Source: Gemmatimonadaceae bacterium (GTDB lineage Bacteria > Gemmatimonadota > Gemmatimonadetes > Gemmatimonadales > Gemmatimonadaceae). From it: a stretch of DNA of 64,000 nt. A program made the position numbers and the translations under genes. Positions 1 through 64,000 of the stretch are shown here, in pieces. The notes beneath the pieces are model-generated. The model saw only the letters and a program-made list of their open reading frames with translations. It did not search any database and was not told where the DNA came from. Within the stretch, counting starts at the first letter, position 1, and every line of letters begins with the position of its first letter. The DNA lies in the NCBI GenBank assembly GCA_036496605.1, contig DASXKV010000029.1:1-64000 (forward strand), in the 5' to 3' direction.

Positions 1-112
1 CGGTTAGAGCGTAGGGGCCACACCCGTTCCCATTCCGAACACGGTCGTTAAGCCCTACAGCGCCGATGGTACTCCGCTCGAGAGAGCGCGGGAGAGTAGG
101 CCACCGCCGGCT
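1..112 (+). rRNA. rrf: 5S ribosomal RNA, 3' part
   Basis: This is the 3' portion of a 5S rRNA; its 5' end lies before the window. The conserved block around 25-45 (ccattccgaacacgg) matches loops B and C of bacterial 5S rRNA. The block around 90-105 (ggagagtaggccaccgcc) is the conserved 3' arm. The end near 112 is placed by the closing ccgccggc segment and could be off by a few bases. A strong hairpin follows directly, so this is probably the last gene of an rRNA operon. Confidence 0.93.
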
Positions 113-122
113 TCTCACACAC

Positions 123-155
123 GCGAACGCCCGTGCAGACAGCACGGGCGTTCGT
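123..155 (+). terminator. Terminator hairpin of the rRNA operon
   Basis: A perfect 12-bp stem (125-136 pairing with 142-153) encloses a five-base loop, with further pairing at its base. It lies about 12 nt after the 5S rRNA. The tail is T-rich (ttcgtcgttct) rather than a clean T run. Position and strength make it the likely terminator of the rRNA transcript. Confidence 0.8.
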
Positions 156-178
156 CGTTCTGCGCCTTCGCTCTGCGT

Positions 179-184
179 TATCTT
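179..184 (+). promoter_or_regulatory. Candidate -10 element of era (leaderless start)
   Basis: TATCTT matches the TANNNT pattern of a sigma-70 -10 box. It ends six bases before the era ATG, so transcription would begin at or next to the start codon. No Shine-Dalgarno sequence lies between. No good -35 hexamer is visible, so this rests on the -10 box, its spacing and the same arrangement at bamA and uvrC. Confidence 0.4.
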
Positions 185-190
185 TGCCCC

Positions 191-1075
191 ATGACTCGCG
201 CCGGCATCGTCACCGTGGCAGGAATGCCTAACGTCGGAAAGTCGACGCTGCTCAATCGAATCATTGGCCAAAAACTGAGCATCGTCAGCGCCAAGCCGCA
301 GTCGACGCGAAATCGGATCGTCGGGATTCGCACGGAGAGCGACGTCCAGATGATCGTGCTCGACACCCCCGGTCTACTCAATCCGGCGTATCCGCTCCAG
401 CACGCCATGCGTGCAACATCGCTCAATGCCGTTCAAGAGGCCGACGTGATCGTCCATTTGGTGGACGCACTCGACGAGGGTGCATCGGCGTCCTTCGCTG
501 AAGCCGCAGGGCTGCCAACAGCTCCGCGCGCGCCAATGCTACTTGCCCTCAACAAAGTCGACGCGCTCTCGAACGAGGCACGCGATCGCCTGCGCGAGCG
601 ATATCCGCAGGCGCATCTGATTTCGGCTGCGACCGGTGAGGGTGTGGATGCCTTGTTGGCGGCCGCCGAGCAGCTGCTTCCAGAAAGCCCATTTCTCTAT
701 CCCGACGACGAGATCAGCACACAAGCCGTGCGATTCTTCGTGAGCGAGTTGATTCGCGAGACGGCCCTCGAACAGTTGGAAGATGAGGTCCCCTACAGCG
801 TCGCGAGCGAGGTCGAGGAATTCCGAGAGGGGAGCAAGCCCGTCTATATTCGCACCGTATTGTACGTTGAGCGCGAGAGTCAGAAGCGCATCCTCATCGG
901 CACCAAGGGAGATCGCATCCGCGAGATCGGTCGGGTGTCACGAAAGAAGATCGAAGATTTCATCGGCGAGCCGGTGTATCTCGATCTATGGGTGAAGGTT
1001 CTGTCGAATTGGCGAAAGAACGCCACCGCTCTCCGACGTCTTGGCTATCAGCTTCCAAAGGAACGCACCCAATGA
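191..1075 (+). CDS. era: GTPase Era
   Basis: Era is a GTPase that binds the 3' end of 16S rRNA and helps mature the 30S ribosomal subunit in the cytoplasm. The 294-residue product has the P-loop GMPNVGKST at 11-19, DTPG at 58-61 and NKVD at 121-124. Its C-terminal KH domain (about 205-280) contains the typical stretch [15 protein letters not shown]. Length and domain order are normal for the family. The ATG at 191 is preceded by a -10-like box at 179-184 and no ribosome binding site. Its TGA overlaps the ATG of the next gene (ATGA), so the two are probably translationally coupled. Confidence 0.97.
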
Positions 1076-1239
1076 GCTTGTCTCAGCAATTGCTCGAGAT
1101 CCTCGTCTGTCCCAAATGCAAGGGCGCGCTCGAGTACCGGGAAAAAGAGTCAGTGCTCGTCTGCCAATCCTGCCGCTTGAAGTATCCAGTTCGGGACGAC
1201 ATTCCCGTCATGCTCATCGACGAGGCCAAGGCTTTTTGA
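1072..1239 (+). CDS. Trm112-like small zinc-ribbon protein
   Basis: A 55-residue protein of the Trm112/YcaR (UPF0434) family. It has two cysteine pairs, CPKC and CQSC, that would hold one zinc ion, followed by the family's closing segment [15 protein letters not shown]. Eukaryotic and archaeal Trm112 activates methyltransferases; the role of the short bacterial members is not well settled. The reading frame is open further upstream, but the start was set at the ATG at 1072 because it overlaps the era stop codon (ATGA) and gives the usual family length. It is expected to be co-transcribed with era. Confidence 0.88.
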
Positions 1240-1400
1240 AGTAAGGCCCGGGGGCGGCCAATCACTCATTCAGGCAAGCCGAACATAGGATGGCGCTACG
1301 CATTGCGCCTTGGGTCGTCCATTTATGACCGTAGTTCTCCTGTAGTTAGCGCACCGGCAGCTCTCCTCTCTCGCTCGAGCGTCTCTCCGCCTCTCCTCGC

Positions 1401-2399
1401 GTGGCAAAGACCAACGCACTCGTCTACTCACCAGGCGGTGGCCAGCTGCCAGAGGCGCTTCGCCGCTGGCTGGAGGAATTGGGCGTTCCTATTGTCACCG
1501 TGCAGAACGGCGACGACCTGATGGCGCTCGCGCTGCGAGGCCGACCACGGGTCGTCGCATTCGACGCACGACGTCAAAAAGCGCCGATTCTCGGGGCGCT
1601 TCGCCGACTCAAGGGAGACTCGTACACTGGCGTTGTCCCTTGCGTCGTTGCGACATGTGAGGACGACGAGACTTTCGCGGAAGCATTCGGGGCCGGCGCT
1701 GACGAAGTGATCCGGGAGGGGACGGCCGAGGCGGAGTCGATGACGCGTCTCGATGCGATGCTACGCCGATCGGATCGCGACCTCGTTGTGCATCCATCGA
1801 CGCGACTGCCGGGCGCCGTCGAGATCGAGGCGGAGATCACGCGTCGGCTCAACGAAGGCAAGCTCTTCGCGACGTGTTACGCCGATCTGGACCACTTCAA
1901 GGAATTCAACGATCGATACTCGTATCACGAGGGCGATCGCGTCATTCGCATCCTCGCGAAGATTCTCCACGACATCGTCAAGGGGCTATGTCTTGACGAG
2001 GGATTTGTCGGACATATCGGTGGCGACGACTTCATCTTCATTATTCCCGTCGCGAGCGTGAATGAATCGTGTGCCGAGATCGTCGAGGTATTCGACACGT
2101 TGATTCCCTATCAATATTCCGAGCAGGATCGGCGGGCTGGCTATTTTTTTGGGAAGGATCGCCGTGGGCAGCTGCATCGAGTGCCGCTCATGACAGTGTC
2201 GATAGGCGTTGTCACGAACGAACGGCGACATTTCACACATGCGGCGCAAGTGAGTGAACTCGCAACTGAAATGAAGAGCTACGCGAAGACGCTGCCCGGC
2301 TCGGTTTTCTCGATCGATCGGCGACAGGATGGAGTCCCTGGCGCGAGCCAGACGCTTGCCGTCCGCCCCGACAAGATCAGCGCGACGGAGGGGAAGTGA
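1401..2399 (+). CDS. Divergent GGDEF-like protein with receiver-like N-terminus
   Basis: The C-terminal half of this 332-residue protein resembles a diguanylate cyclase domain: the metal-binding D-x-D is in CYADLDHFKEFND (about 159-171) and the signature is GGDDF at 207-211. The fourth signature residue is Asp instead of Glu, the usual GH pair after ND is changed, and no RxxD inhibitory site is visible. Cyclase activity is therefore doubtful, and it may act as a c-di-GMP or nucleotide sensor. Residues 1-125 look like a degenerate response-regulator receiver. The start is the GTG at 1401; no ribosome binding site is obvious. The stop overlaps the GTG of the next gene, so the two probably work together. 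Confidence 0.72.
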   Translation: MAKTNALVYSPGGGQLPEALRRWLEELGVPIVTVQNGDDLMALALRGRPRVVAFDARRQKAPILGALRRLKGDSYTGVVPCVVATCEDDETFAEAFGAGADEVIREGTAEAESMTRLDAMLRRSDRDLVVHPSTRLPGAVEIEAEITRRLNEGKLFATCYADLDHFKEFNDRYSYHEGDRVIRILAKILHDIVKGLCLDEGFVGHIGGDDFIFIIPVASVNESCAEIVEVFDTLIPYQYSEQDRRAGYFFGKDRRGQLHRVPLMTVSIGVVTNERRHFTHAAQVSELATEMKSYAKTLPGSVFSIDRRQDGVPGASQTLAVRPDKISATEGK

Positions 2400-3349
2400 A
2401 CGTCTCTTGCCCCGAATGTCGTTCCATCTTTCGTGTCGATCCGGCCAAGGTGCCCTCGGCGACGGTGAGAGCACGCTGCTCCGTCTGTGGCGGCGTCATA
2501 ACGATTTCGGCCGGCTCCTCGATCGAAGATGAGTTTTCTTCAAACTCGTCGGCAGCGTCGAGGCCGGCTCGCGCGCCGGAGCCCGAGGAGGCGATGGCTG
2601 CGCAACGAGCGAATGCGGCCCTTGCCGCCGCTCTTCTCGACACGTCGGAGTCGGCGCGGGTACCGAAGGGACCAACTCCCGCGCCGACTCCAATGCCAGT
2701 GGTCGCTCCAGAGCCGAGCCGAGTTCAACCAATAGCATCGGCGCCGGCCGTCGAAAGAAGCCCTGTCGCGAAGCCGGTTCCGGCTCCGCCGATGGTGCAG
2801 CCGGCGACGCAACCAGCCGGTCGGCCGATGCTTTTTCCGCCGCGACCGATGATGCCAGGCAGCGCACCGGCGCCTGGACTGTCGGCGCGGCCGATCGTCG
2901 CGCCACGACCGTCAGGCCCCACCGCCGCGCCAACTGGACAGTCGGCTTCGGCACCGTCGCCTCGTGCGAGTGCGCCCAATCTCGCGGCGCCACAAGCGGC
3001 AAGCGTTGCGACCGCGCCGGCACCTGCGCCCGCACCGCGCCCGGCCGCGTCGGCAGGTACGGGGGCGCCGAGCGGCGCGAGGACACCGATCAATCCATTT
3101 CTAGCGAACGATCCGCACGCGAAGGCAAGGCGACTCGCACGCGCGCTCGTATCCGATCTCGTCACATACTTTCCGCAGAAGCGGCAAGAGGGTTTACGCG
3201 ACGGTACGCTGAAGCAGCTCTTCAAGGATGAAATCCAGAAGAGCTATGAGGAGTATGTCATGCAGGTTGGGCGTGAGTTTGCGGAGACGACGCCTCATTT
3301 TCAGGATGCCCTGAATGATTTGCTCGCGGGTGGTCAGAAAGCGTTTTGA
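2396..3349 (+). CDS. Zinc-ribbon protein with Ala/Pro-rich linker (MJ0042-type N-terminus)
   Basis: The 317-residue product opens with a zinc ribbon, C5-x2-C8 and C28-x2-C31, of the MJ0042 or prokaryotic zinc-finger type. A low-complexity Ala/Pro linker follows (about 70-235). A compact charged C-terminal domain begins near NPFLANDPHAKARRLARAL and contains a conserved-looking LVTYFPQKRQEGLRDGTLK segment. Similar ribbon-plus-linker proteins occur in deltaproteobacteria and Gemmatimonadota, with unknown function. The GTG start overlaps the stop of the GGDEF-like gene (GTGA), suggesting a shared regulatory role. The linker's base composition makes long open frames appear on both strands here; this frame is chosen for its real domains at both ends. 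Confidence 0.7.
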   Translation: MNVSCPECRSIFRVDPAKVPSATVRARCSVCGGVITISAGSSIEDEFSSNSSAASRPARAPEPEEAMAAQRANAALAAALLDTSESARVPKGPTPAPTPMPVVAPEPSRVQPIASAPAVERSPVAKPVPAPPMVQPATQPAGRPMLFPPRPMMPGSAPAPGLSARPIVAPRPSGPTAAPTGQSASAPSPRASAPNLAAPQAASVATAPAPAPAPRPAASAGTGAPSGARTPINPFLANDPHAKARRLARALVSDLVTYFPQKRQEGLRDGTLKQLFKDEIQKSYEEYVMQVGREFAETTPHFQDALNDLLAGGQKAF

Positions 3350-3413
3350 CGGTACGCGGGGTAGTTAGCCGCATGCAGCGGCACTATCTTGCGGGAGTCC
3401 GCAGTCACGTGTC

Positions 3414-3441
3414 GAGCCGTCCGCTGATCCGCGGGCGGCTC
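3414..3441 (+). terminator. Hairpin between the zinc-ribbon gene and prfB
   Basis: An 11-bp stem with one G-T pair (3414-3424 with 3431-3441) lies 65 nt after the zinc-ribbon gene and 29 nt before prfB. No T run follows. It may terminate upstream transcription or form part of the prfB leader; the sequence does not decide between these. Confidence 0.4.
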
Positions 3442-3470
3442 GTGTCGTAAGTAAATCCCAGAGGACAACA

Positions 3471-4599
3471 ATGGCGGAGACCGACCGAACGAAGGCACTG
3501 CGTGAGAAGGCCGAGAGGCTGGCCGAATTGCGGAGGTATCTTTGACGTCGACGTCAAACGTGAGAACCTAACGACGCTCGAGAATCGAATGGCCGAGGCG
3601 GGATTCTGGAACGACCAGCAAGCCGCCCAAGCCGTGGTGCAGCAAGTAAAGGCGCTCAAAGGGTGGATCGACCCGTTCGAGAAAATCGAGGGTCGACTCG
3701 GCAGCGCGCAGGATCTGGAAGCACTGTTGGCATCCGATCCCGACGAGGAGATGTCACGAGAGCTCGACGCGGAAATCGCCGCGATGTCCGAGGATCTCGA
3801 GTCCTTGCGACTCCGCTCACTGCTCTCCGGGCCTGATGACTTTCGTAACGCGCAACTGGAGATCAGCGCCGGCGCCGGTGGAACGGAGGCGCAGGATTGG
3901 GCCGAGATGCTCCTCCGTATGTACACTCGCTGGGCGGATCGGAAGGGCTACACCTACGAGACGCTCGACATGAGCGAGGGTGAAGAAGCCGGAATCAAGG
4001 GCGGCGTCATCGAGATCAAGGGGCCGTACGCGTTCGGCTTTCTGAAAGCGGAGGCAGGCGTACATCGTCTCGTGCGCATTTCGCCGTTCGATGCGCAAGC
4101 GCGGCGACACACCAGCTTTGCGTCCGTGTTCGTGTATCCCGTCGTGAATCAGGAGATCAACATCGAGATCCGCGACGAAGACATCAAAATGGACGTGTTT
4201 CGCGCGTCGGGCGCTGGTGGACAGCACGTCAACAAGACCAGCTCCGCCGTGCGCCTGACGCATATCCCGAGTGGGATCGTCGTCGCGTCGCAACAGGAGC
4301 GGTCGCAGCACAAGAACAAGGCGACGGCGCTCAAGATGTTGAAGAATCGCCTCTATCAACTGGAGGCGGAGCGACAGGCGAAAAAGAAGGCGGAGCTCGA
4401 TGCGACCAAGGCCGATGTGACCTTCGGCAGTCAGATTCGGAGCTACGTGTTTCAACCGTACACCATGGTCAACGATCATCGCACGGAACTGAAAGTCCCG
4501 GATGTCCAGCGAGTGATGGACGGCGACATCGATCCATTCATCGAGGCGTATCTTCGCGAATTCGGCGGTCACGGCAGGGGCGGGAGTGCCGCGGCGTGA
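3471..4599 (+). CDS. prfB: Peptide chain release factor 2, made by programmed +1 frameshift
   Basis: RF2 recognises UGA and UAA stop codons and releases the finished protein from the ribosome. Translation begins at the ATG at 3471 (upstream agagga), reads 24 codons to CTT (3540-3542) and meets an in-frame TGA at 3543-3545. A +1 shift then continues from GAC at 3544, giving about 375 residues. The product has the stop-codon recognition tripeptide SPF (about 204-206) and the catalytic GGQ (about 249-251), both near the E. coli positions. Any annotation that starts inside the second frame will miss the N-terminus. The stop overlaps the GTG of lysS. Confidence 0.96.
3531..3546 (+). promoter_or_regulatory. 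RF2 programmed frameshift site
   Basis: The string cggaggtatctttgac contains an internal Shine-Dalgarno-like GGAGG three bases before the slippery CTT, followed by the in-frame TGA and C. This is the established autoregulatory site of bacterial prfB: low RF2 lets the ribosome pause at TGA and slip forward by one base. Confidence 0.95.
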
Positions 4600-6089
4600 G
4601 CGAGGACCTCAACTTCGTCCAGAAGGCGCGACGAGAAAAGCTGGAGGCGCTAGTCGAGCAGGGCACGCCGCCCTTCGCCTATCGATTCGATCGAACGCAT
4701 CACGCCGCGGAGGCCGTCGCGCTGTATCCGGAGGGCCAGGAGAGCGACGGCGAGACGGTGCGTGTCGCCGGGCGTCTCGTGAGTTGGCGCTCGGCCGGAA
4801 AGACAGCATTTGCTCATCTCGCTGATTCGTCCGGGCGTATTCAGCTCTATTTTCGCCGGGATGTGCTCGGAGACGATGTCTTCGCGCTGACGAAGCATTT
4901 CGATCTCGGCGACGTCATCGGGATCGAAGGATCGCTATTTCGCACGCGGACTGCCGAGGTGACGATTCGTGTCACGAAGGTCGAGATGCTCGCGAAGTCG
5001 CTTCGGCCGCTGCCGTTCGGGAAGGAAGAAGCCGTCGACGGACAGCTCGTGCGGCATTCAGGACTGACAGATGAAGAGCAGCGCTCGCGGCAGCGGTATG
5101 TCGATCTCGCGGTCCATCCGGAGGTCCGTGCGCTTTTTCGCGCGCGCTCGCGAATGATCACGTCGATTCGCTCGTACCTCGACGAACTCGACTATCTCGA
5201 GGTCGAGACGCCAGTCTTGCAGCCGCTGTACGGCGGCGCGTACGCGCGACCGTTCGTGACCCATCACAATACGCTCGACATGCCGCTGTATCTGCGTATC
5301 GCGGATGAGCTGTATCTCAAGCGTCTCATTGTTGGCGGCTTCGACAGAGTGTACGAGATCGGACATGATTTTCGGAACGAGGGGATCGATCGCACGCACA
5401 ATCCCGAGTTCACGATGCTCGAGTTCTACGAGGCCTATGCCGATTACACGGTGATGATGGGGCGTGTCGAACGGTTACTCGTTTGCGCGGCGGAAGCGGT
5501 GGGAGGGGCGTTGGGACCCGATACTCATGTGCCCGCACTCCAGCCGCCATTTGCGAGGGTCGAGTGGCTGCCGTCGCTCAATGCCGCGTTGGGGACCGAT
5601 GCCTTCACCGCGGATGACGAAACGCTGCGGAACGCCGCGCGTCGTCTCGGCGTAGAGCAAGTAGACGCGCTGAGTCGCGTGAAGGTGATGGACGAGTTGT
5701 TCCAGGGGCTCGTTGAGTCGAAGATCGAGAAGCCGACCTTTGTCATCGACTATCCAGTGGAGTTATCGCCATTGGCCAAGCCGAAGCGGGGCAATCCGCG
5801 GCTCACCGAGCGTTTTGAGCTGTTCGCCAGCGGGCGCGAGCTCGCGAACGCGTTCAGCGAGTTGAACGACCCGCTCGACCAACGGCGTCGTCTCGAAGCG
5901 CAGGCGCGATTGCGCGCTTCGGGTGACGAGGAGGCTGTGGGAGTGGACGAGGACTATCTGCGCGCTCTGGAGTACGGTATGCCGCCGACGGGTGGTGTGG
6001 GGATCGGCATTGATCGGCTGTTCATGTATCTCGCTGACGTCTCGAACATACGGGACGTGATTCTCTTTCCGACGTTGCGTCCGGAATGA
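4596..6089 (+). CDS. lysS: Lysyl-tRNA synthetase, class II
   Basis: Charges tRNA-Lys with lysine. The 497-residue protein has an N-terminal OB-fold anticodon-binding domain (about 55-150, with [20 protein letters not shown]). A class II catalytic core follows, with motif 2 in [16 protein letters not shown] (about 256-271) and motif 3 in [13 protein letters not shown] near the C-terminus. Length is normal for bacterial LysS. The GTG start overlaps the prfB stop (GTGA), as in the prfB-lysS pairs of many bacteria. The downstream lolC/E gene starts two bases after its stop. Confidence 0.96.
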
Positions 6090-6090
6090 A

Positions 6091-7347
6091 ATGACAAGGC
6101 TCGAGTTGGCGATCGCCTGGCGCTACCTACGGAGTCGTCGCGGCTCGCGGCTGCTCTCGCTGATCAGCGTGATCGCAATCGGTGGAGTGATCGTCGGTGT
6201 GAGCGCGCTGATCGTGATCATCGGCGTGATGAACGGATTGCAGAACGATCTTCGTGAGAAGATTCTCATCGGAAGCCCGGACATCAGAGTGCTCACCTAT
6301 GGTGAGGACATGGCGATGACCGGCTGGCCGAAGGTCATCGACCGGGTTCGACGCATGAAGCCGGCTGTCGCCGCGGTGAGTCCGTTCGTGCACGGTCAGG
6401 CAGTTATCAACAGCGGCCATAAGTACAACGAAGCCGTCTTCTTCATGGGGATCGAGCCCGACGAGCCGGGACTGAATCCGGTGACTCGAATTCGCACCAC
6501 GGCGCGCGCTGGGAACTTCACCTTCGGCACAACCGACGCGAAGCGGCGGGGTGTCGTTCTCGGTAGCCGATTGGCCGAGCGACTCAACGTCAGCCCAGGC
6601 ATTGACTCGATCACAATGATTACCGCGGGCAGCGGGAGCATCGACCCGGTAACGGGCATGCCATCGATCCACGCAGAGCGCTTCGAAGTAACTGGAGTGT
6701 TCGAGACGGGGATGTACGAGTACGACAACAGCTATGTCTTTATGGCGTTGTCGGCGGCGCAGGAGCTTGCGCAACTCGGGAGCTCCGTCACTGGGCTCGA
6801 GGTACTAACGCGCACGCGAGCAGAAGCCCCCGCCGTCGGGCGTGCGATCGAGGATACGCTGGGCTTTCCGTATCGCACGGAAGACTGGCAGGCCCAGAAC
6901 TCATCGCTGTTTCACGCGCTCAAGCTCGAGAAGTTCGGAATGACGTTCATCCTCCTGCTCATCGTGCTCGTCGCGGCATTCAACATCGTGAGCACGCTGA
7001 CGATGGTCGTGACGGACAAAACGCGGGAAATCGGCATTCTGCGCGCCATGGGGATGCCAGCACGATCGATACGCAGAATTTTCTTCGCGCAGGGCGTGGT
7101 GATTGGGATTGTCGGTACCGTCGCTGGACTGCTTTTGGGTCTGTTCGCATCGGTGTTGATCGATCGGTACAAGCTGATCGCACTAGACCCATCCGTATAT
7201 TTCATCGATCACCTCCCTGTCGCGACGCAGTTGCTCGACGTGGCGCTGATCGTGCTCGCGAGTTTGTTGATCGCCGCCCTTGCTACGCTGTATCCAGCGC
7301 GGCAGGCCGCGAGGTTATTCCCGGTAGAGGCCATTCGACACGAATGA
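6091..7347 (+). CDS. lolC: Lipoprotein-releasing ABC transporter permease (LolC/LolE family)
   Basis: This 418-residue inner-membrane permease should work with the LolD ATPase encoded next to it to extract lipoproteins from the inner membrane for delivery to the outer membrane. It has the MacB/FtsX layout: one membrane helix near the N-terminus (about 20-45), a large periplasmic domain (about 46-275), then three helices in the C-terminal FtsX domain (about 277-400). The N-terminal block AWRYLRSRRGSRLLSLISVI is typical of LolC/E. Only one permease gene is present, so the complex may be a homodimer (LolF-like) or use a second subunit encoded elsewhere; the LolC/LolE assignment is arbitrary. Confidence 0.88.
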   Translation: MTRLELAIAWRYLRSRRGSRLLSLISVIAIGGVIVGVSALIVIIGVMNGLQNDLREKILIGSPDIRVLTYGEDMAMTGWPKVIDRVRRMKPAVAAVSPFVHGQAVINSGHKYNEAVFFMGIEPDEPGLNPVTRIRTTARAGNFTFGTTDAKRRGVVLGSRLAERLNVSPGIDSITMITAGSGSIDPVTGMPSIHAERFEVTGVFETGMYEYDNSYVFMALSAAQELAQLGSSVTGLEVLTRTRAEAPAVGRAIEDTLGFPYRTEDWQAQNSSLFHALKLEKFGMTFILLLIVLVAAFNIVSTLTMVVTDKTREIGILRAMGMPARSIRRIFFAQGVVIGIVGTVAGLLLGLFASVLIDRYKLIALDPSVYFIDHLPVATQLLDVALIVLASLLIAALATLYPARQAARLFPVEAIRHE

Positions 7348-8042
7348 CGGTGCTACAAGCAGTTGATCTGGCGAAGACGTACACGGGCGGCGACGGCGGG
7401 CTCATTACGGTGCTCGACGGCGTGAATCTGGACGTCGCGCGCGGGGAGATGGTGGCGATCGTCGGGGCGAGCGGAGCGGGCAAGAGCACGCTGCTTCATC
7501 TGCTTGGCGCTCTCGACCGTCCAACGCGTGGCCGGATCAGCATCGCGGGGGAGCAGATCGAGGAGCGATCCGACGAGGAGCTTTCGGTCCTGCGCAATCG
7601 CCGCATCGGGTTCGTGTTCCAGTTCCATCACCTGCTTCGTGAGTTCAGTGCGCTCGAGAACGTGATGATGCCGCTCCGCATCGCGGGTTGGGACACGAAG
7701 CGTGCGCAAGGGCGGGCCGAAGAGTTATTGAGCCGGGTGGGATTGGCAGGGCGGATGAGTCACCGTCCGTCGGAGTTGTCGGGCGGCGAACAGCAACGGA
7801 CGGCGGTCGCGAGAGCGCTGGCCATCGATCCCGCTGTGATCCTCGCGGACGAGCCGTCAGGAAATCTCGATCACGCGAACAGCTCGCGATTGCACGATCT
7901 CTTCGTCGAGCTCTCACGTGACCTGGAGATCGCAATGGTCGTTGTAACGCATAACCGGTCGTTGGCATTGCGCGCCGATCGCGCGCTGCTGCTCGAAGAT
8001 GGGCGCCTAACGGACACGGGAGTGCGCGAGGTGCTTGCCTGA
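7344..8042 (+). CDS. lolD: Lipoprotein-releasing ABC transporter ATPase LolD
   Basis: ATPase subunit that powers lipoprotein release with the permease encoded immediately upstream. The 232-residue protein has Walker A GASGAGKST (41-49), the ABC signature LSGGEQQRTAVARAL (about 146-160), Walker B ILADEPSGNLD and the switch histidine in VVVTHN. The string FVFQFHHLLREFSALENVMMP carries the Q-loop and matches LolD closely. The ATG overlaps the permease stop by four bases (ATGA), and its own stop overlaps the start of mcsA. Confidence 0.94.
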   Translation: MTVLQAVDLAKTYTGGDGGLITVLDGVNLDVARGEMVAIVGASGAGKSTLLHLLGALDRPTRGRISIAGEQIEERSDEELSVLRNRRIGFVFQFHHLLREFSALENVMMPLRIAGWDTKRAQGRAEELLSRVGLAGRMSHRPSELSGGEQQRTAVARALAIDPAVILADEPSGNLDHANSSRLHDLFVELSRDLEIAMVVVTHNRSLALRADRALLLEDGRLTDTGVREVLA

Positions 8043-8527
8043 TGCTGTGCGATAGCTGCGGAGAGCGAGACGCCGTGGTTCAGCTCACGCGCATCGAGGG
8101 CGGCGAGGTGAAGTTGCTGCACCTCTGCGAGCGCTGCGCCGCCGAAAATGGCGTCGAGACGACCGCGCCGACGAACAAGCATCCCTTGACCCAGTTCCTC
8201 GAGGCAGTTCAGCAGCAAGCCGCGCTCACAAGCGTCGATGGCAGCCGGTGCGTGTTCTGCCACACGACGATGGCGGACTTTCGCGCCACGGGTCGATGGG
8301 GATGCGCCCGTTGTTACACGACGTTCGAGTCGGGGATGCGCGATTTGCTGCGACGCGTGCATGGCAGCGCAAAGCACATTGGCAAGGCGTATCGGCCGCC
8401 GCAAAGCGAGACGACCGAGCGCGGCAGCGCCCTTGGCGAACTACGCGAGCGCCTGCGCCGCGCCATCGAGAGCGAGCAATTCGAGCTTGCCGCCGACCTG
8501 CGCGATCGGATCAAAGTGCTCGAATGA
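8042..8527 (+). CDS. mcsA: McsA-like zinc protein with UVR motif
   Basis: McsA is the activator of the protein-arginine kinase McsB. The 161-residue product has four CxxC pairs (C3/C6, C29/C32, C70/C73, C88/C91) that should bind two zinc ions. A C-terminal UVR motif (about 134-158, ending FELAADLRDRIKVLE) mediates contact with partners in the McsB/ClpC system. Gene order mcsA-mcsB-clpC matches Firmicutes, except that no ctsR repressor gene precedes it. The start overlaps the lolD stop by one base, and the stop overlaps the mcsB ATG. Confidence 0.9.
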   Translation: MLCDSCGERDAVVQLTRIEGGEVKLLHLCERCAAENGVETTAPTNKHPLTQFLEAVQQQAALTSVDGSRCVFCHTTMADFRATGRWGCARCYTTFESGMRDLLRRVHGSAKHIGKAYRPPQSETTERGSALGELRERLRRAIESEQFELAADLRDRIKVLE

Positions 8528-9609
8528 CGATCGATCTCTCGTTGCTGCCGGATGGCGGCGTCGGTTGGCTCGACGCCTCCGGAAAGCACGCAGACATCGT
8601 GCTTTCGACGCGGATTCGGCTGGCGCGAAACGTCGAGGGCTACGCGTTCACGGCGCGGGCACGCGACGGAGAGCGACTGCGTGTGCTCTCGCAAGTGCGG
8701 GAGGCGCTCACGTCCCTGCAGGATCTGCAGGACGCGGTGCTCTATCGGCTCGACGACTTGTCGCCAACCGACCGCGCGCTGTTGCACGAGCGGCATCTCG
8801 TGAGCAAGGAGTTGGCGGGTCTCGACGCGCAGCATCCCCTTCGGACTGGAGCGGCGGTGTTTCTCTCCGACGGGTTAGGCGTCATGGTGAATGAAGAGGA
8901 TCACCTGCGGCTGCAGGCGCTCCGATCGGGCTTCGCGCTCGAGGAAGCGTTCGCGGCCATCGATCGGCTGGATAGAGACCTCGGCGCACGTGTGCCTTTT
9001 TCGTATCACGCGGAGTTTGGATTCTTAACAGCGTGTCCGACGAATGTCGGCACCGGGATGCGGGCGTCGGTCCTAATTCACCTTCCGGGACTGGTGCACA
9101 CGAAAGAGATGGGGCGTGTGTTGGCGGGGCTGCAGCAAATGGGGTTGACCTACCGGGGATTATACGGCGAGGGGAGTGAAGTCGTCGGGAATTACTTCCA
9201 GATCTCGAACCAGACGACACTGGGTCGATCGGAAGAGGAATTGCTCGATCAACTGCTGCGCGTCGTGGGGCATGTGATCGAGCGAGAGGAAGAAGCGCGA
9301 CGAGTCTTGCTTCGTGATGCGGGGTATATTATCGAAGACAAGCTCTGGCGCGCGTACGGAACTCTGCGCTATGCCCGAAGCCTCACGTTCGATGAGGCGA
9401 TGAACTATTTGAGTGGCGTGCGGTTGGCCGTAGGGCTGAAACTGGTCACCGGCCTCAGTGTATATACCCTCAACAAGCTCTTGATTTTCTCACAGGCCGC
9501 GCACCTCGCCTACGCCGAAGGACGACCGCTTACTGAGAGCGAGACGAACCTGGCTCGTGCACGGTATGTGCGTAAAGCGTTGGAAGAGGAAGCGGGGACG
9601 GTCGGCTAG
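8524..9609 (+). CDS. mcsB: Protein-arginine kinase McsB
   Basis: A member of the phosphagen-kinase fold family that phosphorylates arginine residues on proteins, marking them for ClpC-ClpP degradation. The 361-residue protein carries the family motif STRIRLARNVEGYAF near residue 22. It also has the nucleotide-binding and catalytic stretch around RASVLIHLPGLVHTKEM and the segment GLYGEGSEVVGNYFQISNQ. The frame is open far upstream inside mcsA; the ATG at 8524 was chosen because it overlaps the mcsA stop (ATGA) and gives the normal family length. Substrates cannot be told from the sequence. Confidence 0.94.
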   Translation: MTIDLSLLPDGGVGWLDASGKHADIVLSTRIRLARNVEGYAFTARARDGERLRVLSQVREALTSLQDLQDAVLYRLDDLSPTDRALLHERHLVSKELAGLDAQHPLRTGAAVFLSDGLGVMVNEEDHLRLQALRSGFALEEAFAAIDRLDRDLGARVPFSYHAEFGFLTACPTNVGTGMRASVLIHLPGLVHTKEMGRVLAGLQQMGLTYRGLYGEGSEVVGNYFQISNQTTLGRSEEELLDQLLRVVGHVIEREEEARRVLLRDAGYIIEDKLWRAYGTLRYARSLTFDEAMNYLSGVRLAVGLKLVTGLSVYTLNKLLIFSQAAHLAYAEGRPLTESETNLARARYVRKALEEEAGTVG

Positions 9610-9641
9610 ACGAACGGTCACCCCCGGTAATTGAGGGACAC

Positions 9642-12134
<2,493 letters not shown>

Positions 12135-12175
12135 CTTCGGCCTCGGGCCTATTCCCTTGGGACTAGGAAGCATTT

Positions 12176-12201
12176 CAGCCAGGTCCATACGGACCTGGCT
12201 G
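12176..12201 (+). terminator. Terminator after clpC
   Basis: A perfect 11-bp stem (12176-12186 with 12191-12201) closes an atac loop, and a T-rich stretch follows (gtgtttctgtgtatattt). It ends the long prfB-to-clpC transcript and lies only 25 nt before the bamA ATG. Confidence 0.85.
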
Positions 12202-12214
12202 ACGTGTTTCTGTG

Positions 12215-12220
12215 TATATT
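12215..12220 (+). promoter_or_regulatory. Candidate -10 element of bamA (leaderless start)
   Basis: TATATT ends six bases before the bamA ATG, the same spacing as the TATCTT box before era. There is no Shine-Dalgarno sequence, and a terminator ends just upstream, so bamA needs its own promoter here. The -35 region would overlap the terminator's downstream arm and matches consensus poorly. Confidence 0.45.
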
Positions 12221-12226
12221 TGGCCC

Positions 12227-14650
12227 ATGATCCGACACCGCAGCCTGCTGCAGGCCGCTGGGCTGATCGTCGTCGCGTCCGTCCCGGCCTGGTCGCAGCA
12301 AAACAACCCACCAGAGACCGGGCGATGCGCTACGCCGGACAGCGTGGTTTTTCGTGGCAATCAGCGCATCTCCGAGACGATGCTGCGTGGCGATGCTGGG
12401 ATCTCGCCGGGCGTTGCGTTGAGCTCGGGAGTTTTGCAGCGCGCGATCAAGAACTTGTTCGCGACGGGTCAGTTCGACGACATTCAGACTTCTTGTAACA
12501 TTGCGGCGAACGGCAAGGCTGTCCTCGCGTTCGACCTGAAGGAGCGTCCAGTACTCAAGGACGTCGACGTCACGGGTCCGGATCGCCTCTCGCTCAACTC
12601 GGTGAAGGACCGTGTTGATCTGCTTATTGGAAGACCTGTCGATCCCAATCAGGTGGCGAGGTCGATCGCGCGAATCGACTCACTGTACGAAGCGGAAGGC
12701 TATCCGTTAGCGACAGTTCGCGTCGACACGACAGTAGTCGACGGCCAGCTCAAGCTCGTGTTCCACGTGAGTGAAGGGACGCGGCTTGCAGTATCCGGGG
12801 TCGACGTCCAAGGCAACAAGGCGATCAAGGACAAGACGATCGTTGCGAAGATGCAGACCAAGCCCGAGGGCTTCTGGTTCTGGCAGAAGGGCGAGTACGA
12901 CGCGGACAAGCTTGCGGGCGACGTGACGGAGCGGATTCCGACGGCGTATGGCGAGCTTGGGTTCATCGACGCGCAGGTGCTGCGCGATTCGCTCATCGTC
13001 GATCGCAGTCGCGGCAAGGCGTTGGTGGATATCGGTGTGACTGAGGGCCCGCAGTACCGGGTCGGCGAGTTCGAGGTTGTTGGCGCCAAGGTTTTCTCGA
13101 GCGATCAAATTGCGCGCTTCTATCCCTTTGGTGAGAAGAGCAAGTCACTCACCGAGACCGTCAAGGGCGTCTTCCATCACAGCGACAACGGCGTCGAGAT
13201 CTTCGACAAGAGCAGGTGGGATGACGCGACGGGAAAAGTGCAGGAGGCGTACGCGAACGAGGGATACATCTACGCCCAGGTGCGCCCAATTATCGAGCGG
13301 ACGCGAGTCGGCAAGGACTCGGTCCCGACCGTGAACCTGCGCTGGGAGATCAACGAGGGCGTGCCGGCGATCGTGAACCGGGTGGAAATCATGGGGAACG
13401 ACATCACGGCGGAGAACTGCGTTCGCGACCAGATCCTCGTGGTGCCGGGAGACGTCTTCAATCGCGAGCGGCTGATTCAGAGCTACCAGAGCATCGCGAA
13501 CCTCGGCTTTTTCGAGACGCCGCTGCCGACGCCGGAGACGAGACCTAACGACAAGGGCGACGTCGACATCGTTTTCCATCTCAAGGAAAAACGAACCGGG
13601 AACGTCAATTTCGGCGCGTCCGTTGGTCAGGGCGTCGGCGTCGGCGGATTCATTGGATTCGAACAGCCGAATCTCTTCGGGATGTGCAAGAAGGGATCTC
13701 TCCAGTGGCAGTTCGGCCAATACATCAACGACTTCAACCTCGCCTACACTGATCCGAACATCAGAGAATCGACGGTTTCAGGCACGGTCAACGCGTACGA
13801 CAGCCAGTCGCGATACATCATCGCGAACCTCGGTCGCAGCAAGCGCGTTGGCGGCCAGATCCAGTTCGGTCTTCGTGTACCCGGCTCGCGATGGACGCGA
13901 CTCTTTCTGAATTATGGCGGCGAGCGGGTGAGCTACGGCGGTACCGGCCTCGTGTCGACGATCCAGTGCAACAACTGCTTCCGATCGAGTGTGGGCGCGA
14001 CCCTAACGAGAGACACGCGCTTCGACATGCCGTTCCCGTCGTCGGGAACGGAGCAGTCATTCTCGGCGCAGTTCAATGGTGGACCGCTCGGCGGCAGCGC
14101 GTCGTTCCAGCGTTACACGGCAGAGATGCGATCGTACGCAACGCTCGCGAGCCTCGGCGGGGGCGATCTCGGTTCTTCGCCGATCAAGTTGGTTTTCGGA
14201 CTCTCAACTCGAATGGGCGGTGTGTTCGGCGATCCCGGTCCGTTCTTCGTATCGCAGGCGTTCTCGTTGGGCGGTGTGCAGTACGGCGAGCCACTGCGTG
14301 GCTATGAGGAGTTCTCGATCACACCAAACGGCTATATCCCACAGACGAGCTCGTACACGGCGACACGCGCCTCGTTTGGCAACATGTTCTACACGCAGAG
14401 CGCAGAGCTCGGCGTTCGCTTCAACCAAATGCTGTACATGGACGCGTTCTACGACGCGGGTAACCTCTGGGCGCGCCCAGCCGACTTCAACCCCACGCGG
14501 CTCTTCCGGGGTATCGGCGTTGGTGGTTCGATCGTCACTCCGCTCGGACCACTGGGCGTCGATCTGGGGTACGGACTCGATCGCGTGAATTCACAGGGCC
14601 TTCGCGATCCCAAGTGGCAAGTACACTTCAAATTCGGACAGATCTTCTAA
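12227..14650 (+). CDS. bamA: Outer membrane assembly factor BamA
   Basis: Omp85-family protein that inserts beta-barrel proteins into the outer membrane. The 807-residue precursor begins with a signal peptide (MIRHRSLLQAAGLIVVASVP then AWSQQ). About five POTRA domains follow (about 30-430), then a 16-strand barrel that ends in the aromatic beta-signal FKFGQIF. An in-frame ATG 15 bases earlier gives a less convincing signal peptide, so 12227 is preferred. It is the first gene of an envelope operon running through skp and the lpx genes, as in proteobacteria. Confidence 0.95.
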   Translation: MIRHRSLLQAAGLIVVASVPAWSQQNNPPETGRCATPDSVVFRGNQRISETMLRGDAGISPGVALSSGVLQRAIKNLFATGQFDDIQTSCNIAANGKAVLAFDLKERPVLKDVDVTGPDRLSLNSVKDRVDLLIGRPVDPNQVARSIARIDSLYEAEGYPLATVRVDTTVVDGQLKLVFHVSEGTRLAVSGVDVQGNKAIKDKTIVAKMQTKPEGFWFWQKGEYDADKLAGDVTERIPTAYGELGFIDAQVLRDSLIVDRSRGKALVDIGVTEGPQYRVGEFEVVGAKVFSSDQIARFYPFGEKSKSLTETVKGVFHHSDNGVEIFDKSRWDDATGKVQEAYANEGYIYAQVRPIIERTRVGKDSVPTVNLRWEINEGVPAIVNRVEIMGNDITAENCVRDQILVVPGDVFNRERLIQSYQSIANLGFFETPLPTPETRPNDKGDVDIVFHLKEKRTGNVNFGASVGQGVGVGGFIGFEQPNLFGMCKKGSLQWQFGQYINDFNLAYTDPNIRESTVSGTVNAYDSQSRYIIANLGRSKRVGGQIQFGLRVPGSRWTRLFLNYGGERVSYGGTGLVSTIQCNNCFRSSVGATLTRDTRFDMPFPSSGTEQSFSAQFNGGPLGGSASFQRYTAEMRSYATLASLGGGDLGSSPIKLVFGLSTRMGGVFGDPGPFFVSQAFSLGGVQYGEPLRGYEEFSITPNGYIPQTSSYTATRASFGNMFYTQSAELGVRFNQMLYMDAFYDAGNLWARPADFNPTRLFRGIGVGGSIVTPLGPLGVDLGYGLDRVNSQGLRDPKWQVHFKFGQIF

Positions 14651-14662
14651 TCGGAGTTTTCA

Positions 14663-15271
14663 ATGTCTTCGTTCTTCCGCACGGCATGTGCGACGCTGGC
14701 TGTGCTCACACTCTCGCTGGGCGTTTCGCGTAGCGCGCACGCGCAGTCTGCCGCCGCGCAATTCAAGATCGCGTTCGTGAACGTTGGGGCTCTACTCGAC
14801 AACGCGCCGGGAAAGGCGCAGGCCGAGTCCGCGTATGCGCGCGAGACGCGCGGCTACAGCGATCAGCTGAAGAAGATGAGCGATTCGCTGAACACGATGT
14901 TCGCGTCCTATCAGAAGCAGGAGGCAGCGCTCACCGCGACGCAGAAGGAGACGAAGCAGAAGTCACTGCGCGACCTGCAGGAGCAATTGCAGACCAGACA
15001 GCAGCAGCTCGCGCAACAGGCGCAGCAGAGACAGAACGAGCTGATGGCGCCGATCATGGAGCAGGTGAAGAAGGTTCTGGACGACATTCGCGCTGAGGAT
15101 GGCTACTCGATGATCATCACCGGTGATCCGAACTTGATTCTCTCGTATGATAAGAATCTTGATATCACCGATCGCGTCGTCGCGCGCCTCAAGACCGTCG
15201 CATCGACTCCGGCCAAGACGCCGGGCGCGCCGATCTCCGCACCCGCTGGTGTGACGCGAAAGCCGCAGTGA
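14663..15271 (+). CDS. skp: Periplasmic chaperone Skp/OmpH
   Basis: Skp carries unfolded outer membrane proteins across the periplasm to BamA. The 202-residue precursor has a clear signal peptide (about 1-27, ending SRSAHAQ), the family start [20 protein letters not shown], and a long Gln/Lys-rich coiled coil (about 65-135) that forms the tentacle arms. It closes with a conserved segment ([20 protein letters not shown]) typical of OmpH-like proteins, then a short Pro/Ala tail. It follows bamA by 12 nt, with ggag upstream of its ATG. Its stop overlaps the GTG of lpxD. Confidence 0.92.
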
Positions 15272-16350
15272 TTCAGGGAGCATCGTCGCGCGAAAACGGC
15301 GGTGAGGGCGGTATCGTCCTCACCGCTGACGTTATTGCGACCGAAGTCGGCGGCCAGCTCGTTGGTGACCCCGCGGCACAGGTGCGCGGTATCGCTCCAC
15401 TCGATCGGGCGAGCGGCGACGAGTTGAGCTTTCTTGCATCACCCAAATACGTGCCGTTGCTTGCTGGTTCCCGCGCCGGCGTCGTGCTCGTCTCACCAGA
15501 GCTCGCGGAGTCCCCCGGTGCGGCGCGTGCGCGTATCGTCGTCGCGAAGCCTCACGACGCGTTGCTATCGCTTATCCCGCGCTTCTACAAGGCACGTCCG
15601 CTCGAGGCGGGAATTCACGTCACGGCCCGCATTGGTCGCGGCGTTCATTTTGGAGCTGATGTGCGCATCGGGCCTTATGCGGTCATCGAAGACGGCGCAG
15701 AAATCGGTGATCGTGTGGCGATCGACGCGCACGCGGTGATTGGATCCGGCGTGCAGATCGGGAGCGATTGCCACTTCTATCCGTCCGCGACCCTGTATAG
15801 TGGGACGGTCGTCGGCAAGCGCGTGATCGTGCACGCAGGCGCGCGGCTCGGCTCCGATGGATTTGGCTACGTGTTCCATGAAGGGCGGCACGATAAGATT
15901 CCGCACGTCGGCCGGTGCGTCATCGAGGACGACGTCGAGATCGGGGCGAATACGACGATCGACCGTGGGAGCATCGACGACACAGTGATTGGCGCCGGCA
16001 CCAAGATCGACAACCTGGTGCACATCGCGCACAACTGTCGAATCGGGCGGCTGTGCCTCATCATGGCGCAGGTCGGAATCGCAGGGTCGGTGCGTGTGGA
16101 GGATGGTTGCGTCCTCGCGGGACAGGTCGGAATCAGCGGACATCACACAATCGGGAAGGGCGCAACGGTCGCGGCACAGGCCGGCGTGTTCGGCGATGTT
16201 CCTGGCGGTCAGACCTGGTCTGGCTATCCGGCGCGACCGCATAAGGAAGCGCTGCGTGCGCACGCGGCGTTGTTCCGTCTCGCGCCACTGATGCGAAAGT
16301 TGGAAAAGCTGCTCGAATCGAATAACCGCGGAGCTGACAGCGACCGATGA
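15268..16350 (+). CDS. lpxD: UDP-3-O-acylglucosamine N-acyltransferase LpxD
   Basis: Third enzyme of lipid A synthesis: it adds a hydroxyacyl chain to the glucosamine nitrogen. The 360-residue protein has the N-terminal uridine-binding domain (about 18-110, [16 protein letters not shown] onward). A left-handed beta-helix of hexapeptide repeats follows (about 115-320), with the block [19 protein letters not shown] that is diagnostic of LpxD, then a C-terminal helix. The GTG at 15268 overlaps the skp stop and gives about 16 extra residues before the conserved start; no closer start codon is visible in frame. Confidence 0.95.
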
Positions 16351-17654
16351 CGCGTCGCACAGTTGCTCGCGCGACCGCACTCGAGGGTGTCGGGCTCCAC
16401 TTGGGCATGCCCTGCAGGCTGACGTTTCTGCCGGCGCCGAGCGGCGCCGGAATCGTGTTTCGGCGCGTGGATCTTCCGGGTTCGCCACTTATTGCTGCGC
16501 GCGTCGAGCACGCGGTGCTCACCGAACGACGCACGCAGTTGGGCATGGAGCCCGTTGCGGTGCACACCGTCGAGCACGTGCTCGCGGCGGTACTGGCGCG
16601 CGAACTGGACGACGTTGTGATCGAACTGAGTGGGCCGGAACCGCCCGTCATGGACGGGAGCGCCCAGCCGTTTGTGGACGCTTTGCGGCAGGGAGGGATC
16701 GCGGAGCAAGCCGGCGACGTGCACTATTTGCAGTTGCGCACGCCGGTGCGCGTCTGTGATGGCGATTCGATCTACGAGGCGCTACCGGCGACGTCACTCG
16801 AGTTGGATGTCACGATCGATTTTCCACATCCGCTCATCGGCAAGCAACGTGGCCGATATCGAGTGACCGCGGAGACATTCGAGCGCGAGTTGGCGCGAGC
16901 GCGAACGTTCGGTTTCATGCACGAAGTCGACGCCCTGCGGGCGAAGGGACTGATTCGTGGAGCATCGACGCAGAATGCAGTTGTCGTTGGGGAGAACGGC
17001 GTTGTTGACAATGAGCTCAGGTGGCCTGACGAGTTCGTCCGACATAAGGCGATGGACTGCGTAGGCGACCTGGCTCTGGCTGGGGCTCGGGTGCGCGCGC
17101 GCGTTCAGACGACAAAGCCGAGTCATCGAGGCACGGTGCTCCTCGTACGAGCGATGAAGGAGGCGGCCCGGGAGGGCGAGGCGGCGACGATGAAGGACCT
17201 AACGACGACCGAAATGAACCAGATCATGGAAGTCGAAGACATCATGAAGGTGCTGCCGCACCGGTACCCTTTCTTGCTCGTCGATCGCATTTTGGAGCTG
17301 GATCCCGGCAAGCGAGTGGTGGGTGTCAAGAACGTCACGATCAACGAGCCGTTTTTCCAAGGGCATTTCCCCGGTCATCCGATCATGCCGGGAGTGTTGA
17401 TCATCGAGGCGATGGCGCAGGTGGGTGGGATGCTGTTGTTAGGCGCGATCCCCGATCCGCAGAGTAAGGTCGTGTACTTCACATCCCTCAACAACGTGAA
17501 GTGGCGTCGTCCAGTGAAGCCGGGCGATCAGCTGCGTTTCGAGCTCGACATACTCCAGGTGCGCGGGCTGATGTGCAAGATGCAGGGTGTGGCGAAGGTG
17601 GACGGTGAGATCGTCGCCGAGGCCGAGATGGGCGCGATGGTGCGAGACCGATGA
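16347..17654 (+). CDS. lpxC: LpxC-FabZ bifunctional protein
   Basis: A fusion of two enzymes that share the hydroxyacyl-ACP pool. Residues 1-275 are LpxC, the zinc deacetylase that commits UDP-acyl-GlcNAc to lipid A. Its ligands and acid/base residues are visible as E76/H77 (HTVEH), H233/D237 (HKAMD) and H260. Residues 292-435 are FabZ, the 3-hydroxyacyl-ACP dehydratase of fatty acid synthesis, with catalytic H340 and E354 ([11 protein letters not shown]). A short linker joins them with no stop or frameshift. Similar fusions are known in Bacteroidetes. The ATG overlaps the lpxD stop. Confidence 0.95.
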
Positions 17655-18427
17655 GCGCGCGCGTTCACCAGACGGCGATCATCTCGAAGGACGCACAGTT
17701 GGGCCATGGTGTGGACGTCGGACCCTATGCGATCATCGGCGAAGGCTGCATCGTCGGCGACGAATGTCTGATCGGGGCGCGGGCTACGTTGGAGCGGAAC
17801 GTCATCCTCGAGCCCGGTGTCCGTATCGGCTCCGGGACGATCCTTGGTGGAGATCCCCAGGATCTCAAATACAAAGGGGAGCACACGACCGTGGAGATCG
17901 GCGAAGGGACGACGATTCGCGAATACTCAACGATCAATCGTGGCACGTCGCAGTCGTTCAAGACGACGGTCGGAAAAGCGTGCTTCATCATGTCGTACGT
18001 GCACCTGGCGCACGATTGTCACGTCGGTGACGGCGTGATCCTCGGCAATAACGTCCAGCTCGCGGGTCATGTGACCATCGACGACAAAGCAATCGTCTCC
18101 GGACAGTCCGCCGTTCACCAATTCGTGCAGATCGGACGCTATAGCTTCACGGGCGGCTGCTCGCGAGTCTCCAAGGACGTACCGCCTTACGTGAAAGCCA
18201 ACGGCAACCCGATTCGCTTATACGGATTGAACAAGGTGGGGCTGCAGCGGAACGGCATTTCGGAAGACGTGCAACGAGAGCTCAAGCGTGCCTATCGGCT
18301 CTTCTTCAATTCCGATTTGAATCTGTCGCAGGCTCGAGAGCGAGCCGAGGAAGAGCTCCAGCGCTTTCCGGAAGTGGAGGAGTTCTTGAGCTTCCTCGAT
18401 CGCAGCGATCGCGGACTGGTCATCTGA
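17651..18427 (+). CDS. lpxA: Acyl-ACP--UDP-GlcNAc O-acyltransferase LpxA
   Basis: First enzyme of lipid A synthesis. The 258-residue protein is a left-handed beta-helix of hexapeptide repeats starting at VHQTAIISKDAQLGHGV. It has the family segments GGDPQDLKYKGEHT and HLAHDCHVGDGVILGNN, the latter holding the catalytic histidine region. The sequence GGCSRVSKDVPPYVKANGNP leads into the C-terminal helical domain. Length is normal. It overlaps the end of the lpxC-fabZ gene by four bases (ATGA). Confidence 0.96.
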   Translation: MSARVHQTAIISKDAQLGHGVDVGPYAIIGEGCIVGDECLIGARATLERNVILEPGVRIGSGTILGGDPQDLKYKGEHTTVEIGEGTTIREYSTINRGTSQSFKTTVGKACFIMSYVHLAHDCHVGDGVILGNNVQLAGHVTIDDKAIVSGQSAVHQFVQIGRYSFTGGCSRVSKDVPPYVKANGNPIRLYGLNKVGLQRNGISEDVQRELKRAYRLFFNSDLNLSQARERAEEELQRFPEVEEFLSFLDRSDRGLVI

Positions 18428-18431
18428 CGTC

Positions 18432-19445
18432 ATGACAAAGCAACCGGGCGTGCGCGTCGGAGTGATCGGTGCCGGTGCACTCGGCTACCATCACGTCCGC
18501 ATTCTGCGCGATGTACCAGACGCGCGGCTGATCGGCTTTTACGAGTCGCGCGCGGATCGCGCAACGGCGGTGGCGAAAGAGCTCGGCGTACGCGCCTACG
18601 ATCGGCTCGAGGAGCTCCTCGACGCGGTGGACGCGGCAACGGTCGTGGTCCCGACGCCGGCGCACTATGAGGTCGCCAAGGCGGCGTTGGCGCGCGGCAA
18701 GCATTTACTCATCGAGAAGCCGATTGCGGCGACGCTCGCGGAGGCGGACGAGCTCGTGGCGATCGCGCGCCAAACGGGCGCGCTGATTCAGACAGGACAC
18801 GTCGAGCGGTTCAATCGGGCGATTCGCGCTGCGCTGCCGCACGTCGAGAAAGCGCGGTTCATCGAGAGCGATCGCCTCGCGCCCTTCAATCCGCGCGGCG
18901 CCGACGTCGCCGTCGTGCTCGACCTGATGATTCACGACATCGATCTCGTGCGCACGCTCGTCGGCGCGCATGTACGCGACGTGTCGGCAGTGGGGGTGCA
19001 GGTGTTGACGCCCTTCGTCGACATCGCCAATGCACGCCTGCGATTCGAAGACGGCGCCGTCGCGAACATCACGGCGAGCCGAGTTTCTCGCGAGCGGCTG
19101 CGCAAGGTCCGCATCTTTCAGGAGAGCGGCTATCTGTCCCTCGATCTTGCTGCGGGGGAGGGAGAATTCTTCCGTCTTCGACGCGACGTCGACTTCGCGG
19201 AGCTGGCCAAGGGCGCGCAGGCGATCGAAGCGTTCGTCGAGCGCGTGCCGCTCACGGCGCCCGAGGGTGAACCGCTACGTCTCGAGTTCGAGAGCTTCCT
19301 CGAGGCGGTGCGAGGATCGGCGCTGGTGACGGTCAGCGGCGAAGATGGTCGCGAAGCGCTCGCGGTTGCGCTCACGATTGTGAGTGAAATCGAACGAACT
19401 TTGCCGTCGCTCGCCGCCGGCACACAAGTCGCCGCCGGTGCGTGA
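18432..19445 (+). CDS. Gfo/Idh/MocA oxidoreductase, GnnA-like by position
   Basis: A 337-residue NAD(P)-dependent sugar dehydrogenase with a Rossmann fold (GVIGAGALGYHH, about 10-21), the family motif EKPIAATLAEAD (about 96-107) and a C-terminal substrate domain. In Acidithiobacillus ferrooxidans, gnnA and gnnB lie between lpxA and lpxB. They make UDP-GlcNAc3N, so lipid A gets amide-linked chains at position 3. The same position here suggests GnnA. However, no gnnB aminotransferase is beside it, so a different sugar oxidation is possible. It starts 4 nt after lpxA and overlaps lpxB by 8 nt. Confidence 0.7.
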   Translation: MTKQPGVRVGVIGAGALGYHHVRILRDVPDARLIGFYESRADRATAVAKELGVRAYDRLEELLDAVDAATVVVPTPAHYEVAKAALARGKHLLIEKPIAATLAEADELVAIARQTGALIQTGHVERFNRAIRAALPHVEKARFIESDRLAPFNPRGADVAVVLDLMIHDIDLVRTLVGAHVRDVSAVGVQVLTPFVDIANARLRFEDGAVANITASRVSRERLRKVRIFQESGYLSLDLAAGEGEFFRLRRDVDFAELAKGAQAIEAFVERVPLTAPEGEPLRLEFESFLEAVRGSALVTVSGEDGREALAVALTIVSEIERTLPSLAAGTQVAAGA

Positions 19446-20589
19446 CGTGCTTTTCGTCGCTGGCGAGGCCTCCGGCGACCTGCATGCGGCTGGCGTGGCG
19501 AGAGAGCTGCGCGCGCGAGGCGCGCCGTATCGACTCGTCGGCATCGGTGGTGATCAAATGCGCGAAGCCGGCGTGGAGCTGATCGAGCATGTCGAGCAGC
19601 TCGCGGTCATGGGCTTCGTCGAAGTCCTGCGTCATGTTCCGAAGCATTGGGCGCTGCTTCGCGATCTCAAGCAGCGCATTCGCAGCGGCAATACCGCGCT
19701 CGTCATGCTCATCGACTATCCAGGCTTCAATATGAAGCTCGCGGCAGCGGCGACCGCTGCCGGCGTACCGGTGCTGTATTACATCACGCCGCAGGTGTGG
19801 GCGTGGGGAGCGGGCCGCCTGGCGAAGCTCGCGCAGACGGTAACCCGTGCCGCGGTGATTCTGCCATTCGAGGAGAAGCTGCTGAGTGAACACGGTGTCC
19901 CGACGACGTTCGTTGGCCATCCCTTGCTGGACCGTGCCGAGCGTTTGCCGGCACGTGCCGAAGCGCGCGCACAGCTGGGGGTGCCTGACGAGTCGACACT
20001 GCTGGCGCTATTTCCGGGGAGCCGGGCACAGGAAATCGCTCGACATCTCGAGCCGTTTGTCGCGACAGCGCAGGAGCTCGAGCGGCGATGTCCGGGATTG
20101 CGCGTCGTCGTAAGCGCCGCGCCGCACGTGTGGTTGGATGGATCGGCGTGTCCATATCCAATCGTGCGGTCGGCATCGTTCTCGGTACTTCGCGCCGCCG
20201 ACGCAGCGATGTGCAAGAGTGGGACGACGACGCTGGAGGCGGCAGTGGCGGGATGTCCGCTGGTCGTGGCGTATCGAACCAACGCGGTGACCTATGCGGC
20301 GGCGCGGCGGCTCGTAAAGATTCCTCACATCGGACTCGTGAACGTCGTCGCCGGGCGAGAGGTCGCGCCAGAGTTCGTGCAGGGCGCGCTCGTGCCTAAC
20401 GCCGTTGCCACTGCGCTCGAGCCGTTGCTGGATCGCAATAGCGCGGCACGCTCGCGGATGGTCACTGAGCTGGCGCGCGTGCGCGACTCACTCGGTACGC
20501 CTGGTGCCGCTCGGCGCGTGGCGGCGATTGTGATGGAGCTGGCAGGGGCAGAGTCGCAACGGCGCCTCGGCGTGGGAGCGACGGGTTGA
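19438..20589 (+). CDS. lpxB: Lipid A disaccharide synthase LpxB
   Basis: GT19 glycosyltransferase that joins lipid X to UDP-diacylglucosamine to make the lipid A disaccharide at the inner membrane. The product shows VLFVAGEASGDLHAAGVA at its N-terminus, YYITPQVWAWGAGRL in the middle and CKSGTTTLEAAVAGCPLVVAY near 260-280, all typical of LpxB. The frame is open to 19384, but the GTG at 19438 is preferred. It begins right at the conserved domain and reduces the overlap with the upstream gene to 8 nt. About 383 residues. Confidence 0.94.
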   Translation: MRDVLFVAGEASGDLHAAGVARELRARGAPYRLVGIGGDQMREAGVELIEHVEQLAVMGFVEVLRHVPKHWALLRDLKQRIRSGNTALVMLIDYPGFNMKLAAAATAAGVPVLYYITPQVWAWGAGRLAKLAQTVTRAAVILPFEEKLLSEHGVPTTFVGHPLLDRAERLPARAEARAQLGVPDESTLLALFPGSRAQEIARHLEPFVATAQELERRCPGLRVVVSAAPHVWLDGSACPYPIVRSASFSVLRAADAAMCKSGTTTLEAAVAGCPLVVAYRTNAVTYAAARRLVKIPHIGLVNVVAGREVAPEFVQGALVPNAVATALEPLLDRNSAARSRMVTELARVRDSLGTPGAARRVAAIVMELAGAESQRRLGVGATG

Positions 20590-21284
20590 GCGAGCTCCGA
20601 TCGACGTCCGCGGAATCGGCAGCGCGCGTCGAGGAGCGCGCGTCGCGCGCGCGCGAGCGAAAGCTGCGTTGGATCGTGCGGCTCGGCGTCCCGCTTGTAC
20701 GCCTGCTCGGCGGCACGTGGAGGATCCGGCTGATCAACAATGAGACGAGCGTCGACGCAATGCGACGGGAGCGCCGGCCCATCGTCTTTGCTTTGTGGCA
20801 TGGCGACCTGCTGCCGCTGCTGTACCACCATCGCAATGAAGGAGTCTCGGTGCTGATCAGCGAACACCGTGATGGTGAACTGATCGCACGAACCGCCGAG
20901 TCGTTAGGCTTCCGGACCGTGCGCGGGTCGACGTCGCGTGGCGCGAGCCGGGCGCTCGTGGGCCTGGCGCGCGAGCTGGCAGCGGGCCACGACGTGGCCA
21001 TCACCCCGGACGGGCCGCGCGGGCCCGCACGCTCGTTTGCGCCGGGCGCACTGATCGCTGCGCAACGCGCGAACGCGCCCGTGATCGCCGTCGGTCTGTG
21101 GGCGGACTCCGCGTGGCGACTCGGCACCTGGGATCGATTCAAGATTCCGCGGCCGTTCACTCGCCTGCGGATCGCGTACTCGGATCCGATAATGCTCGAC
21201 GCGACTAGCGCACGCGCGGCCGTGGAGGAAACGTCGCGCTTTGAAGCGCTGATGTTACAGACGGAGCAGCTCGCCCGTGCGTGA
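20586..21284 (+). CDS. Lysophospholipid acyltransferase family protein (DUF374)
   Basis: A 232-residue acyltransferase-like protein of the DUF374/LPLAT family. Key segments are IVFALWHGDLLPLLYHH (about 66-82), VRGSTSRGASRALVGLAREL and ITPDGPRGPARSFAPGAL. In several phyla such genes sit in lipid A operons and are thought to add an acyl chain, taking the place of LpxL/LpxM. That role is an inference from context here. The TTG start overlaps the lpxB stop (TTGA). The first 20 residues are charged and may anchor it to the membrane face. Confidence 0.82.
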   Translation: MSELRSTSAESAARVEERASRARERKLRWIVRLGVPLVRLLGGTWRIRLINNETSVDAMRRERRPIVFALWHGDLLPLLYHHRNEGVSVLISEHRDGELIARTAESLGFRTVRGSTSRGASRALVGLARELAAGHDVAITPDGPRGPARSFAPGALIAAQRANAPVIAVGLWADSAWRLGTWDRFKIPRPFTRLRIAYSDPIMLDATSARAAVEETSRFEALMLQTEQLARA

Positions 21285-22314
21285 TCTCGTGGAGCGCGTG
21301 TGGTTCGGCGATGACGTCTTCGCCCGCGTCGCGCGCGCCGCGCTCGTGCCAATGGAAGTCTTGTATCGCGTGTCCATCGGCGTGCGCCAGACCCTGTACG
21401 ACACCGGGGTGTTCACGTCGCATGAGCCGAAGATACCAGCGGTGAGCGTCGGTAACGTGAGCGTTGGAGGTACAGGAAAGACGCCGGTGGCGGCGTGGAT
21501 TGCCGCGGAGTTGGTCGAACGCGGCGCGCGGCCAGCGATCGTGTTGCGAGGATACGGAGACGACGAGCCGCTCGTTCACGCGCGCCTCAATCCCGAGGTG
21601 CCGGTGATAGTTGCTGCCGATCGCGTCGCGGGAATTGCCGAGGCGCGCAAGGCTGGCGCCAACATCGCTGTACTGGACGACGCATTTCAGCATCGGCAAG
21701 TGTCGCGCGAAGCTGACGTCGTTTTGGTGAGCGCGGATCGCTGGTCACCAACGCCGCGGCTGCTGCCGGCGGGTCCGCTGCGCGAACCACTCGCCGCGCT
21801 TCGGCGTGCGACGATCATCGTCGTGACGCGCAAAGCGGCGAGCGATGGGGAAGTCGGTGCCGTCAACGAGTCACTTGCCGAGATCGCGCCGCGCATTCCT
21901 CGGTCGACCATTCGGTTGTCACTGGACGAATTGCGCAGCGTGTCCTCGGCCAGTGGCGCTCGTCGCGCGATCTCGGATGTCGCGGGGCGACCGGTGCGAA
22001 TTCTCACCGCGATCGGGGATCCGCGCGCATTGTTGCGCCAAATCGAGATGCTCGGCGCGGTTGTAACGGCCGAGATCTACGCCGACCACCATCATTTCCG
22101 ACGGGAGGAAGTCGCGCGTTTCGTCCGCTCGATACCCTCCGAGGGGCTGGCCATCTGCACGCTGAAAGACGCGGTAAAACTCGCCGAGCTCTGGCCTCGC
22201 GAAGCGCCGACGTTATGGTATGTTTCTCAGCGCGTTAGCGTCGAGCGCGGAGTCGGTGGAGTCGAGCACATCCTTGATGACCTGACCCGCGTTCCCGCCC
22301 GTCGCGAGCGCTGA
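21277..22314 (+). CDS. lpxK: Tetraacyldisaccharide 4'-kinase LpxK
   Basis: Phosphorylates the 4' position of the lipid A disaccharide at the inner membrane. The 345-residue protein has an N-terminal membrane-associated segment and the unusual P-loop SVGGTGKTP (62-70). The family segments [11 protein letters not shown] and [20 protein letters not shown] and a C-terminal [11 protein letters not shown] block also match. The GTG start overlaps the upstream acyltransferase by 8 nt. It closes the run of lipid A genes; Kdo transferase (waaA) is not in this window. Confidence 0.94.
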
Positions 22315-22361
22315 GCGCCGTCGCGACTTCGGCTCTAATCGGCCAGACTCTCCATCCACTC

Positions 22362-23669
22362 ATGGCAACCGACCTTCGACTTCCGACTGATCGAATAGTC
22401 CGTCCGGACAAAGATCGATTTCTCAACGAGGAGAATCCGTTCGAAGCGATGATGTCGCGCTTCGATCGCGCGGCGGAGCTGCTCGATCTCGAACCGGGAT
22501 TGTACAAGGTGCTACGCCATCCCGAGAAGCAGATCATCGTCTCGGTGCCGACATTGATGGACAACGGCGAGGTCGAGGTGTTCACCGGCTATCGCGTCAT
22601 GTACAACACGTCGCGTGGTCCGGCGAAGGGAGGCATCCGGTTCGACTTACAGGTCACACTCGAAGAGGTCAAGGCGCTCGCGGCGTGGATGACCTGGAAA
22701 TGCGCAGTCGTGAATCTGCCCTTTGGAGGTGCGAAGGGCGGTGTCGTTTGTGACCCCTTCAAGCTCAGCGCAGGTGAGCTGGAGCGACTCACGCGCCGCT
22801 ACACCGCGGGAATCATCGCGACCCTCGGACCGGATTCGGACGTGCCAGCTCCCGATGTGAACACGAACGAGCGCGTCATGGCCTGGGTGATGGACACCTA
22901 CTCGATGCACATGCGGCACACGGTGACGGCCGTCGTGACGGGCAAACCGGTGGAGATGGGAGGCTCGCTCGGGCGTCGCGAAGCAACGGGACGCGGCTGC
23001 ATGATCGTCACCAAGGAGGCGCTCAAGCACCTTGGGATGTCGGTGCAGGGCACGACGATCGCCATTCAGGGGTTCGGGAACGTGGGCTCGATTGCCGCGC
23101 AGTTGCTCGAGAAGGAAGGCTGCAAGATCGTGGCGATCAGCGACAAGAGCGGCGGCTACTACAACAAGAACGGCATCGACCTCTCGTCGGCTTTTGCGCA
23201 CGTGAAGCAGCATCGCGGCCTCGAGGGCTTCAAGGGCGGCGATCAGATCTCGAATGATGATTTGCTAACGCTCGACGTAGACGTGCTGCTCCCCGCCGCG
23301 CTCGAGAACGTGATCACGAGCAAGAACGCGCCGAAGGTCCGAGCGCGCGTCATCTGCGAAGGCGCGAATGGTCCAACGACCGCCGGCGCCGATTCGATAC
23401 TCGATGAGAAGGGAATCTTTGTCATTCCTGACATTCTCGCGAACGCGGGCGGCGTCACCGTGTCCTACTTCGAGTGGGTGCAGGATCGTGGCGGTTATTT
23501 CTGGGACGAAGCGACCGTCAACAATCGCCTCACGGAGATCATGACCCGGAGCTTCGCCGACGTGCTGCAGCTGTCGCGACAGCACAAGGTGAACATGCGC
23601 ACGGCGGCGTATATGCTGTCGATCAGCCGCGTCGCGACCGTTCATCGGTTGCGCGGCATTTACGCTTAG
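22362..23669 (+). CDS. gdhA: Glutamate dehydrogenase
   Basis: Interconverts glutamate and 2-oxoglutarate plus ammonia. The 435-residue protein has the catalytic lysine K125 in [14 protein letters not shown] and an earlier GPAKGGIRF. Residues [19 protein letters not shown] (about 225-245) form the Rossmann coenzyme motif. Length matches the hexameric GDH of bacteria and archaea; coenzyme preference cannot be read with confidence. It is preceded by 47 nt of non-coding DNA with a possible -10 box (TCTAAT, 22334-22339) and no clear ribosome binding site. Confidence 0.94.
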
Positions 23670-23704
23670 GTCGGGAGCCGCGAGCACGGGCGTCCGAGCA
23701 CGAG

Positions 23705-24169
23705 ATGCGAATGATCGTCGCCGTCGTCGGCAAGCCGCGAGATGCGGCCCTGGCGGCGGCGATTCGCGATTACGAGGCGCGAGCTGCGCGGTACTGGCCA
23801 TTAGAGTTCAAAGAGGTCCGCGAAGAGTCGGGCCGGTCGCTCGCGCCGGAGCAAGTGCGTGCGCGCGAGGGCGAGCGTCTCGCGGCTGCGCTGCCGGATT
23901 CGACGTACGTGGTTGCGTGCGAGCGTGGCGGTGTCACGATGACCTCGGAGGAGTTTGCGCAGTGGCTGCAACGACGACGCGAGCAGGCAAAGGATGTCGC
24001 GTTCGTGATCGGGGGCGCTCACGGGCTTGGAGAGGCTACGCAACGCGTCGCCTCGGCGCGTCTCGCCCTTGCGCCGTGGACACTGCCTCACGAGATCGCG
24101 CGACTCGTTCTCGCCGAGCAACTGTATCGCGCGGGGACGATCGTGCGGCGCGAACCGTATCACAAGTAA
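23705..24169 (+). CDS. rlmH: 23S rRNA pseudouridine-1915 N3-methyltransferase RlmH
   Basis: SPOUT methyltransferase that modifies m3-pseudouridine 1915 in 23S rRNA. The 154-residue product shows VIGGAHGLGEATQRVA (about 104-119), the knotted SAM-binding site, and the typical end AEQLYRAGTIVRREPYHK. The ATG at 23705 (or the ATG two codons later) gives the normal RlmH length. The longer frame reaching back to 23474 overlaps gdhA and is not used. It lies 35 nt after gdhA and 10 nt before bshC. Confidence 0.93.
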   Translation: MRMIVAVVGKPRDAALAAAIRDYEARAARYWPLEFKEVREESGRSLAPEQVRAREGERLAAALPDSTYVVACERGGVTMTSEEFAQWLQRRREQAKDVAFVIGGAHGLGEATQRVASARLALAPWTLPHEIARLVLAEQLYRAGTIVRREPYHK

Positions 24170-24179
24170 CAGCGCGCGC

Positions 24180-25760
24180 ATGACTCTGCCCCGAGTGCTA
24201 ACCGAGGAGTTGGGTGGCTCCCCGCTCGCGCTCGCCGCCCAGCGCGGAGAGCTTCGTCAGTGGTATGTCGAGCGCCCACGCAGCGCGGCGGCGTGGCGAG
24301 CCTACCTCGACAAAGTGCGCGCGACGCGCAGCGAGAACTGGTTGCGTGCGCTCGCGCCGGCGATCGATCCGCGCGGCGCGGCGGCGAATCGCTTGCAACG
24401 TGTGATCGACGCGGACGGCGTGGTCGTCAGTACGGGGCAACAGGCAGCGCTCTTCGGCGGTCCATTGTATACCCTCCTCAAGGCGGTCAGCGCGCTCACG
24501 CTCGCCGATGTGCTCGAGCGCGAAACCGGTATCGCCGTCGCACCGGTGTTCTGGGCCGCGACCGATGACGCCGACTTCGAGGAAGCGAGCGGGGCGAGTA
24601 TAGTCGAACCAGGCGGCGTCCGTACGCTTCGCCTTCCGGCGCCGGAGCGCGACGGGATTCCGATGAACGACGTTCCGTTGGCGGAGGTCGAGCAACTCGT
24701 CGATCAGCTCGCGGCGGCGTGCGGCTCGGCGTCAGATCCGGGCGCGCTCGAGCTTATTCGTCGCGAGTACACGTCGCGGACGACGTTAGGGGCGGCCTAC
24801 CTGCGACACATGCGCGGTGTACTCGAACCGTTGGGCATCGCCGTCCTCGACGCCTCGCACGCAGCCGTTCGCCGGGCTGCGCAGCCCGTCCTTTCGCGCG
24901 CCCTGGGCGCGGCAAGTGCCGTCGAGCGATCCCTGCGCGAGCGCTACGACAGCATTCGTGCCGCTGGGTTCGAGCCACAGGTCGATCACGTGCCTGATCT
25001 GTCGCTCGTGTTCGCCGGCGCGCCGAGCGGGGAAAAGCAACGCGTGTCGGTGCCAGACGCGGCGAAGTTGTTGACGACGGCGGAGGCACAAGCGCTCGGT
25101 GCAAACGTACTCCTGCGACCGATCGTTGAGCGTTTCATCATGCCGAGCGCTGCCTATGTCGCCGGTCCTGGAGAGCTAGCCTACTTCGCGCAGGTCGGTG
25201 CAGCGGCTGAGGAGCTGAACGTACCAACTCCATTGGCAGTGCCACGCTGGTCCGCGACGATTCTCGAACCGCGAATCGAGCGCTTGCTCTCGCGCCTCGA
25301 GATCTCGCGCGAGGAGCTGCGCGACCGGCACGCGGTCGAGAGTCGGTTGGCGCGCGCTTCTCTATCGAACGATGTCAGCGAAGCGCTCCGTCAGCTCCGT
25401 CACGATCTCGAAGCCGATGTCGCGGCGCTGGAAATCTCGGATCGTGACGACCTGGTTCCCGCCGCGTCTCTGCAAGGACTGAGGCGATCGCTGCTGCACC
25501 GAGTGGAGCGCGTGGAGCGACGCTATATCGCCGCAGTCAAGCGTCGAGAAGCGGAGATGATGCGGGACGTTGCGACGGCGAGCGGCGCGCTGTACCCAGC
25601 TGGGAAACGACAAGAGAGAGTGCTCAACTTCGTGCCCTTCCTCGCGCGTTACGGCGCGCCATTGATCGATCTCCTACGTGCGGAAGCCGAGCGCCACGCG
25701 TCGAGGCTGGTGACCGCAAATGCGGTCGGCCTCGACGCTCCGATCGCGGAACGGGTGTGA
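24180..25760 (+). CDS. bshC: Bacillithiol biosynthesis cysteine-adding enzyme BshC
   Basis: Family assigned to the last step of bacillithiol synthesis, joining cysteine to glucosaminyl-malate. The 526-residue protein shows VVVSTGQQAALFGGPLYTLL near 81-100, then PVFWAATDDADFEEASGAS. Later come IMPSAAYVAGPGELAYFAQV and a long C-terminal coiled coil with arginine-rich helices. Those segments are characteristic of BshC. The frame is open to 24027 inside rlmH; the ATG at 24180 gives the normal length. Its partners bshA and bshB are not in the window. The stop overlaps the murJ GTG. Confidence 0.93.
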   Translation: MTLPRVLTEELGGSPLALAAQRGELRQWYVERPRSAAAWRAYLDKVRATRSENWLRALAPAIDPRGAAANRLQRVIDADGVVVSTGQQAALFGGPLYTLLKAVSALTLADVLERETGIAVAPVFWAATDDADFEEASGASIVEPGGVRTLRLPAPERDGIPMNDVPLAEVEQLVDQLAAACGSASDPGALELIRREYTSRTTLGAAYLRHMRGVLEPLGIAVLDASHAAVRRAAQPVLSRALGAASAVERSLRERYDSIRAAGFEPQVDHVPDLSLVFAGAPSGEKQRVSVPDAAKLLTTAEAQALGANVLLRPIVERFIMPSAAYVAGPGELAYFAQVGAAAEELNVPTPLAVPRWSATILEPRIERLLSRLEISREELRDRHAVESRLARASLSNDVSEALRQLRHDLEADVAALEISDRDDLVPAASLQGLRRSLLHRVERVERRYIAAVKRREAEMMRDVATASGALYPAGKRQERVLNFVPFLARYGAPLIDLLRAEAERHASRLVTANAVGLDAPIAERV

Positions 25761-27373
25761 CGACGACGGCACCCGTGAACAAGCCGGAGGCGTCGCAGCC
25801 GGTGGGACCACGCGGTACGGGAGCTGCCGCCGCGCTGGTCGCGTCGGGTATCCTCGCGTCACGATTGCTGGGAGTCGTTAGGCAATCGTTGATGGCGCGG
25901 TACCTCGGCGCTACGACCGGGATTGCTGCCGACGCGTTCATGGCCGCGTTCAAGATTCCCAATCTGCTGCAGAATCTGTTCGGCGAAGGGGCGTTGTCGG
26001 CATCGTTCATCCCGGTGTATTCGAGTCTGCTCGCGCGAGACGAAGGCGACGAGGCCGGTCGCGTCGCCGGCGCGGTCGCCGCGATTCTTGCGCTCGTGAC
26101 GGCAGTGCTGGTGCTTCTGGGAGTGCTGCTGGCGCCGTTGCTGATCCCCGTCATTGCGCCCGGTTTCACGGGGGAGAAGCGCGTCCTCACGATAGCGCTG
26201 ACGCGGATTCTGTTCCCGGGAGCGGGAATCTTCGTGCTGTCCGCGTGGTGCTTGGGCGTACTCAATAGCCACCGTCGCTTCTTTCTCTCGTACGCGGCAC
26301 CGGTCCTCTGGAACGTCGCAATGATCGCCGCCCTGCTTGGCTTTGGCGGCCGGCAAGACCGAGTTCACCTCGCGGTCACGTTAGGCTGGGCCTCCGTAGC
26401 GGGAGCGGTCCTCCAGTTTCTGGTGCAGCTGCCTACCGTGCTCCGGCTGATACCGGGGCTTCGTCTGTCACTCGACTACACGCGGTCGAACGTCCGCAGA
26501 GTTCTGGCGAACTTCACTCCAGTGTTCTTCAGCCGTGGCATCGTGCAGGTGAGTGCGTACGTCGACCAGCTGCTGGCCAGCCTGCTGCCTCAAGGTATGG
26601 TTGCCTTGCTTGGTTACGCCGTCACTATTTACACACTGCCGGTGAGCTTGTTCGGCATGTCGATCTCGGCGGCCGAGCTCCCGGAGATGTCGAGTGTGCT
26701 GGGCGACGAATCGCAGATCGCGACGATGTTGCGAGCGCGACTGAACGCCGGGCTGCGACGCATTGCATTCTTTGTTATTCCATCGGCGGCGGCGTTTCTC
26801 GCTCTCGGAGACGTCATTGCGCGAGCGCTCTTCCAGAGCGGCCGGTTCAATCAGACTGATACGTTCTTCACGTGGGGTATTCTCGCCGGATCGGCAGTTG
26901 GTTTGCTGGCGAGCACGCTCGGACGTCTCTACTCGTCGACGTACTACGCGCTGCACGACACGCGTACGCCACTTCGCTTCGCGATCGTGCGCGTTACGTT
27001 GACGACGATGCTCGGCTATCTGTTCGCGATACCGCTCCCAGGCTGGCTCGGCATCGATCAGCGATGGGGTGCGGCGGGCCTCACGGCCTCAGCCGGCATC
27101 GCCGGCTGGATCGAGTTCCTGCTCCTGCGCTCCCGCCTCAATCGACGGATCGGCGCGACCGGTTTGCCGAAGTCGTATGTCGGCATGCTCTGGCTCTCGG
27201 CGGCGGTTGCCGCCGCGTCGGCGTTCCTGATCCGACGCGAGTTTTCGACTGCCCACCGATTCTTTTTCGCTGCCGTCGTCCTCGGTGCGTTTGGGCTCGT
27301 CTACGGCGCGCTGACGCTCGCGCTGCGAATTCCAGAAGCGCGAGTGTTGGTCGCTCGCGTCAGGCGACGCTAA
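25757..27373 (+). CDS. murJ: Lipid II flippase MurJ
   Basis: MOP-superfamily membrane protein that flips the peptidoglycan precursor lipid II across the inner membrane. The 538-residue protein has about 14 hydrophobic segments and the MurJ N-terminal signatures ASRLLGVVRQSLMARYLG and AFKIPNLLQNLFGEGALSAS. Residues LPVSLFGMSISAAELPEMS sit mid-protein, where family members have the conserved helix 8 region. The GTG start overlaps the bshC stop. A clear terminator follows at 27389. Confidence 0.95.
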   Translation: MTTTAPVNKPEASQPVGPRGTGAAAALVASGILASRLLGVVRQSLMARYLGATTGIAADAFMAAFKIPNLLQNLFGEGALSASFIPVYSSLLARDEGDEAGRVAGAVAAILALVTAVLVLLGVLLAPLLIPVIAPGFTGEKRVLTIALTRILFPGAGIFVLSAWCLGVLNSHRRFFLSYAAPVLWNVAMIAALLGFGGRQDRVHLAVTLGWASVAGAVLQFLVQLPTVLRLIPGLRLSLDYTRSNVRRVLANFTPVFFSRGIVQVSAYVDQLLASLLPQGMVALLGYAVTIYTLPVSLFGMSISAAELPEMSSVLGDESQIATMLRARLNAGLRRIAFFVIPSAAAFLALGDVIARALFQSGRFNQTDTFFTWGILAGSAVGLLASTLGRLYSSTYYALHDTRTPLRFAIVRVTLTTMLGYLFAIPLPGWLGIDQRWGAAGLTASAGIAGWIEFLLLRSRLNRRIGATGLPKSYVGMLWLSAAVAAASAFLIRREFSTAHRFFFAAVVLGAFGLVYGALTLALRIPEARVLVARVRRR

Positions 27374-27388
27374 GGAATCGGAGACAGC

Positions 27389-27413
27389 AGCGCGCTGGCG
27401 CGCGCTCGCTTTT
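27389..27413 (+). terminator. Terminator after murJ
   Basis: A perfect 7-bp GC-rich stem (27389-27395 with 27400-27406) closes a tggc loop and is followed by cgcTTTT. It lies 15 nt after the murJ stop codon and separates the gdhA-murJ run from uvrC. Confidence 0.75.
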
Positions 27414-27444
27414 GTACGAGGTGAGTAGAGGAAGGCACGCGGGG

Positions 27445-27450
27445 TATAAT
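27445..27450 (+). promoter_or_regulatory. Consensus -10 element of uvrC (leaderless start)
   Basis: TATAAT, a perfect -10 box, ends seven bases before the uvrC ATG, so the transcript should begin at or within a base or two of the start codon. There is no ribosome binding site between them. No convincing -35 sequence is seen at 16-18 bases upstream. Confidence 0.6.
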
Positions 27451-27457
27451 TCGAGGC

Positions 27458-29365
27458 ATGGCGGGCGGCGCAGATTCCATTCTCGAGAAGATTCCTCATT
27501 TGCCGGAGTCGCCGGGGGTTTACCTCTGGCGCGACGCCGATGGCACGGTGCTGTACGTCGGTAAGGCAAAGCGATTGCGGTCGCGCGTACGGAGCTACGT
27601 CAATCCCGATCAGTTCACGAGTGTCCGAACGCTCGCGCTCATGCAGCAAGCGGCGTCACTCGACACGATCGTCGTACCGAGCGAGGCGCACGCGCTGATT
27701 CTCGAGGCGAACCTGATCAAGGAATATCGCCCGAAGTACAACATCGCGCTGCGCGACGACAAGTCGTATCCATACATCAAGGTCACGATCCCCGAGCCGT
27801 TTCCGCGGGTATACGTCACGCGCCAGGTCGTGGACGATGGCTCGCGTTATTTCGGACCGTACACCGACGTCGGTGCGATGCGACGTGCACTCAACGTTGT
27901 GAAGCGGATCTTTACCGTTCGCTCATGCACGTACGATTTGCCGCGCGCAGCGCCGGAGCGGCCGTGTTTGGATTATCACATCGGCCGGTGCAAGGCGCCC
28001 TGTGTGCTGCTTCAGTCACAGGCTGAGTATGGCGCGATGATCGACGAGGTCATCCTCTTTCTCGACGGGCGTGCCGATGAAGTGATGCGACGCGTGAAAG
28101 AACGAATCCAGCTCGCCGCCGATTCGCTCGACTTTGAACGCGCCGGGGAGTTGCGCGACATCCTGCAGCACCTCGAACGGCTCGAGGAGCCGCGCGTGGT
28201 GATGGAGTTCGAGGGTGGCGATCGCGACGTCATCGGGTACGCGCGTGACGGTGCCGACGCATGCGTCGCTTGGCTGCGTATTCGCGGCGGTAAGTTGCTT
28301 GCGCGCGACCATCAATTCTTCGAGAACATCGACGAGGAAAGCGACGCCGCGGTCCTGCAGGCGTTTCTCGTCGGCCCGTACCGCGTCGCGACAGAACGCA
28401 CGCGCGAGTTGCTCGTTCCGTTCGATATGGAGGAGCGTGCGCTTGTCGAGGAATCACTCGACGGATCGAGGATCCACGTCCCGCAGCGCGGACCGCGGCG
28501 CGAACTCGTCGATCTCGCCACGCAGAATGCGCGGCATCTCCTCGAGGAAGCGCGGCTCACGGGTGAAGAAACCGAGGAGCGCGCCGGCGATCCGATCTAC
28601 GAGCTGCAGCGGCAACTCGGACTGCAGCGTGTGCCGCGGGCGATCGTCTGCTTCGATATCTCTCACGCGCAGGGCACTGACACCGTCGCATCGTGCGTGT
28701 GGTTCCAGAACGGCCGGCCGTATCGCGCGGAGTATCGCAAGTTCAAAGTGCGTGACGTGCGTGGCATCGACGATTTCGCGTCGATGAGCGAAGTCGTAAC
28801 GCGATATTTCCGTCGCCGGCTCGACGAAGCGAAGTCGTTGCCGGATCTGGTCGTGATTGACGGGGGGAAGGGACAGCTGAGCGCTGCTTATGCTGCGCTC
28901 GAGTCGCTCAGCCTCGGCACGCTGCCACTCATCAGTCTCGCCAAACGGGAAGAGGAGATCTTTCTCGTTGGGCTGCCGGAGTCGCTGCGGCTTCCGCGCC
29001 GTTCACCCGCGCTGCGCATCCTGCAGCAAGCCCGTGACGAAGCGCATCGATTCGCGATTACCTTTCAACGCAAGCGCCGGTCGATGCGTACGGTGACGTC
29101 GGAGCTGCTGCGCATTCCGGGAATCGGCGAGCGCAAGCGGCGCCAGTTACTCGAAGCGTTCGGCAGCCTCGACGGCGTGCGGACTGCGTCGCCCGAAGCA
29201 ATCGCCGCGCTGCCGGGCTTCAGTCTCAAAGCGGCGGCGAAAATCCAGGCGGCGCTTCTCAGATCTGACGCGGCGTCGGCTCCAGATGCGGAAGCCAAAG
29301 ACGACGCGGAGCAGTCCGAGGCCCTAACGACGTTGGCGACCAACCTCAATCAGAACGAATCGTGA
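27458..29365 (+). CDS. uvrC: Excinuclease ABC subunit C
   Basis: Nuclease that makes both incisions around damaged DNA in nucleotide excision repair. The 635-residue protein has the N-terminal GIY-YIG domain (SPGVYLWRDADG... LYVGKAKRL, about 15-40), a cysteine cluster (CLDYHIGRCKAPC) and a UVR motif for UvrB contact (about 213-233). The RNase H-like nuclease domain starts near CFDISHAQGTDTVAS, and two helix-hairpin-helix motifs lie near 550-605. The stop overlaps the thrC GTG. A perfect -10 box sits just before the start. Confidence 0.96.
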   Translation: MAGGADSILEKIPHLPESPGVYLWRDADGTVLYVGKAKRLRSRVRSYVNPDQFTSVRTLALMQQAASLDTIVVPSEAHALILEANLIKEYRPKYNIALRDDKSYPYIKVTIPEPFPRVYVTRQVVDDGSRYFGPYTDVGAMRRALNVVKRIFTVRSCTYDLPRAAPERPCLDYHIGRCKAPCVLLQSQAEYGAMIDEVILFLDGRADEVMRRVKERIQLAADSLDFERAGELRDILQHLERLEEPRVVMEFEGGDRDVIGYARDGADACVAWLRIRGGKLLARDHQFFENIDEESDAAVLQAFLVGPYRVATERTRELLVPFDMEERALVEESLDGSRIHVPQRGPRRELVDLATQNARHLLEEARLTGEETEERAGDPIYELQRQLGLQRVPRAIVCFDISHAQGTDTVASCVWFQNGRPYRAEYRKFKVRDVRGIDDFASMSEVVTRYFRRRLDEAKSLPDLVVIDGGKGQLSAAYAALESLSLGTLPLISLAKREEEIFLVGLPESLRLPRRSPALRILQQARDEAHRFAITFQRKRRSMRTVTSELLRIPGIGERKRRQLLEAFGSLDGVRTASPEAIAALPGFSLKAAAKIQAALLRSDAASAPDAEAKDDAEQSEALTTLATNLNQNES

Positions 29366-30507
29366 GTAATTGGCACCTCGAATGTTCGGCGTGCGGGCAC
29401 CAGGCGGCGGGCAACGCCCGAGCCGCAGTGTGTACGGTGTGCGGACAGCCCTATCTCGTGCGCTTCGACTCGGCGCCGCCTCCGCGTACGGCGGTGACGC
29501 AGCGCTGGGACATGTGGCGGTATTCCAAGGTGATGCCGCTCGCGGAGGGAGAGCAGCCGGTGTCGTTAGGTGAGGGGCTCACGCCGATGCATGACGCGCC
29601 GCAGCTCGCCAAGGAGATCGGCGTGCGCCGTTTGTGGATCAAGGACGAAGGGCTGAATCCCACCGGTTCCTTCAAGGCGCGCGGCATGAGCGCGGCGGTT
29701 ACCCGAGCGCGCGCATTGGCCGTGCCCGGCTTCGTCGTCCCAACGGCAGGGAATGCGGGCGCGGCGCTCGCCGCCTACGGCGCCGCCGCGCGACTCCCGG
29801 TCCGCGTGTACGCGCCAGCGACGACGCCTCGACCGATACTCGACACGATCTGTGTGTTCGGTGCTGATCTGCAATTGGTCGACGGACATATCGGCGACGC
29901 CGGAAAGCAGGCGCGCACGTTCGCCGCGGAGAGCGGCTACTTCGATGTGTCGACGCTTCGCGAGCCGTATCGCATCGAGGGAAAGAAGACAATGGGCATC
30001 GAACTCGCCGAGCAGCTTGGCTGGCGGCTGCCGACTCACATTGTGTATCCCACGGGTGGCGGAACGGGGCTCATCGGCATGTGGAAAGTCTTCGCCGAGC
30101 TGCGCGCGTGGCGCTGGCTCGACTCCGAAGGGGGCCTCCCGAAGATGATCGTCGCGCAGGCGGAGGGCTGTGCGCCAGTCGTGCGTGCCTTTACCACCGG
30201 GCAGGATACGGCAACGCCGTGGGACAAACCGGTAACGCATGCGAGCGGGCTGCGCGTGCCGGGCCCGTTAGGCGATCGACTCATCCTGCGCGCGTTGCGC
30301 GAAAGCGGCGGCGACGCGCTTGCGGTGAGTGAAGAGGCAATAGTCGCAGGCACGCACCGCGTTTCACGCGCCACTGGCATCGATGCCGCGCCAGAGGGCG
30401 GATGCGCACTTGCCGTGACCGAGCAGCTGGTCGCCGCCGGGCGCATTCCGCGCGACGCCGAAGTCGTCGTCTTCAATACCGGAAGCGGCGCATCCTACCG
30501 ATTCTGA
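29362..30507 (+). CDS. thrC: Threonine synthase
   Basis: PLP enzyme that converts O-phosphohomoserine to threonine. The 381-residue protein has an N-terminal zinc-ribbon pair (CSACG at about 9-13 and CTVCG at about 25-29). The PLP-binding lysine is in LNPTGSFKARGMSAAV (about 97-112), and a glycine-rich phosphate loop is in YPTGGGTGLIGMWK (about 230-243). This matches the shorter archaeal/plant-like class of threonine synthase. The GTG start overlaps uvrC by four bases. Related PLP enzymes such as threonine dehydratase lack the zinc ribbon. Confidence 0.92.
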   Translation: MSNWHLECSACGHQAAGNARAAVCTVCGQPYLVRFDSAPPPRTAVTQRWDMWRYSKVMPLAEGEQPVSLGEGLTPMHDAPQLAKEIGVRRLWIKDEGLNPTGSFKARGMSAAVTRARALAVPGFVVPTAGNAGAALAAYGAAARLPVRVYAPATTPRPILDTICVFGADLQLVDGHIGDAGKQARTFAAESGYFDVSTLREPYRIEGKKTMGIELAEQLGWRLPTHIVYPTGGGTGLIGMWKVFAELRAWRWLDSEGGLPKMIVAQAEGCAPVVRAFTTGQDTATPWDKPVTHASGLRVPGPLGDRLILRALRESGGDALAVSEEAIVAGTHRVSRATGIDAAPEGGCALAVTEQLVAAGRIPRDAEVVVFNTGSGASYRF

Positions 30508-30517
30508 GCGCACGTTG

Positions 30518-31693
30518 ATGAAAATCGGCATTCTCGATCCCTTCAGCGGTATCTCGGGCGACATGACGTTAGGCGCACTGCTCGACGTTGGTCTCGACGC
30601 CGAGTGGCTCCGCGCCCTGCCTGACTCGTTAGGCCTCGAAGGCGTCGGCGTCCGCATTGCCGATGTCAAGCGAGCCGAGATCGCCTGCAAGAAGATCGAC
30701 TTCGACATTCCGCCGCAGCCACATGGACGACACCTCCGTCATCTGCAGGACATCCTTTCCAAGTCGGCGGCGCCGCCGGCGGTGAAGGAACGCGCGAACC
30801 GCGCGTTCACGTTGATCGCCGAGCACGAAGCGGCGATTCATGCGACGACCGTCGAGCGTGTTCATCTCCACGAGGTCGGCGCGGTAGACGCGATACTCGA
30901 TATCGTCGGCGGCGTGTGGGGCTTCGAGCAACTTGGGATCGCGCGCGTCTACTGCGGCGCGATTACAACCGGTGACGGAGTGGTTGAGGCAGCGCACGGA
31001 ACGCTGCCAGTACCCGCACCGGCGACTTTGCGGCTGCTCGAGGGACACGCGGTTCGTCCCGGCCCCAGTGGTGCGGGAGAGCTCGTGACACCGACTGGCG
31101 CGGCGCTGGTGAGAGTACTCTCATCGGGGCCCCCGCCGAGCGAATACGTCCCATTGCGGAGCGGCTTCGGTGCCGGGACGAAAGACTTCGCCGGAAGAGC
31201 GAATGCACTGCGACTCATCGTTGCCGAATGCTCGTCAGGCGGGGGAGCGGCGACCATCGAGGATCTCGTGCAGCTCTCGAGCGACATCGACGACATGACG
31301 CCCGAGTATCTCGCTGCTACGGCGGACCTGCTGCGGGACTCCGGCGCCCTGGACGTCGTGCTGATCCCGACCACGATGAAGCGGGGAAGGCCAGGGACCC
31401 GGATCGAGGTTCTCGCGCGTCCGGCGGGGGCCGACGCACTCGAGGAAATCCTGTTTCGTGAGACGACGACCATCGGCGTTCGTCGAATTGCCGTGCGGAG
31501 ACGGGCTCTGCCTCGCGAGTCACGAACGGTCGAAGTGCTCGGCCATTCGGTGGCGATCAAGGTCGTCCGGTTGCCCGACGGAAGCATGCGAGCCAAACCG
31601 GAATTTTCCGATGTTCAGCGCGTTGCGCAGGAGACAGGACGGCCGCTTCGGGATATATTCCAGCTCGCCGCCGACCAAGCGGAACGGCAATAA
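30518..31693 (+). CDS. larC: LarC-type nickel-pincer cofactor protein
   Basis: LarC inserts nickel into the pyridinium pincer cofactor of lactate racemase and related enzymes. The 391-residue protein opens with ILDPFSGISGDMTLGALLD and carries HLHEVGAVDAILDIVG (about 113-128). It also has GTLPVPAPATLRLLEGH and, in the second half, SSDIDDMTPEYLAATADLL and TTMKRGRPGTRIEV, all family marks. In some species larC is split and read by frameshift; here it is one frame. No larA, larB or larE is nearby. The ATG at 30518 is preferred over an upstream TTG. Confidence 0.9.
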   Translation: MKIGILDPFSGISGDMTLGALLDVGLDAEWLRALPDSLGLEGVGVRIADVKRAEIACKKIDFDIPPQPHGRHLRHLQDILSKSAAPPAVKERANRAFTLIAEHEAAIHATTVERVHLHEVGAVDAILDIVGGVWGFEQLGIARVYCGAITTGDGVVEAAHGTLPVPAPATLRLLEGHAVRPGPSGAGELVTPTGAALVRVLSSGPPPSEYVPLRSGFGAGTKDFAGRANALRLIVAECSSGGGAATIEDLVQLSSDIDDMTPEYLAATADLLRDSGALDVVLIPTTMKRGRPGTRIEVLARPAGADALEEILFRETTTIGVRRIAVRRRALPRESRTVEVLGHSVAIKVVRLPDGSMRAKPEFSDVQRVAQETGRPLRDIFQLAADQAERQ

Positions 31694-31713
31694 CTCGAGG
31701 GTGTAAGGCAGCG

Positions 31714-31732
31714 CGGGCAGGTGCCCGGTTTT
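31714..31732 (+). terminator. Probable terminator after larC
   Basis: A 5-bp GC stem (31714-31718 with 31723-31727) closes a four-base loop and is followed by gTTTTcg. It is short but correctly placed, 20 nt after the larC stop and 25 nt before the next start. Confidence 0.5.
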
Positions 31733-31757
31733 CGTGTTGCTAAACGAGGAGAGTTTG

Positions 31758-33368
31758 ATGCTCGCTACAGCGAAGAAGGCTCTAGTACCCGTTCTGCTGT
31801 CTGCGGCGGTCACGGCTGTGGCCGGCGGTCAGCAGAAGGCAAAGGAATGCGAAGTGGACGAAGGCAAGCCCGGTGAAGTTGCGCGGGCCATGCTTTCGCT
31901 GCAGGTCGCGCAGAATTCGGCCAAGCCCGAGGACGCGCAGAAGCAGCTGAAGAACGCGATCGCCTCTCTCGAGAAGGCGGACAAGTCGAAGAACCCTGTC
32001 GGCGCGAATTTCGTTTACGGCAAGACGCTCGTGATGTGGCTTTCGCAGCCCAACATGACGTCCTCGACGACGCGCGGCGCGATCGGTTTTACCCAGAATC
32101 CAACGCAGCCGATAGATCTCGTGACATCGATCGATTCCGCGTTCTCCACGGTCGAGAAGGCGATGCCGGAGTGCGCGAGCCAGACGAGTGCGTGGCGCGC
32201 CCAAAAGGGCTGGGTCGCGATGATCAATGACGCAATTGGGCAGCTCAACGCTGATCACCCGGATTCGGCCGAGCTGCTTGCAAGGCGCTCGCTTGTTCTC
32301 AACCCGAATGCGCCATACGGCTACATGGTGCTCGGCAATCTGGCGCAGAAAAAGAATCAGCCGCGTCAGGCGATCGATTACTTCAAGCAGACCGTCGAGA
32401 AGTCGGGCACGGATACGACGTACGGTGACCTCAAGCGTCAGACGATGCTTGCGGCCGCGAATCTTGCTGCTGATGCCGCGGAGTCAGCGACGGGCGCCGA
32501 GAAAGCTGCCTACATCAGCGATGCGAAGTGGGGCTACGAGACGCTCGCGCAGGATCCGAAGGCGGGAAACTTCGCAGATCAGGCGCGGAGTGGGCTCGCG
32601 CGCATCGCATCGGCCAGTGGCGACACCGCCGCGGTTCGTGCGACCTACGCCGCGCAACTGGCGAATCCAAGTGCCTTGAGCTTTTCGCAACTGCTAAACG
32701 CTGGCGTCGGGCTGGCCAAGGCGAAGAACGTCCCGGATGCAATCACGATGTTCGAAGCGGCGTACAAGAAGAATCCGTATCATCGCGACGTGCTCTACAA
32801 CCTTGCGATCATGTACCTCAACGCCGACAAGTATCCGCAGGCGTTACCGGTCATCCGTCAGCTCGTGAGCGTCGATCCGTCGAACGGCGACAACTACCGG
32901 CTCTTCACGATCAGCTTCGCGAATCTTGCGAAGGGCTATAACGAGAGGATCAAGAATTACAATGCGCTCGCGAAGAAGACGAAGCTGCCGAAGTCGAGCA
33001 AGGCCTACGAGGACTCGGCGCGCGTCTACTTCGATTCCGCCAAGGCGGTCAATGATTCGGCGCTGAAGTACAACAACATCGCCGAAGGATTTCCGATGAA
33101 GGTAACGTTCAACGAGTTCTCCACGGCGGAGGACAAGTCGACGGTCGGCGGCAGCATCATGAACAGCACCGACCAGAGCCAGACGTACACGGTGAAGGTC
33201 GATTTCCTCGACACCATGGGCAAGGCAGTGGCCTCACAGACCGCCACTGTCGGCCCTGTCGCGGCAGGTCAGAGCGGCCGATTCAGCGTGAGTAGTCCGG
33301 GCGCTGGGATTGCAGCGTTCAGGTATGCGCCGCTCGTCGATATCGCGACGATTAAGCCGAAGAGCTAA
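31758..33368 (+). CDS. Secreted TPR-repeat protein
   Basis: A 536-residue exported protein with an N-terminal signal peptide (MLATAKKALVPVLLSAAV then TAVAGGQQ). Several TPR-like helix pairs follow (about 100-400), clearest at NPNAPYGYMVLGNLAQKKNQ and KKNPYHRDVLYNLAIMYLNA. The C-terminal 90 residues form a beta-rich domain of the kind called FxLYD (VTFNEFSTAEDKSTVGGSI, then YTVKVDFLDTMG). No enzymatic motif is seen, so a scaffold role in the periplasm is likely. The ATG at 31758 has gaggag upstream. It is flanked by a probable terminator and by 230 nt of non-coding DNA, so it is probably a single-gene unit. Confidence 0.75.
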   Translation: MLATAKKALVPVLLSAAVTAVAGGQQKAKECEVDEGKPGEVARAMLSLQVAQNSAKPEDAQKQLKNAIASLEKADKSKNPVGANFVYGKTLVMWLSQPNMTSSTTRGAIGFTQNPTQPIDLVTSIDSAFSTVEKAMPECASQTSAWRAQKGWVAMINDAIGQLNADHPDSAELLARRSLVLNPNAPYGYMVLGNLAQKKNQPRQAIDYFKQTVEKSGTDTTYGDLKRQTMLAAANLAADAAESATGAEKAAYISDAKWGYETLAQDPKAGNFADQARSGLARIASASGDTAAVRATYAAQLANPSALSFSQLLNAGVGLAKAKNVPDAITMFEAAYKKNPYHRDVLYNLAIMYLNADKYPQALPVIRQLVSVDPSNGDNYRLFTISFANLAKGYNERIKNYNALAKKTKLPKSSKAYEDSARVYFDSAKAVNDSALKYNNIAEGFPMKVTFNEFSTAEDKSTVGGSIMNSTDQSQTYTVKVDFLDTMGKAVASQTATVGPVAAGQSGRFSVSSPGAGIAAFRYAPLVDIATIKPKS

Positions 33369-33472
33369 CAGCGCAACTGACGAACTGCACCGGCGATCGA
33401 CGGCAGTTGCGCGGTCGATTGGCGGCGCCGTCCGTCCGTAGTGCTCTCCAGATCACAAGTGCCTCATTTGGC

Positions 33473-33501
33473 TTGCCTTGGCTAGCCTGACCTTCTACCT
33501 T
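33473..33501 (+). promoter_or_regulatory. Candidate promoter upstream of the DUF512 gene
   Basis: TTGCCT (33473-33478) and TACCTT (33496-33501) are separated by exactly 17 bases in the gap after the TPR gene. Both match sigma-70 elements at several positions. This would start the DUF512-der-plsY-gpsA run with a leader of about 95 nt that includes the hairpin at 33545. Confidence 0.35.
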
Positions 33502-33544
33502 GCGTGAGCACTCGCGGCGCGCTGTCGCGGGCGATAGACGCGTT

Positions 33545-33570
33545 GGGGGAAGATCCGGTGATCTTCCCCC
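33545..33570 (+). promoter_or_regulatory. Perfect hairpin in the DUF512 gene leader
   Basis: An 11-bp perfect inverted repeat (33545-33555 with 33560-33570; arm gggggaagatc) has a cggt loop and no T run after it. It lies 30 nt before the preferred start at 33601. It could end upstream transcription, stabilise the mRNA or bind a regulator; the sequence alone does not say which. Confidence 0.5.
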
Positions 33571-33600
33571 ATTGCACTGATGGTGAGGGCGAGGCGAACC

Positions 33601-34914
33601 ATGGTTCGCGTGAGCAAAGTACGAGCGGGAAGCATCGCGGAAGAGCTCGAGATCGTTCCCGGAACCGAACTGTTGTCCGTGAATGGCCGCGAGCTTCGAG
33701 ACTTCCTCGATTGGGAGTTTCTCGCGGCCGACGACGAGCTCGTCCTCGAAGCGCGTCTCCCGAACGGAGAAGAGATCGTCTACGAGATCGAGCGCCCTGA
33801 AGGCGAGGCGATTGGCGTCGAGCTCGTGCCGCCGACCGTGCGTCGCTGCGCAAACCGGTGTGAGTTCTGCTTCATCGAAGGATTGCCCCCGGGTCTGCGT
33901 AAGAATCTCTACGTGCGCGACGACGACTATCGACTGTCTTTCGCGTACGGCAACTTCGCGACACTCTCGAATGTGAAAGAGCGCGACATCGAGCGCATCC
34001 TCGAGTATCGCCTCTCGCCGCTGTATGTGTCCGTGCATGCGACGCCCTGGGAAGCGCGGAAGGTATTGCTCAACAATCCACGCGTCCCTGACATCGCGGC
34101 GCAGCTGACGCGACTGGCTGGCGGCGGCATTCAGTTCCATTGTCAGATGGTGATCGTCCCCGGGCTCAACGATGGCGACGTCCTCGAGCAGTCGTTGCGC
34201 GACCTGTGGACGCTCGGCGACGCAGTCCTCTCTGTCGCGATCGTTCCCGTCGGCCTGACGCAGTTCTCGCATCTCTACACGGGAACGCCGATGGACGCAG
34301 CTCGCGCCGCGGGTTTGCTCGACATCGCCACGCGCTGGTCGAAGCGCGCAGAGCGCGAGCGCGGCGAGACGTGGGTCTTTGGTTCCGACGAGCTCTATTT
34401 GCTCGCGGAGCAACCGCTGCCGCCGGCGTCGCACTATGGTGATTTCGCCCAGATCGAGAACGGGGTCGGATCCGTCACCGCGCTGCGCGGGCGCGTGCGC
34501 GCAGGCCTAACGAGCCTGCCGCGCCTATCGAGCAAGCGCATCGGTGTGGTCACCGGAGTATCGATGGCCCCCCTCATGCCGGAACTCCTCGAGCTGCTTG
34601 CTGTAGCGACCGGGGCTCACTTCGAGCTGATTCGCGTCGAGAACTCGCTCTTCGGTCCCACAACGACGACCGCTGGGCTGCTCGTCGGCGCCGACATGCG
34701 GCGCGCACTGACGAATCGCTACGACCTGGATCTCGCGCTCATTCCCGCCGAATCGATCAACGATGACGGCGTGTTCCTCGATGAACAATCGTTCATCGAG
34801 GTCCGCGAATCGTTGCCGATGCCTTTGTATCCTTCGTATGACTTCATCGATGTGCTCGCGGGCGAGAGCGATGTCGAGCACGCGCGCGCTCCCGGCGGTG
34901 ACGCAGCCGCATGA
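33601..34914 (+). CDS. PDZ/radical-SAM DUF512 protein
   Basis: A 437-residue protein with an N-terminal PDZ-like domain (about 2-70), then a radical-SAM-like cluster motif C83-x3-C87-x2-C90 (CANRCEFCF). The family stretch FIEGLPPGLRKNLYVRDDDY and the C-terminal DUF512 domain follow. Homologues are known in Clostridia and Cyanobacteria (the TIGR03279-type proteins), and their function is not established. The ATG at 33601 is preferred over 33580: it has GAGG six bases upstream and begins right at the PDZ domain. The stop overlaps der (ATGA), so the gene is coupled to a ribosome-assembly GTPase. Confidence 0.85.
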   Translation: MVRVSKVRAGSIAEELEIVPGTELLSVNGRELRDFLDWEFLAADDELVLEARLPNGEEIVYEIERPEGEAIGVELVPPTVRRCANRCEFCFIEGLPPGLRKNLYVRDDDYRLSFAYGNFATLSNVKERDIERILEYRLSPLYVSVHATPWEARKVLLNNPRVPDIAAQLTRLAGGGIQFHCQMVIVPGLNDGDVLEQSLRDLWTLGDAVLSVAIVPVGLTQFSHLYTGTPMDAARAAGLLDIATRWSKRAERERGETWVFGSDELYLLAEQPLPPASHYGDFAQIENGVGSVTALRGRVRAGLTSLPRLSSKRIGVVTGVSMAPLMPELLELLAVATGAHFELIRVENSLFGPTTTTAGLLVGADMRRALTNRYDLDLALIPAESINDDGVFLDEQSFIEVRESLPMPLYPSYDFIDVLAGESDVEHARAPGGDAAA

Positions 34915-36230
34915 AAGACGCGGGTATTCCAGTCGTCGCCTTGCTCGGCCGACCGAACGTCGGAAAATCCGCGCTCTTCAATCGCATCGTCGGACACGAG
35001 ACGGCGATCGTCTCCGAAGAGGCGGGAACGACGCGCGATCGCCACTTTGCGCGCGCGGACTGGAGTGGCCGCGCCTTCTGGCTGGTCGATACGGGCGGCG
35101 TTGCCGCCGACCCGCAGCGGCCGATGGATATCGAGATCCGGCGGCAAGTCGAACAGGCAGTCGGCGAGGCGGATCTGCTGCTCTTTGTCGTTGATGCCAT
35201 CGCTGGTGTCCATCCAAGCGATGCGCATGTCGCGGACATGCTGCGCGCATCGGGAAAGCCCTGGTTGCTCGTCGCGAACAAAGTCGACAAGCCGCGCAGC
35301 ACGGACTTCTACGAGTTCTACTCGCTTGGCGTCGGCGATCCAATTCCGGTCTCCGCCAACAATGGCATGGGTTCGGGCGATCTGCTCGACGAAGTCGTGC
35401 AGCATCTGCCTCCGGTTGCGGTGGAGGAGGAATCCGCGCTGCGCGTCGCTGTGGTAGGGCGTCCCAACGTTGGCAAGTCGTCATTCGTGAATCGGCTGCT
35501 TGGCGAGACGCGACTCGTCGTGTCCGAGATTGCTGGCACGACGCGTGACGCGATCGATACGCCGATGCGCTACCACGGACGTGAGCTCGTGTTCATCGAT
35601 ACCGCGGGCCTTCGCCGGCAAAGCCGCATCGAAGACGGAATAGAGTTTTATTCCGCGCTTCGTACACGACGGGCGATCGAGCGTGCAGAGATCTGCTTGC
35701 TGCTCGTCGAGCCCACCGAGGGGCAGATCCAGAATCAGGATCTCAAGATCGCCGCACTGGCGTGGGAAGCGGGACGTGGGCTGATCGTCGTCGTCAACAA
35801 ATGGGATCTCGCGGAGCGCGACGACAAGGCCGCGGCGCGCTTCGAGAAGAAGGCGCGCGAGAAGGCTCCGTATCTGAACTTCGTTCCGTTCCTCTTTACC
35901 TCAGCGAAAACGGGCTTGCGAGTGACGCGCGTTCTCGATCTCATTGTCGCGGTCGATGAGGAACGGCAAAAGCGCATTGCCACATCGGAAGTCAATGAAC
36001 GATTGGGTCAGCTGTTATCGCGGCTGCAGCCGCCGCAGGCCGCCGGGCGTGAAGTGAGGCTGAACTACGCAACGCAGGTGCAAACGTCGCCGCCAACGAT
36101 CGCCGTATTCGGGAATCATCCGGAGCTCGTGGAGGAGCACTACGTGCGCTATCTGCATAACGGGTTTCGCGAAGCATGGGGATTTACGGGTAACCCGCTG
36201 CGAGTCGTGATGCGGCGAAAAGCGGGATAG
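34911..36230 (+). CDS. der: Ribosome-associated GTPase Der (EngA)
   Basis: Tandem GTPase needed for 50S subunit assembly. The 439-residue protein has two G domains. The first has GRPNVGKSA (13-21) and DTGGV; the second has GRPNVGKSS near 180, DTAGL and NKWDL. A C-terminal KH-like domain (about 350-439) follows. Length and order are normal. It overlaps the DUF512 gene by four bases and is followed 9 nt later by plsY. Confidence 0.97.
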   Translation: MKDAGIPVVALLGRPNVGKSALFNRIVGHETAIVSEEAGTTRDRHFARADWSGRAFWLVDTGGVAADPQRPMDIEIRRQVEQAVGEADLLLFVVDAIAGVHPSDAHVADMLRASGKPWLLVANKVDKPRSTDFYEFYSLGVGDPIPVSANNGMGSGDLLDEVVQHLPPVAVEEESALRVAVVGRPNVGKSSFVNRLLGETRLVVSEIAGTTRDAIDTPMRYHGRELVFIDTAGLRRQSRIEDGIEFYSALRTRRAIERAEICLLLVEPTEGQIQNQDLKIAALAWEAGRGLIVVVNKWDLAERDDKAAARFEKKAREKAPYLNFVPFLFTSAKTGLRVTRVLDLIVAVDEERQKRIATSEVNERLGQLLSRLQPPQAAGREVRLNYATQVQTSPPTIAVFGNHPELVEEHYVRYLHNGFREAWGFTGNPLRVVMRRKAG

Positions 36231-36239
36231 CCAAAAGCA

Positions 36240-36932
36240 ATGCATCCGGCACTCGCCATCGCGATCGCGTACGTCGCCGGCTCGATTCCTTCGGCATATA
36301 TCGCTGGGAAGGCACGCGGCGTCGATCTTCGAAAACACGGCTCGGGCAACCTCGGCGCGACCAATGTCATTCGCGTGCTCGGCACGAAGATCGGGCTGGT
36401 CGTGTTCGCGTTCGATGTCGCGAAGGGTGCGATACCAGTATTGCTCTTGCCGCGGTACACGGTCTCCAGCTATCCGCCAATCTGGATCGCGATCGCGTGC
36501 GGCGTCGCAGCGATTCTCGGCCACACGCGGCCGTTGTTCCTGCTCTTCAAGCGCGGCGGGAAAGGCGTCGCCACCGCGGCCGGTGTCTTCCTCGCGCTCG
36601 CACCGATACAGACGCTGCTCGTTTTGATCGTGTTCGCCGTCGTGCTCCTAACGAGTGGATACGTGTCGCTCGGATCGCTCATCAGTGCGTCGCTGCTTCC
36701 CGTGCTCATCGGTGTGACGGTCGGTCCGACGTCGCCGCTGTTTGCGATCAGCGTCCTCGTTGCGTTGTTCGTGTACTGGACGCATCGCGGAAATATCGGG
36801 CGACTCCGACGAGGCGAAGAGCATCGCTTCGGCAAGCCAGGCACTCAGCCATCGCGTCGCATGGCGGCGGCGCTGGCGATTGGTCTCGTTGTCGTCCTCG
36901 CGGTGCTCGTGGCCGCGCGATTCGCAACGTGA
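36240..36932 (+). CDS. plsY: Acyl-phosphate:glycerol-3-phosphate acyltransferase PlsY
   Basis: Inner membrane enzyme that starts phospholipid synthesis by acylating glycerol-3-phosphate. The 230-residue protein has the three PlsY motifs: GSIPSAYIAGK, GSGNLGATNVIRVLG (about 38-52) and GHTRPLFLLFKRGGKGVATA (about 98-117). There are about five membrane helices. The C-terminus adds another hydrophobic stretch. Its stop overlaps the GTG of gpsA, which makes the glycerol-3-phosphate substrate. Confidence 0.94.
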   Translation: MHPALAIAIAYVAGSIPSAYIAGKARGVDLRKHGSGNLGATNVIRVLGTKIGLVVFAFDVAKGAIPVLLLPRYTVSSYPPIWIAIACGVAAILGHTRPLFLLFKRGGKGVATAAGVFLALAPIQTLLVLIVFAVVLLTSGYVSLGSLISASLLPVLIGVTVGPTSPLFAISVLVALFVYWTHRGNIGRLRRGEEHRFGKPGTQPSRRMAAALAIGLVVVLAVLVAARFAT

Positions 36933-37927
36933 CGCGTTGCGCGGTGATCGGGGCGGGTGCATGGGGGACTGCGCTCGCTGATCTGATGGCCGTGGCCGGC
37001 CACGAGGTTCGGCTCTGGGCATACGAAGCCGATGTCGTGCAATCAATCAACGAGCGGCATGAGAACACCCGCTTTCTCGCTGGTGCACGATTGGCGCCCG
37101 AGCTGGTCGCGACCAATGACCAGTCTGTAGCTCTCGAGGAAGCGCGACTCGTCTTGTACGCTACGCCGTCGAACCATCTGCGCGGAATCGCGCGGTCGGC
37201 GGCGTCGTGCATTCATCGCGATGCGATCGTCACCGTTGCGTCCAAGGGAATCGAGCTGGGCACGATGGCGTTGATGACGGACATCATTGTCGCCGAGGTG
37301 CCTCGCCACGCAGTCGTCGCGTTATCGGGGCCTAGTTTTGCGGCTGAAGTGGCGGCGCGGCAGCCGACCGCCGTTGTTGCGGCCTCGGTTTCGGCCGATG
37401 CCGCTTTGTTCGTTCAGGAAGCGATGAGTGGCGGCAGCTTCCGTGTCTACACACACGACGACGTCGTTGGCGTGGAGCTTGGAGGCGCCCTCAAGAACGT
37501 GATGGCGGTCGCCACGGGAATCCTCGAGGGCGTTGGCCTCGGCTTCAATTCGCGCGCCGCCCTGATCACCCGGGGTCTCGCCGAGATGACGCGGCTAGGT
37601 ATGTCGCTGGGGGCGCAGCCGGCGACGTTCGCCGGCCTCGCTGGTATCGGCGACCTAGTGCTGACGTGCACCGGCTCCTTGAGTCGCAATCGCGCGTTAG
37701 GCGTCGAGCTCGGGCGCGGCAAGACGCTCGAGGAGGCGCGCGCCGGCAAGGAGACGGTCGCCGAGGGCGTCGTAACCTGCGCGAGCACGATCGAGCTCGC
37801 GGCGCGCGAGGGCGTCGAAATGCCGATCGCGGAGATGGTCTATCGAATTCTATTCGATCATCACTCGGCAAAACTCGCTGCCCAAGAGCTGATGGCGCGT
37901 GAGCTGCGCGCCGAGCAGGACGTATGA
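36929..37927 (+). CDS. gpsA: Glycerol-3-phosphate dehydrogenase [NAD(P)+]
   Basis: Reduces dihydroxyacetone phosphate to glycerol-3-phosphate for phospholipid synthesis. The 332-residue protein has the coenzyme motif VIGAGAWGTALA (about 5-16), then VASKGIELGTMALM and LSGPSFAAEVA. Residues GVELGGALKNVMAVATGILE (about 178-197) include the catalytic lysine. The frame is open back to 36497 inside plsY; the GTG at 36929 gives the standard N-terminus and overlaps the plsY stop (GTGA). Its own stop overlaps the MerR gene. Confidence 0.95.
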   Translation: MTRCAVIGAGAWGTALADLMAVAGHEVRLWAYEADVVQSINERHENTRFLAGARLAPELVATNDQSVALEEARLVLYATPSNHLRGIARSAASCIHRDAIVTVASKGIELGTMALMTDIIVAEVPRHAVVALSGPSFAAEVAARQPTAVVAASVSADAALFVQEAMSGGSFRVYTHDDVVGVELGGALKNVMAVATGILEGVGLGFNSRAALITRGLAEMTRLGMSLGAQPATFAGLAGIGDLVLTCTGSLSRNRALGVELGRGKTLEEARAGKETVAEGVVTCASTIELAAREGVEMPIAEMVYRILFDHHSAKLAAQELMARELRAEQDV

Positions 37928-38298
37928 GCGCCGGCCCGGATCCGATTCAGGAATTCTTCTCGATCGGCGAGGTCTGTGAGCTCACCGGTCTCAAGGCGCA
38001 CGTGTTGCGCTACTGGGAGAGCCAGTTCCGTTTTCTGAATCCGGCGAAGAATCGGTCGGGCAACCGCGTGTATCAACGCAAGGAGATCGAGCTGGTTCTC
38101 CTCGTTAAGCATCTACTATACGCCGAGAAGTACACGATCGATGGGGCGCGCCAGAAGTTGAACGAGCATCGGAAGGCTGGGGGGCTGCGGCGGATCTCAC
38201 GCGATGCGCTCGCCGTCGAGACACTCGAGTCGATCGAACAGGACCTTCGCGATCTCCTGCGACAGTTGGAGTCCTCGAGCGAGAATGGAGCGCGCTGA
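37924..38298 (+). CDS. MerR family regulator
   Basis: A 124-residue DNA-binding protein. Its winged-helix domain reads FSIGEVCELTGLKAHVLRYW (about 12-31), followed by RNRVYQRKEI-type residues (SGNRVYQRKEIELVLLVK) and a dimerisation helix. There is no cysteine-rich or ligand-binding C-terminal domain, so it is closer to the short MerR regulators (HspR/GlnR-like or the chromosomal YhdM type) than to metal sensors. Target genes are unknown; it lies between gpsA and surE, with overlapping codons at both ends. Confidence 0.88.
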   Translation: MSAGPDPIQEFFSIGEVCELTGLKAHVLRYWESQFRFLNPAKNRSGNRVYQRKEIELVLLVKHLLYAEKYTIDGARQKLNEHRKAGGLRRISRDALAVETLESIEQDLRDLLRQLESSSENGAR

Positions 38299-39059
38299 TG
38301 CGGCTTCTGCTCACGAACGACGACGGCATCCTCGCGCATGGTCTCGAGTGCTTGCAGGAGGCAGCCGCGCCGCTGGGTGACGTCACCATCGTCGCCCCGG
38401 ATCGAGAACAAAGCGCAACGAGCCATTCACTCACGCTCCACCATCCGATTCGGCCGGTTCGTCGCGGCGACACGAAGTGGCAAGTCGACGGCACGCCGAC
38501 CGACTGTGTGATGCTCGCCGTCGAAGCCCTGATGCCTGAACGCCCGCATTATGTCCTGAGCGGAATCAACCACGGCCAGAACATGGGTGAGGACGTCCTC
38601 TACTCGGGCACCGTCGCCGCGGCGATGGAAGGTCTGGCGTTAGGCATACCGTCGATCGCGATCTCGTTCGCGGGCGGCGATCTTCGGGCGGATGTTACTC
38701 ATCTGCGAAAACAGGTGCGGGTATTGACGGACCTGCTGCGCCACCTGACGTCGCTGCCGGCATTTCCACCCAACACGCTGCTCAATGTGAATCTACCGCC
38801 GGTCGATGGCGGTGCCGTGAAAGGCGTTCGATTGACGCGCCTTGGCCGGCGTGTGTATTCCAACTCGATCACGCCAATGCGTGATCCGTGGGGGCGCGAG
38901 ATCTACTGGATTGGCGGAGGACACGCGAGTTGGACGGGCGAAGAAGACTCGGATTTTCGTGCGATCGAGGAAGGGTTCATTTCGGTAACGCCCCTGCAGC
39001 TCGATCTCACGCACTACAACGTTCTCGACGCGGCGGCGACATGGTGGCGCGACCTGTAG
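38298..39059 (+). CDS. surE: 5'-nucleotidase SurE
   Basis: Metal-dependent phosphatase acting on nucleoside monophosphates. The 253-residue protein starts with LLLTNDDGILAHGLECLQ, which holds the metal-binding DD pair (about 8-9). It continues with GTPTDCVMLAVEAL and SGINHGQNMGEDVLYSGTVA (about 93-112). Pairing with pcm downstream (19-nt overlap) is the classic surE-pcm arrangement linked to survival in stationary phase. The ATG overlaps the last base of the MerR gene. Confidence 0.96.
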   Translation: MRLLLTNDDGILAHGLECLQEAAAPLGDVTIVAPDREQSATSHSLTLHHPIRPVRRGDTKWQVDGTPTDCVMLAVEALMPERPHYVLSGINHGQNMGEDVLYSGTVAAAMEGLALGIPSIAISFAGGDLRADVTHLRKQVRVLTDLLRHLTSLPAFPPNTLLNVNLPPVDGGAVKGVRLTRLGRRVYSNSITPMRDPWGREIYWIGGGHASWTGEEDSDFRAIEEGFISVTPLQLDLTHYNVLDAAATWWRDL

Positions 39060-39712
39060 ATCAGGAATTGCGCGGTGCACGACTGCGGCTCGTCGAGACG
39101 CTGCGCGAGAAAGGGATTCGCGATCTCGCCGTACTTCGCGCGTTCGAGCAAACGCTACGTCATCAATTCCTTCCGACGGGCTTACGCCATCGCGCCTACG
39201 ATGATAGTCCACTGCCGATCGGGAATGGACAGACCATCTCGCAGCCGTCCATTCATGCGCGATACCTCGAGCTTCTGCACCTCAGTGGACACGAGAAGGT
39301 CCTCGAGGTCGGCACGGGCTCTGGATATCAAACCGTGCTCCTTGCGCACCTTGTTGAGCAAGTGTTCACCATCGAGCGAATTCCAGCGTTGTACCAACTG
39401 GCGCGCGAGGCCATTCAACGCGCGGGCGTCGGTAACGTCTCGATGCTGCTCGGTGACGGGACGCTGGGGTGGCGCGAATACGCGCCCTACAATGCGATTC
39501 TCGTCAGCGCTGGCGCACCTTCGGTGCCTGAGCCGCTCCTCACGCAAATTGCCGAAGGCGGACGCATGCTCGTTCCCGTCGGTACGCGCGAAGACCAACA
39601 GCTCGTCATGTACCAGCGCACGAATGGTCAGCTGCAGCGAAAGGAGCTCGGGCCCGTCCGCTTCGTGCCGCTCGTCGGCCATCACGGATGGGACCACCGG
39701 GAGAGGCGTTGA
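39041..39712 (+). CDS. pcm: Protein-L-isoaspartate O-methyltransferase
   Basis: Repairs damaged isoaspartyl residues in proteins using SAM. The 223-residue protein has the family block DDSPLPIGNGQTISQPSIHA (about 51-70), the SAM motif VLEVGTGSGYQTVLLA (about 86-101) and a C-terminal RFVPLVGHHGW. The frame is open to 38888 inside surE; the ATG at 39041 gives the usual length. It overlaps surE by 19 nt and precedes the acylphosphatase gene by 3 nt. Confidence 0.95.
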   Translation: MVARPVDQELRGARLRLVETLREKGIRDLAVLRAFEQTLRHQFLPTGLRHRAYDDSPLPIGNGQTISQPSIHARYLELLHLSGHEKVLEVGTGSGYQTVLLAHLVEQVFTIERIPALYQLAREAIQRAGVGNVSMLLGDGTLGWREYAPYNAILVSAGAPSVPEPLLTQIAEGGRMLVPVGTREDQQLVMYQRTNGQLQRKELGPVRFVPLVGHHGWDHRERR

Positions 39713-39715
39713 GTC

Positions 39716-39985
39716 GTGCTGTACGTCGCGGTGCGGGGAAGGGTGCAGGGAGTCGGATTTCGCTGGTTCGTCCGCGAACGTGCGCGTGCACTCGGCCTGA
39801 CAGGGTGGGTGCGAAACAGGCAGGATGGCGCTGTCGAAGTGTTCGCTGTGGGTAACGAAGTGGCGCTCCAGAAGCTTCGCGCGCTCCTTAATTCCGGCCC
39901 CTCAGGAGCGAGGGTGAGCGAAGTCGAAGATCAACGCGCACAGCCAACCGCATCCGCGCTCGAGCCTTTCGGGATTCTCAAATGA
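39716..39985 (+). CDS. acyP: Acylphosphatase
   Basis: Small enzyme that hydrolyses acyl phosphates. The 89-residue product contains RGRVQGVGFRWFVRERARAL (about 7-26), which holds the phosphate-binding loop and catalytic arginine. GLTGWVRNRQDGAVEVFAVG follows, with the catalytic asparagine. Length is normal. The start is a GTG three bases after pcm. The stop overlaps the apt ATG (ATGA). Confidence 0.93.
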   Translation: MLYVAVRGRVQGVGFRWFVRERARALGLTGWVRNRQDGAVEVFAVGNEVALQKLRALLNSGPSGARVSEVEDQRAQPTASALEPFGILK

Positions 39986-40539
39986 CCGTCGTTCAAAGCA
40001 GTGCCGCGCGAGAGCTCGAGTCGCGCATCAGAAGCGCGATTAGAGACATCCCGGACTTCCCGAAGCCGGGTGTCATCTTTAAGGACATCACGCCGCTGCT
40101 GTCCGACGCGTCATTGTTCCGCGCAACCACGGACGCGATGGCGCGGTCGTTCGAACCTGAGCGCGTCTCGCACGTCGTTGCGATCGAGAGCCGCGGATTC
40201 ATCCTTGGGGCTCCCGTCGCACAGTATCTCGGCGCCGGATTTATTCCCGTCCGGAAATCGGGGAAGTTGCCGGCGAAAACGGAAGCGATCGAGTACGCGC
40301 TTGAGTACGGCACTGACCGACTTGAGATTCATGCGGACGCGTGTCACTGGGAACGCCGTCCGCGAGTGCTTATCGTCGATGACGTCCTCGCGACTGGCGG
40401 AACAGCCGACGCGACGCGTCGCCTCATCGAAGGGCTTGGCGGTGACGTTTTGGGCTTCTCGTTCCTCGTCGCGCTCAGTTTCCTTCCAGGACTCGAGCGC
40501 CTAAAACTGAGCCGCCTGCAGGCCCTGGTGACTTACTGA
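39982..40539 (+). CDS. apt: Adenine phosphoribosyltransferase
   Basis: Salvages adenine to AMP using PRPP. The 185-residue protein has the substrate block FPKPGVIFKDITPLLSD (about 27-43), ESRGFILGAPVAQYLGAGF and the PRPP loop VLIVDDVLATGGTADA (about 130-145). Length and order match bacterial Apt. It is the last gene of the tightly packed run that began at the DUF512 gene. Confidence 0.96.
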   Translation: MTVVQSSAARELESRIRSAIRDIPDFPKPGVIFKDITPLLSDASLFRATTDAMARSFEPERVSHVVAIESRGFILGAPVAQYLGAGFIPVRKSGKLPAKTEAIEYALEYGTDRLEIHADACHWERRPRVLIVDDVLATGGTADATRRLIEGLGGDVLGFSFLVALSFLPGLERLKLSRLQALVTY

Positions 40540-40566
40540 GGCCGCTCACTCAACGGGAGTCAAACG

Positions 40567-40614
40567 ATGGCCGACTTGGCATCGTGGTGGGCGAAGTTGA
40601 CGGTGGGCCGCTAA
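40567..40614 (+). CDS. Candidate 15-residue small ORF
   Basis: An ATG preceded by cgggag at Shine-Dalgarno spacing opens a 15-codon frame, MADLASWWAKLTVGR, that ends in TAA before tRNA-Arg. It has two adjacent tryptophans. It could be a leader peptide or chance; nothing here shows it is translated. Confidence 0.2.
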   Translation: MADLASWWAKLTVGR

Positions 40615-40639
40615 TTTAAACTGGTTATGTCCGAGTCTT

Positions 40640-40713
40640 GCCCCCGTAGCTCAGATGGATAGAGCAGCGGTTTCCTAAACCGTTGGCCGGGTGTTCGAGT
40701 CACCCCGGGGGCG
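40640..40713 (+). tRNA. tRNA-Arg (anticodon CCT)
   Basis: A complete cloverleaf. The acceptor arms are gcccccg (40640-40646) and cgggggc (40706-40712), the D arm carries gctcagatggatagagc, and the anticodon loop is ttCCTaa. The T arm is ccgggtgttcgagtcaccccgg. Anticodon CCT reads the rare Arg codon AGG. The 3' CCA is not encoded. It stands alone between apt and a TPR gene. Confidence 0.95.
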
Positions 40714-40755
40714 CTTTGGGACAAATAATCGGTCAACCTAACGAGGTCTTGCACA

Positions 40756-41454
40756 ATGGCTGGGAAGCCGAAATCGACGACTCCGGAGCCCACTCCAGCG
40801 CCCTCTCCAGTGCGCGCGAACAAGCTGAGCGACGGTCTCGACGTCATGGAGTGGGTTCAGGTCAACTCGAGGCTGCTTGGCGGCGCGGCGGCGATCGTCG
40901 CTATCGCTGCGGCGGGCTACTGGTTCTACATCCGGTCGCAGCAGATCAAGACGGTCAATGCGGACCGGAGCCTGATGCAAGCCGAGCAATCGCTGCAGTC
41001 TGGCAACACGGCGCTTGCTAGCAGCGACCTGCAGCGGGTCGTGACGCGATATAAGGGAACCGGCGCGGGCACAGAGGCGGCGCTGTTACTGGCGCAGACC
41101 GACTACAACGGTGGCAAGTACGCGGAAGGGATCAAAGTCCTTCAGGAGATCTCCGGCCATGCAGGCGGCAGCGAGGCCGCCGTTCAGAGCCTCATGGGAG
41201 ATGGACACGCGCAGATGGGCAAGAATGCGGACGCCGCGAAGGCATACGAGAAGGCGGCGGACGCGACCATATACGACAACGAGAAGGCCTATTATCGAGC
41301 AAAGGCAGCGCGTTCGTACGCCGCGGCCGGCAGCAACGCGGATGCTCGGCGGCTGTGGACGCAGCTCTCGACAGATCAGAAATCTCAGTCTGTGGCGGCA
41401 GAGGCTCGGGTGCGATTGGCCGAGCTCGACGCAAAACGGGCGGGCAAGTCGTGA
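40756..41454 (+). CDS. Membrane-anchored TPR protein (YfgM/BamD-like)
   Basis: A 232-residue protein with a proline-rich cytoplasmic N-terminus (1-35), one membrane helix (about 42-61, LGGAAAIVAIAAAGYWFYI) and three or four TPR-like repeats on the far side (about 70-225). This layout resembles YfgM/PpiD-associated or tol-pal type TPR anchors. Those proteins help periplasmic chaperones or complex assembly, but the exact role cannot be fixed here. The start has cgagg 11 nt upstream. A bidirectional terminator lies in the gap that follows. Confidence 0.75.
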   Translation: MAGKPKSTTPEPTPAPSPVRANKLSDGLDVMEWVQVNSRLLGGAAAIVAIAAAGYWFYIRSQQIKTVNADRSLMQAEQSLQSGNTALASSDLQRVVTRYKGTGAGTEAALLLAQTDYNGGKYAEGIKVLQEISGHAGGSEAAVQSLMGDGHAQMGKNADAAKAYEKAADATIYDNEKAYYRAKAARSYAAAGSNADARRLWTQLSTDQKSQSVAAEARVRLAELDAKRAGKS

Positions 41455-41514
41455 TTGCTGCTTGGTGATGTCGGTCTAAGACCGGAAGAATTGGCTCGTC
41501 GCTCGGCGGTCGGT

Positions 41515-41543
41515 TTGTGCAGCCGCAGATACGTACGTATAAG
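41515..41543 (+). promoter_or_regulatory. Orphan promoter-like site
   Basis: TTGTGC (41515-41520) and TATAAG (41538-41543) are separated by exactly 17 bases in an AT-rich patch unlike its surroundings. No gene starts downstream on this strand before the terminator at 41571-41609, so a transcript would be only about 60 nt long. Confidence 0.35.
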
Positions 41544-41570
41544 ATGTATTATGTAAACTCAATCTGTGAA

Positions 41571-41609
41571 GAAATGTGGAGAAGCCAAATCGGTTCTCCA
41601 CTTTCTCTT
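41571..41609. terminator. Bidirectional terminator between convergent genes
   Basis: An 8-bp stem (41576-41583 with 41594-41601, arm gtggagaa) is extended by A-rich sequence on its left side and T-rich sequence (tttctctt) on its right side. The signal can therefore work on both strands. It sits between the TPR gene (plus) and dapF (minus). Confidence 0.7.
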
Positions 41610-41610
41610 G

Positions 41611-42441
41611 CTAAATCGTTGCGCTGAATATCTCTGCGATATTCCCCACAAAGACGATCCGCGCCTCGCCAGATAGGGACGCGGCGTATCGGTCGCCAAT
41701 CACGTGATGGCGGACGTGCAACGATCGGCCTGAGCGGGTCTTGAGCTCGACTGCGTCCGTGGCCTCACCCCAGGCGGCCAGCAACAAACCCGAGGCCACT
41801 GCCCCAGTCCCACAAGCGAGTGTCTCAACCTCGACGCCGCGCTCGTATGTGCGGATGTGCCAGCCATCGTCGCCGCGCGAAACGAAATTCACGTTCGCGC
41901 CGTGGCGCAGCGTTGGATGGTGCCGCAGCTCGCGGCCCCGCTCGACTACCGACATCCGCTCGACGTCTCCGCACAGGACCACCAAATGCGGCACGCCGAC
42001 CAGCGCGAAGCCCAGACGACTCTCGCCTGCCGCCAATGCCGCGTCGAAGCAATCCTCGAGTTCTGTAACAGGCTGAAGGTCGATCTCGGGCTGACCCGCT
42101 CGAAAACGAGCGGTGACGGTTCCAGAGTCCGTCGATATCTCGAACTCGGAGTCCTGTTCAACGATCCCGAGTTCGACGGCCAACCGAGCGCCGCACAGCG
42201 TCGCGTTCCCGCAGAGCGCCGCGATCGTGCCGTCGCTGTTCAGGTATCGGATCGCAATGGAGGAACGGTTGCCGCGAAGAAAGACAATGCCGTCCGCACC
42301 GACGCCGGAACCGCGCGCGCAAATAGCACGGATCGTTGGCGTTTCCTCGAGCAGCCCGGCCGGCTCGCTCCTCACATCGACGAAGACGAAGTCGTTACCC
42401 GAGCCGGTCAGCTTATAAAACGGACGTCCCTTCTTGATCAC
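41611..42441 (-). CDS. dapF: Diaminopimelate epimerase (variant active-site motif)
   Basis: Interconverts LL- and meso-diaminopimelate for lysine and peptidoglycan synthesis, using two cysteines and no cofactor. The 276-residue protein has KLTGSGNDFVFVD (about 10-22), the first catalytic Cys at 77 in CGNATLC, and the second at 210 in ETLACGTGAVAS. The usual first motif is CGNGxRC, so the Gly and Arg after CGN are changed here. The rest (RYLNSDGTIA, ERGVEVET) fits well. The start is GTG. It is downstream of a glycosyltransferase gene, with an 11-nt gap. Confidence 0.88.
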   Translation of the reverse strand: MIKKGRPFYKLTGSGNDFVFVDVRSEPAGLLEETPTIRAICARGSGVGADGIVFLRGNRSSIAIRYLNSDGTIAALCGNATLCGARLAVELGIVEQDSEFEISTDSGTVTARFRAGQPEIDLQPVTELEDCFDAALAAGESRLGFALVGVPHLVVLCGDVERMSVVERGRELRHHPTLRHGANVNFVSRGDDGWHIRTYERGVEVETLACGTGAVASGLLLAAWGEATDAVELKTRSGRSLHVRHHVIGDRYAASLSGEARIVFVGNIAEIFSATI

Positions 42442-42452
42442 GATTCACGCCC

Positions 42453-43175
42453 TCATACGATCCGCCTCAGGGCCCAGAACCGCAGCCGCCAGACCATCCA
42501 GACCGCCTCGCGCACGATCGACCGTGACATCTTACTCTGCCCTTCGGTACGATCGACGAACACGATTGGTATCTCTACGATCTTGAAGTGCTTTCGCCAC
42601 GCGCGAAAGCTCATCTCGATCTGAAATGCATAGCCGTTGGACCGAACGTGCGTGAGGTCGATTGCCTGGAGCACCCTTCGGCGAAAGCATTTGAAGCCGC
42701 CAGTCGCATCCCACACAGGTAAGCCGGTGACTATGCGAGCGTACACGTTGGCGAAGTAACTCAACAGCAAGCGTTTGATCGGCCAGTTCACAACCGTCAC
42801 TTTACCATTCCGGTAGCGCGAACCGAGGACGAGATCGGCGTCCTCGATCGCCCGAAGAAACTGCGTCAAATGCGCGGGATCGTGCGAGAAATCAGCGTCC
42901 ATCTCGAACACGAAATCGTAGCACTGTTCGAGCGCCCAGTTGAATCCAGCAATGTATGCCGTACCAAGCCCCATCTTGCGTGGCCGCTTGATGATATGTA
43001 GCCGCGTCTCATGTTGCACGAGATCCCCGACGACTTCGCCGGTACCATCCGGTGATCCGTCGTCGACGACGAGGATCTCGAGGCGAGGATCCTGTTCGAG
43101 AATGGCTCCGACGAGTCGCGTGATGTTCTCGCGCTCGTTGTATGTCGGGACGATGACCAGCGCGCGTTCGGCCAC
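42453..43175 (-). CDS. Polyprenol-phosphate mannosyltransferase-like GT2
   Basis: A 240-residue family 2 glycosyltransferase like dolichol-phosphate mannose synthase (DPM1), which transfers a sugar from a nucleotide donor to a polyprenyl phosphate on the cytoplasmic face. Visible are VIVPTYNERENITRLV (about 8-23), VVDDGSPDGTGE, the metal-binding EMDADFSHDP (about 91-100), then VLGSRYRNG and WDATGGFKCFRR. There are no C-terminal membrane helices. The product could feed protein or envelope glycosylation; the acceptor is unknown. The GTG start has gagga directly before it. Confidence 0.88.
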   Translation of the reverse strand: MAERALVIVPTYNERENITRLVGAILEQDPRLEILVVDDGSPDGTGEVVGDLVQHETRLHIIKRPRKMGLGTAYIAGFNWALEQCYDFVFEMDADFSHDPAHLTQFLRAIEDADLVLGSRYRNGKVTVVNWPIKRLLLSYFANVYARIVTGLPVWDATGGFKCFRRRVLQAIDLTHVRSNGYAFQIEMSFRAWRKHFKIVEIPIVFVDRTEGQSKMSRSIVREAVWMVWRLRFWALRRIV

Positions 43176-43351
43176 TCCTCAACCTGCGGGGATTCGCACG
43201 AAGAGGGCTTCGCTGCCAGAGACTGCGTTTCCGCGTCGTGCACGCAATGTCGGCGGCGACCACCCTCTTTCAATGCTTGGTGGGGGAATCGGTTCGCTTG
43301 CAATGCGAGGCGCGGACCGTGCTGCGATGCCTCGCCTGCGTTCGCCGTGAA

Positions 43352-43386
43352 AACTGGCACGGCTGGCGAGTGATCGCCAGCCGTGC
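43352..43386 (-). terminator. Terminator of the minus-strand beta-propeller gene
   Basis: A perfect 13-bp stem (43357-43369 with 43374-43386) has a four-base loop and is followed on the minus strand by cagTTTTcac. It lies 22 nt beyond the stop codon of the beta-propeller lipoprotein gene. Confidence 0.88.
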
Positions 43387-43408
43387 GACACCACAGAGTG
43401 TCGACCAA

Positions 43409-44386
43409 TCACTCGATAACTGTCACGAATCCCGACTCGTTCGATACCACCGCGCGCTTTCCTGTCTCGTCGAACGCTATGCGACGCGGGATACCACCGA
43501 TTGGCAGGGTCGATAGCTTGCTTCGCGATGCCCGATCGACAATCCAGAGCACTCCCGCCGAAGGGCTCGATGCATAAAGCTGCTTGCCGTCGGGCGTGAG
43601 CATGAGACCAAACACCGATGCGCCCATCGAGATCTGCGTGGTCTCGCTGCCGGTTGTGGCGTTCAAGACGTGAATGACGCCTGCAGATTCATCCGCTACG
43701 TAGAGTTCTCGTCCATCCGGTGATACCACAATGTCCTGCAGCGTTCCCGAAAGCTGGATCGAGCGCACTGCGGTATTGCTCCGTGTATCGACGACGGTGA
43801 TGCCACCGAACATTGCTGACACATAGAGCATATTGCCGTCGGGAGATTGCGCCAAACCGTTAGGCGCACCGCCAACGGTTAGCGACGCTTCTACCGAGTG
43901 GCCGGGCAACGAGATCACGCCGAGACTGCCGCTCGACGCCGTCGCGTAGACGTGTTTTTCGTCGCGCGAGGCGAGCACCCGAAACGTGGTCGACGGTCCG
44001 TTCACCACTCCGGTCGATTGCTTCCCCGTGAGGTCGACGAACTGCACGTTCCCGTCCATCTGATTGGTCACCGCCGCAGCGGCGCCGTTGGCGAAGAGCG
44101 TGATACCGGTCGGAACACTGCCGACGTGAATGGAGTCGACGACGCGCGCTGCGGCTAGGTCAAGGCGAACGATCTGCGCGCCGTCGAGCTGGGTGACCAC
44201 GGCTGTTGTTCCGGCGACGCCAATGCCGTAGGGCCTTTGACCCACGGCGATGGTGGCCGCGATCACGCCACCCGGGTGTGTTGTCCCGTTTTGGCGTGGC
44301 TCGGTGGATCCGCTACATGCAGCGACGGAGAAGAGCGCAGCCGCAGCAACGAGTGACAAGGATTGCTGTTCACTAGCTACGCGCAT
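43409..44386 (-). CDS. Beta-propeller (YVTN-type) lipoprotein
   Basis: About 325 residues. The precursor begins MRVASEQQSLSLVAAAALFS and has a lipobox-like VAAC near residue 23, so it is a candidate lipoprotein. Repeats of about 42 residues follow, each with phrases such as SPDGNMLYVS, SPDGRELYVADES and TPDGKQLYASSPSAG; these are YVTN/NHL beta-propeller blades. No catalytic residues are seen, so binding or scaffolding is likely. The frame opens at 44449, but the ATG at 44386 has a strong taggagg eight bases upstream and gives the signal peptide at the right place. It is paralogous to the divergent gene at 44589. Confidence 0.8.
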   Translation of the reverse strand: MRVASEQQSLSLVAAAALFSVAACSGSTEPRQNGTTHPGGVIAATIAVGQRPYGIGVAGTTAVVTQLDGAQIVRLDLAAARVVDSIHVGSVPTGITLFANGAAAAVTNQMDGNVQFVDLTGKQSTGVVNGPSTTFRVLASRDEKHVYATASSGSLGVISLPGHSVEASLTVGGAPNGLAQSPDGNMLYVSAMFGGITVVDTRSNTAVRSIQLSGTLQDIVVSPDGRELYVADESAGVIHVLNATTGSETTQISMGASVFGLMLTPDGKQLYASSPSAGVLWIVDRASRSKLSTLPIGGIPRRIAFDETGKRAVVSNESGFVTVIE

Positions 44387-44457
44387 GTACAAGCCTCCTA
44401 ATGGGGTGACTCGATTTGCGGCTAACACGGCTGGCGTGACCGCTCGCACGCCGTCAT

Positions 44458-44465
44458 GTTATAAT
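44458..44465. promoter_or_regulatory. Symmetric -10 site between divergent propeller genes
   Basis: GTTATAAT reads as TATAAT on the plus strand (44460-44465) and TATAAC on the minus strand (44463-44458). One site could thus serve both divergent lipoprotein genes, with leaders of roughly 115 and 65 nt. The -35 regions are weak on both sides. The rest of the 202-nt gap shows no other clear signal. Confidence 0.45.
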
Positions 44466-44588
44466 GTCGCGGCGCCTGTCGGTTTGATAGCACATTTCTG
44501 CCCGCATCAACCCGACGAAGCGCTGATCGCGATCCGACAAATTTCGAGAGATCTCGACCGCCTGAACAGCCTGAAAGTGGAGTTTTGC

Positions 44589-46085
44589 ATGCGGCAAACT
44601 TTGAACCGCAATTTCGTGTCGGTCGCGTTGGTGGTCGTTGTCGCCGCGTGTGGATCTTCGAGCTCGCCTCGGCTCACCGGACCGGCGACGCTAACGGCGC
44701 GACAGCCGCTTGCGACCTTGGGAACCGTCGGTGCTAGTCTCACGCCGGTACCGACATTCGTTGTTAAGGATTCGGGCGGGCGTCCGCTTCCGAATGTTTC
44801 CGTGTCGTTCGTGACGAGCGTCGGGTCAGTCGTTACGCCAACGAGCGTGTCCACGGACGCGAACGGCGTCGCCTCACCCAGCGCATGGATTCTTTCTTCT
44901 CGCCCGGGATTTGCTTCGTTGACCGCGCTGGTTTCTTCGCCGCCGCTCTCCACGACGGTGAACGTAAGCGTTGGTGCCGGACCTCCAAGCGTCCTGTCGA
45001 TCCAACCATCGCTGATCTCGCTCGGCCTCACCGATACGACCACGCTCACTTCGTTCGTGACGGACGCGCAGCAGAATCCCCTCGCGGGTGCTCCCGTGAC
45101 ATATACGTCCTCGAACACGGCGGTCGCAACGATTTCCGGTAGTCGAGTAATCGCTCATGGCGAGGGGAATGCTGTCATCACCGGCAGCGTAACAGGCACT
45201 GCGGTAACGGCCACCGTCCCTGTGAGCGTCGTGCCGAGATTTGGACATCTCAGCGGGCGACCTTTTGGAATCGCTTACGTCGCCGGGACGCCGGGATCGA
45301 TTCTCGTCTCCTCCCTCGATGTCAACTCGGTCTCCTTTGTGAATGCCGGATCGTTCGCCGTCGGAAGTTCTGTTGGCGTATCACAGACCCCGAGTGATGT
45401 TTTCGTGAATGCACAGGGAACAGTCGCGTTTGTGTCCGCAGTAGATGGGCCGAATGTCGCAGAAGTGAATATCGCCTCAGCGAGCCTCCTGCAGAATCTC
45501 GCTGATGGCGGTTCGGCGCGTGTGCTACTCTCGCCTGACGGCTCACAGCTCTACGTGGGAAAGAATGGCGGATTAGACGCCTTCATGCTGTCCACCGCCA
45601 CGAGGACGGCGTCACTCCCGCTCGGTACCCAGGTCAATGGCGTGGCCGTGTCGGCCGACGGTTCAACGCTCTGGGCCTCGGAACGGTTCAGCGCGAAGGT
45701 GTTCCGCATCAACACCGCGACGATGACGGTTACCGATTCACTCAACGTTGGCGGCATGCCGGAGGACATCGTCTATCACGCCGCGAGCGGCAACATCTAC
45801 GTCGCGAACGAATCGGGTTGGGTGGACGTCCTGAGTGGTAGCAACCTCTCGTCGGTTACTCGATTCAGCGGTCTCCCTGGCGCGTTCGCCCTGCGGCTCA
45901 CCGCCGATGGCTCGAAACTGTACATATCGGCCAGTTCGGCGGGTCAGGTGTATGTCGTCGATCGCGCGACGGGCAGCATCAGTAGGACGTTGATTGTTGG
46001 TGGCATCCCGCGCCGCATGGTCTTCCTACCGGACGGACGTGCCGCGATCGCCAACGAAGCCGGTTACGTGAGTCTTGTACAATAG
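44589..46085 (+). CDS. Ig-like plus beta-propeller lipoprotein
   Basis: About 498 residues. The precursor starts MRQTLNRNFVSVALVVVVAA with the lipobox cysteine next. Two immunoglobulin-like domains follow (about 30-215), the first of the invasin/Big_1 style (VVKDSGGRPLPNVSVSFVT, then STDANGVASPS), the second Big_2-like (YTSSNTAVATISGSRV). Then come beta-propeller repeats (about 218-498) with phrases such as SPDGSQLYVGKNGG and TADGSKLYISASSAG. The end GGIPRRMVFLPDGRAAIANE closely parallels GGIPRRIAFDETGKRAVVSN in the divergent gene. The frame is open to 44250; the ATG at 44589 has ggag upstream and yields the lipoprotein signal. Confidence 0.8.
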   Translation: MRQTLNRNFVSVALVVVVAACGSSSSPRLTGPATLTARQPLATLGTVGASLTPVPTFVVKDSGGRPLPNVSVSFVTSVGSVVTPTSVSTDANGVASPSAWILSSRPGFASLTALVSSPPLSTTVNVSVGAGPPSVLSIQPSLISLGLTDTTTLTSFVTDAQQNPLAGAPVTYTSSNTAVATISGSRVIAHGEGNAVITGSVTGTAVTATVPVSVVPRFGHLSGRPFGIAYVAGTPGSILVSSLDVNSVSFVNAGSFAVGSSVGVSQTPSDVFVNAQGTVAFVSAVDGPNVAEVNIASASLLQNLADGGSARVLLSPDGSQLYVGKNGGLDAFMLSTATRTASLPLGTQVNGVAVSADGSTLWASERFSAKVFRINTATMTVTDSLNVGGMPEDIVYHAASGNIYVANESGWVDVLSGSNLSSVTRFSGLPGAFALRLTADGSKLYISASSAGQVYVVDRATGSISRTLIVGGIPRRMVFLPDGRAAIANEAGYVSLVQ

Positions 46086-48536
46086 ACCCCCGACTCCTAT
46101 TGCGATGAGCGCGGCGAGCATTGAAGCGATGGTGATCACCTTGCCGCGCTCGTAAGCCGGATCTTCGTAGCGAAGCTCTACGGAGCGTGCGCCAGTTGGC
46201 AATTGGACGCCGATGAGATTGTAGTCCACGCGGTCCGTGAGCGCCGGTTTCCCGTCTGCTGTCGCCCGCCAGCCAGTGAAATAGTTCTCCGAGACGACGA
46301 GCGCTGCTCCTGCCGGCGCCGGCGAAACAAGCTGCAGCTGCATCCTACCCGGTGAATAACTCCGAACGTTAACCGGCACCGCGAGTGGCTCGGGCAGCGC
46401 TTTGATCTGCTGTCCCGGAATCTTCGATGTTGTGTCGAGAATGGCTACCCGAAGGGGGTCGAACTCCTGCTTTCGCACGACATCGAGCGTCTGATCCTCC
46501 GGGGCCTTCACGAACACCGGTGCAAGCCAGGCGAGCGGATTGTCGCCGGCCACTCGGTACAAATAAACCGGAGTGCCTTGCGCATCCTTCACCGGTCCAA
46601 CGACGCGTTCCATCGGCGGAAGCCCGAGCTGAACCGTCAACTCGTGAATGAGGCTGCTGTCGGCGTTGGTGTAGAAGAAGCGAATATTCTCGTGGCGCCA
46701 GAACGCCGGACTCAAATAGATACGTGGATCATAGCCCGTCGTGCTTGATTTGCCGGCGAGCAACTGGTATCTCCCGATCTCGTTGCCGTGATAACCGAGC
46801 GCCTGTCTGACGTTATGCACCATAAGCCCATCGCCCTCGAGCATGACGTCTCCGCTGGGTGGGTTGCCAAGGGGCATCGCCAGTACGCGGCCGGGTTCAC
46901 GCTGCGAGTTCACATAGTCGATCGCCGCGTCGGACGCGTAAAGCACAGATGCTCTTGGCGAGAACATCCAGTACTGCTTCTCGACGCTGAAGAGGTCGAG
47001 CGCGATGAGCGCGACCACCAGCCATCCGGCGAGGCGCGTCGTTAGGCGCTCCCGATCGAGTAGCCACACCAGTCCCGCCGCAAGGCCGACGACGAGGAAG
47101 CAGCGCCACGCCCCAAGAATGACCGCCGTGCTATTGCTGGCAATGAACGCGTCGAGCTGATCTCCGGCCCAGGAAGCTGCAATCACTTGCGCCACGTTGG
47201 TCAGCGCGCCGACCGACGCGAGCGCGGCAATGACCACCGCCGCAATCAGCCAGCCGACTGCATATCGCACGGAGATGCGGCGCTCCAACAGTTGCTCCAC
47301 GCCCAGCGCGACCAGCATGGCGACCGAGAATGCGATCACGAACAGCATCGTACTCGGCGCACGGAAGAACTTCGTCCCCGGCACGATCGCGTAGATCAAA
47401 CGATAGAAGGGCGTATTGCCGCCTAACGCCCAGAGCAGACTGACAATGAACGTTCCGATCCAGAACCAGCGGAACGCCTTCCGTCTGCTCGTCAGGCCCG
47501 CGCCGGCGAGCAGCAGACTCGCCGCGCCGAGATACTCGCTATGCAGATGAATTCCATTACGACCCCAGTAGCGCGAAAGAATGCCGCTGAACTCGGGCAA
47601 GTAGGTATTGATCAGTTCCTCGATCGGCAGCGAGTACGTCGTCACGTAGGCGTAGTCGCGACCACCTGCGCGCGGGGAGAACGGTACGTATTCCATCACC
47701 GGCAGATACTGCACCGAACCCATGAGGGCGCCGAGACTCACCGCGCCGAGCGCCAAACCAAGTCGTCTGACGGCAGTTGCGCGATCGAGCTGGACGACCG
47801 ATCCATCGCTGGCCTCGATATGCGCGAACGCGAGGTACAGCGAGAATGCTCCGCACCCGAGAAGCATGTACTGTAGCAGCTGCGGGTGGGGGCTCAGCAC
47901 GGCGAGTCCGATGACGAGCGCGAGGACGCCCCACACCCAGTGCCGGCCGTCGCGGATCCCTCGAACCAACATCCAAAGAGCAAGCGGAAAGAGTGCGCTA
48001 ACGTAGAGCTTTCCGTCATGGCCTGGCGAGACATACGCGGCGATTGGACCGCACATCATGTACGCCACACCGCCCGCCAGCGCCGGGATGAATCCCAAGC
48101 CCCACGCGCGCAAGAAGCCGAAGGTAAAGAAGCCCGCGAGAAAAATGTGGATGATGAAGGACCACGTCATCGCGACGTCCGTGGGCAACAACGCGCGTAG
48201 CAGGAACGTGGGATAAAAAATGTCGCCGTGCATGGCGGCGACGTAGGGCAAACCGCCGAAGAGATATGGATTCCACAGCGGGATTCCCTGCCCCGCCTTG
48301 AGCGACATAGCCGCGAAGTTTCGAACGGCGTACCCGCCCGTGTACTGATCGCTCATCGGATTCACGAGGAATCGACCGCTGAGCGCGGGAAACGCCAACG
48401 CCAGAGTGCAGAGAGCGAGAACGAGCGCGGCGAGCGCGTATTCGTGGCGAGGTGCAACTGCTATCGCAGCTACAACTTTAGGGGTGCGCTTGGTTTCCTT
48501 CGGAGGACGCGGCGCGGCTCGCTGTGGCGTGGCCAT
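46026..48536 (-). CDS. YfhO-like multi-spanning membrane protein
   Basis: An 836-residue protein. Residues 30-520 hold about a dozen membrane helices with GT-C style loops (PLWNPYLFGGLPYVAAMHGD, about 85-104), a soluble segment spans about 530-800, and a last helix lies near the C-terminus. This is the YfhO family layout; Bacillus YfhO glycosylates lipoteichoic acid. In a diderm the acceptor must differ, perhaps an outer-surface glycan or protein. Its last 60 nt overlap, antisense, the end of the beta-propeller lipoprotein gene. It lies downstream of a GT4 gene on the same strand (45-nt gap). Confidence 0.8.
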   Translation of the reverse strand: MATPQRAAPRPPKETKRTPKVVAAIAVAPRHEYALAALVLALCTLALAFPALSGRFLVNPMSDQYTGGYAVRNFAAMSLKAGQGIPLWNPYLFGGLPYVAAMHGDIFYPTFLLRALLPTDVAMTWSFIIHIFLAGFFTFGFLRAWGLGFIPALAGGVAYMMCGPIAAYVSPGHDGKLYVSALFPLALWMLVRGIRDGRHWVWGVLALVIGLAVLSPHPQLLQYMLLGCGAFSLYLAFAHIEASDGSVVQLDRATAVRRLGLALGAVSLGALMGSVQYLPVMEYVPFSPRAGGRDYAYVTTYSLPIEELINTYLPEFSGILSRYWGRNGIHLHSEYLGAASLLLAGAGLTSRRKAFRWFWIGTFIVSLLWALGGNTPFYRLIYAIVPGTKFFRAPSTMLFVIAFSVAMLVALGVEQLLERRISVRYAVGWLIAAVVIAALASVGALTNVAQVIAASWAGDQLDAFIASNSTAVILGAWRCFLVVGLAAGLVWLLDRERLTTRLAGWLVVALIALDLFSVEKQYWMFSPRASVLYASDAAIDYVNSQREPGRVLAMPLGNPPSGDVMLEGDGLMVHNVRQALGYHGNEIGRYQLLAGKSSTTGYDPRIYLSPAFWRHENIRFFYTNADSSLIHELTVQLGLPPMERVVGPVKDAQGTPVYLYRVAGDNPLAWLAPVFVKAPEDQTLDVVRKQEFDPLRVAILDTTSKIPGQQIKALPEPLAVPVNVRSYSPGRMQLQLVSPAPAGAALVVSENYFTGWRATADGKPALTDRVDYNLIGVQLPTGARSVELRYEDPAYERGKVITIASMLAALIAIGVGGLLYKTHVTGFVGDRGTSVR

Positions 48537-48581
48537 TTATCGGTTCTCGGGTCTAGCTAAGGCAGAAGCTAACGGCGACGC

Positions 48582-49751
48582 TCAACCGCGGCGATGGCGA
48601 ACGGCGTCAGAATAGATAGACGCGTAGCGGGCAGCGACCGCATCAGGACTGAACTTCGCGATCATGAGAGCGCGCCCTCCCCTGCCTAAACGCGCGCGCT
48701 CGTCTGGATTTGTCAGAAGTTCGTCAAGAGCCGTAGCGAGCGCCTCGATGTTCCCTGGTTGAACGAGCACTCCGGTTCGCCCTGGCACGACCGCGTCTGG
48801 AACACCACCAGAATCGAACGCCACCACCGGCGTCTCGCAGAGAAGCGACTCGATTGCGGTGAGACCGAGTCCTTCGTCGAGCGCGGGAATCACATGCACT
48901 GCGGCTTCACGATACCGCTCGGCCAGATCCGCCTGTGACAGGAGTGGCAGCCAGTTGATGCGGTCGGCGACGCCAAGGTCCTGCGCCAATTCTCGTAGAT
49001 GAGCATCGTCGACGCGTCCGGCACCAACGACATCCACCGAGGGTCGCGTCCGCATAATGGCGAGGGCGCGTAGCAGATGGTGAAGTCCCTTCTGCTCAGT
49101 CAATTTACCGATGAAGAGGAGCCGGTTCTCGACGCGTGCGTTGCCGGGATGGAAGAGACCCGGCACAACAGGCATCGGTGCCACGATCGGATTCGCCTTC
49201 GGTGCCAGCTGCGTGGCTTCGCGCGCGAGCCAGGACGAGACGGTCGTCAGCGCATCGGTAGTACGCGCGACGAAGCGGAACGCGCGCGCACCTCCGAGGA
49301 CATCGCGGGCGAGACGCACGTCCGAGCCATGCAGTGTCGTCACAAGTGGCCGCCGGGCGAGCGCGCGCAGTCCCGTTCCGATGATTCCTCCGGGAAACCA
49401 CCAGTGCGCGTGGACAAGATCGAATTGGCCCGTTCGCAAGAGGCGTAGCGACTTGGCGAACGCGGCGGAGAGGAGTCCCGCCATCGCGATGCGGCCGCGC
49501 CAGGAGCTGCGGACCTGCACGCTCATCATTCCGCCGTAGGCGAGGGACTCCATGCCGCCTGGCGCATAACGATAGCGGTGGACGCGGATTCCCTCGATGA
49601 TCTCGTGGCTCGTCAAGCCCGGCGCGGAGGGAGCAAGGACCTCGCTGTCGATGCCGTGATCACGGAGCGCCGTGGCGAGGCGAAGGATGAACGACCCGAC
49701 CGGATCGTTCTCGTATCGCGGATAAGCGTGTGCGATGAAGAGCGCACGCAT
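48582..49751 (-). CDS. Glycosyltransferase family 4
   Basis: A 389-residue GT-B glycosyltransferase. The N-terminal domain has FIAHAYPRYENDPVGSFI (about 5-22) and VHAHWWFPGGIIG. The C-terminal donor domain has FIGKLTEQKGLHHLLRALA (about 200-220) and the retaining-enzyme motif EGLGLTAIESLLCETPVVAF (about 288-307). The frame is open to 50033, but the ATG at 49751 overlaps the deacetylase stop by one base and begins at the fold. The sugar and acceptor are unknown; its neighbours suggest capsule or exopolysaccharide assembly. Confidence 0.88.
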   Translation of the reverse strand: MRALFIAHAYPRYENDPVGSFILRLATALRDHGIDSEVLAPSAPGLTSHEIIEGIRVHRYRYAPGGMESLAYGGMMSVQVRSSWRGRIAMAGLLSAAFAKSLRLLRTGQFDLVHAHWWFPGGIIGTGLRALARRPLVTTLHGSDVRLARDVLGGARAFRFVARTTDALTTVSSWLAREATQLAPKANPIVAPMPVVPGLFHPGNARVENRLLFIGKLTEQKGLHHLLRALAIMRTRPSVDVVGAGRVDDAHLRELAQDLGVADRINWLPLLSQADLAERYREAAVHVIPALDEGLGLTAIESLLCETPVVAFDSGGVPDAVVPGRTGVLVQPGNIEALATALDELLTNPDERARLGRGGRALMIAKFSPDAVAARYASIYSDAVRHRRG

Positions 49752-51202
49752 CACGAGTGTGGCGAGGGTTGTTCGGCGAGGCGCGCTCCGGCGGCATTCT
49801 CCAGACCGAGCGCGTATTGCGGCGCCGGCTCGGTCGTGTGAAAGCGCACGGTGCCGTCGGCGGCAATCGCCGTAGCGCGGGCGGCACGCCGCGCGCGCCG
49901 CCAGGCAACGATCTGCCCCGTCGTTGCGAAGAAGGCGTGCATCATCGCGAGTCGGCTGACGAGGTTCCCGTAGGCATCGGGCGCGCCGGGAAAGCCGAGG
50001 GCCGTCGTGAGATTGGGATGCCAGATGCCGCACCAGAGGCCGTCGACTGCACGCGTCGTCTCGGCCAGATCCAACGCGTCGGCGATCCAGGCGTCCGGCG
50101 ACTCGATGCGCCGGTACTTACTCAACGCGCGGTCCATCCACGTGAACGGAATCTCGTCGATGTTCAGCGAGCTCTGATCACTCTCGCTCCACACGGGTAC
50201 GACGTCGGCGACGCCGAGCCGAAATCCATTGCGATCGGCGAAGCCGAAGGTCGAGTCGTGGTTAAATCCAGCGGTGGCCATCGCCCGATGGGTGACGCCC
50301 GGTCGCATGCGCAGATAATGCTGGCGAACGCCGTTAGGCATGGCACCCGCGATCGCACCCAACCGCTCTCGTTGGGCGCGGAAGCGCTCCGCATCGAGGT
50401 ACGTCTCGAAGCTGCCGTGAAGCTCGACGCCGTGGCCGGCGGATGCGATGGCGGAGATGATACGGCGGGCGGCCGGCGACTCAGGGACATAAGTCAGATC
50501 GCCGGCGCGCATTGTCGCGAACGTCGGGGTCCCACAGAGGATGAACCATGTCGACTTCACGTCATACGTGCGTTCGGCCTCCAGCACGCTCGCCACGCCC
50601 TGCCACACGGGATTGCCAACGGCAGAACCGAGTGCGGCGCGAATGATCGCGCCGATGCGACTAAAATCTCGCTTACGTGCCAGCTCGACGATACGCAATC
50701 CGGTGAAAACGGGCCAATGCGCCACGACGTCGAGATCGTGACTCAATACTACAGCCCAGCGCTTGCCATTTGGCCATGGCGCGAGCAGTCGCAGGGGTCT
50801 TCGGCCAGCGACAGCGACGACGGCGCGCCGCAACTCGACGGCGGCGAGGCTCAGGACGGGCGAACGCTCGTGGCCCGAGGTCACGAGGTCGTTGTCCTCG
50901 GCACGCACGCGGCCGAAACGGTCATAGATCGTTGCGTGCTGCTCGCGCGCCGCGCCGGCGATCGATGTCACCAGCCGGAGCACCGAACGAGGCACCGTTA
51001 CTTGACCGTCGCCGCGCTCGATCCACCAACCGCGAGCGAGACACGCGGCGAGTGTCACGGCCTCCTCACCATCGACTAGACGGAGACGCACGATGTCGCC
51101 GTTCCCCGCGAAACGCAGGACGCGCGACAAATCGAGGAGGAGCTCGAGCCCGAATCGCTCGGCCGAGCCGCGTGGTTGAGATTCCGGGTCGAGCGCGAGC
51201 AT
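49751..51202 (-). CDS. Polysaccharide deacetylase-like protein
   Basis: A protein of about 483 residues. Residues 145-430 resemble the polysaccharide-deacetylase/TIM-like family with the opening WAVVLSHDLDVVAHWPVF (metal-binding HD..D region), a mid motif VELHGSFETYLDAERFRAQR and TFGFADRNGFRLGV. The canonical TFDDG and HxxxH motifs are changed, so activity on N-acetyl sugars is uncertain. The N-terminal 140 residues have no recognised domain. The start is either TTG at 51217 or ATG at 51202. The stop overlaps the GT4 start. It may modify the glycan that GT4 builds. Confidence 0.72.
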   Translation of the reverse strand: MLALDPESQPRGSAERFGLELLLDLSRVLRFAGNGDIVRLRLVDGEEAVTLAACLARGWWIERGDGQVTVPRSVLRLVTSIAGAAREQHATIYDRFGRVRAEDNDLVTSGHERSPVLSLAAVELRRAVVAVAGRRPLRLLAPWPNGKRWAVVLSHDLDVVAHWPVFTGLRIVELARKRDFSRIGAIIRAALGSAVGNPVWQGVASVLEAERTYDVKSTWFILCGTPTFATMRAGDLTYVPESPAARRIISAIASAGHGVELHGSFETYLDAERFRAQRERLGAIAGAMPNGVRQHYLRMRPGVTHRAMATAGFNHDSTFGFADRNGFRLGVADVVPVWSESDQSSLNIDEIPFTWMDRALSKYRRIESPDAWIADALDLAETTRAVDGLWCGIWHPNLTTALGFPGAPDAYGNLVSRLAMMHAFFATTGQIVAWRRARRAARATAIAADGTVRFHTTEPAPQYALGLENAAGARLAEQPSPHS

Positions 51203-51365
51203 CAGAGTCGCTCCCAAGCTGACCGGCTATGGAACAGGGCGCAAGTGCGCGCCAGATCCGTCGACGTATGGTGATGGATCATCCATCGCCGCGAGCAAGA
51301 CGGTGGCGTACTTGACTCGTCGGCGCGTGGCGGCCCAGACTTCGCGCGGTCCCTTACCTCGCCGA

Positions 51366-52418
51366 ATGATTCCGAAGAAGCGAATTCCCTTCAGGCACCT
51401 CATCCTCTTCGGATGGATGCCAAGCGCCCTGAAGGTGTGGGCGTATCGGCATCTGCTCGGCTATCGCATCGGCCGCGGTGTACGCATGTCGTTTGGCGGT
51501 GTGGTGGTCGGGAAGAACGTCAGCCTTGGTGATCACGTCGAGATCGGGTTGCTCGCGGTCGTCATGGGCCGGACGATCGAGATCGGGCGTCACTCGAGCG
51601 TGGGAACGATGAGCTACGTCGCGTGCGAGAAGATCACAATCGGCGAGGACGCTCGCATTCGCGAGCAGGTTTATGTGGGGGGACCGCAGCTGCCCGAGTC
51701 GAGTTTCACGCTCGGCAGTCGGACGATCATTCTCCAGATGGCGTACATCAATCCGACGAAGCCGGTGACGATCGGCGACGACACGGGGATCGGCGGCCAT
51801 TGCCTGATTTTCACCCACGGCGCATGGCTGAATGCGCTCGACGGCTACCCGGTGAATTACGAGCCTGTGACGTTAGGCAAGAGCGTGTGGCTGCCCTGGC
51901 GTGTGTTCATCATGCCGGGCACGACGATCGGTGACGGCTCGGTGATCGGCGCGAATTCGCTCGTGCAAGGTACGATCCCGCCGTGCAGTCTCGCGGTCGG
52001 TTCGCCTGCGAAGGTGATTCGCTCAGCGCCGGATTTTCCACGACGATTGAATGCCGAGCAGCGCGCGGCGAAAGTAGCGGAGATGCTGAGCGAATTCGAC
52101 CGGTATGTCATGTATGAAGGGACACGCATCGAGGCGAATGGCGCGGAGCGCACTTATCATCGCGACGGGAGGCGCTGGCGTTTGGTTTGGCGACGCGGCG
52201 CAGGCCAAGACGTCCCGCTCGACCGAGGTGACACGCTGCTGACGGAAGTCGCGCTCGACGACGCCGAGCGCCGCGCGCTGGGCGAGCAAGGCGCGTACTG
52301 GCTGGATCTCGCTGGAAAGAGCCGAAGCGAGTCGGGGAGTCCCCTGACCGAAGAGATCGCGTCGTTCCTCGCCCGGTATGGGATCCGGCTGCCGCGTGTG
52401 CCCACAGCTAGTGGATGA
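51366..52418 (+). CDS. Hexapeptide-repeat acyltransferase
   Basis: About 350 residues. Residues 25-225 form a left-handed beta-helix of hexapeptide repeats (IGRGVRMSFGGVVVGKNVSL, later ITIGEDARIREQVYVGG) ending in VIGANSLVQGTIPPCSLAVG. This is the usual layout of CoA-dependent sugar O-acetyltransferases (WcaF/LacA/NodL type), and the loop histidines (GHCLIFTHGAW) could be catalytic. The last 120 residues form a separate, charged domain with no known match. The start could also be the GTG at 51303, 21 codons earlier. It is divergent from the deacetylase-like gene and may decorate the same glycan. Confidence 0.78.
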   Translation: MIPKKRIPFRHLILFGWMPSALKVWAYRHLLGYRIGRGVRMSFGGVVVGKNVSLGDHVEIGLLAVVMGRTIEIGRHSSVGTMSYVACEKITIGEDARIREQVYVGGPQLPESSFTLGSRTIILQMAYINPTKPVTIGDDTGIGGHCLIFTHGAWLNALDGYPVNYEPVTLGKSVWLPWRVFIMPGTTIGDGSVIGANSLVQGTIPPCSLAVGSPAKVIRSAPDFPRRLNAEQRAAKVAEMLSEFDRYVMYEGTRIEANGAERTYHRDGRRWRLVWRRGAGQDVPLDRGDTLLTEVALDDAERRALGEQGAYWLDLAGKSRSESGSPLTEEIASFLARYGIRLPRVPTASG

Positions 52419-52617
52419 AGCGCCGGAAGCCCGTCTGGTCGGCAACGATGACAGTACCATCGGCGGCAATCGCGATGTTACGAGGATCGCCACCGGTGTT
52501 GATCGTCTTGTAAACTTCGCGCGTGGCGACCTCGACGACTTTCACTGCTCGACCGTTTGCCAGGACGACGTAGAGATAATCGGTGCCAATCGGCGCGGGC
52601 GTCGTGTCAGGCGGTAG
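52408..52617 (-). pseudogene. C-terminal remnant of a beta-propeller protein
   Basis: On the minus strand a 69-codon frame ends in TAG at 52410-52408. Its translation includes GTDYLYVVLANGRAVKVVEV, then TREVYKTINTGGDPRNIAIA and ADGTVIVADQTGFRRFIH. These are YVTN-type blade sequences, parallel to the last blades of the lipoproteins at 43409 and 44589. There is no start codon at its head: the frame begins directly after the TGA of the flippase-like gene, in the same frame. A signal peptide and earlier blades are missing. It looks like a decayed fragment; a 43-residue product from an internal GTG is conceivable but unlikely. Confidence 0.65.
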
Positions 52618-53571
52618 TCATGACCGCCGAACGAGGTAAAGGAGTCCCGGCGTGACCTCGAGCACCGTGAGCCAAAGGCGTGAGGCAACCGTGATGACGG
52701 CCGCTTCCGCGGGCGTCCCCAGCTTGAGGGCGACGAACACGGTGGTCATCGCCCATTCGCGGACGCCGAGACCGCCGGGCGCGGGCAGCGCGAGATAGCC
52801 CACCAGATAAGAGAGTGTGAATGTCGCGACGTACGCCGCCCAGCTGCCGCCGGCGCGGCCGACGACGGCCACGGCGAAGAGCTCGAATGCGACGCCGTAG
52901 AGGAGCCAGGTAATCACGTAGCCTGCGGTACTTTCCCACACCGCCACCGCAGGGATGGAAAGCGAGACCGTCCGCTTCATGACACGGCCAACCAGAGTTG
53001 CGGCCCACTTCACGGTGAGTGGCGCGAGCAGCAGCGCGAGTAGGAGTATGACCGTGGCGGCCATCACGGCGCCTTGCGTGCGAGCGCCGAGCGCTCGTAA
53101 GGACTGCGTTCCGAGCGCCAGCACAACGACGAATCCTGCGACGACGTTACAGACGGCAACCATGATCGCGGAGCTACCGGCGACGGCGAGCGAGACCTGC
53201 TCGCGACGCATCATCGTCGCCATGGACGTAAGCTGCCACACTTTACCGGGAACGTACTTTCCCAAGTTTGAAACGAACCAGACGCGGGCAGCGAGGGCGA
53301 ACGACACCCGCGCTCCGGAGCGCGCGAGCAGGCGTCGCCAGATCTCGACGAGTAGTCCGTAAGTCGCGAGCACGACAAGTGAAGACAGCCCGAGCCATCC
53401 CCAATGCAACTCGATATTCAGCTCGGCGGCGGAGGCGTCGCGCCATTGTCGCCAGATCGTCCACGCCGCGAAAATGACGAAGGCGATGGCCAATGCGTAC
53501 TGGGCAAAGCGCCAGGCGATGCGCCTAGCGCCTGGCGAAGCGGCAGCGGGAGGGTCGCCCCTGGCGGTCAA
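52618..53571 (-). CDS. LPG-synthase-type membrane protein (UPF0104)
   Basis: A 317-residue protein with about eight membrane helices, matching the lysylphosphatidylglycerol synthase transmembrane region family (UPF0104/YbhN). Typical phrases are SNLGKYVPGKVWQLTSMATM (about 103-122) and YLALPAPGGLGVREWAMTT (about 262-280). Such proteins without the synthase domain often sit beside glycosyltransferases and are thought to help lipid-linked sugar transport; this is inferred. The TTG start overlaps the GT2 stop (TTGA). Directly after its stop lies a beta-propeller remnant in the same frame. Confidence 0.82.
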   Translation of the reverse strand: MTARGDPPAAASPGARRIAWRFAQYALAIAFVIFAAWTIWRQWRDASAAELNIELHWGWLGLSSLVVLATYGLLVEIWRRLLARSGARVSFALAARVWFVSNLGKYVPGKVWQLTSMATMMRREQVSLAVAGSSAIMVAVCNVVAGFVVVLALGTQSLRALGARTQGAVMAATVILLLALLLAPLTVKWAATLVGRVMKRTVSLSIPAVAVWESTAGYVITWLLYGVAFELFAVAVVGRAGGSWAAYVATFTLSYLVGYLALPAPGGLGVREWAMTTVFVALKLGTPAEAAVITVASRLWLTVLEVTPGLLYLVRRS

Positions 53572-54602
53572 AAGCCGGGGCGATCGCCGGTGGGGCTCTC
53601 CGACGACGAGCCAACCGCCTCATCCAAGCGGCGGCGAAGCTCGCGCATCTCCGCTCGCTGACCGGCTATCTGCTCCCCGAGGAGTCCCGCGGCGCCAAAG
53701 ACACCGCCGAGGATGAGACAAGTTTGGATGATCGTCCACACCCAGCGCTGGCCGACGTCGTAGATCCAGAGGCGCGCCAGCGCCAGAAGTCCGGCGAGCA
53801 CACCGACAACGAAGATCACCGCGCCGAGCATCCCGAAGGCAAGCAACGGTTTCTGAGCAAATCGCAGCTCGAACCACACCGAGAGCATGTCAAGCACGCC
53901 GATCGGAATCCGATGCCAGCTCGCGAACTTAGAGCGACCCGCATGGCGTGGATAGAGCGGCACCGGGACTTCAGCAACCGTGAAACCCTGCGCGGCGGCA
54001 ATCACGATCATGTAGCGGTGCCAATCCGGCCGCACCGGCAGAACTTCCATGATCTCGCGTCGATAGGCCTTGACGCTGTTGAGATCCTTGACCTTCACGT
54101 CGAACAACAGACGGCTGAGTCGGTTGTATATCCCGGACACCAGCGCCTTCTCGTACTTCCCTTCCTTGAACCCCGTGACCATGTCCGCTTCGTCGGCGAG
54201 AATGGGTGCGACGAGATGCGGAATGTCTTCGGGCTTGAATTGCAGGTCGGCGGGATAGAAAACGAGAACTCGCCCACGTGCGTGCAGATAGCCGGTACGA
54301 AGGGCGTCAGCGATGCCGCGGCGGCTCCGATGCCGCGCGAGTTTCAGAAATGGATAGCGCCGAGTGAGCTGCTGGAGAACCGGCCAAGTGTCATCCTCCG
54401 AGCCATCATCGATAACGACGACCTCGAAGGAGACGTTAGGCACCGAATGAAAAGTCGCGTCTGCCTGTTCCATGAACAGTGGCAGATTCTCCGACTCGTC
54501 TTTGGCGGGGACGAGGACGGAGACGTCGACGATCGAGGGGCGAGGGGCTAGGGGTGTTGGGGCTAGGGCGGGCACGGTGGTACTCGCGGTCATGCCGCTC
54601 AC
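53568..54602 (-). CDS. Family 2 glycosyltransferase with C-terminal membrane helices
   Basis: A 344-residue GtrB/ArnC-like GT2 enzyme that probably charges undecaprenyl phosphate with a sugar. Visible are VSVLVPAKDESENLPLFMEQ (about 27-46), VVVIDDGSEDDTWPVL and RGRVLVFYPADLQF (the DxD-equivalent region, about 109-122). KDLNSVKAYRREIM precedes two membrane helices (about 255-280 and 288-315). Two in-frame ATGs occur at the N-terminus (residues 1 and 4). It overlaps the stop of rpoN and is followed by the membrane protein at 52618, a plausible pair for exporting a lipid-linked sugar. Confidence 0.86.
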   Translation of the reverse strand: MSGMTASTTVPALAPTPLAPRPSIVDVSVLVPAKDESENLPLFMEQADATFHSVPNVSFEVVVIDDGSEDDTWPVLQQLTRRYPFLKLARHRSRRGIADALRTGYLHARGRVLVFYPADLQFKPEDIPHLVAPILADEADMVTGFKEGKYEKALVSGIYNRLSRLLFDVKVKDLNSVKAYRREIMEVLPVRPDWHRYMIVIAAAQGFTVAEVPVPLYPRHAGRSKFASWHRIPIGVLDMLSVWFELRFAQKPLLAFGMLGAVIFVVGVLAGLLALARLWIYDVGQRWVWTIIQTCLILGGVFGAAGLLGEQIAGQRAEMRELRRRLDEAVGSSSESPTGDRPGF

Positions 54603-56059
54603 ACCCGCTTGCGCATGCGTGCGGAGAGCACCCCGAGTTGGTCGCGATACTTCGCGACGGTGCGTCGGGCGATCTGGACGCCACTCTCCTTCAGAATGTT
54701 GACGATCGCCTGATCCGTGAGGGGATGCTTCGGATCTTCCTCGGAGACGAGCTTCTCGATCTGCGCTTTGATGCCCCGAGCGGAAACGTCCTCGCCGGCG
54801 GTGGTCGAGAGACCCGATGAGAAGAAGAATTTCAACGGCAGGACGCCGCGCGGCGTCTGCACGTATTTCTCATTGGTGACGCGGCTGACCGTCGACTCGT
54901 GCATATTGATGACTTCGGCGACCTCGCGCAGCGTGAGCGGCTTGAGGTACTGCACGCCCTTCTCGAAGAAATCGCGTTGCCGGTCGACGATGTAGTTCAT
55001 GACCTTGAGCATCGTCTGGCGCCGTTGCTCGATGGCCTGAATCATCCAGTTCGCGGAGTTGAGCTTGTTCGAGATGAACTCCTTGCTCTCGCCTTCGAAC
55101 TTCTTCTTGTCGCGGGCGATCTCCTGGTAGGCCTTGCTGAGCTTGAGTCGCGGGAGATTTGCGTCATTCAGAAAGACGTGATAGCGGCCGTCGATCTTCT
55201 CGACAATCAGATCAGGGATGATGTAGTTGTCGCTGGCACTGCTATACATCAAGCCCGGCTTCGGATCGAGCTTCTTGATCTCGTCGGCGGCGCGTTGGAC
55301 GTCTGCGGGACTGATGCCGAAGCGCTTCGAGATCTCGCTCCAGCGGTGGTTGATCAGCTCGTCGAAGCAATCCCGAACGAGCCGAAACGGTACCGACTGC
55401 TCGAGCCCCGCCTCGCGAAGCTGAAGCATCAAGCACTCGCGCAAGTCGCGCGCGCCAACACCCGGCGGGTCGAGGCTCTGAATGACCGTGAGCATTTGCT
55501 CAACGTCGCCGAGCGCGTAGTGCGGTATTTCTTCGAGATCAGGGTTGAGCTCCTCGGCGACCTTGGTGATCGTTTCGTTGATGCTGATGAGGATATCGTT
55601 CAGCGGACACGCGAGATAGCCATCCTCGTTGATGTTTCCGATGAACTCCTCGGCGAGCAGCTGCTGGCGCGCTGACAGCTCGAGCAGAGTGATCTGGTCG
55701 CGCAGGTGATCGGAGAGGTCGCGCGTGTCGACCGTGACGGGCTCATAGTACTCGCGCTCTTCGTGCTCTTCGCGGCGGCCACCGGCGTCGAAGCCGTCGA
55801 GCAGAATCTCTTCCCAGTCGATCTCGTCGTTTGCCTTGTCCTGTTCAGTCGCTGCTTCAGTTTCGGGACTCTCCTCCTCTTCCTCTTCCTCTTCCTCCAT
55901 CTCGACCATCTCGAGGAAGGGGTTGTTCAAGAGCTCCTGCTTGAGATGCTGTTGGAGATCCAGCAGCGGCATATAGAGCAGATCCATCGCCTGATAGAGG
56001 CGTGGGTTGATCTTGAGTTCCTGTTTGAGCTGCGTGCTTTGCTGGAGGCCAGCTTTCAT
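54599..56059 (-). CDS. rpoN: RNA polymerase sigma-54 factor
   Basis: Alternative sigma factor that needs an AAA+ activator to open promoters. The 486-residue protein has the Gln/Leu-rich region I (LQQSTQLKQELKINPRLYQA, about 5-24) and an acidic region II with a Glu run near 57-62. The core-binding domain follows, then the helix-turn-helix, and the RpoN box ARRTVAKYRDQLGV lies close to the C-terminus. The arrangement lptB-rpoN matches many proteobacteria. Start and stop overlap its neighbours by four bases on both sides. No bEBP activator gene is in the window. Confidence 0.96.
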   Translation of the reverse strand: MKAGLQQSTQLKQELKINPRLYQAMDLLYMPLLDLQQHLKQELLNNPFLEMVEMEEEEEEEEESPETEAATEQDKANDEIDWEEILLDGFDAGGRREEHEEREYYEPVTVDTRDLSDHLRDQITLLELSARQQLLAEEFIGNINEDGYLACPLNDILISINETITKVAEELNPDLEEIPHYALGDVEQMLTVIQSLDPPGVGARDLRECLMLQLREAGLEQSVPFRLVRDCFDELINHRWSEISKRFGISPADVQRAADEIKKLDPKPGLMYSSASDNYIIPDLIVEKIDGRYHVFLNDANLPRLKLSKAYQEIARDKKKFEGESKEFISNKLNSANWMIQAIEQRRQTMLKVMNYIVDRQRDFFEKGVQYLKPLTLREVAEVINMHESTVSRVTNEKYVQTPRGVLPLKFFFSSGLSTTAGEDVSARGIKAQIEKLVSEEDPKHPLTDQAIVNILKESGVQIARRTVAKYRDQLGVLSARMRKRV

Positions 56060-57378
56060 TGTACTTCCGATCCTCCATGACCGTGAAATGGCGGTGGTCC
56101 AGTGGGCCTAACCGGAGCCGGCAGGCCGCCGTTTGGTTCGCCATCACGCCCGTTGCCATCGGTGTTCGAGAAGCGCGCGCGCAGTCGAGCGGTCAGCGTC
56201 GGGCCGAGATAGATGTCCGCGACAGTATCGTCAAAAACCAGCTCGCGGACTGTCCCGGAAACCTTTACCTGGCCATCGAACATGATGTACGCGCGATCCA
56301 CAATGTCCAGGGTTTGCTCCACGTTATGGTCGCTGATCAACACACCGATTCCACGGTGACGCAAATTGGCGACGATGCTCTGAATATCATGCACGGCAAT
56401 CGGATCGACGCCAGCGAAGGGCTCGTCCAACATCATGAACTTTGGTCGCGAGACGAGCGCTCGGGTGATCTCGAGTCGTCGCCGCTCGCCGCCGGACAGA
56501 GCGAATGCTTTGCTCTGTCGAAGGTGCTTGATGCTCAGCTCGTCCAGTAGCGTTTCAAGACGCGTTCGCCGCTCGGCACCGGAAATCGGCAACGTCTCGA
56601 GGATCGCCAGGATGTTGTCCTCCACCGAGAGCTTTCGAAAGATGGAGGGCTCCTGGGAAAGATAGCCGACTCCGCGTCGCGCTCGCTTGTACATCGGCAT
56701 GGTCGTGATATCCACACCGTCCATGCTGATGTGCCCTGCAAAGGGCTGGATCAACCCCACGATCATGTAGAAGGTGGTGGTCTTCCCCGCTCCATTCGGG
56801 CCCAGCAATCCGACAATCTCCCCCTGTTGCAATCGGAGGGCCACGTCGTTCACAACCTTCCGGCGACGGTAAATCTTTACGAGACCGGAAGCTTCGAGCA
56901 CGCTGACCTTGGTCTGGGCGGCTTCGCGCTTTGCCGGCGTCGCTCTGATTGCCGCAAAATCCTTCGCCGGCGTGAGGTGCTCACCGGTCTGGCGGAGCGT
57001 CGCCGCCACCTCACGGCGCTTTTCCTGAATCGCGCGCCAGTAAGTCTCGGTGATCCGAATCTTCGCGTCTGGCGTGCTGAGGCCGCTCTGCGGCAGAACG
57101 ATTACCCCCTCGGAAACGAGGCGCGGGAGGACGGACGCGGCGAGGTGCTTTCTCACTTCGTCGAGGCTCAGGCGGCCTGCCTCTCGCTCGGCGTCGCGCC
57201 CGTCGGCGCGCATTGCCGCGAGGTGGTCGTCGCGATAGATGATTGCGGCCTGATTGAAGTCCGAGCAACCCGCGGAATCGGCGGCGATGATCAGCGCGTG
57301 CAGCGTGAGCGCGAGCGAGCGGTCGCCGTGCTTGGCGTGATCCAGAAGTCGCTTGAGCCGCTCCGGAATATCGCTCAT
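56056..57378 (-). CDS. lptB: LPS export ATPase LptB with N-terminal extension
   Basis: ATPase that drives LPS from the inner membrane through LptFG. The ABC domain covers about 157-395, with Walker A GLLGPNGAGKTTTFYMIVG, signature LSGGERRRLEITRALV, Walker B FMMLDEPFAGVDPIAV and the switch residue in LISDHNVEQT. These are LptB marks. Unlike ordinary LptB (about 240 residues), this one is 440. About 155 residues precede the ABC domain, starting MSDIPERLKRLLDHAKHGDR, mostly helical and charged, with no recognised domain. A Pro/Gly-rich tail of about 45 residues follows. The ATG overlaps the lptA stop, supporting the long form. Confidence 0.9.
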   Translation of the reverse strand: MSDIPERLKRLLDHAKHGDRSLALTLHALIIAADSAGCSDFNQAAIIYRDDHLAAMRADGRDAEREAGRLSLDEVRKHLAASVLPRLVSEGVIVLPQSGLSTPDAKIRITETYWRAIQEKRREVAATLRQTGEHLTPAKDFAAIRATPAKREAAQTKVSVLEASGLVKIYRRRKVVNDVALRLQQGEIVGLLGPNGAGKTTTFYMIVGLIQPFAGHISMDGVDITTMPMYKRARRGVGYLSQEPSIFRKLSVEDNILAILETLPISGAERRTRLETLLDELSIKHLRQSKAFALSGGERRRLEITRALVSRPKFMMLDEPFAGVDPIAVHDIQSIVANLRHRGIGVLISDHNVEQTLDIVDRAYIMFDGQVKVSGTVRELVFDDTVADIYLGPTLTARLRARFSNTDGNGRDGEPNGGLPAPVRPTGPPPFHGHGGSEVQ

Positions 57379-58730
57379 GGACGACGCACTCCCGGTACGG
57401 CGCCGGGCCGCCCCGGCGGTCGCGCGGGAGGCCTCGAATTCGGGCGCGTTTTCGTCGTGTCCGCCGATGGCTCGATGAAGATGCCCGAGACTTTACCATC
57501 GACGGCGATCTGCGCGACTTTCTGCTCGTTGAAGTCGATCGTGATCTTGTGTCCCCTCACGTAATTGATCGCGGGTCTGTGCAACGACGTGTCTTGCGGC
57601 GCCATGTGGTAGAAGGCTTCCGCGCTATCCGTCGATATGAGTTTGCGGATCGCGGGTCCTTTCGTGGTGTCGACGGGGGGTATCGTATCAAACAAGGCGA
57701 CGATGGTATCACCGCGAAGCCAATTGGTCGTGTCGGGCTTGAACGCCGTCGAATCGGCACGGCCCTCCGCAAATGCCTTGTGCAACGCATGCACCTCATG
57801 CACTCGCTGACCCGGCATCTGCACGTCGAGTGAATCGGCGATCATGTTTTGCGTTGGCGACAAGGCCCGCGCCCGGCTCTTCCCCCATGCGAATGCGCGC
57901 TCGAGCGAATCTGACTTGATGCGGAGGTCGATCGTGTCGGCGGTGAGCGTAAGATCCTGGCTGTTTGCCTGCGCGCGGGCGCGCGCGATGACGCGCTCGA
58001 GCTTCTTGTCCTTCGAGAAGAGATCGATGTTCACGCCGATGAGCCGAAAGGGCCGGCCGTGTGTGCCGTTGACGATCGGGTTGCGCATCAACTGCATGAT
58101 CTCGGTGCCGGTGTTGATGAAAGATGAATCGGCGCTCGCGTTGACCTCCGGCCGGGTGATGACGACGTTGCCGGAGCCGTAGATCAAGCTATCGCCGTCC
58201 ATGAAGATCGTGTTGGCGACGACATCGATGGGAGGCTGCTCTTTTCCCGACGTGTCGCGCTGGACGATCGTCACCGTCGGACGACCAGTGGCGAGCGTTT
58301 GGGCTCGCGTGCGAATACGTGGAACGAGACGCTTGTAGTCGACCTGTGGCCCCTTGAGCGTCGATCCACTTGGGAGCCGAGCATTCACGTTCCCGGCGGC
58401 GACGATACGCTCCTCAGCCGTGTAGTAGGTGAGGTAGTCCGACGTCATGCTGAGGCGCGGCTCGTCGTAGCTGACGTGCCCGACGAGGAAGTCGCGCTTC
58501 TCGTCGCCATAGAGCTCGGCGCTGTCGGCCTTGAGGGTGATCTGCCGGCTGGGGCAGACGACCAGCAAGCCTCCCCCGACGAAGGTGTTGTACTCCTTGC
58601 TCGGCAGCTGAAGGTTGTTGACCCGCGTGTTCGGCAGCTGCTTCATCGTGCAGCGCGTTCGCTCCTGTGCGCGAGCTGTCGTCGCGAGTAACACGAGCGT
58701 CGCTGCGATGGACACTGACGCACAACGCAT
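57375..58730 (-). CDS. lptA: LptA/OstA-family periplasmic LPS bridge protein
   Basis: A 451-residue exported protein whose signal peptide (MRCASVSIAATLVLLATTAR then AQE) precedes OstA-type beta strands. Clear repeats are LTYYTAEERIVAAGNVNARL and FMDGDSLIYGSGNVVITRPE (about 80-205). E. coli LptA is only about 185 residues, so this is a longer, multi-OstA version that might span more of the periplasm. The C-terminal Pro/Arg tail is low complexity. The ATG at 58730 overlaps the lptC stop; the 17 residues upstream in the open frame are not used. Confidence 0.85.
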   Translation of the reverse strand: MRCASVSIAATLVLLATTARAQERTRCTMKQLPNTRVNNLQLPSKEYNTFVGGGLLVVCPSRQITLKADSAELYGDEKRDFLVGHVSYDEPRLSMTSDYLTYYTAEERIVAAGNVNARLPSGSTLKGPQVDYKRLVPRIRTRAQTLATGRPTVTIVQRDTSGKEQPPIDVVANTIFMDGDSLIYGSGNVVITRPEVNASADSSFINTGTEIMQLMRNPIVNGTHGRPFRLIGVNIDLFSKDKKLERVIARARAQANSQDLTLTADTIDLRIKSDSLERAFAWGKSRARALSPTQNMIADSLDVQMPGQRVHEVHALHKAFAEGRADSTAFKPDTTNWLRGDTIVALFDTIPPVDTTKGPAIRKLISTDSAEAFYHMAPQDTSLHRPAINYVRGHKITIDFNEQKVAQIAVDGKVSGIFIEPSADTTKTRPNSRPPARPPGRPGAVPGVRRP

Positions 58731-59296
58731 CAGGAGCCGGGCAGCGTAATCGGCGCGCTGCCGCCGCACATTCGCAAGCACTTGAAGTGCGTGAGATTCG
58801 GATCCGCCGTAAACCCTATTCCGCGCTGCTCCCGTTCACCCGCTTTGACTTCGAACGTCGTATCACTTGTGACTTCGTTGCCGAGTTGATTGAACTTGAC
58901 ATGCGGCGACTTAAGCGTTTTTCCATCGAGCGTCGTGATGACGACGTTGCCGAAACCTTCGAGAATCTGCGTGCGGGTGTCGTAGATGCCGCGATTCGCG
59001 CGCATCGTACCGTTAGGCACACCCGTTTCGGTATTGAACTTCACGCGCGCGTTGCGGAAATCGAATTTCGTCTGGTCGTTGTAGACGTACATCGTATCCG
59101 CTTGCAGCTCGCCTTTCTGAACGCCGTTCGCGGTCAGCAAAGTACGCACGCCATAGCCAATTTGCTCGGCCGTGTCGGCGTCGCCACGGGGACTCACCGG
59201 TGGACCTTTGGGCTCGTTGCAGGCTCCGGCGGCACCCACCGCACATCCGACGGCGAGACATAGGGTAAGGTGCCCAACGCGCGTCGACTGCATCAT
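58730..59296 (-). CDS. lptC: LptC-family lipoprotein
   Basis: Binds LPS at the inner membrane and hands it to LptA. The 188-residue precursor has a lipobox near GAAGAC (Cys about 26), so it is likely a lipoprotein, whereas E. coli LptC uses a membrane helix. The body has LptC/OstA strands (NGVQKGELQADTMYVYND, YDTRTQILEGFGNVVITTLD). Similar lipoprotein forms occur in other phyla (the YrbK/LptC lipoprotein type). Two consecutive ATGs open the frame. The start overlaps the kdsD stop (ATGA). Confidence 0.85.
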   Translation of the reverse strand: MMQSTRVGHLTLCLAVGCAVGAAGACNEPKGPPVSPRGDADTAEQIGYGVRTLLTANGVQKGELQADTMYVYNDQTKFDFRNARVKFNTETGVPNGTMRANRGIYDTRTQILEGFGNVVITTLDGKTLKSPHVKFNQLGNEVTSDTTFEVKAGEREQRGIGFTADPNLTHFKCLRMCGGSAPITLPGS

Positions 59297-60258
59297 ACCA
59301 CGCGCGCTCGCATCATATCGTGCAGATGTACGACTCCCACCAGTTCCTCTCGCTCGTTCACGACTGGCATTGCCATGATACCGATTTGCTCCATGCGATA
59401 GACGACGGCGCTTGCGAGCTCGCCGGTACGCGCCAGCTTTGGAGTGCGAGTCATGACACCGCGTACCGGAGCCGACAGGAAGTCATCGCTGCGCTCGACC
59501 AGCCGGCTAAGGTCTCCGGCGGTCAATACCCCGTCGACGTGAGTTCGTGCGTCAACGACTACAGCGATCCCGCGGCGCTCCGCAATCATGACGATTGCCT
59601 CCCGCATCGTGTCTCCGTTGCGGAGAATAGGCAGTTGATCCCGCAGCATCACTTCCTCGACCTTGGTGACGAGGGAGCGACCCAGGGAGCCTCCCGGGTG
59701 GATCCGCGCGAAGTCTTCGCGGCGAAAGCCCTTTTCCTGGAGGAGAGCGACGGCAAGGGCGTCCCCGAGGGCGAGCGCGGCGGTCGTGCTCGTCGTCGGG
59801 GCGAGGTCGTGCGGACAGGCCTCCTCTCTGACGCTGGCGTCGAGGACGACATCGGAGTGCCGAGCGAGAGCAGATTTCACGTCTCCGGTGATCGCGATGG
59901 TGCGAACGCCAAAGCCCTTCAGGTGTGCCAGGAGAGCGAGCAGCTCGTCGGACTCCCCGCTCTTGGAGATGAGGATCGCGACGTCCTCGTTGCCGACGAT
60001 GCCGAGATCGCCGTGGACGCTGTCGACAGGATGAAGGAAGGTCGCCGGCGTTCCGGTAGACGTTAGCGTTGCGGCGATCTTACGGCCGACGAGACCTGAC
60101 TTCCCGACGCCACACACTATCAAGCGGCCCTTGCACGCGTGCATGAGCTCCACGGCGCGCGCAAATTCGTCGCCGAGGCGCTTCTCCATCGCGGCAAGCG
60201 CGTCCCGTTCGAGCCGAAGCACACGTCGACCGCGCTCGAGAATCTCGTCGCGTTTCAT
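59293..60258 (-). CDS. kdsD: Arabinose-5-phosphate isomerase (KdsD/KpsF)
   Basis: Makes D-arabinose 5-phosphate from ribulose 5-phosphate, the first step to Kdo. The 321-residue protein has an SIS domain (about 35-165) with VCGVGKSGLVGRKIAATLTS and ISKSGESDEL, then the family stretch HDLAPTTSTTAALALGDALA. Two CBS domains (about 205-320) follow. The frame is open to 60369 inside kdsC; the ATG at 60258 gives the normal start and overlaps the kdsC stop. Confidence 0.95.
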   Translation of the reverse strand: MKRDEILERGRRVLRLERDALAAMEKRLGDEFARAVELMHACKGRLIVCGVGKSGLVGRKIAATLTSTGTPATFLHPVDSVHGDLGIVGNEDVAILISKSGESDELLALLAHLKGFGVRTIAITGDVKSALARHSDVVLDASVREEACPHDLAPTTSTTAALALGDALAVALLQEKGFRREDFARIHPGGSLGRSLVTKVEEVMLRDQLPILRNGDTMREAIVMIAERRGIAVVVDARTHVDGVLTAGDLSRLVERSDDFLSAPVRGVMTRTPKLARTGELASAVVYRMEQIGIMAMPVVNEREELVGVVHLHDMMRARVV

Positions 60259-60890
60259 CGTCGCTGACCACGACCAGCGCGAGAGCGACGCTTCGACTTC
60301 GCGCCGCGCCGGCCATCGCTTCCTTCCACTGACCGTTCGGCGACGTACGCCTCGGTCAGCGTTTCCCACTCACCGCGCGCTTTGAGCAGTAGCTCGGCGA
60401 ATTCACGAACGGCTCCGCGGCCGCCACCTCTCGAGAGCTGAAATCGAGAGACGCTCAACACTTCGGGAACCGCGTTAGCCACAGCGACGGGCAACCGCAC
60501 GGTGCGCATGATCGCCAGGTCGGGAAAATCGTCGCCGATGAACGCCGTTTCGTCTGCGCCGATTCCGTGACGCTCGAGGATTCTGCGCAGGGCGGGCAGC
60601 TTGCGGGCGTACGAATCCTGGGCGACATCCTCGATCTCGAGTTCGGAGGCGCGAAGCCTAACGCTGTCCGAAACGCGACCGGTGACGATGGCGACGCGAA
60701 TGCCTGCTTTGCGGAGGAAGTGAATCCCCAAGCCATCCTGAATATCGTAGCGCTTGAATTCGAGCGGCGTCCCGTCGACCGCGCCGAGGTAGATGCCACC
60801 ATCGGTGAGTACGCCGTCGACGTCGATACCGACGAGACGAATCGCTCGCGCGGTCGCGGCGTCGACCGCCGATGCCGTCTGCGGAGTCAT
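60255..60890 (-). CDS. kdsC: Kdo-8-phosphate phosphatase KdsC
   Basis: HAD-family phosphatase that removes phosphate from Kdo-8-P. The 211-residue protein has the catalytic aspartates D23 and D25 in [16 protein letters not shown], then [30 protein letters not shown] and [12 protein letters not shown]. The last 30 residues form an extra, strongly basic tail (about 180-211, many Arg/Lys), not seen in the usual 170-190-residue enzyme. The ATG at 60890 was chosen over upstream frame extension inside kdsA; it overlaps the kdsA stop. Confidence 0.93.
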
Positions 60891-61732
60891 CGCTTTGCGA
60901 GCTCCCACAGCTGAATCAGTCGGTGCACGAGTGCATCGAGCTTGTCGAGCGGGATCATGTTCGGGCCGTCGCTTGGTGCGTGGTCCGGATCGGGGTGCGT
61001 CTCCATGAAAAGGCCATCGGCTCCCGCGGCGACCGCGGCTTGCGCGAGCGGTGGAATGAACTCCCGCGCGCCGCCACTGGCTCCGCCGAACCCCTTGCCC
61101 GGCTGCTGGACGCTGTGCGTTGCGTCGAAGACTATGGGCACGTTGCACGCGGAGCGCATGCGAGCGAACGAGCGCATGTCGACGACGAGATCGCCATAAC
61201 CGAAGAACGTGCCGCGTTCCGTGAGAGCGATTTCAGGAGTGGCGAGTGGCGAGTTGCGAGTGGCCAGTGCTGCGGACTCGCCTAACGCGGCTGCTCTGAC
61301 TTTCTCGACGGCGCCCTTCATTCCCTCCGGGTGCATCCATTGTCCCTTCTTGATATTCACCGGTTTTCCGGTCGCGCCAGCGGCGACGAGGAGGTCGGTC
61401 TGGCGGCAGAGGAAGGCCGGTATCTGCAGGACGTCGACAACCTCGGCAGCCGCCGCGCATTGCTCGGGGAGATGCACGTCGGTCAACACGGGGAGTCCAG
61501 TCTTGTCACGTACGCGCGCCAGCGCTGCGAGACCCTCATCGAGGCCTGGCCCGCGCGTGGCATCCTGATTAGAGCGGTTCGCCTTGTCGAAACTCGCTTT
61601 GTAGATAATGCCACCCGGGACGCGCTCGGCGAGGCGGGCTAGGTGCTCGCCGACGCGAAGATTCAGCGCGTCGGACTCGAGTACGCACGGACCGGCAATG
61701 AGAAATAGCGCATCGCTGCGAAAGCGGACCAT
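60887..61732 (-). CDS. kdsA: Kdo-8-phosphate synthase KdsA
   Basis: Condenses PEP with arabinose 5-phosphate to make Kdo-8-P. The 281-residue protein has [20 protein letters not shown] (about 12-31), [13 protein letters not shown] and [11 protein letters not shown]. It also has [37 protein letters not shown] and [17 protein letters not shown]. Between EKVRAAAL and IALTERG there are about 14 extra residues ([13 protein letters not shown]) encoded by a heptanucleotide tandem repeat. The frame is open back into pyrG; the ATG at 61732 lies 7 nt after the pyrG stop and gives the normal start. Confidence 0.95.
61236..61263. repeat. Heptanucleotide tandem repeat inside kdsA
   Basis: Four head-to-tail heptamers with consensus CGAGTGG on the plus strand (61236-61242, 61243-61249, 61250-61256, 61257-61263), two copies each with one change. 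The repeat encodes the Leu-Ala-Thr-Arg-Asn-Ser-Pro insert of KdsA when read on the minus strand. Confidence 0.8.
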
Positions 61733-61739
61733 TGCCGCG

Positions 61740-64000
<2,261 letters not shown>

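Follow-up and report, generated by a model that had tools for sequence, protein, structure and literature searches.

A lone gnnA between lpxA and lpxB in Gemmatimonadota, with an unlinked DegT aminotransferase as its probable partner

The window analyzed here, a stretch of 64,000 nucleotides from a Gemmatimonadaceae bacterium, encodes a GnnA dehydrogenase between lpxA and lpxB. No aminotransferase gene accompanies it, and the one full-length DegT aminotransferase of the genome lies elsewhere. We consider it probable, if well short of certain, that GnnA and this unlinked DegT, which would here be shared with a wbp pathway, together make UDP-GlcNAc3N and an amide-linked lipid A.

The gene is part of an operon with the order bamA-ompH-lpxD-lpxC/fabZ-lpxA-gnnA-lpxB-DUF374-lpxK, as read from open reading frames, NCBIfam and Pfam. 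The names lpxD, ompH and bamA are putative and assigned by place and sequence. From lpxD onwards, the operon comprises:

15268..16350, + strand: lpxD (open reading frame and homologues in the conserved operon)
16347..17654, + strand: lpxC-fabZ fusion (NF009667, 505.5 bits against a cut-off of 465)
17651..18427, + strand: lpxA, UDP-GlcNAc (or GlcNAc3N) 3-acyltransferase (NF003657, 325.5 bits against a cut-off of 226)
18432..19445, + strand: gnnA, GnnA-like UDP-GlcNAc 3-dehydrogenase of the Gfo/Idh/MocA family, 337 aa (open reading frame, Pfam, PDB and fold searches)
19438..20589, + strand: lpxB, lipid-A-disaccharide synthase (PF02684, 308 bits)
20586..21284, + strand: DUF374 acyltransferase, by family an LpxJ-type late acyltransferase (PF04028, 101 bits)
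21277..22314, + strand: lpxK (PF02606, 226 bits)

As the initial annotation proposed, a Gfo/Idh/MocA oxidoreductase gene sits between lpxA and lpxB (18432-19445, + strand). The GFO_IDH_MocA profile, PF01408, matches its product at 110.9 bits against a cut-off of 24, placing an NAD-binding domain in the protein. The accompanying remark that the partner aminotransferase is missing beside the gene was also correct: open reading frames, NCBIfam and Pfam revealed no aminotransferase gene in the bamA-to-lpxK block. The gnnA reading frame starts with ATG, and 4 nt separate the lpxA stop from this start. At the other end, the lpxB frame is open from 19384 and likely starts at GTG 19438 or 19447, so that the gnnA stop (19443-19445) overlaps or abuts it. 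Junctions this tight suggest that the three genes are probably translated jointly. The DUF374 protein gave no match in an NCBIfam scan, and we take it, by its family, to be an LpxJ-type late acyltransferase. DUF374 and LpxJ are mentioned together in PMC6148475. The lpxC and fabZ genes are fused in the window (16347-17654), yet appear as two separate matches at three other loci (L074, L079 and L082).

The window enzyme is GnnA. A search of PDB sequences returned 7bvj at 182 bits, with the runner-up chain at 83 bits. We modeled the enzyme with AlphaFold2 from a 31-sequence alignment (pLDDT 92.9), and a fold search of the PDB placed 7bvj and 7bvk at ranks 1-5, with TM scores of 0.85-0.87 by query and 36-37% identity. 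Both entries are titled UDP-N-acetylglucosamine 3-dehydrogenase GnnA, from Acidithiobacillus ferrooxidans. Identity dropped to 22% at rank 6, and WlbA (3q2k) appeared no earlier than rank 26, at 18% identity; by fold, GnnA is clearly nearer than WlbA and the inositol dehydrogenases. The residues E95-K96-P97, D164 and H168 are invariant among 31 sequences, and we presume that the EKP lysine and the D...H pair are the catalytic residues of the Gfo/Idh/MocA superfamily. The GnnA-like assignment made at the outset is thereby strengthened, and the grouping with an unrelated sugar dehydrogenase that would have spoken against it did not appear. Instead, a 98-row tree (SH-aLRT support only) puts the window enzyme within a single GnnA family that includes enzymes encoded beside gnnB. 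The WbpB-like protein of the same genome, which shares 29% identity with the window enzyme, falls outside this family together with four related rows. WbpB was considered as an identity for the window enzyme and is rejected by the PDB sequence scores, the GnnA tree and the fold ranks. Judging by its relatives in sequence, the enzyme would act on the 3-OH of UDP-GlcNAc.

The lone gnnA is common among sampled members of the phylum. In a sample of 150 Gemmatimonadota genomes searched at E <= 1e-40, we found a gnnA-like gene in 128, with a single match in each. The nearest named loci, L127, L133 and L165, identify the phylum as Gemmatimonadota. The 128 take in genome G103, whose distant copy lies outside the lpx operon, and five genomes of family f9, in which the best lpxA match is on a different contig. 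Among the 30 loci that we chose and fetched, 27 have gnnA alone between lpxA and lpxB. That 27 of 30 further loci repeat the arrangement indicates that it is more than chance. At two loci (L064 and L065), gnnA precedes lpxB and no lpxA lies within the fetched stretch. At L066, from G103, an f5 genome without an lpx gnnA, a distant GnnA relative adjoins a DegT outside the lpx operon; this locus carries two DegTs, one of which groups with WbpE. Where gnnA is absent, lpxA and lpxB close up: they adjoin in 17 of 18 such loci, with ~20-290 nt between the matches, and at the other (L078) lpxB was not detected. LpxA itself is present in 147 of the 150 genomes. The three with no LpxA match at 1e-25 are G018, G120 and G125; G120 and G125 also have neither gnnA nor any DegT at 1e-40, and may have lost lipid A.

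A search of the window's genome for a DegT-family aminotransferase, as suggested in the initial annotation, yielded one full-length gene, unlinked to gnnA. The genome (97.4% complete) has ten PF01041 matches, and the sole full-length DegT among them is G000:C44:98764-99873, which lies outside the window and scores 372 bits over positions 3-360 of 360. The nine remaining matches score at most 56 bits. This DegT sits beside carB in a cluster of acetyltransferase, WbpB-like protein, DegT and nucleotide-sugar dehydrogenase, an arrangement (wbpD-wbpB-degT-wbpA-like) that we read as the Wbp pathway to UDP-GlcNAc3NAcA. Its best PDB match is WbpE. Taken alone, the wbp-like cluster and WbpE as the best solved relative would make the C44 DegT a WbpE and not a GnnB. 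In both of our DegT trees it falls outside the clade of Pseudomonas aeruginosa WbpE (3nyu), and it is also outside the clade of the gnnA-linked DegTs. The wbpD-wbpB-degT-wbpA-like order is kept in all six fetched loci of family f1, and in eight fetched f2 loci the cluster holds a different, distant Gfo/Idh protein. On its own contig (G000:C44:88000-102633, L019), the wbp-like cluster adjoins carB near the rpoA ribosomal block.

The distribution of this DegT across the phylum, and above all within family f5, connects it to gnnA. With orthologues called at E <= 1e-60 for DegT and E <= 1e-50 for WbpB, a DegT orthologue is present in 123 of the 150 genomes (114 of the 128 that carry gnnA, 9 of the 22 that do not). 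In f5, it is found in 24/24 genomes with gnnA beside lpxA, a count that includes G034 with a DegT at 45% identity only, against 0/11 without. A control gene, wbpA-like, shows 24/24 and 9/11 for the same two groups. Being near-universal (141/150 sampled genomes), wbpA says little about the presence of a wbp pathway and served as a control only. In a phylogeny of the remaining operon proteins, with support from FastTree, the gnnA-less f5 genomes form a group of nine and a group of two on a long branch, and the eleven absences therefore represent one or two loss events and not eleven independent ones.

Within f5, the DegT is also separated from the pathway that surrounds it on C44. WbpB orthologues occur in 69 of the 150 genomes, and none was found at 1e-50 in any f5 genome. 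Near the DegT, none of ten fetched f5 loci had a homologue of wbpB or wbpD, and five had one of wbpA; a motif scan of these ten for a Gfo/Idh gene near the DegT returned only one 696-aa open reading frame, antisense to a secA-like frame. Two f5 loci, L183 and L200, were read gene by gene. In both, the DegT is flanked by putative TPR lipoprotein-like genes, with a presumed secA-like gene further on, a setting that resembles outer-membrane biogenesis and not a wbp cluster. A role for the DegT as WbpE only is thus unlikely in f5, where the search gave no WbpB orthologue and the ten loci showed no Gfo/Idh gene near the DegT apart from the antisense frame; in f1 and f2 it may still hold. Of the 54 f1 genomes, 24 show a single DegT at 1e-40 among the scored candidates. 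All but one of these 24 carry gnnA, and each of the 23 that do also carries a WbpB orthologue. If both dehydrogenases feed an aminotransferase of this family, it has to be one and the same enzyme.

These observations bear on the choice left by the initial annotation, that either gnnB is elsewhere or the enzyme makes a different sugar. Because orthologues of the sole DegT co-occur with the lpx gnnA in f5, the first option is the better supported, and Mesorhizobium loti (M. loti, below) offers a precedent; the second is less so, though G006, with no full-length DegT, would fit it. We propose that GnnA would use NAD+ to oxidize UDP-GlcNAc at its 3-OH, yielding a 3-keto sugar, and that a non-adjacent aminotransferase would swap the keto group for an amine, giving UDP-GlcNAc3N. 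LpxA would then attach a 3-hydroxyacyl chain via an amide bond, LpxC, LpxD and LpxB would act next, and a secondary chain would come from the DUF374 protein if that is LpxJ-like. In the window's genome, the aminotransferase would most likely be the C44 DegT, which would serve both the UDP-3-keto-GlcNAc made by GnnA and the UDP-3-keto-GlcNAcA made by WbpB.

GlcNAc3N might instead be made by another PLP enzyme, a distant DegT or a member of another class, with the C44 DegT confined to the wbp pathway. We judge this unlikely, although it would account for both kinds of exception to the co-occurrence. The nine gnnA-less genomes that retain a DegT orthologue are mostly from f2 (seven), with one (G033) in f1. 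The DegT lies within a wbp-like cluster in the four gnnA-less f2 loci that we fetched; in G033 it is on C61, with WbpB and WbpA on C124. Kept without gnnA in f2 and G033, the DegT would have another job there. The opposite exception, gnnA without a DegT orthologue, is seen in 14 of 128 genomes, namely G006, G007, G011, G094, G103, G106, G119 and seven of family f7, in which only one of eight gnnA-encoding genomes has the orthologue. G006 (99% complete) has a partial PF01041 match only (E 4e-28) and no full-length DegT, G094 has no PF01041 match and G106 a distant one. Three f7 genomes (G042, G056 and G072) are each shown with one other DegT, and these DegTs, like that of G119, are outside the clade of the C44 DegT. 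A different PLP enzyme would leave unexplained the 24/24 against 0/11 in f5, where the WbpB orthologue is absent, and the other PF01041 matches of the window's own genome score 56 bits or less.

Lone gnnA genes recur in other bacteria. A cross-phylum scan gave at least 585 matches, and we fetched the best 80 as loci. Among those 80, 28 have a DegT (gnnB-like) beside gnnA, 32 have gnnA followed directly by lpxB with no DegT (three of these are Gemmatimonadota) and 20 are others. At two lone loci that we inspected, a gene of ~800 nt between lpxA and gnnA encodes LpxI. The GnnA tree does not separate lone from paired enzymes but mixes them, so pairing has evidently changed repeatedly. We searched 21 of the 32 lone-gnnA genomes together with four paired controls, and all 21 encode, at a distance from gnnA, a GnnB-type DegT (E <= 5e-90). 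Within ~1.5 kb of the best hit, 16 of the 21 show no homologue of wbpA, wbpB or wbpD, with contig ends cutting some of the stretches. A 66-row DegT tree included 20 of the best hits (the fragment L246 was omitted). A clade of 35 rows (97/95) comprises twelve of the 20, 22 DegTs from Gemmatimonadota and one second hit, and the other eight best hits fall outside it (L227, L228, L232, L235, L240, L241, L243 and L245). In the same tree, 17 of 18 gnnA-linked DegTs are in a separate clade and P. aeruginosa WbpE is in a third. The Gemmatimonadota DegTs do not form one clade here; an earlier sampling grouped 31 of them.

A larger sample was available for Nitrospirota, the phylum of G156 (Nitrospirota by locus L132), in which gnnA is present in 136 of 148 genomes. 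We searched these for a non-adjacent DegT at E <= 1e-158, using a profile of the unlinked clade that included two Nitrospirota DegTs from lone genomes and may favor the lone side, and found one in 34/70 lone genomes, 5/66 paired genomes and 2/12 without gnnA. The difference between lone and paired genomes has a Fisher p of 1e-7, with genomes counted as independent and some pairs perhaps hidden by contig ends. Among the 36 lone genomes without a top-scoring DegT, a weaker one is present in 16; for the other 20, the listed matches include none.

Those 20 genomes, like G006 and like the stable retention of gnnA in 128 of 150 Gemmatimonadota, are what one would expect if GnnA worked without an aminotransferase and gave another C3-changed sugar, either 3-keto or a C3 epimer after re-reduction, for use by LpxA or a later step. 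We regard this as improbable. LpxA requires a nucleophile at C3, and a 3-keto sugar has none. Moreover, the GnnB-type DegT in 21/21 searched lone-gnnA genomes of other phyla and the co-occurrence of DegT with gnnA in f5 argue for an aminotransferase partner. A narrower form, in which GnnA lacks a DegT partner in some lineages only, C3 is changed in a non-amine way (an epimer or a re-reduced sugar) and LpxA or a later enzyme is adapted by changes that a position-wise comparison would overlook, seems to us less probable still.

The initial annotation also suggested comparing LpxA active-site residues, a check that proved uninformative because these positions hardly vary with gnnA. The nucleotide-site and catalytic positions that we compared differ little between genomes that have gnnA, genomes that lack it and gnnB loci, and none of them separates the gnnA and gnnA-less groups cleanly. 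A literature search for the residues by which a GlcNAc3N-selective LpxA recognizes the 3-amine did not yield them. Across the whole protein, 3 of 258 LpxA columns follow gnnA, no excess over BamA (8/788), LpxD (3/346) or LpxC (2/302). At residue 170 (C170 in the window, E. coli 174), 16 of 18 gnnA-less genomes have G; genomes with gnnA mostly have A, C or M there, and G in 5 of 28. We assume that E. coli position 174 lies beside the acyl-chain ruler. As a specificity residue this position was dropped, the protein-wide column count not being above background. An Ectothiorhodospiraceae genome (L107) has two copies of lpxA, the first accompanied by gnnA-gnnB and the second within an lpx cluster of the usual kind, which together would offer a natural comparison of LpxA acceptor choice.

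An LpxA with no residue change that tracks gnnA would be expected if the dehydrogenase supplied UDP-GlcNAc3N or its derivatives to a surface polysaccharide and lipid A kept an ordinary GlcN backbone. The partner DegT, whose neighbors are wbp-like genes at the f1 and f2 loci that we fetched, fits such a role as well. We nevertheless give it little credence: 27/30 fetched loci show gnnA coupled with both lpxA and lpxB, these two adjoin in 17/18 gnnA-less loci, and f5 keeps gnnA without a WbpB orthologue. That the dehydrogenase acts on a substrate other than UDP-GlcNAc, such as a later UDP-sugar of the pathway, is least credible of all, since its modest identity to characterized GnnA (36-37%) and its score of 192.5 bits against the archaeal UDP-N-acetylglucosamine 3-dehydrogenase model NF040723, under the curated cut-off of 450, stand against a single GnnA family in which paired enzymes are intermixed.

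Among known systems, the A. ferrooxidans GnnA-GnnB pathway from UDP-GlcNAc to UDP-GlcNAc3N is the obvious comparison, with the same enzyme family and the best fold match by far. In Acidithiobacillus, we take gnnA-gnnB to lie beside lpxA and lpxB. The window gnnA differs in having no adjoining gnnB and in its 36-37% identity, and the candidate aminotransferase is unlinked and belongs to a different clade from 17 of 18 gnnA-linked DegTs. The likeness to the WbpA-WbpB-WbpE-WbpD pathway, which makes UDP-GlcNAc3NAcA, lies in the genome's own DegT, found in such a cluster and with WbpE as its best PDB match; unlike in that pathway, the window enzyme is not WbpB and the DegT is outside the P. aeruginosa WbpE clade.

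That GnnA and GnnB make GlcN3N lipid A is established (PMC8036547). According to passages of two papers, M. loti has a gnnB unlinked from gnnA (PMC5644692) and a lipid A that contains GlcN3N (PMC8036547). M. loti thus resembles the present case in that gnnB is away from gnnA, and differs in that gnnA too is outside the lpx cluster, whereas the window gnnA is between lpxA and lpxB. Given this precedent, an unlinked gnnB is not new as such, and an adjoining gnnB is common but not defining. In Granulibacter bethesdensis, a passage of PMC8036547 lists one gnnA candidate, two gnnB candidates and a lipid A with one GlcN3N. The likeness is again a gnnA with separate aminotransferase candidates in a GlcN3N-containing organism; G. 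bethesdensis differs in being an Alphaproteobacterium, and its genetics are announced, not shown, in that passage. A Legionellaceae locus (L138) has gnnA directly before lpxB and no DegT beside it, and Legionella pneumophila lipid A contains GlcN3N by a passage of PMC8036547; together these lend slight favor to an unlinked DegT. Bdellovibrio was considered as another lone-gnnA organism with GlcN3N and set aside: L097 has the layout, but the relevant passages of two papers mention neutral lipid A only, with GlcN3N unnamed.

In the literature searched, which lacks most subscription journals, we found no lipid A structure or enzyme activity for Gemmatimonadota. Nor did we meet there a phylum-wide lone gnnA in the lpx operon that recurs elsewhere, a distinct DegT clade that goes with lone gnnA, or the likely sharing of that DegT with a wbp-type pathway. 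If GnnA and the unlinked DegT do act together, most sampled Gemmatimonadota, along with the lone-gene Nitrospirota, Desulfobacterota and Omnitrophota, would make lipid A with amide linkage at the 3-position, and amide bonds would be expected to withstand alkali and esterases better. The partner would then represent a second, unlinked lineage of GnnB-like aminotransferases, and in the window's family one enzyme would serve both a polysaccharide sugar and the backbone of lipid A. In Campylobacter jejuni, inactivation of gnnA/gnnB alters TLR4 activation and peptide sensitivity, by a passage of PMC8036547.

Elsewhere in the window, positions 54602-63434 on the - strand hold a sigma-54 gene, an ABC ATPase open reading frame of 440 aa and CTP synthase. 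By its gene order, this region may be an lpt/kds cluster for LPS export and Kdo.
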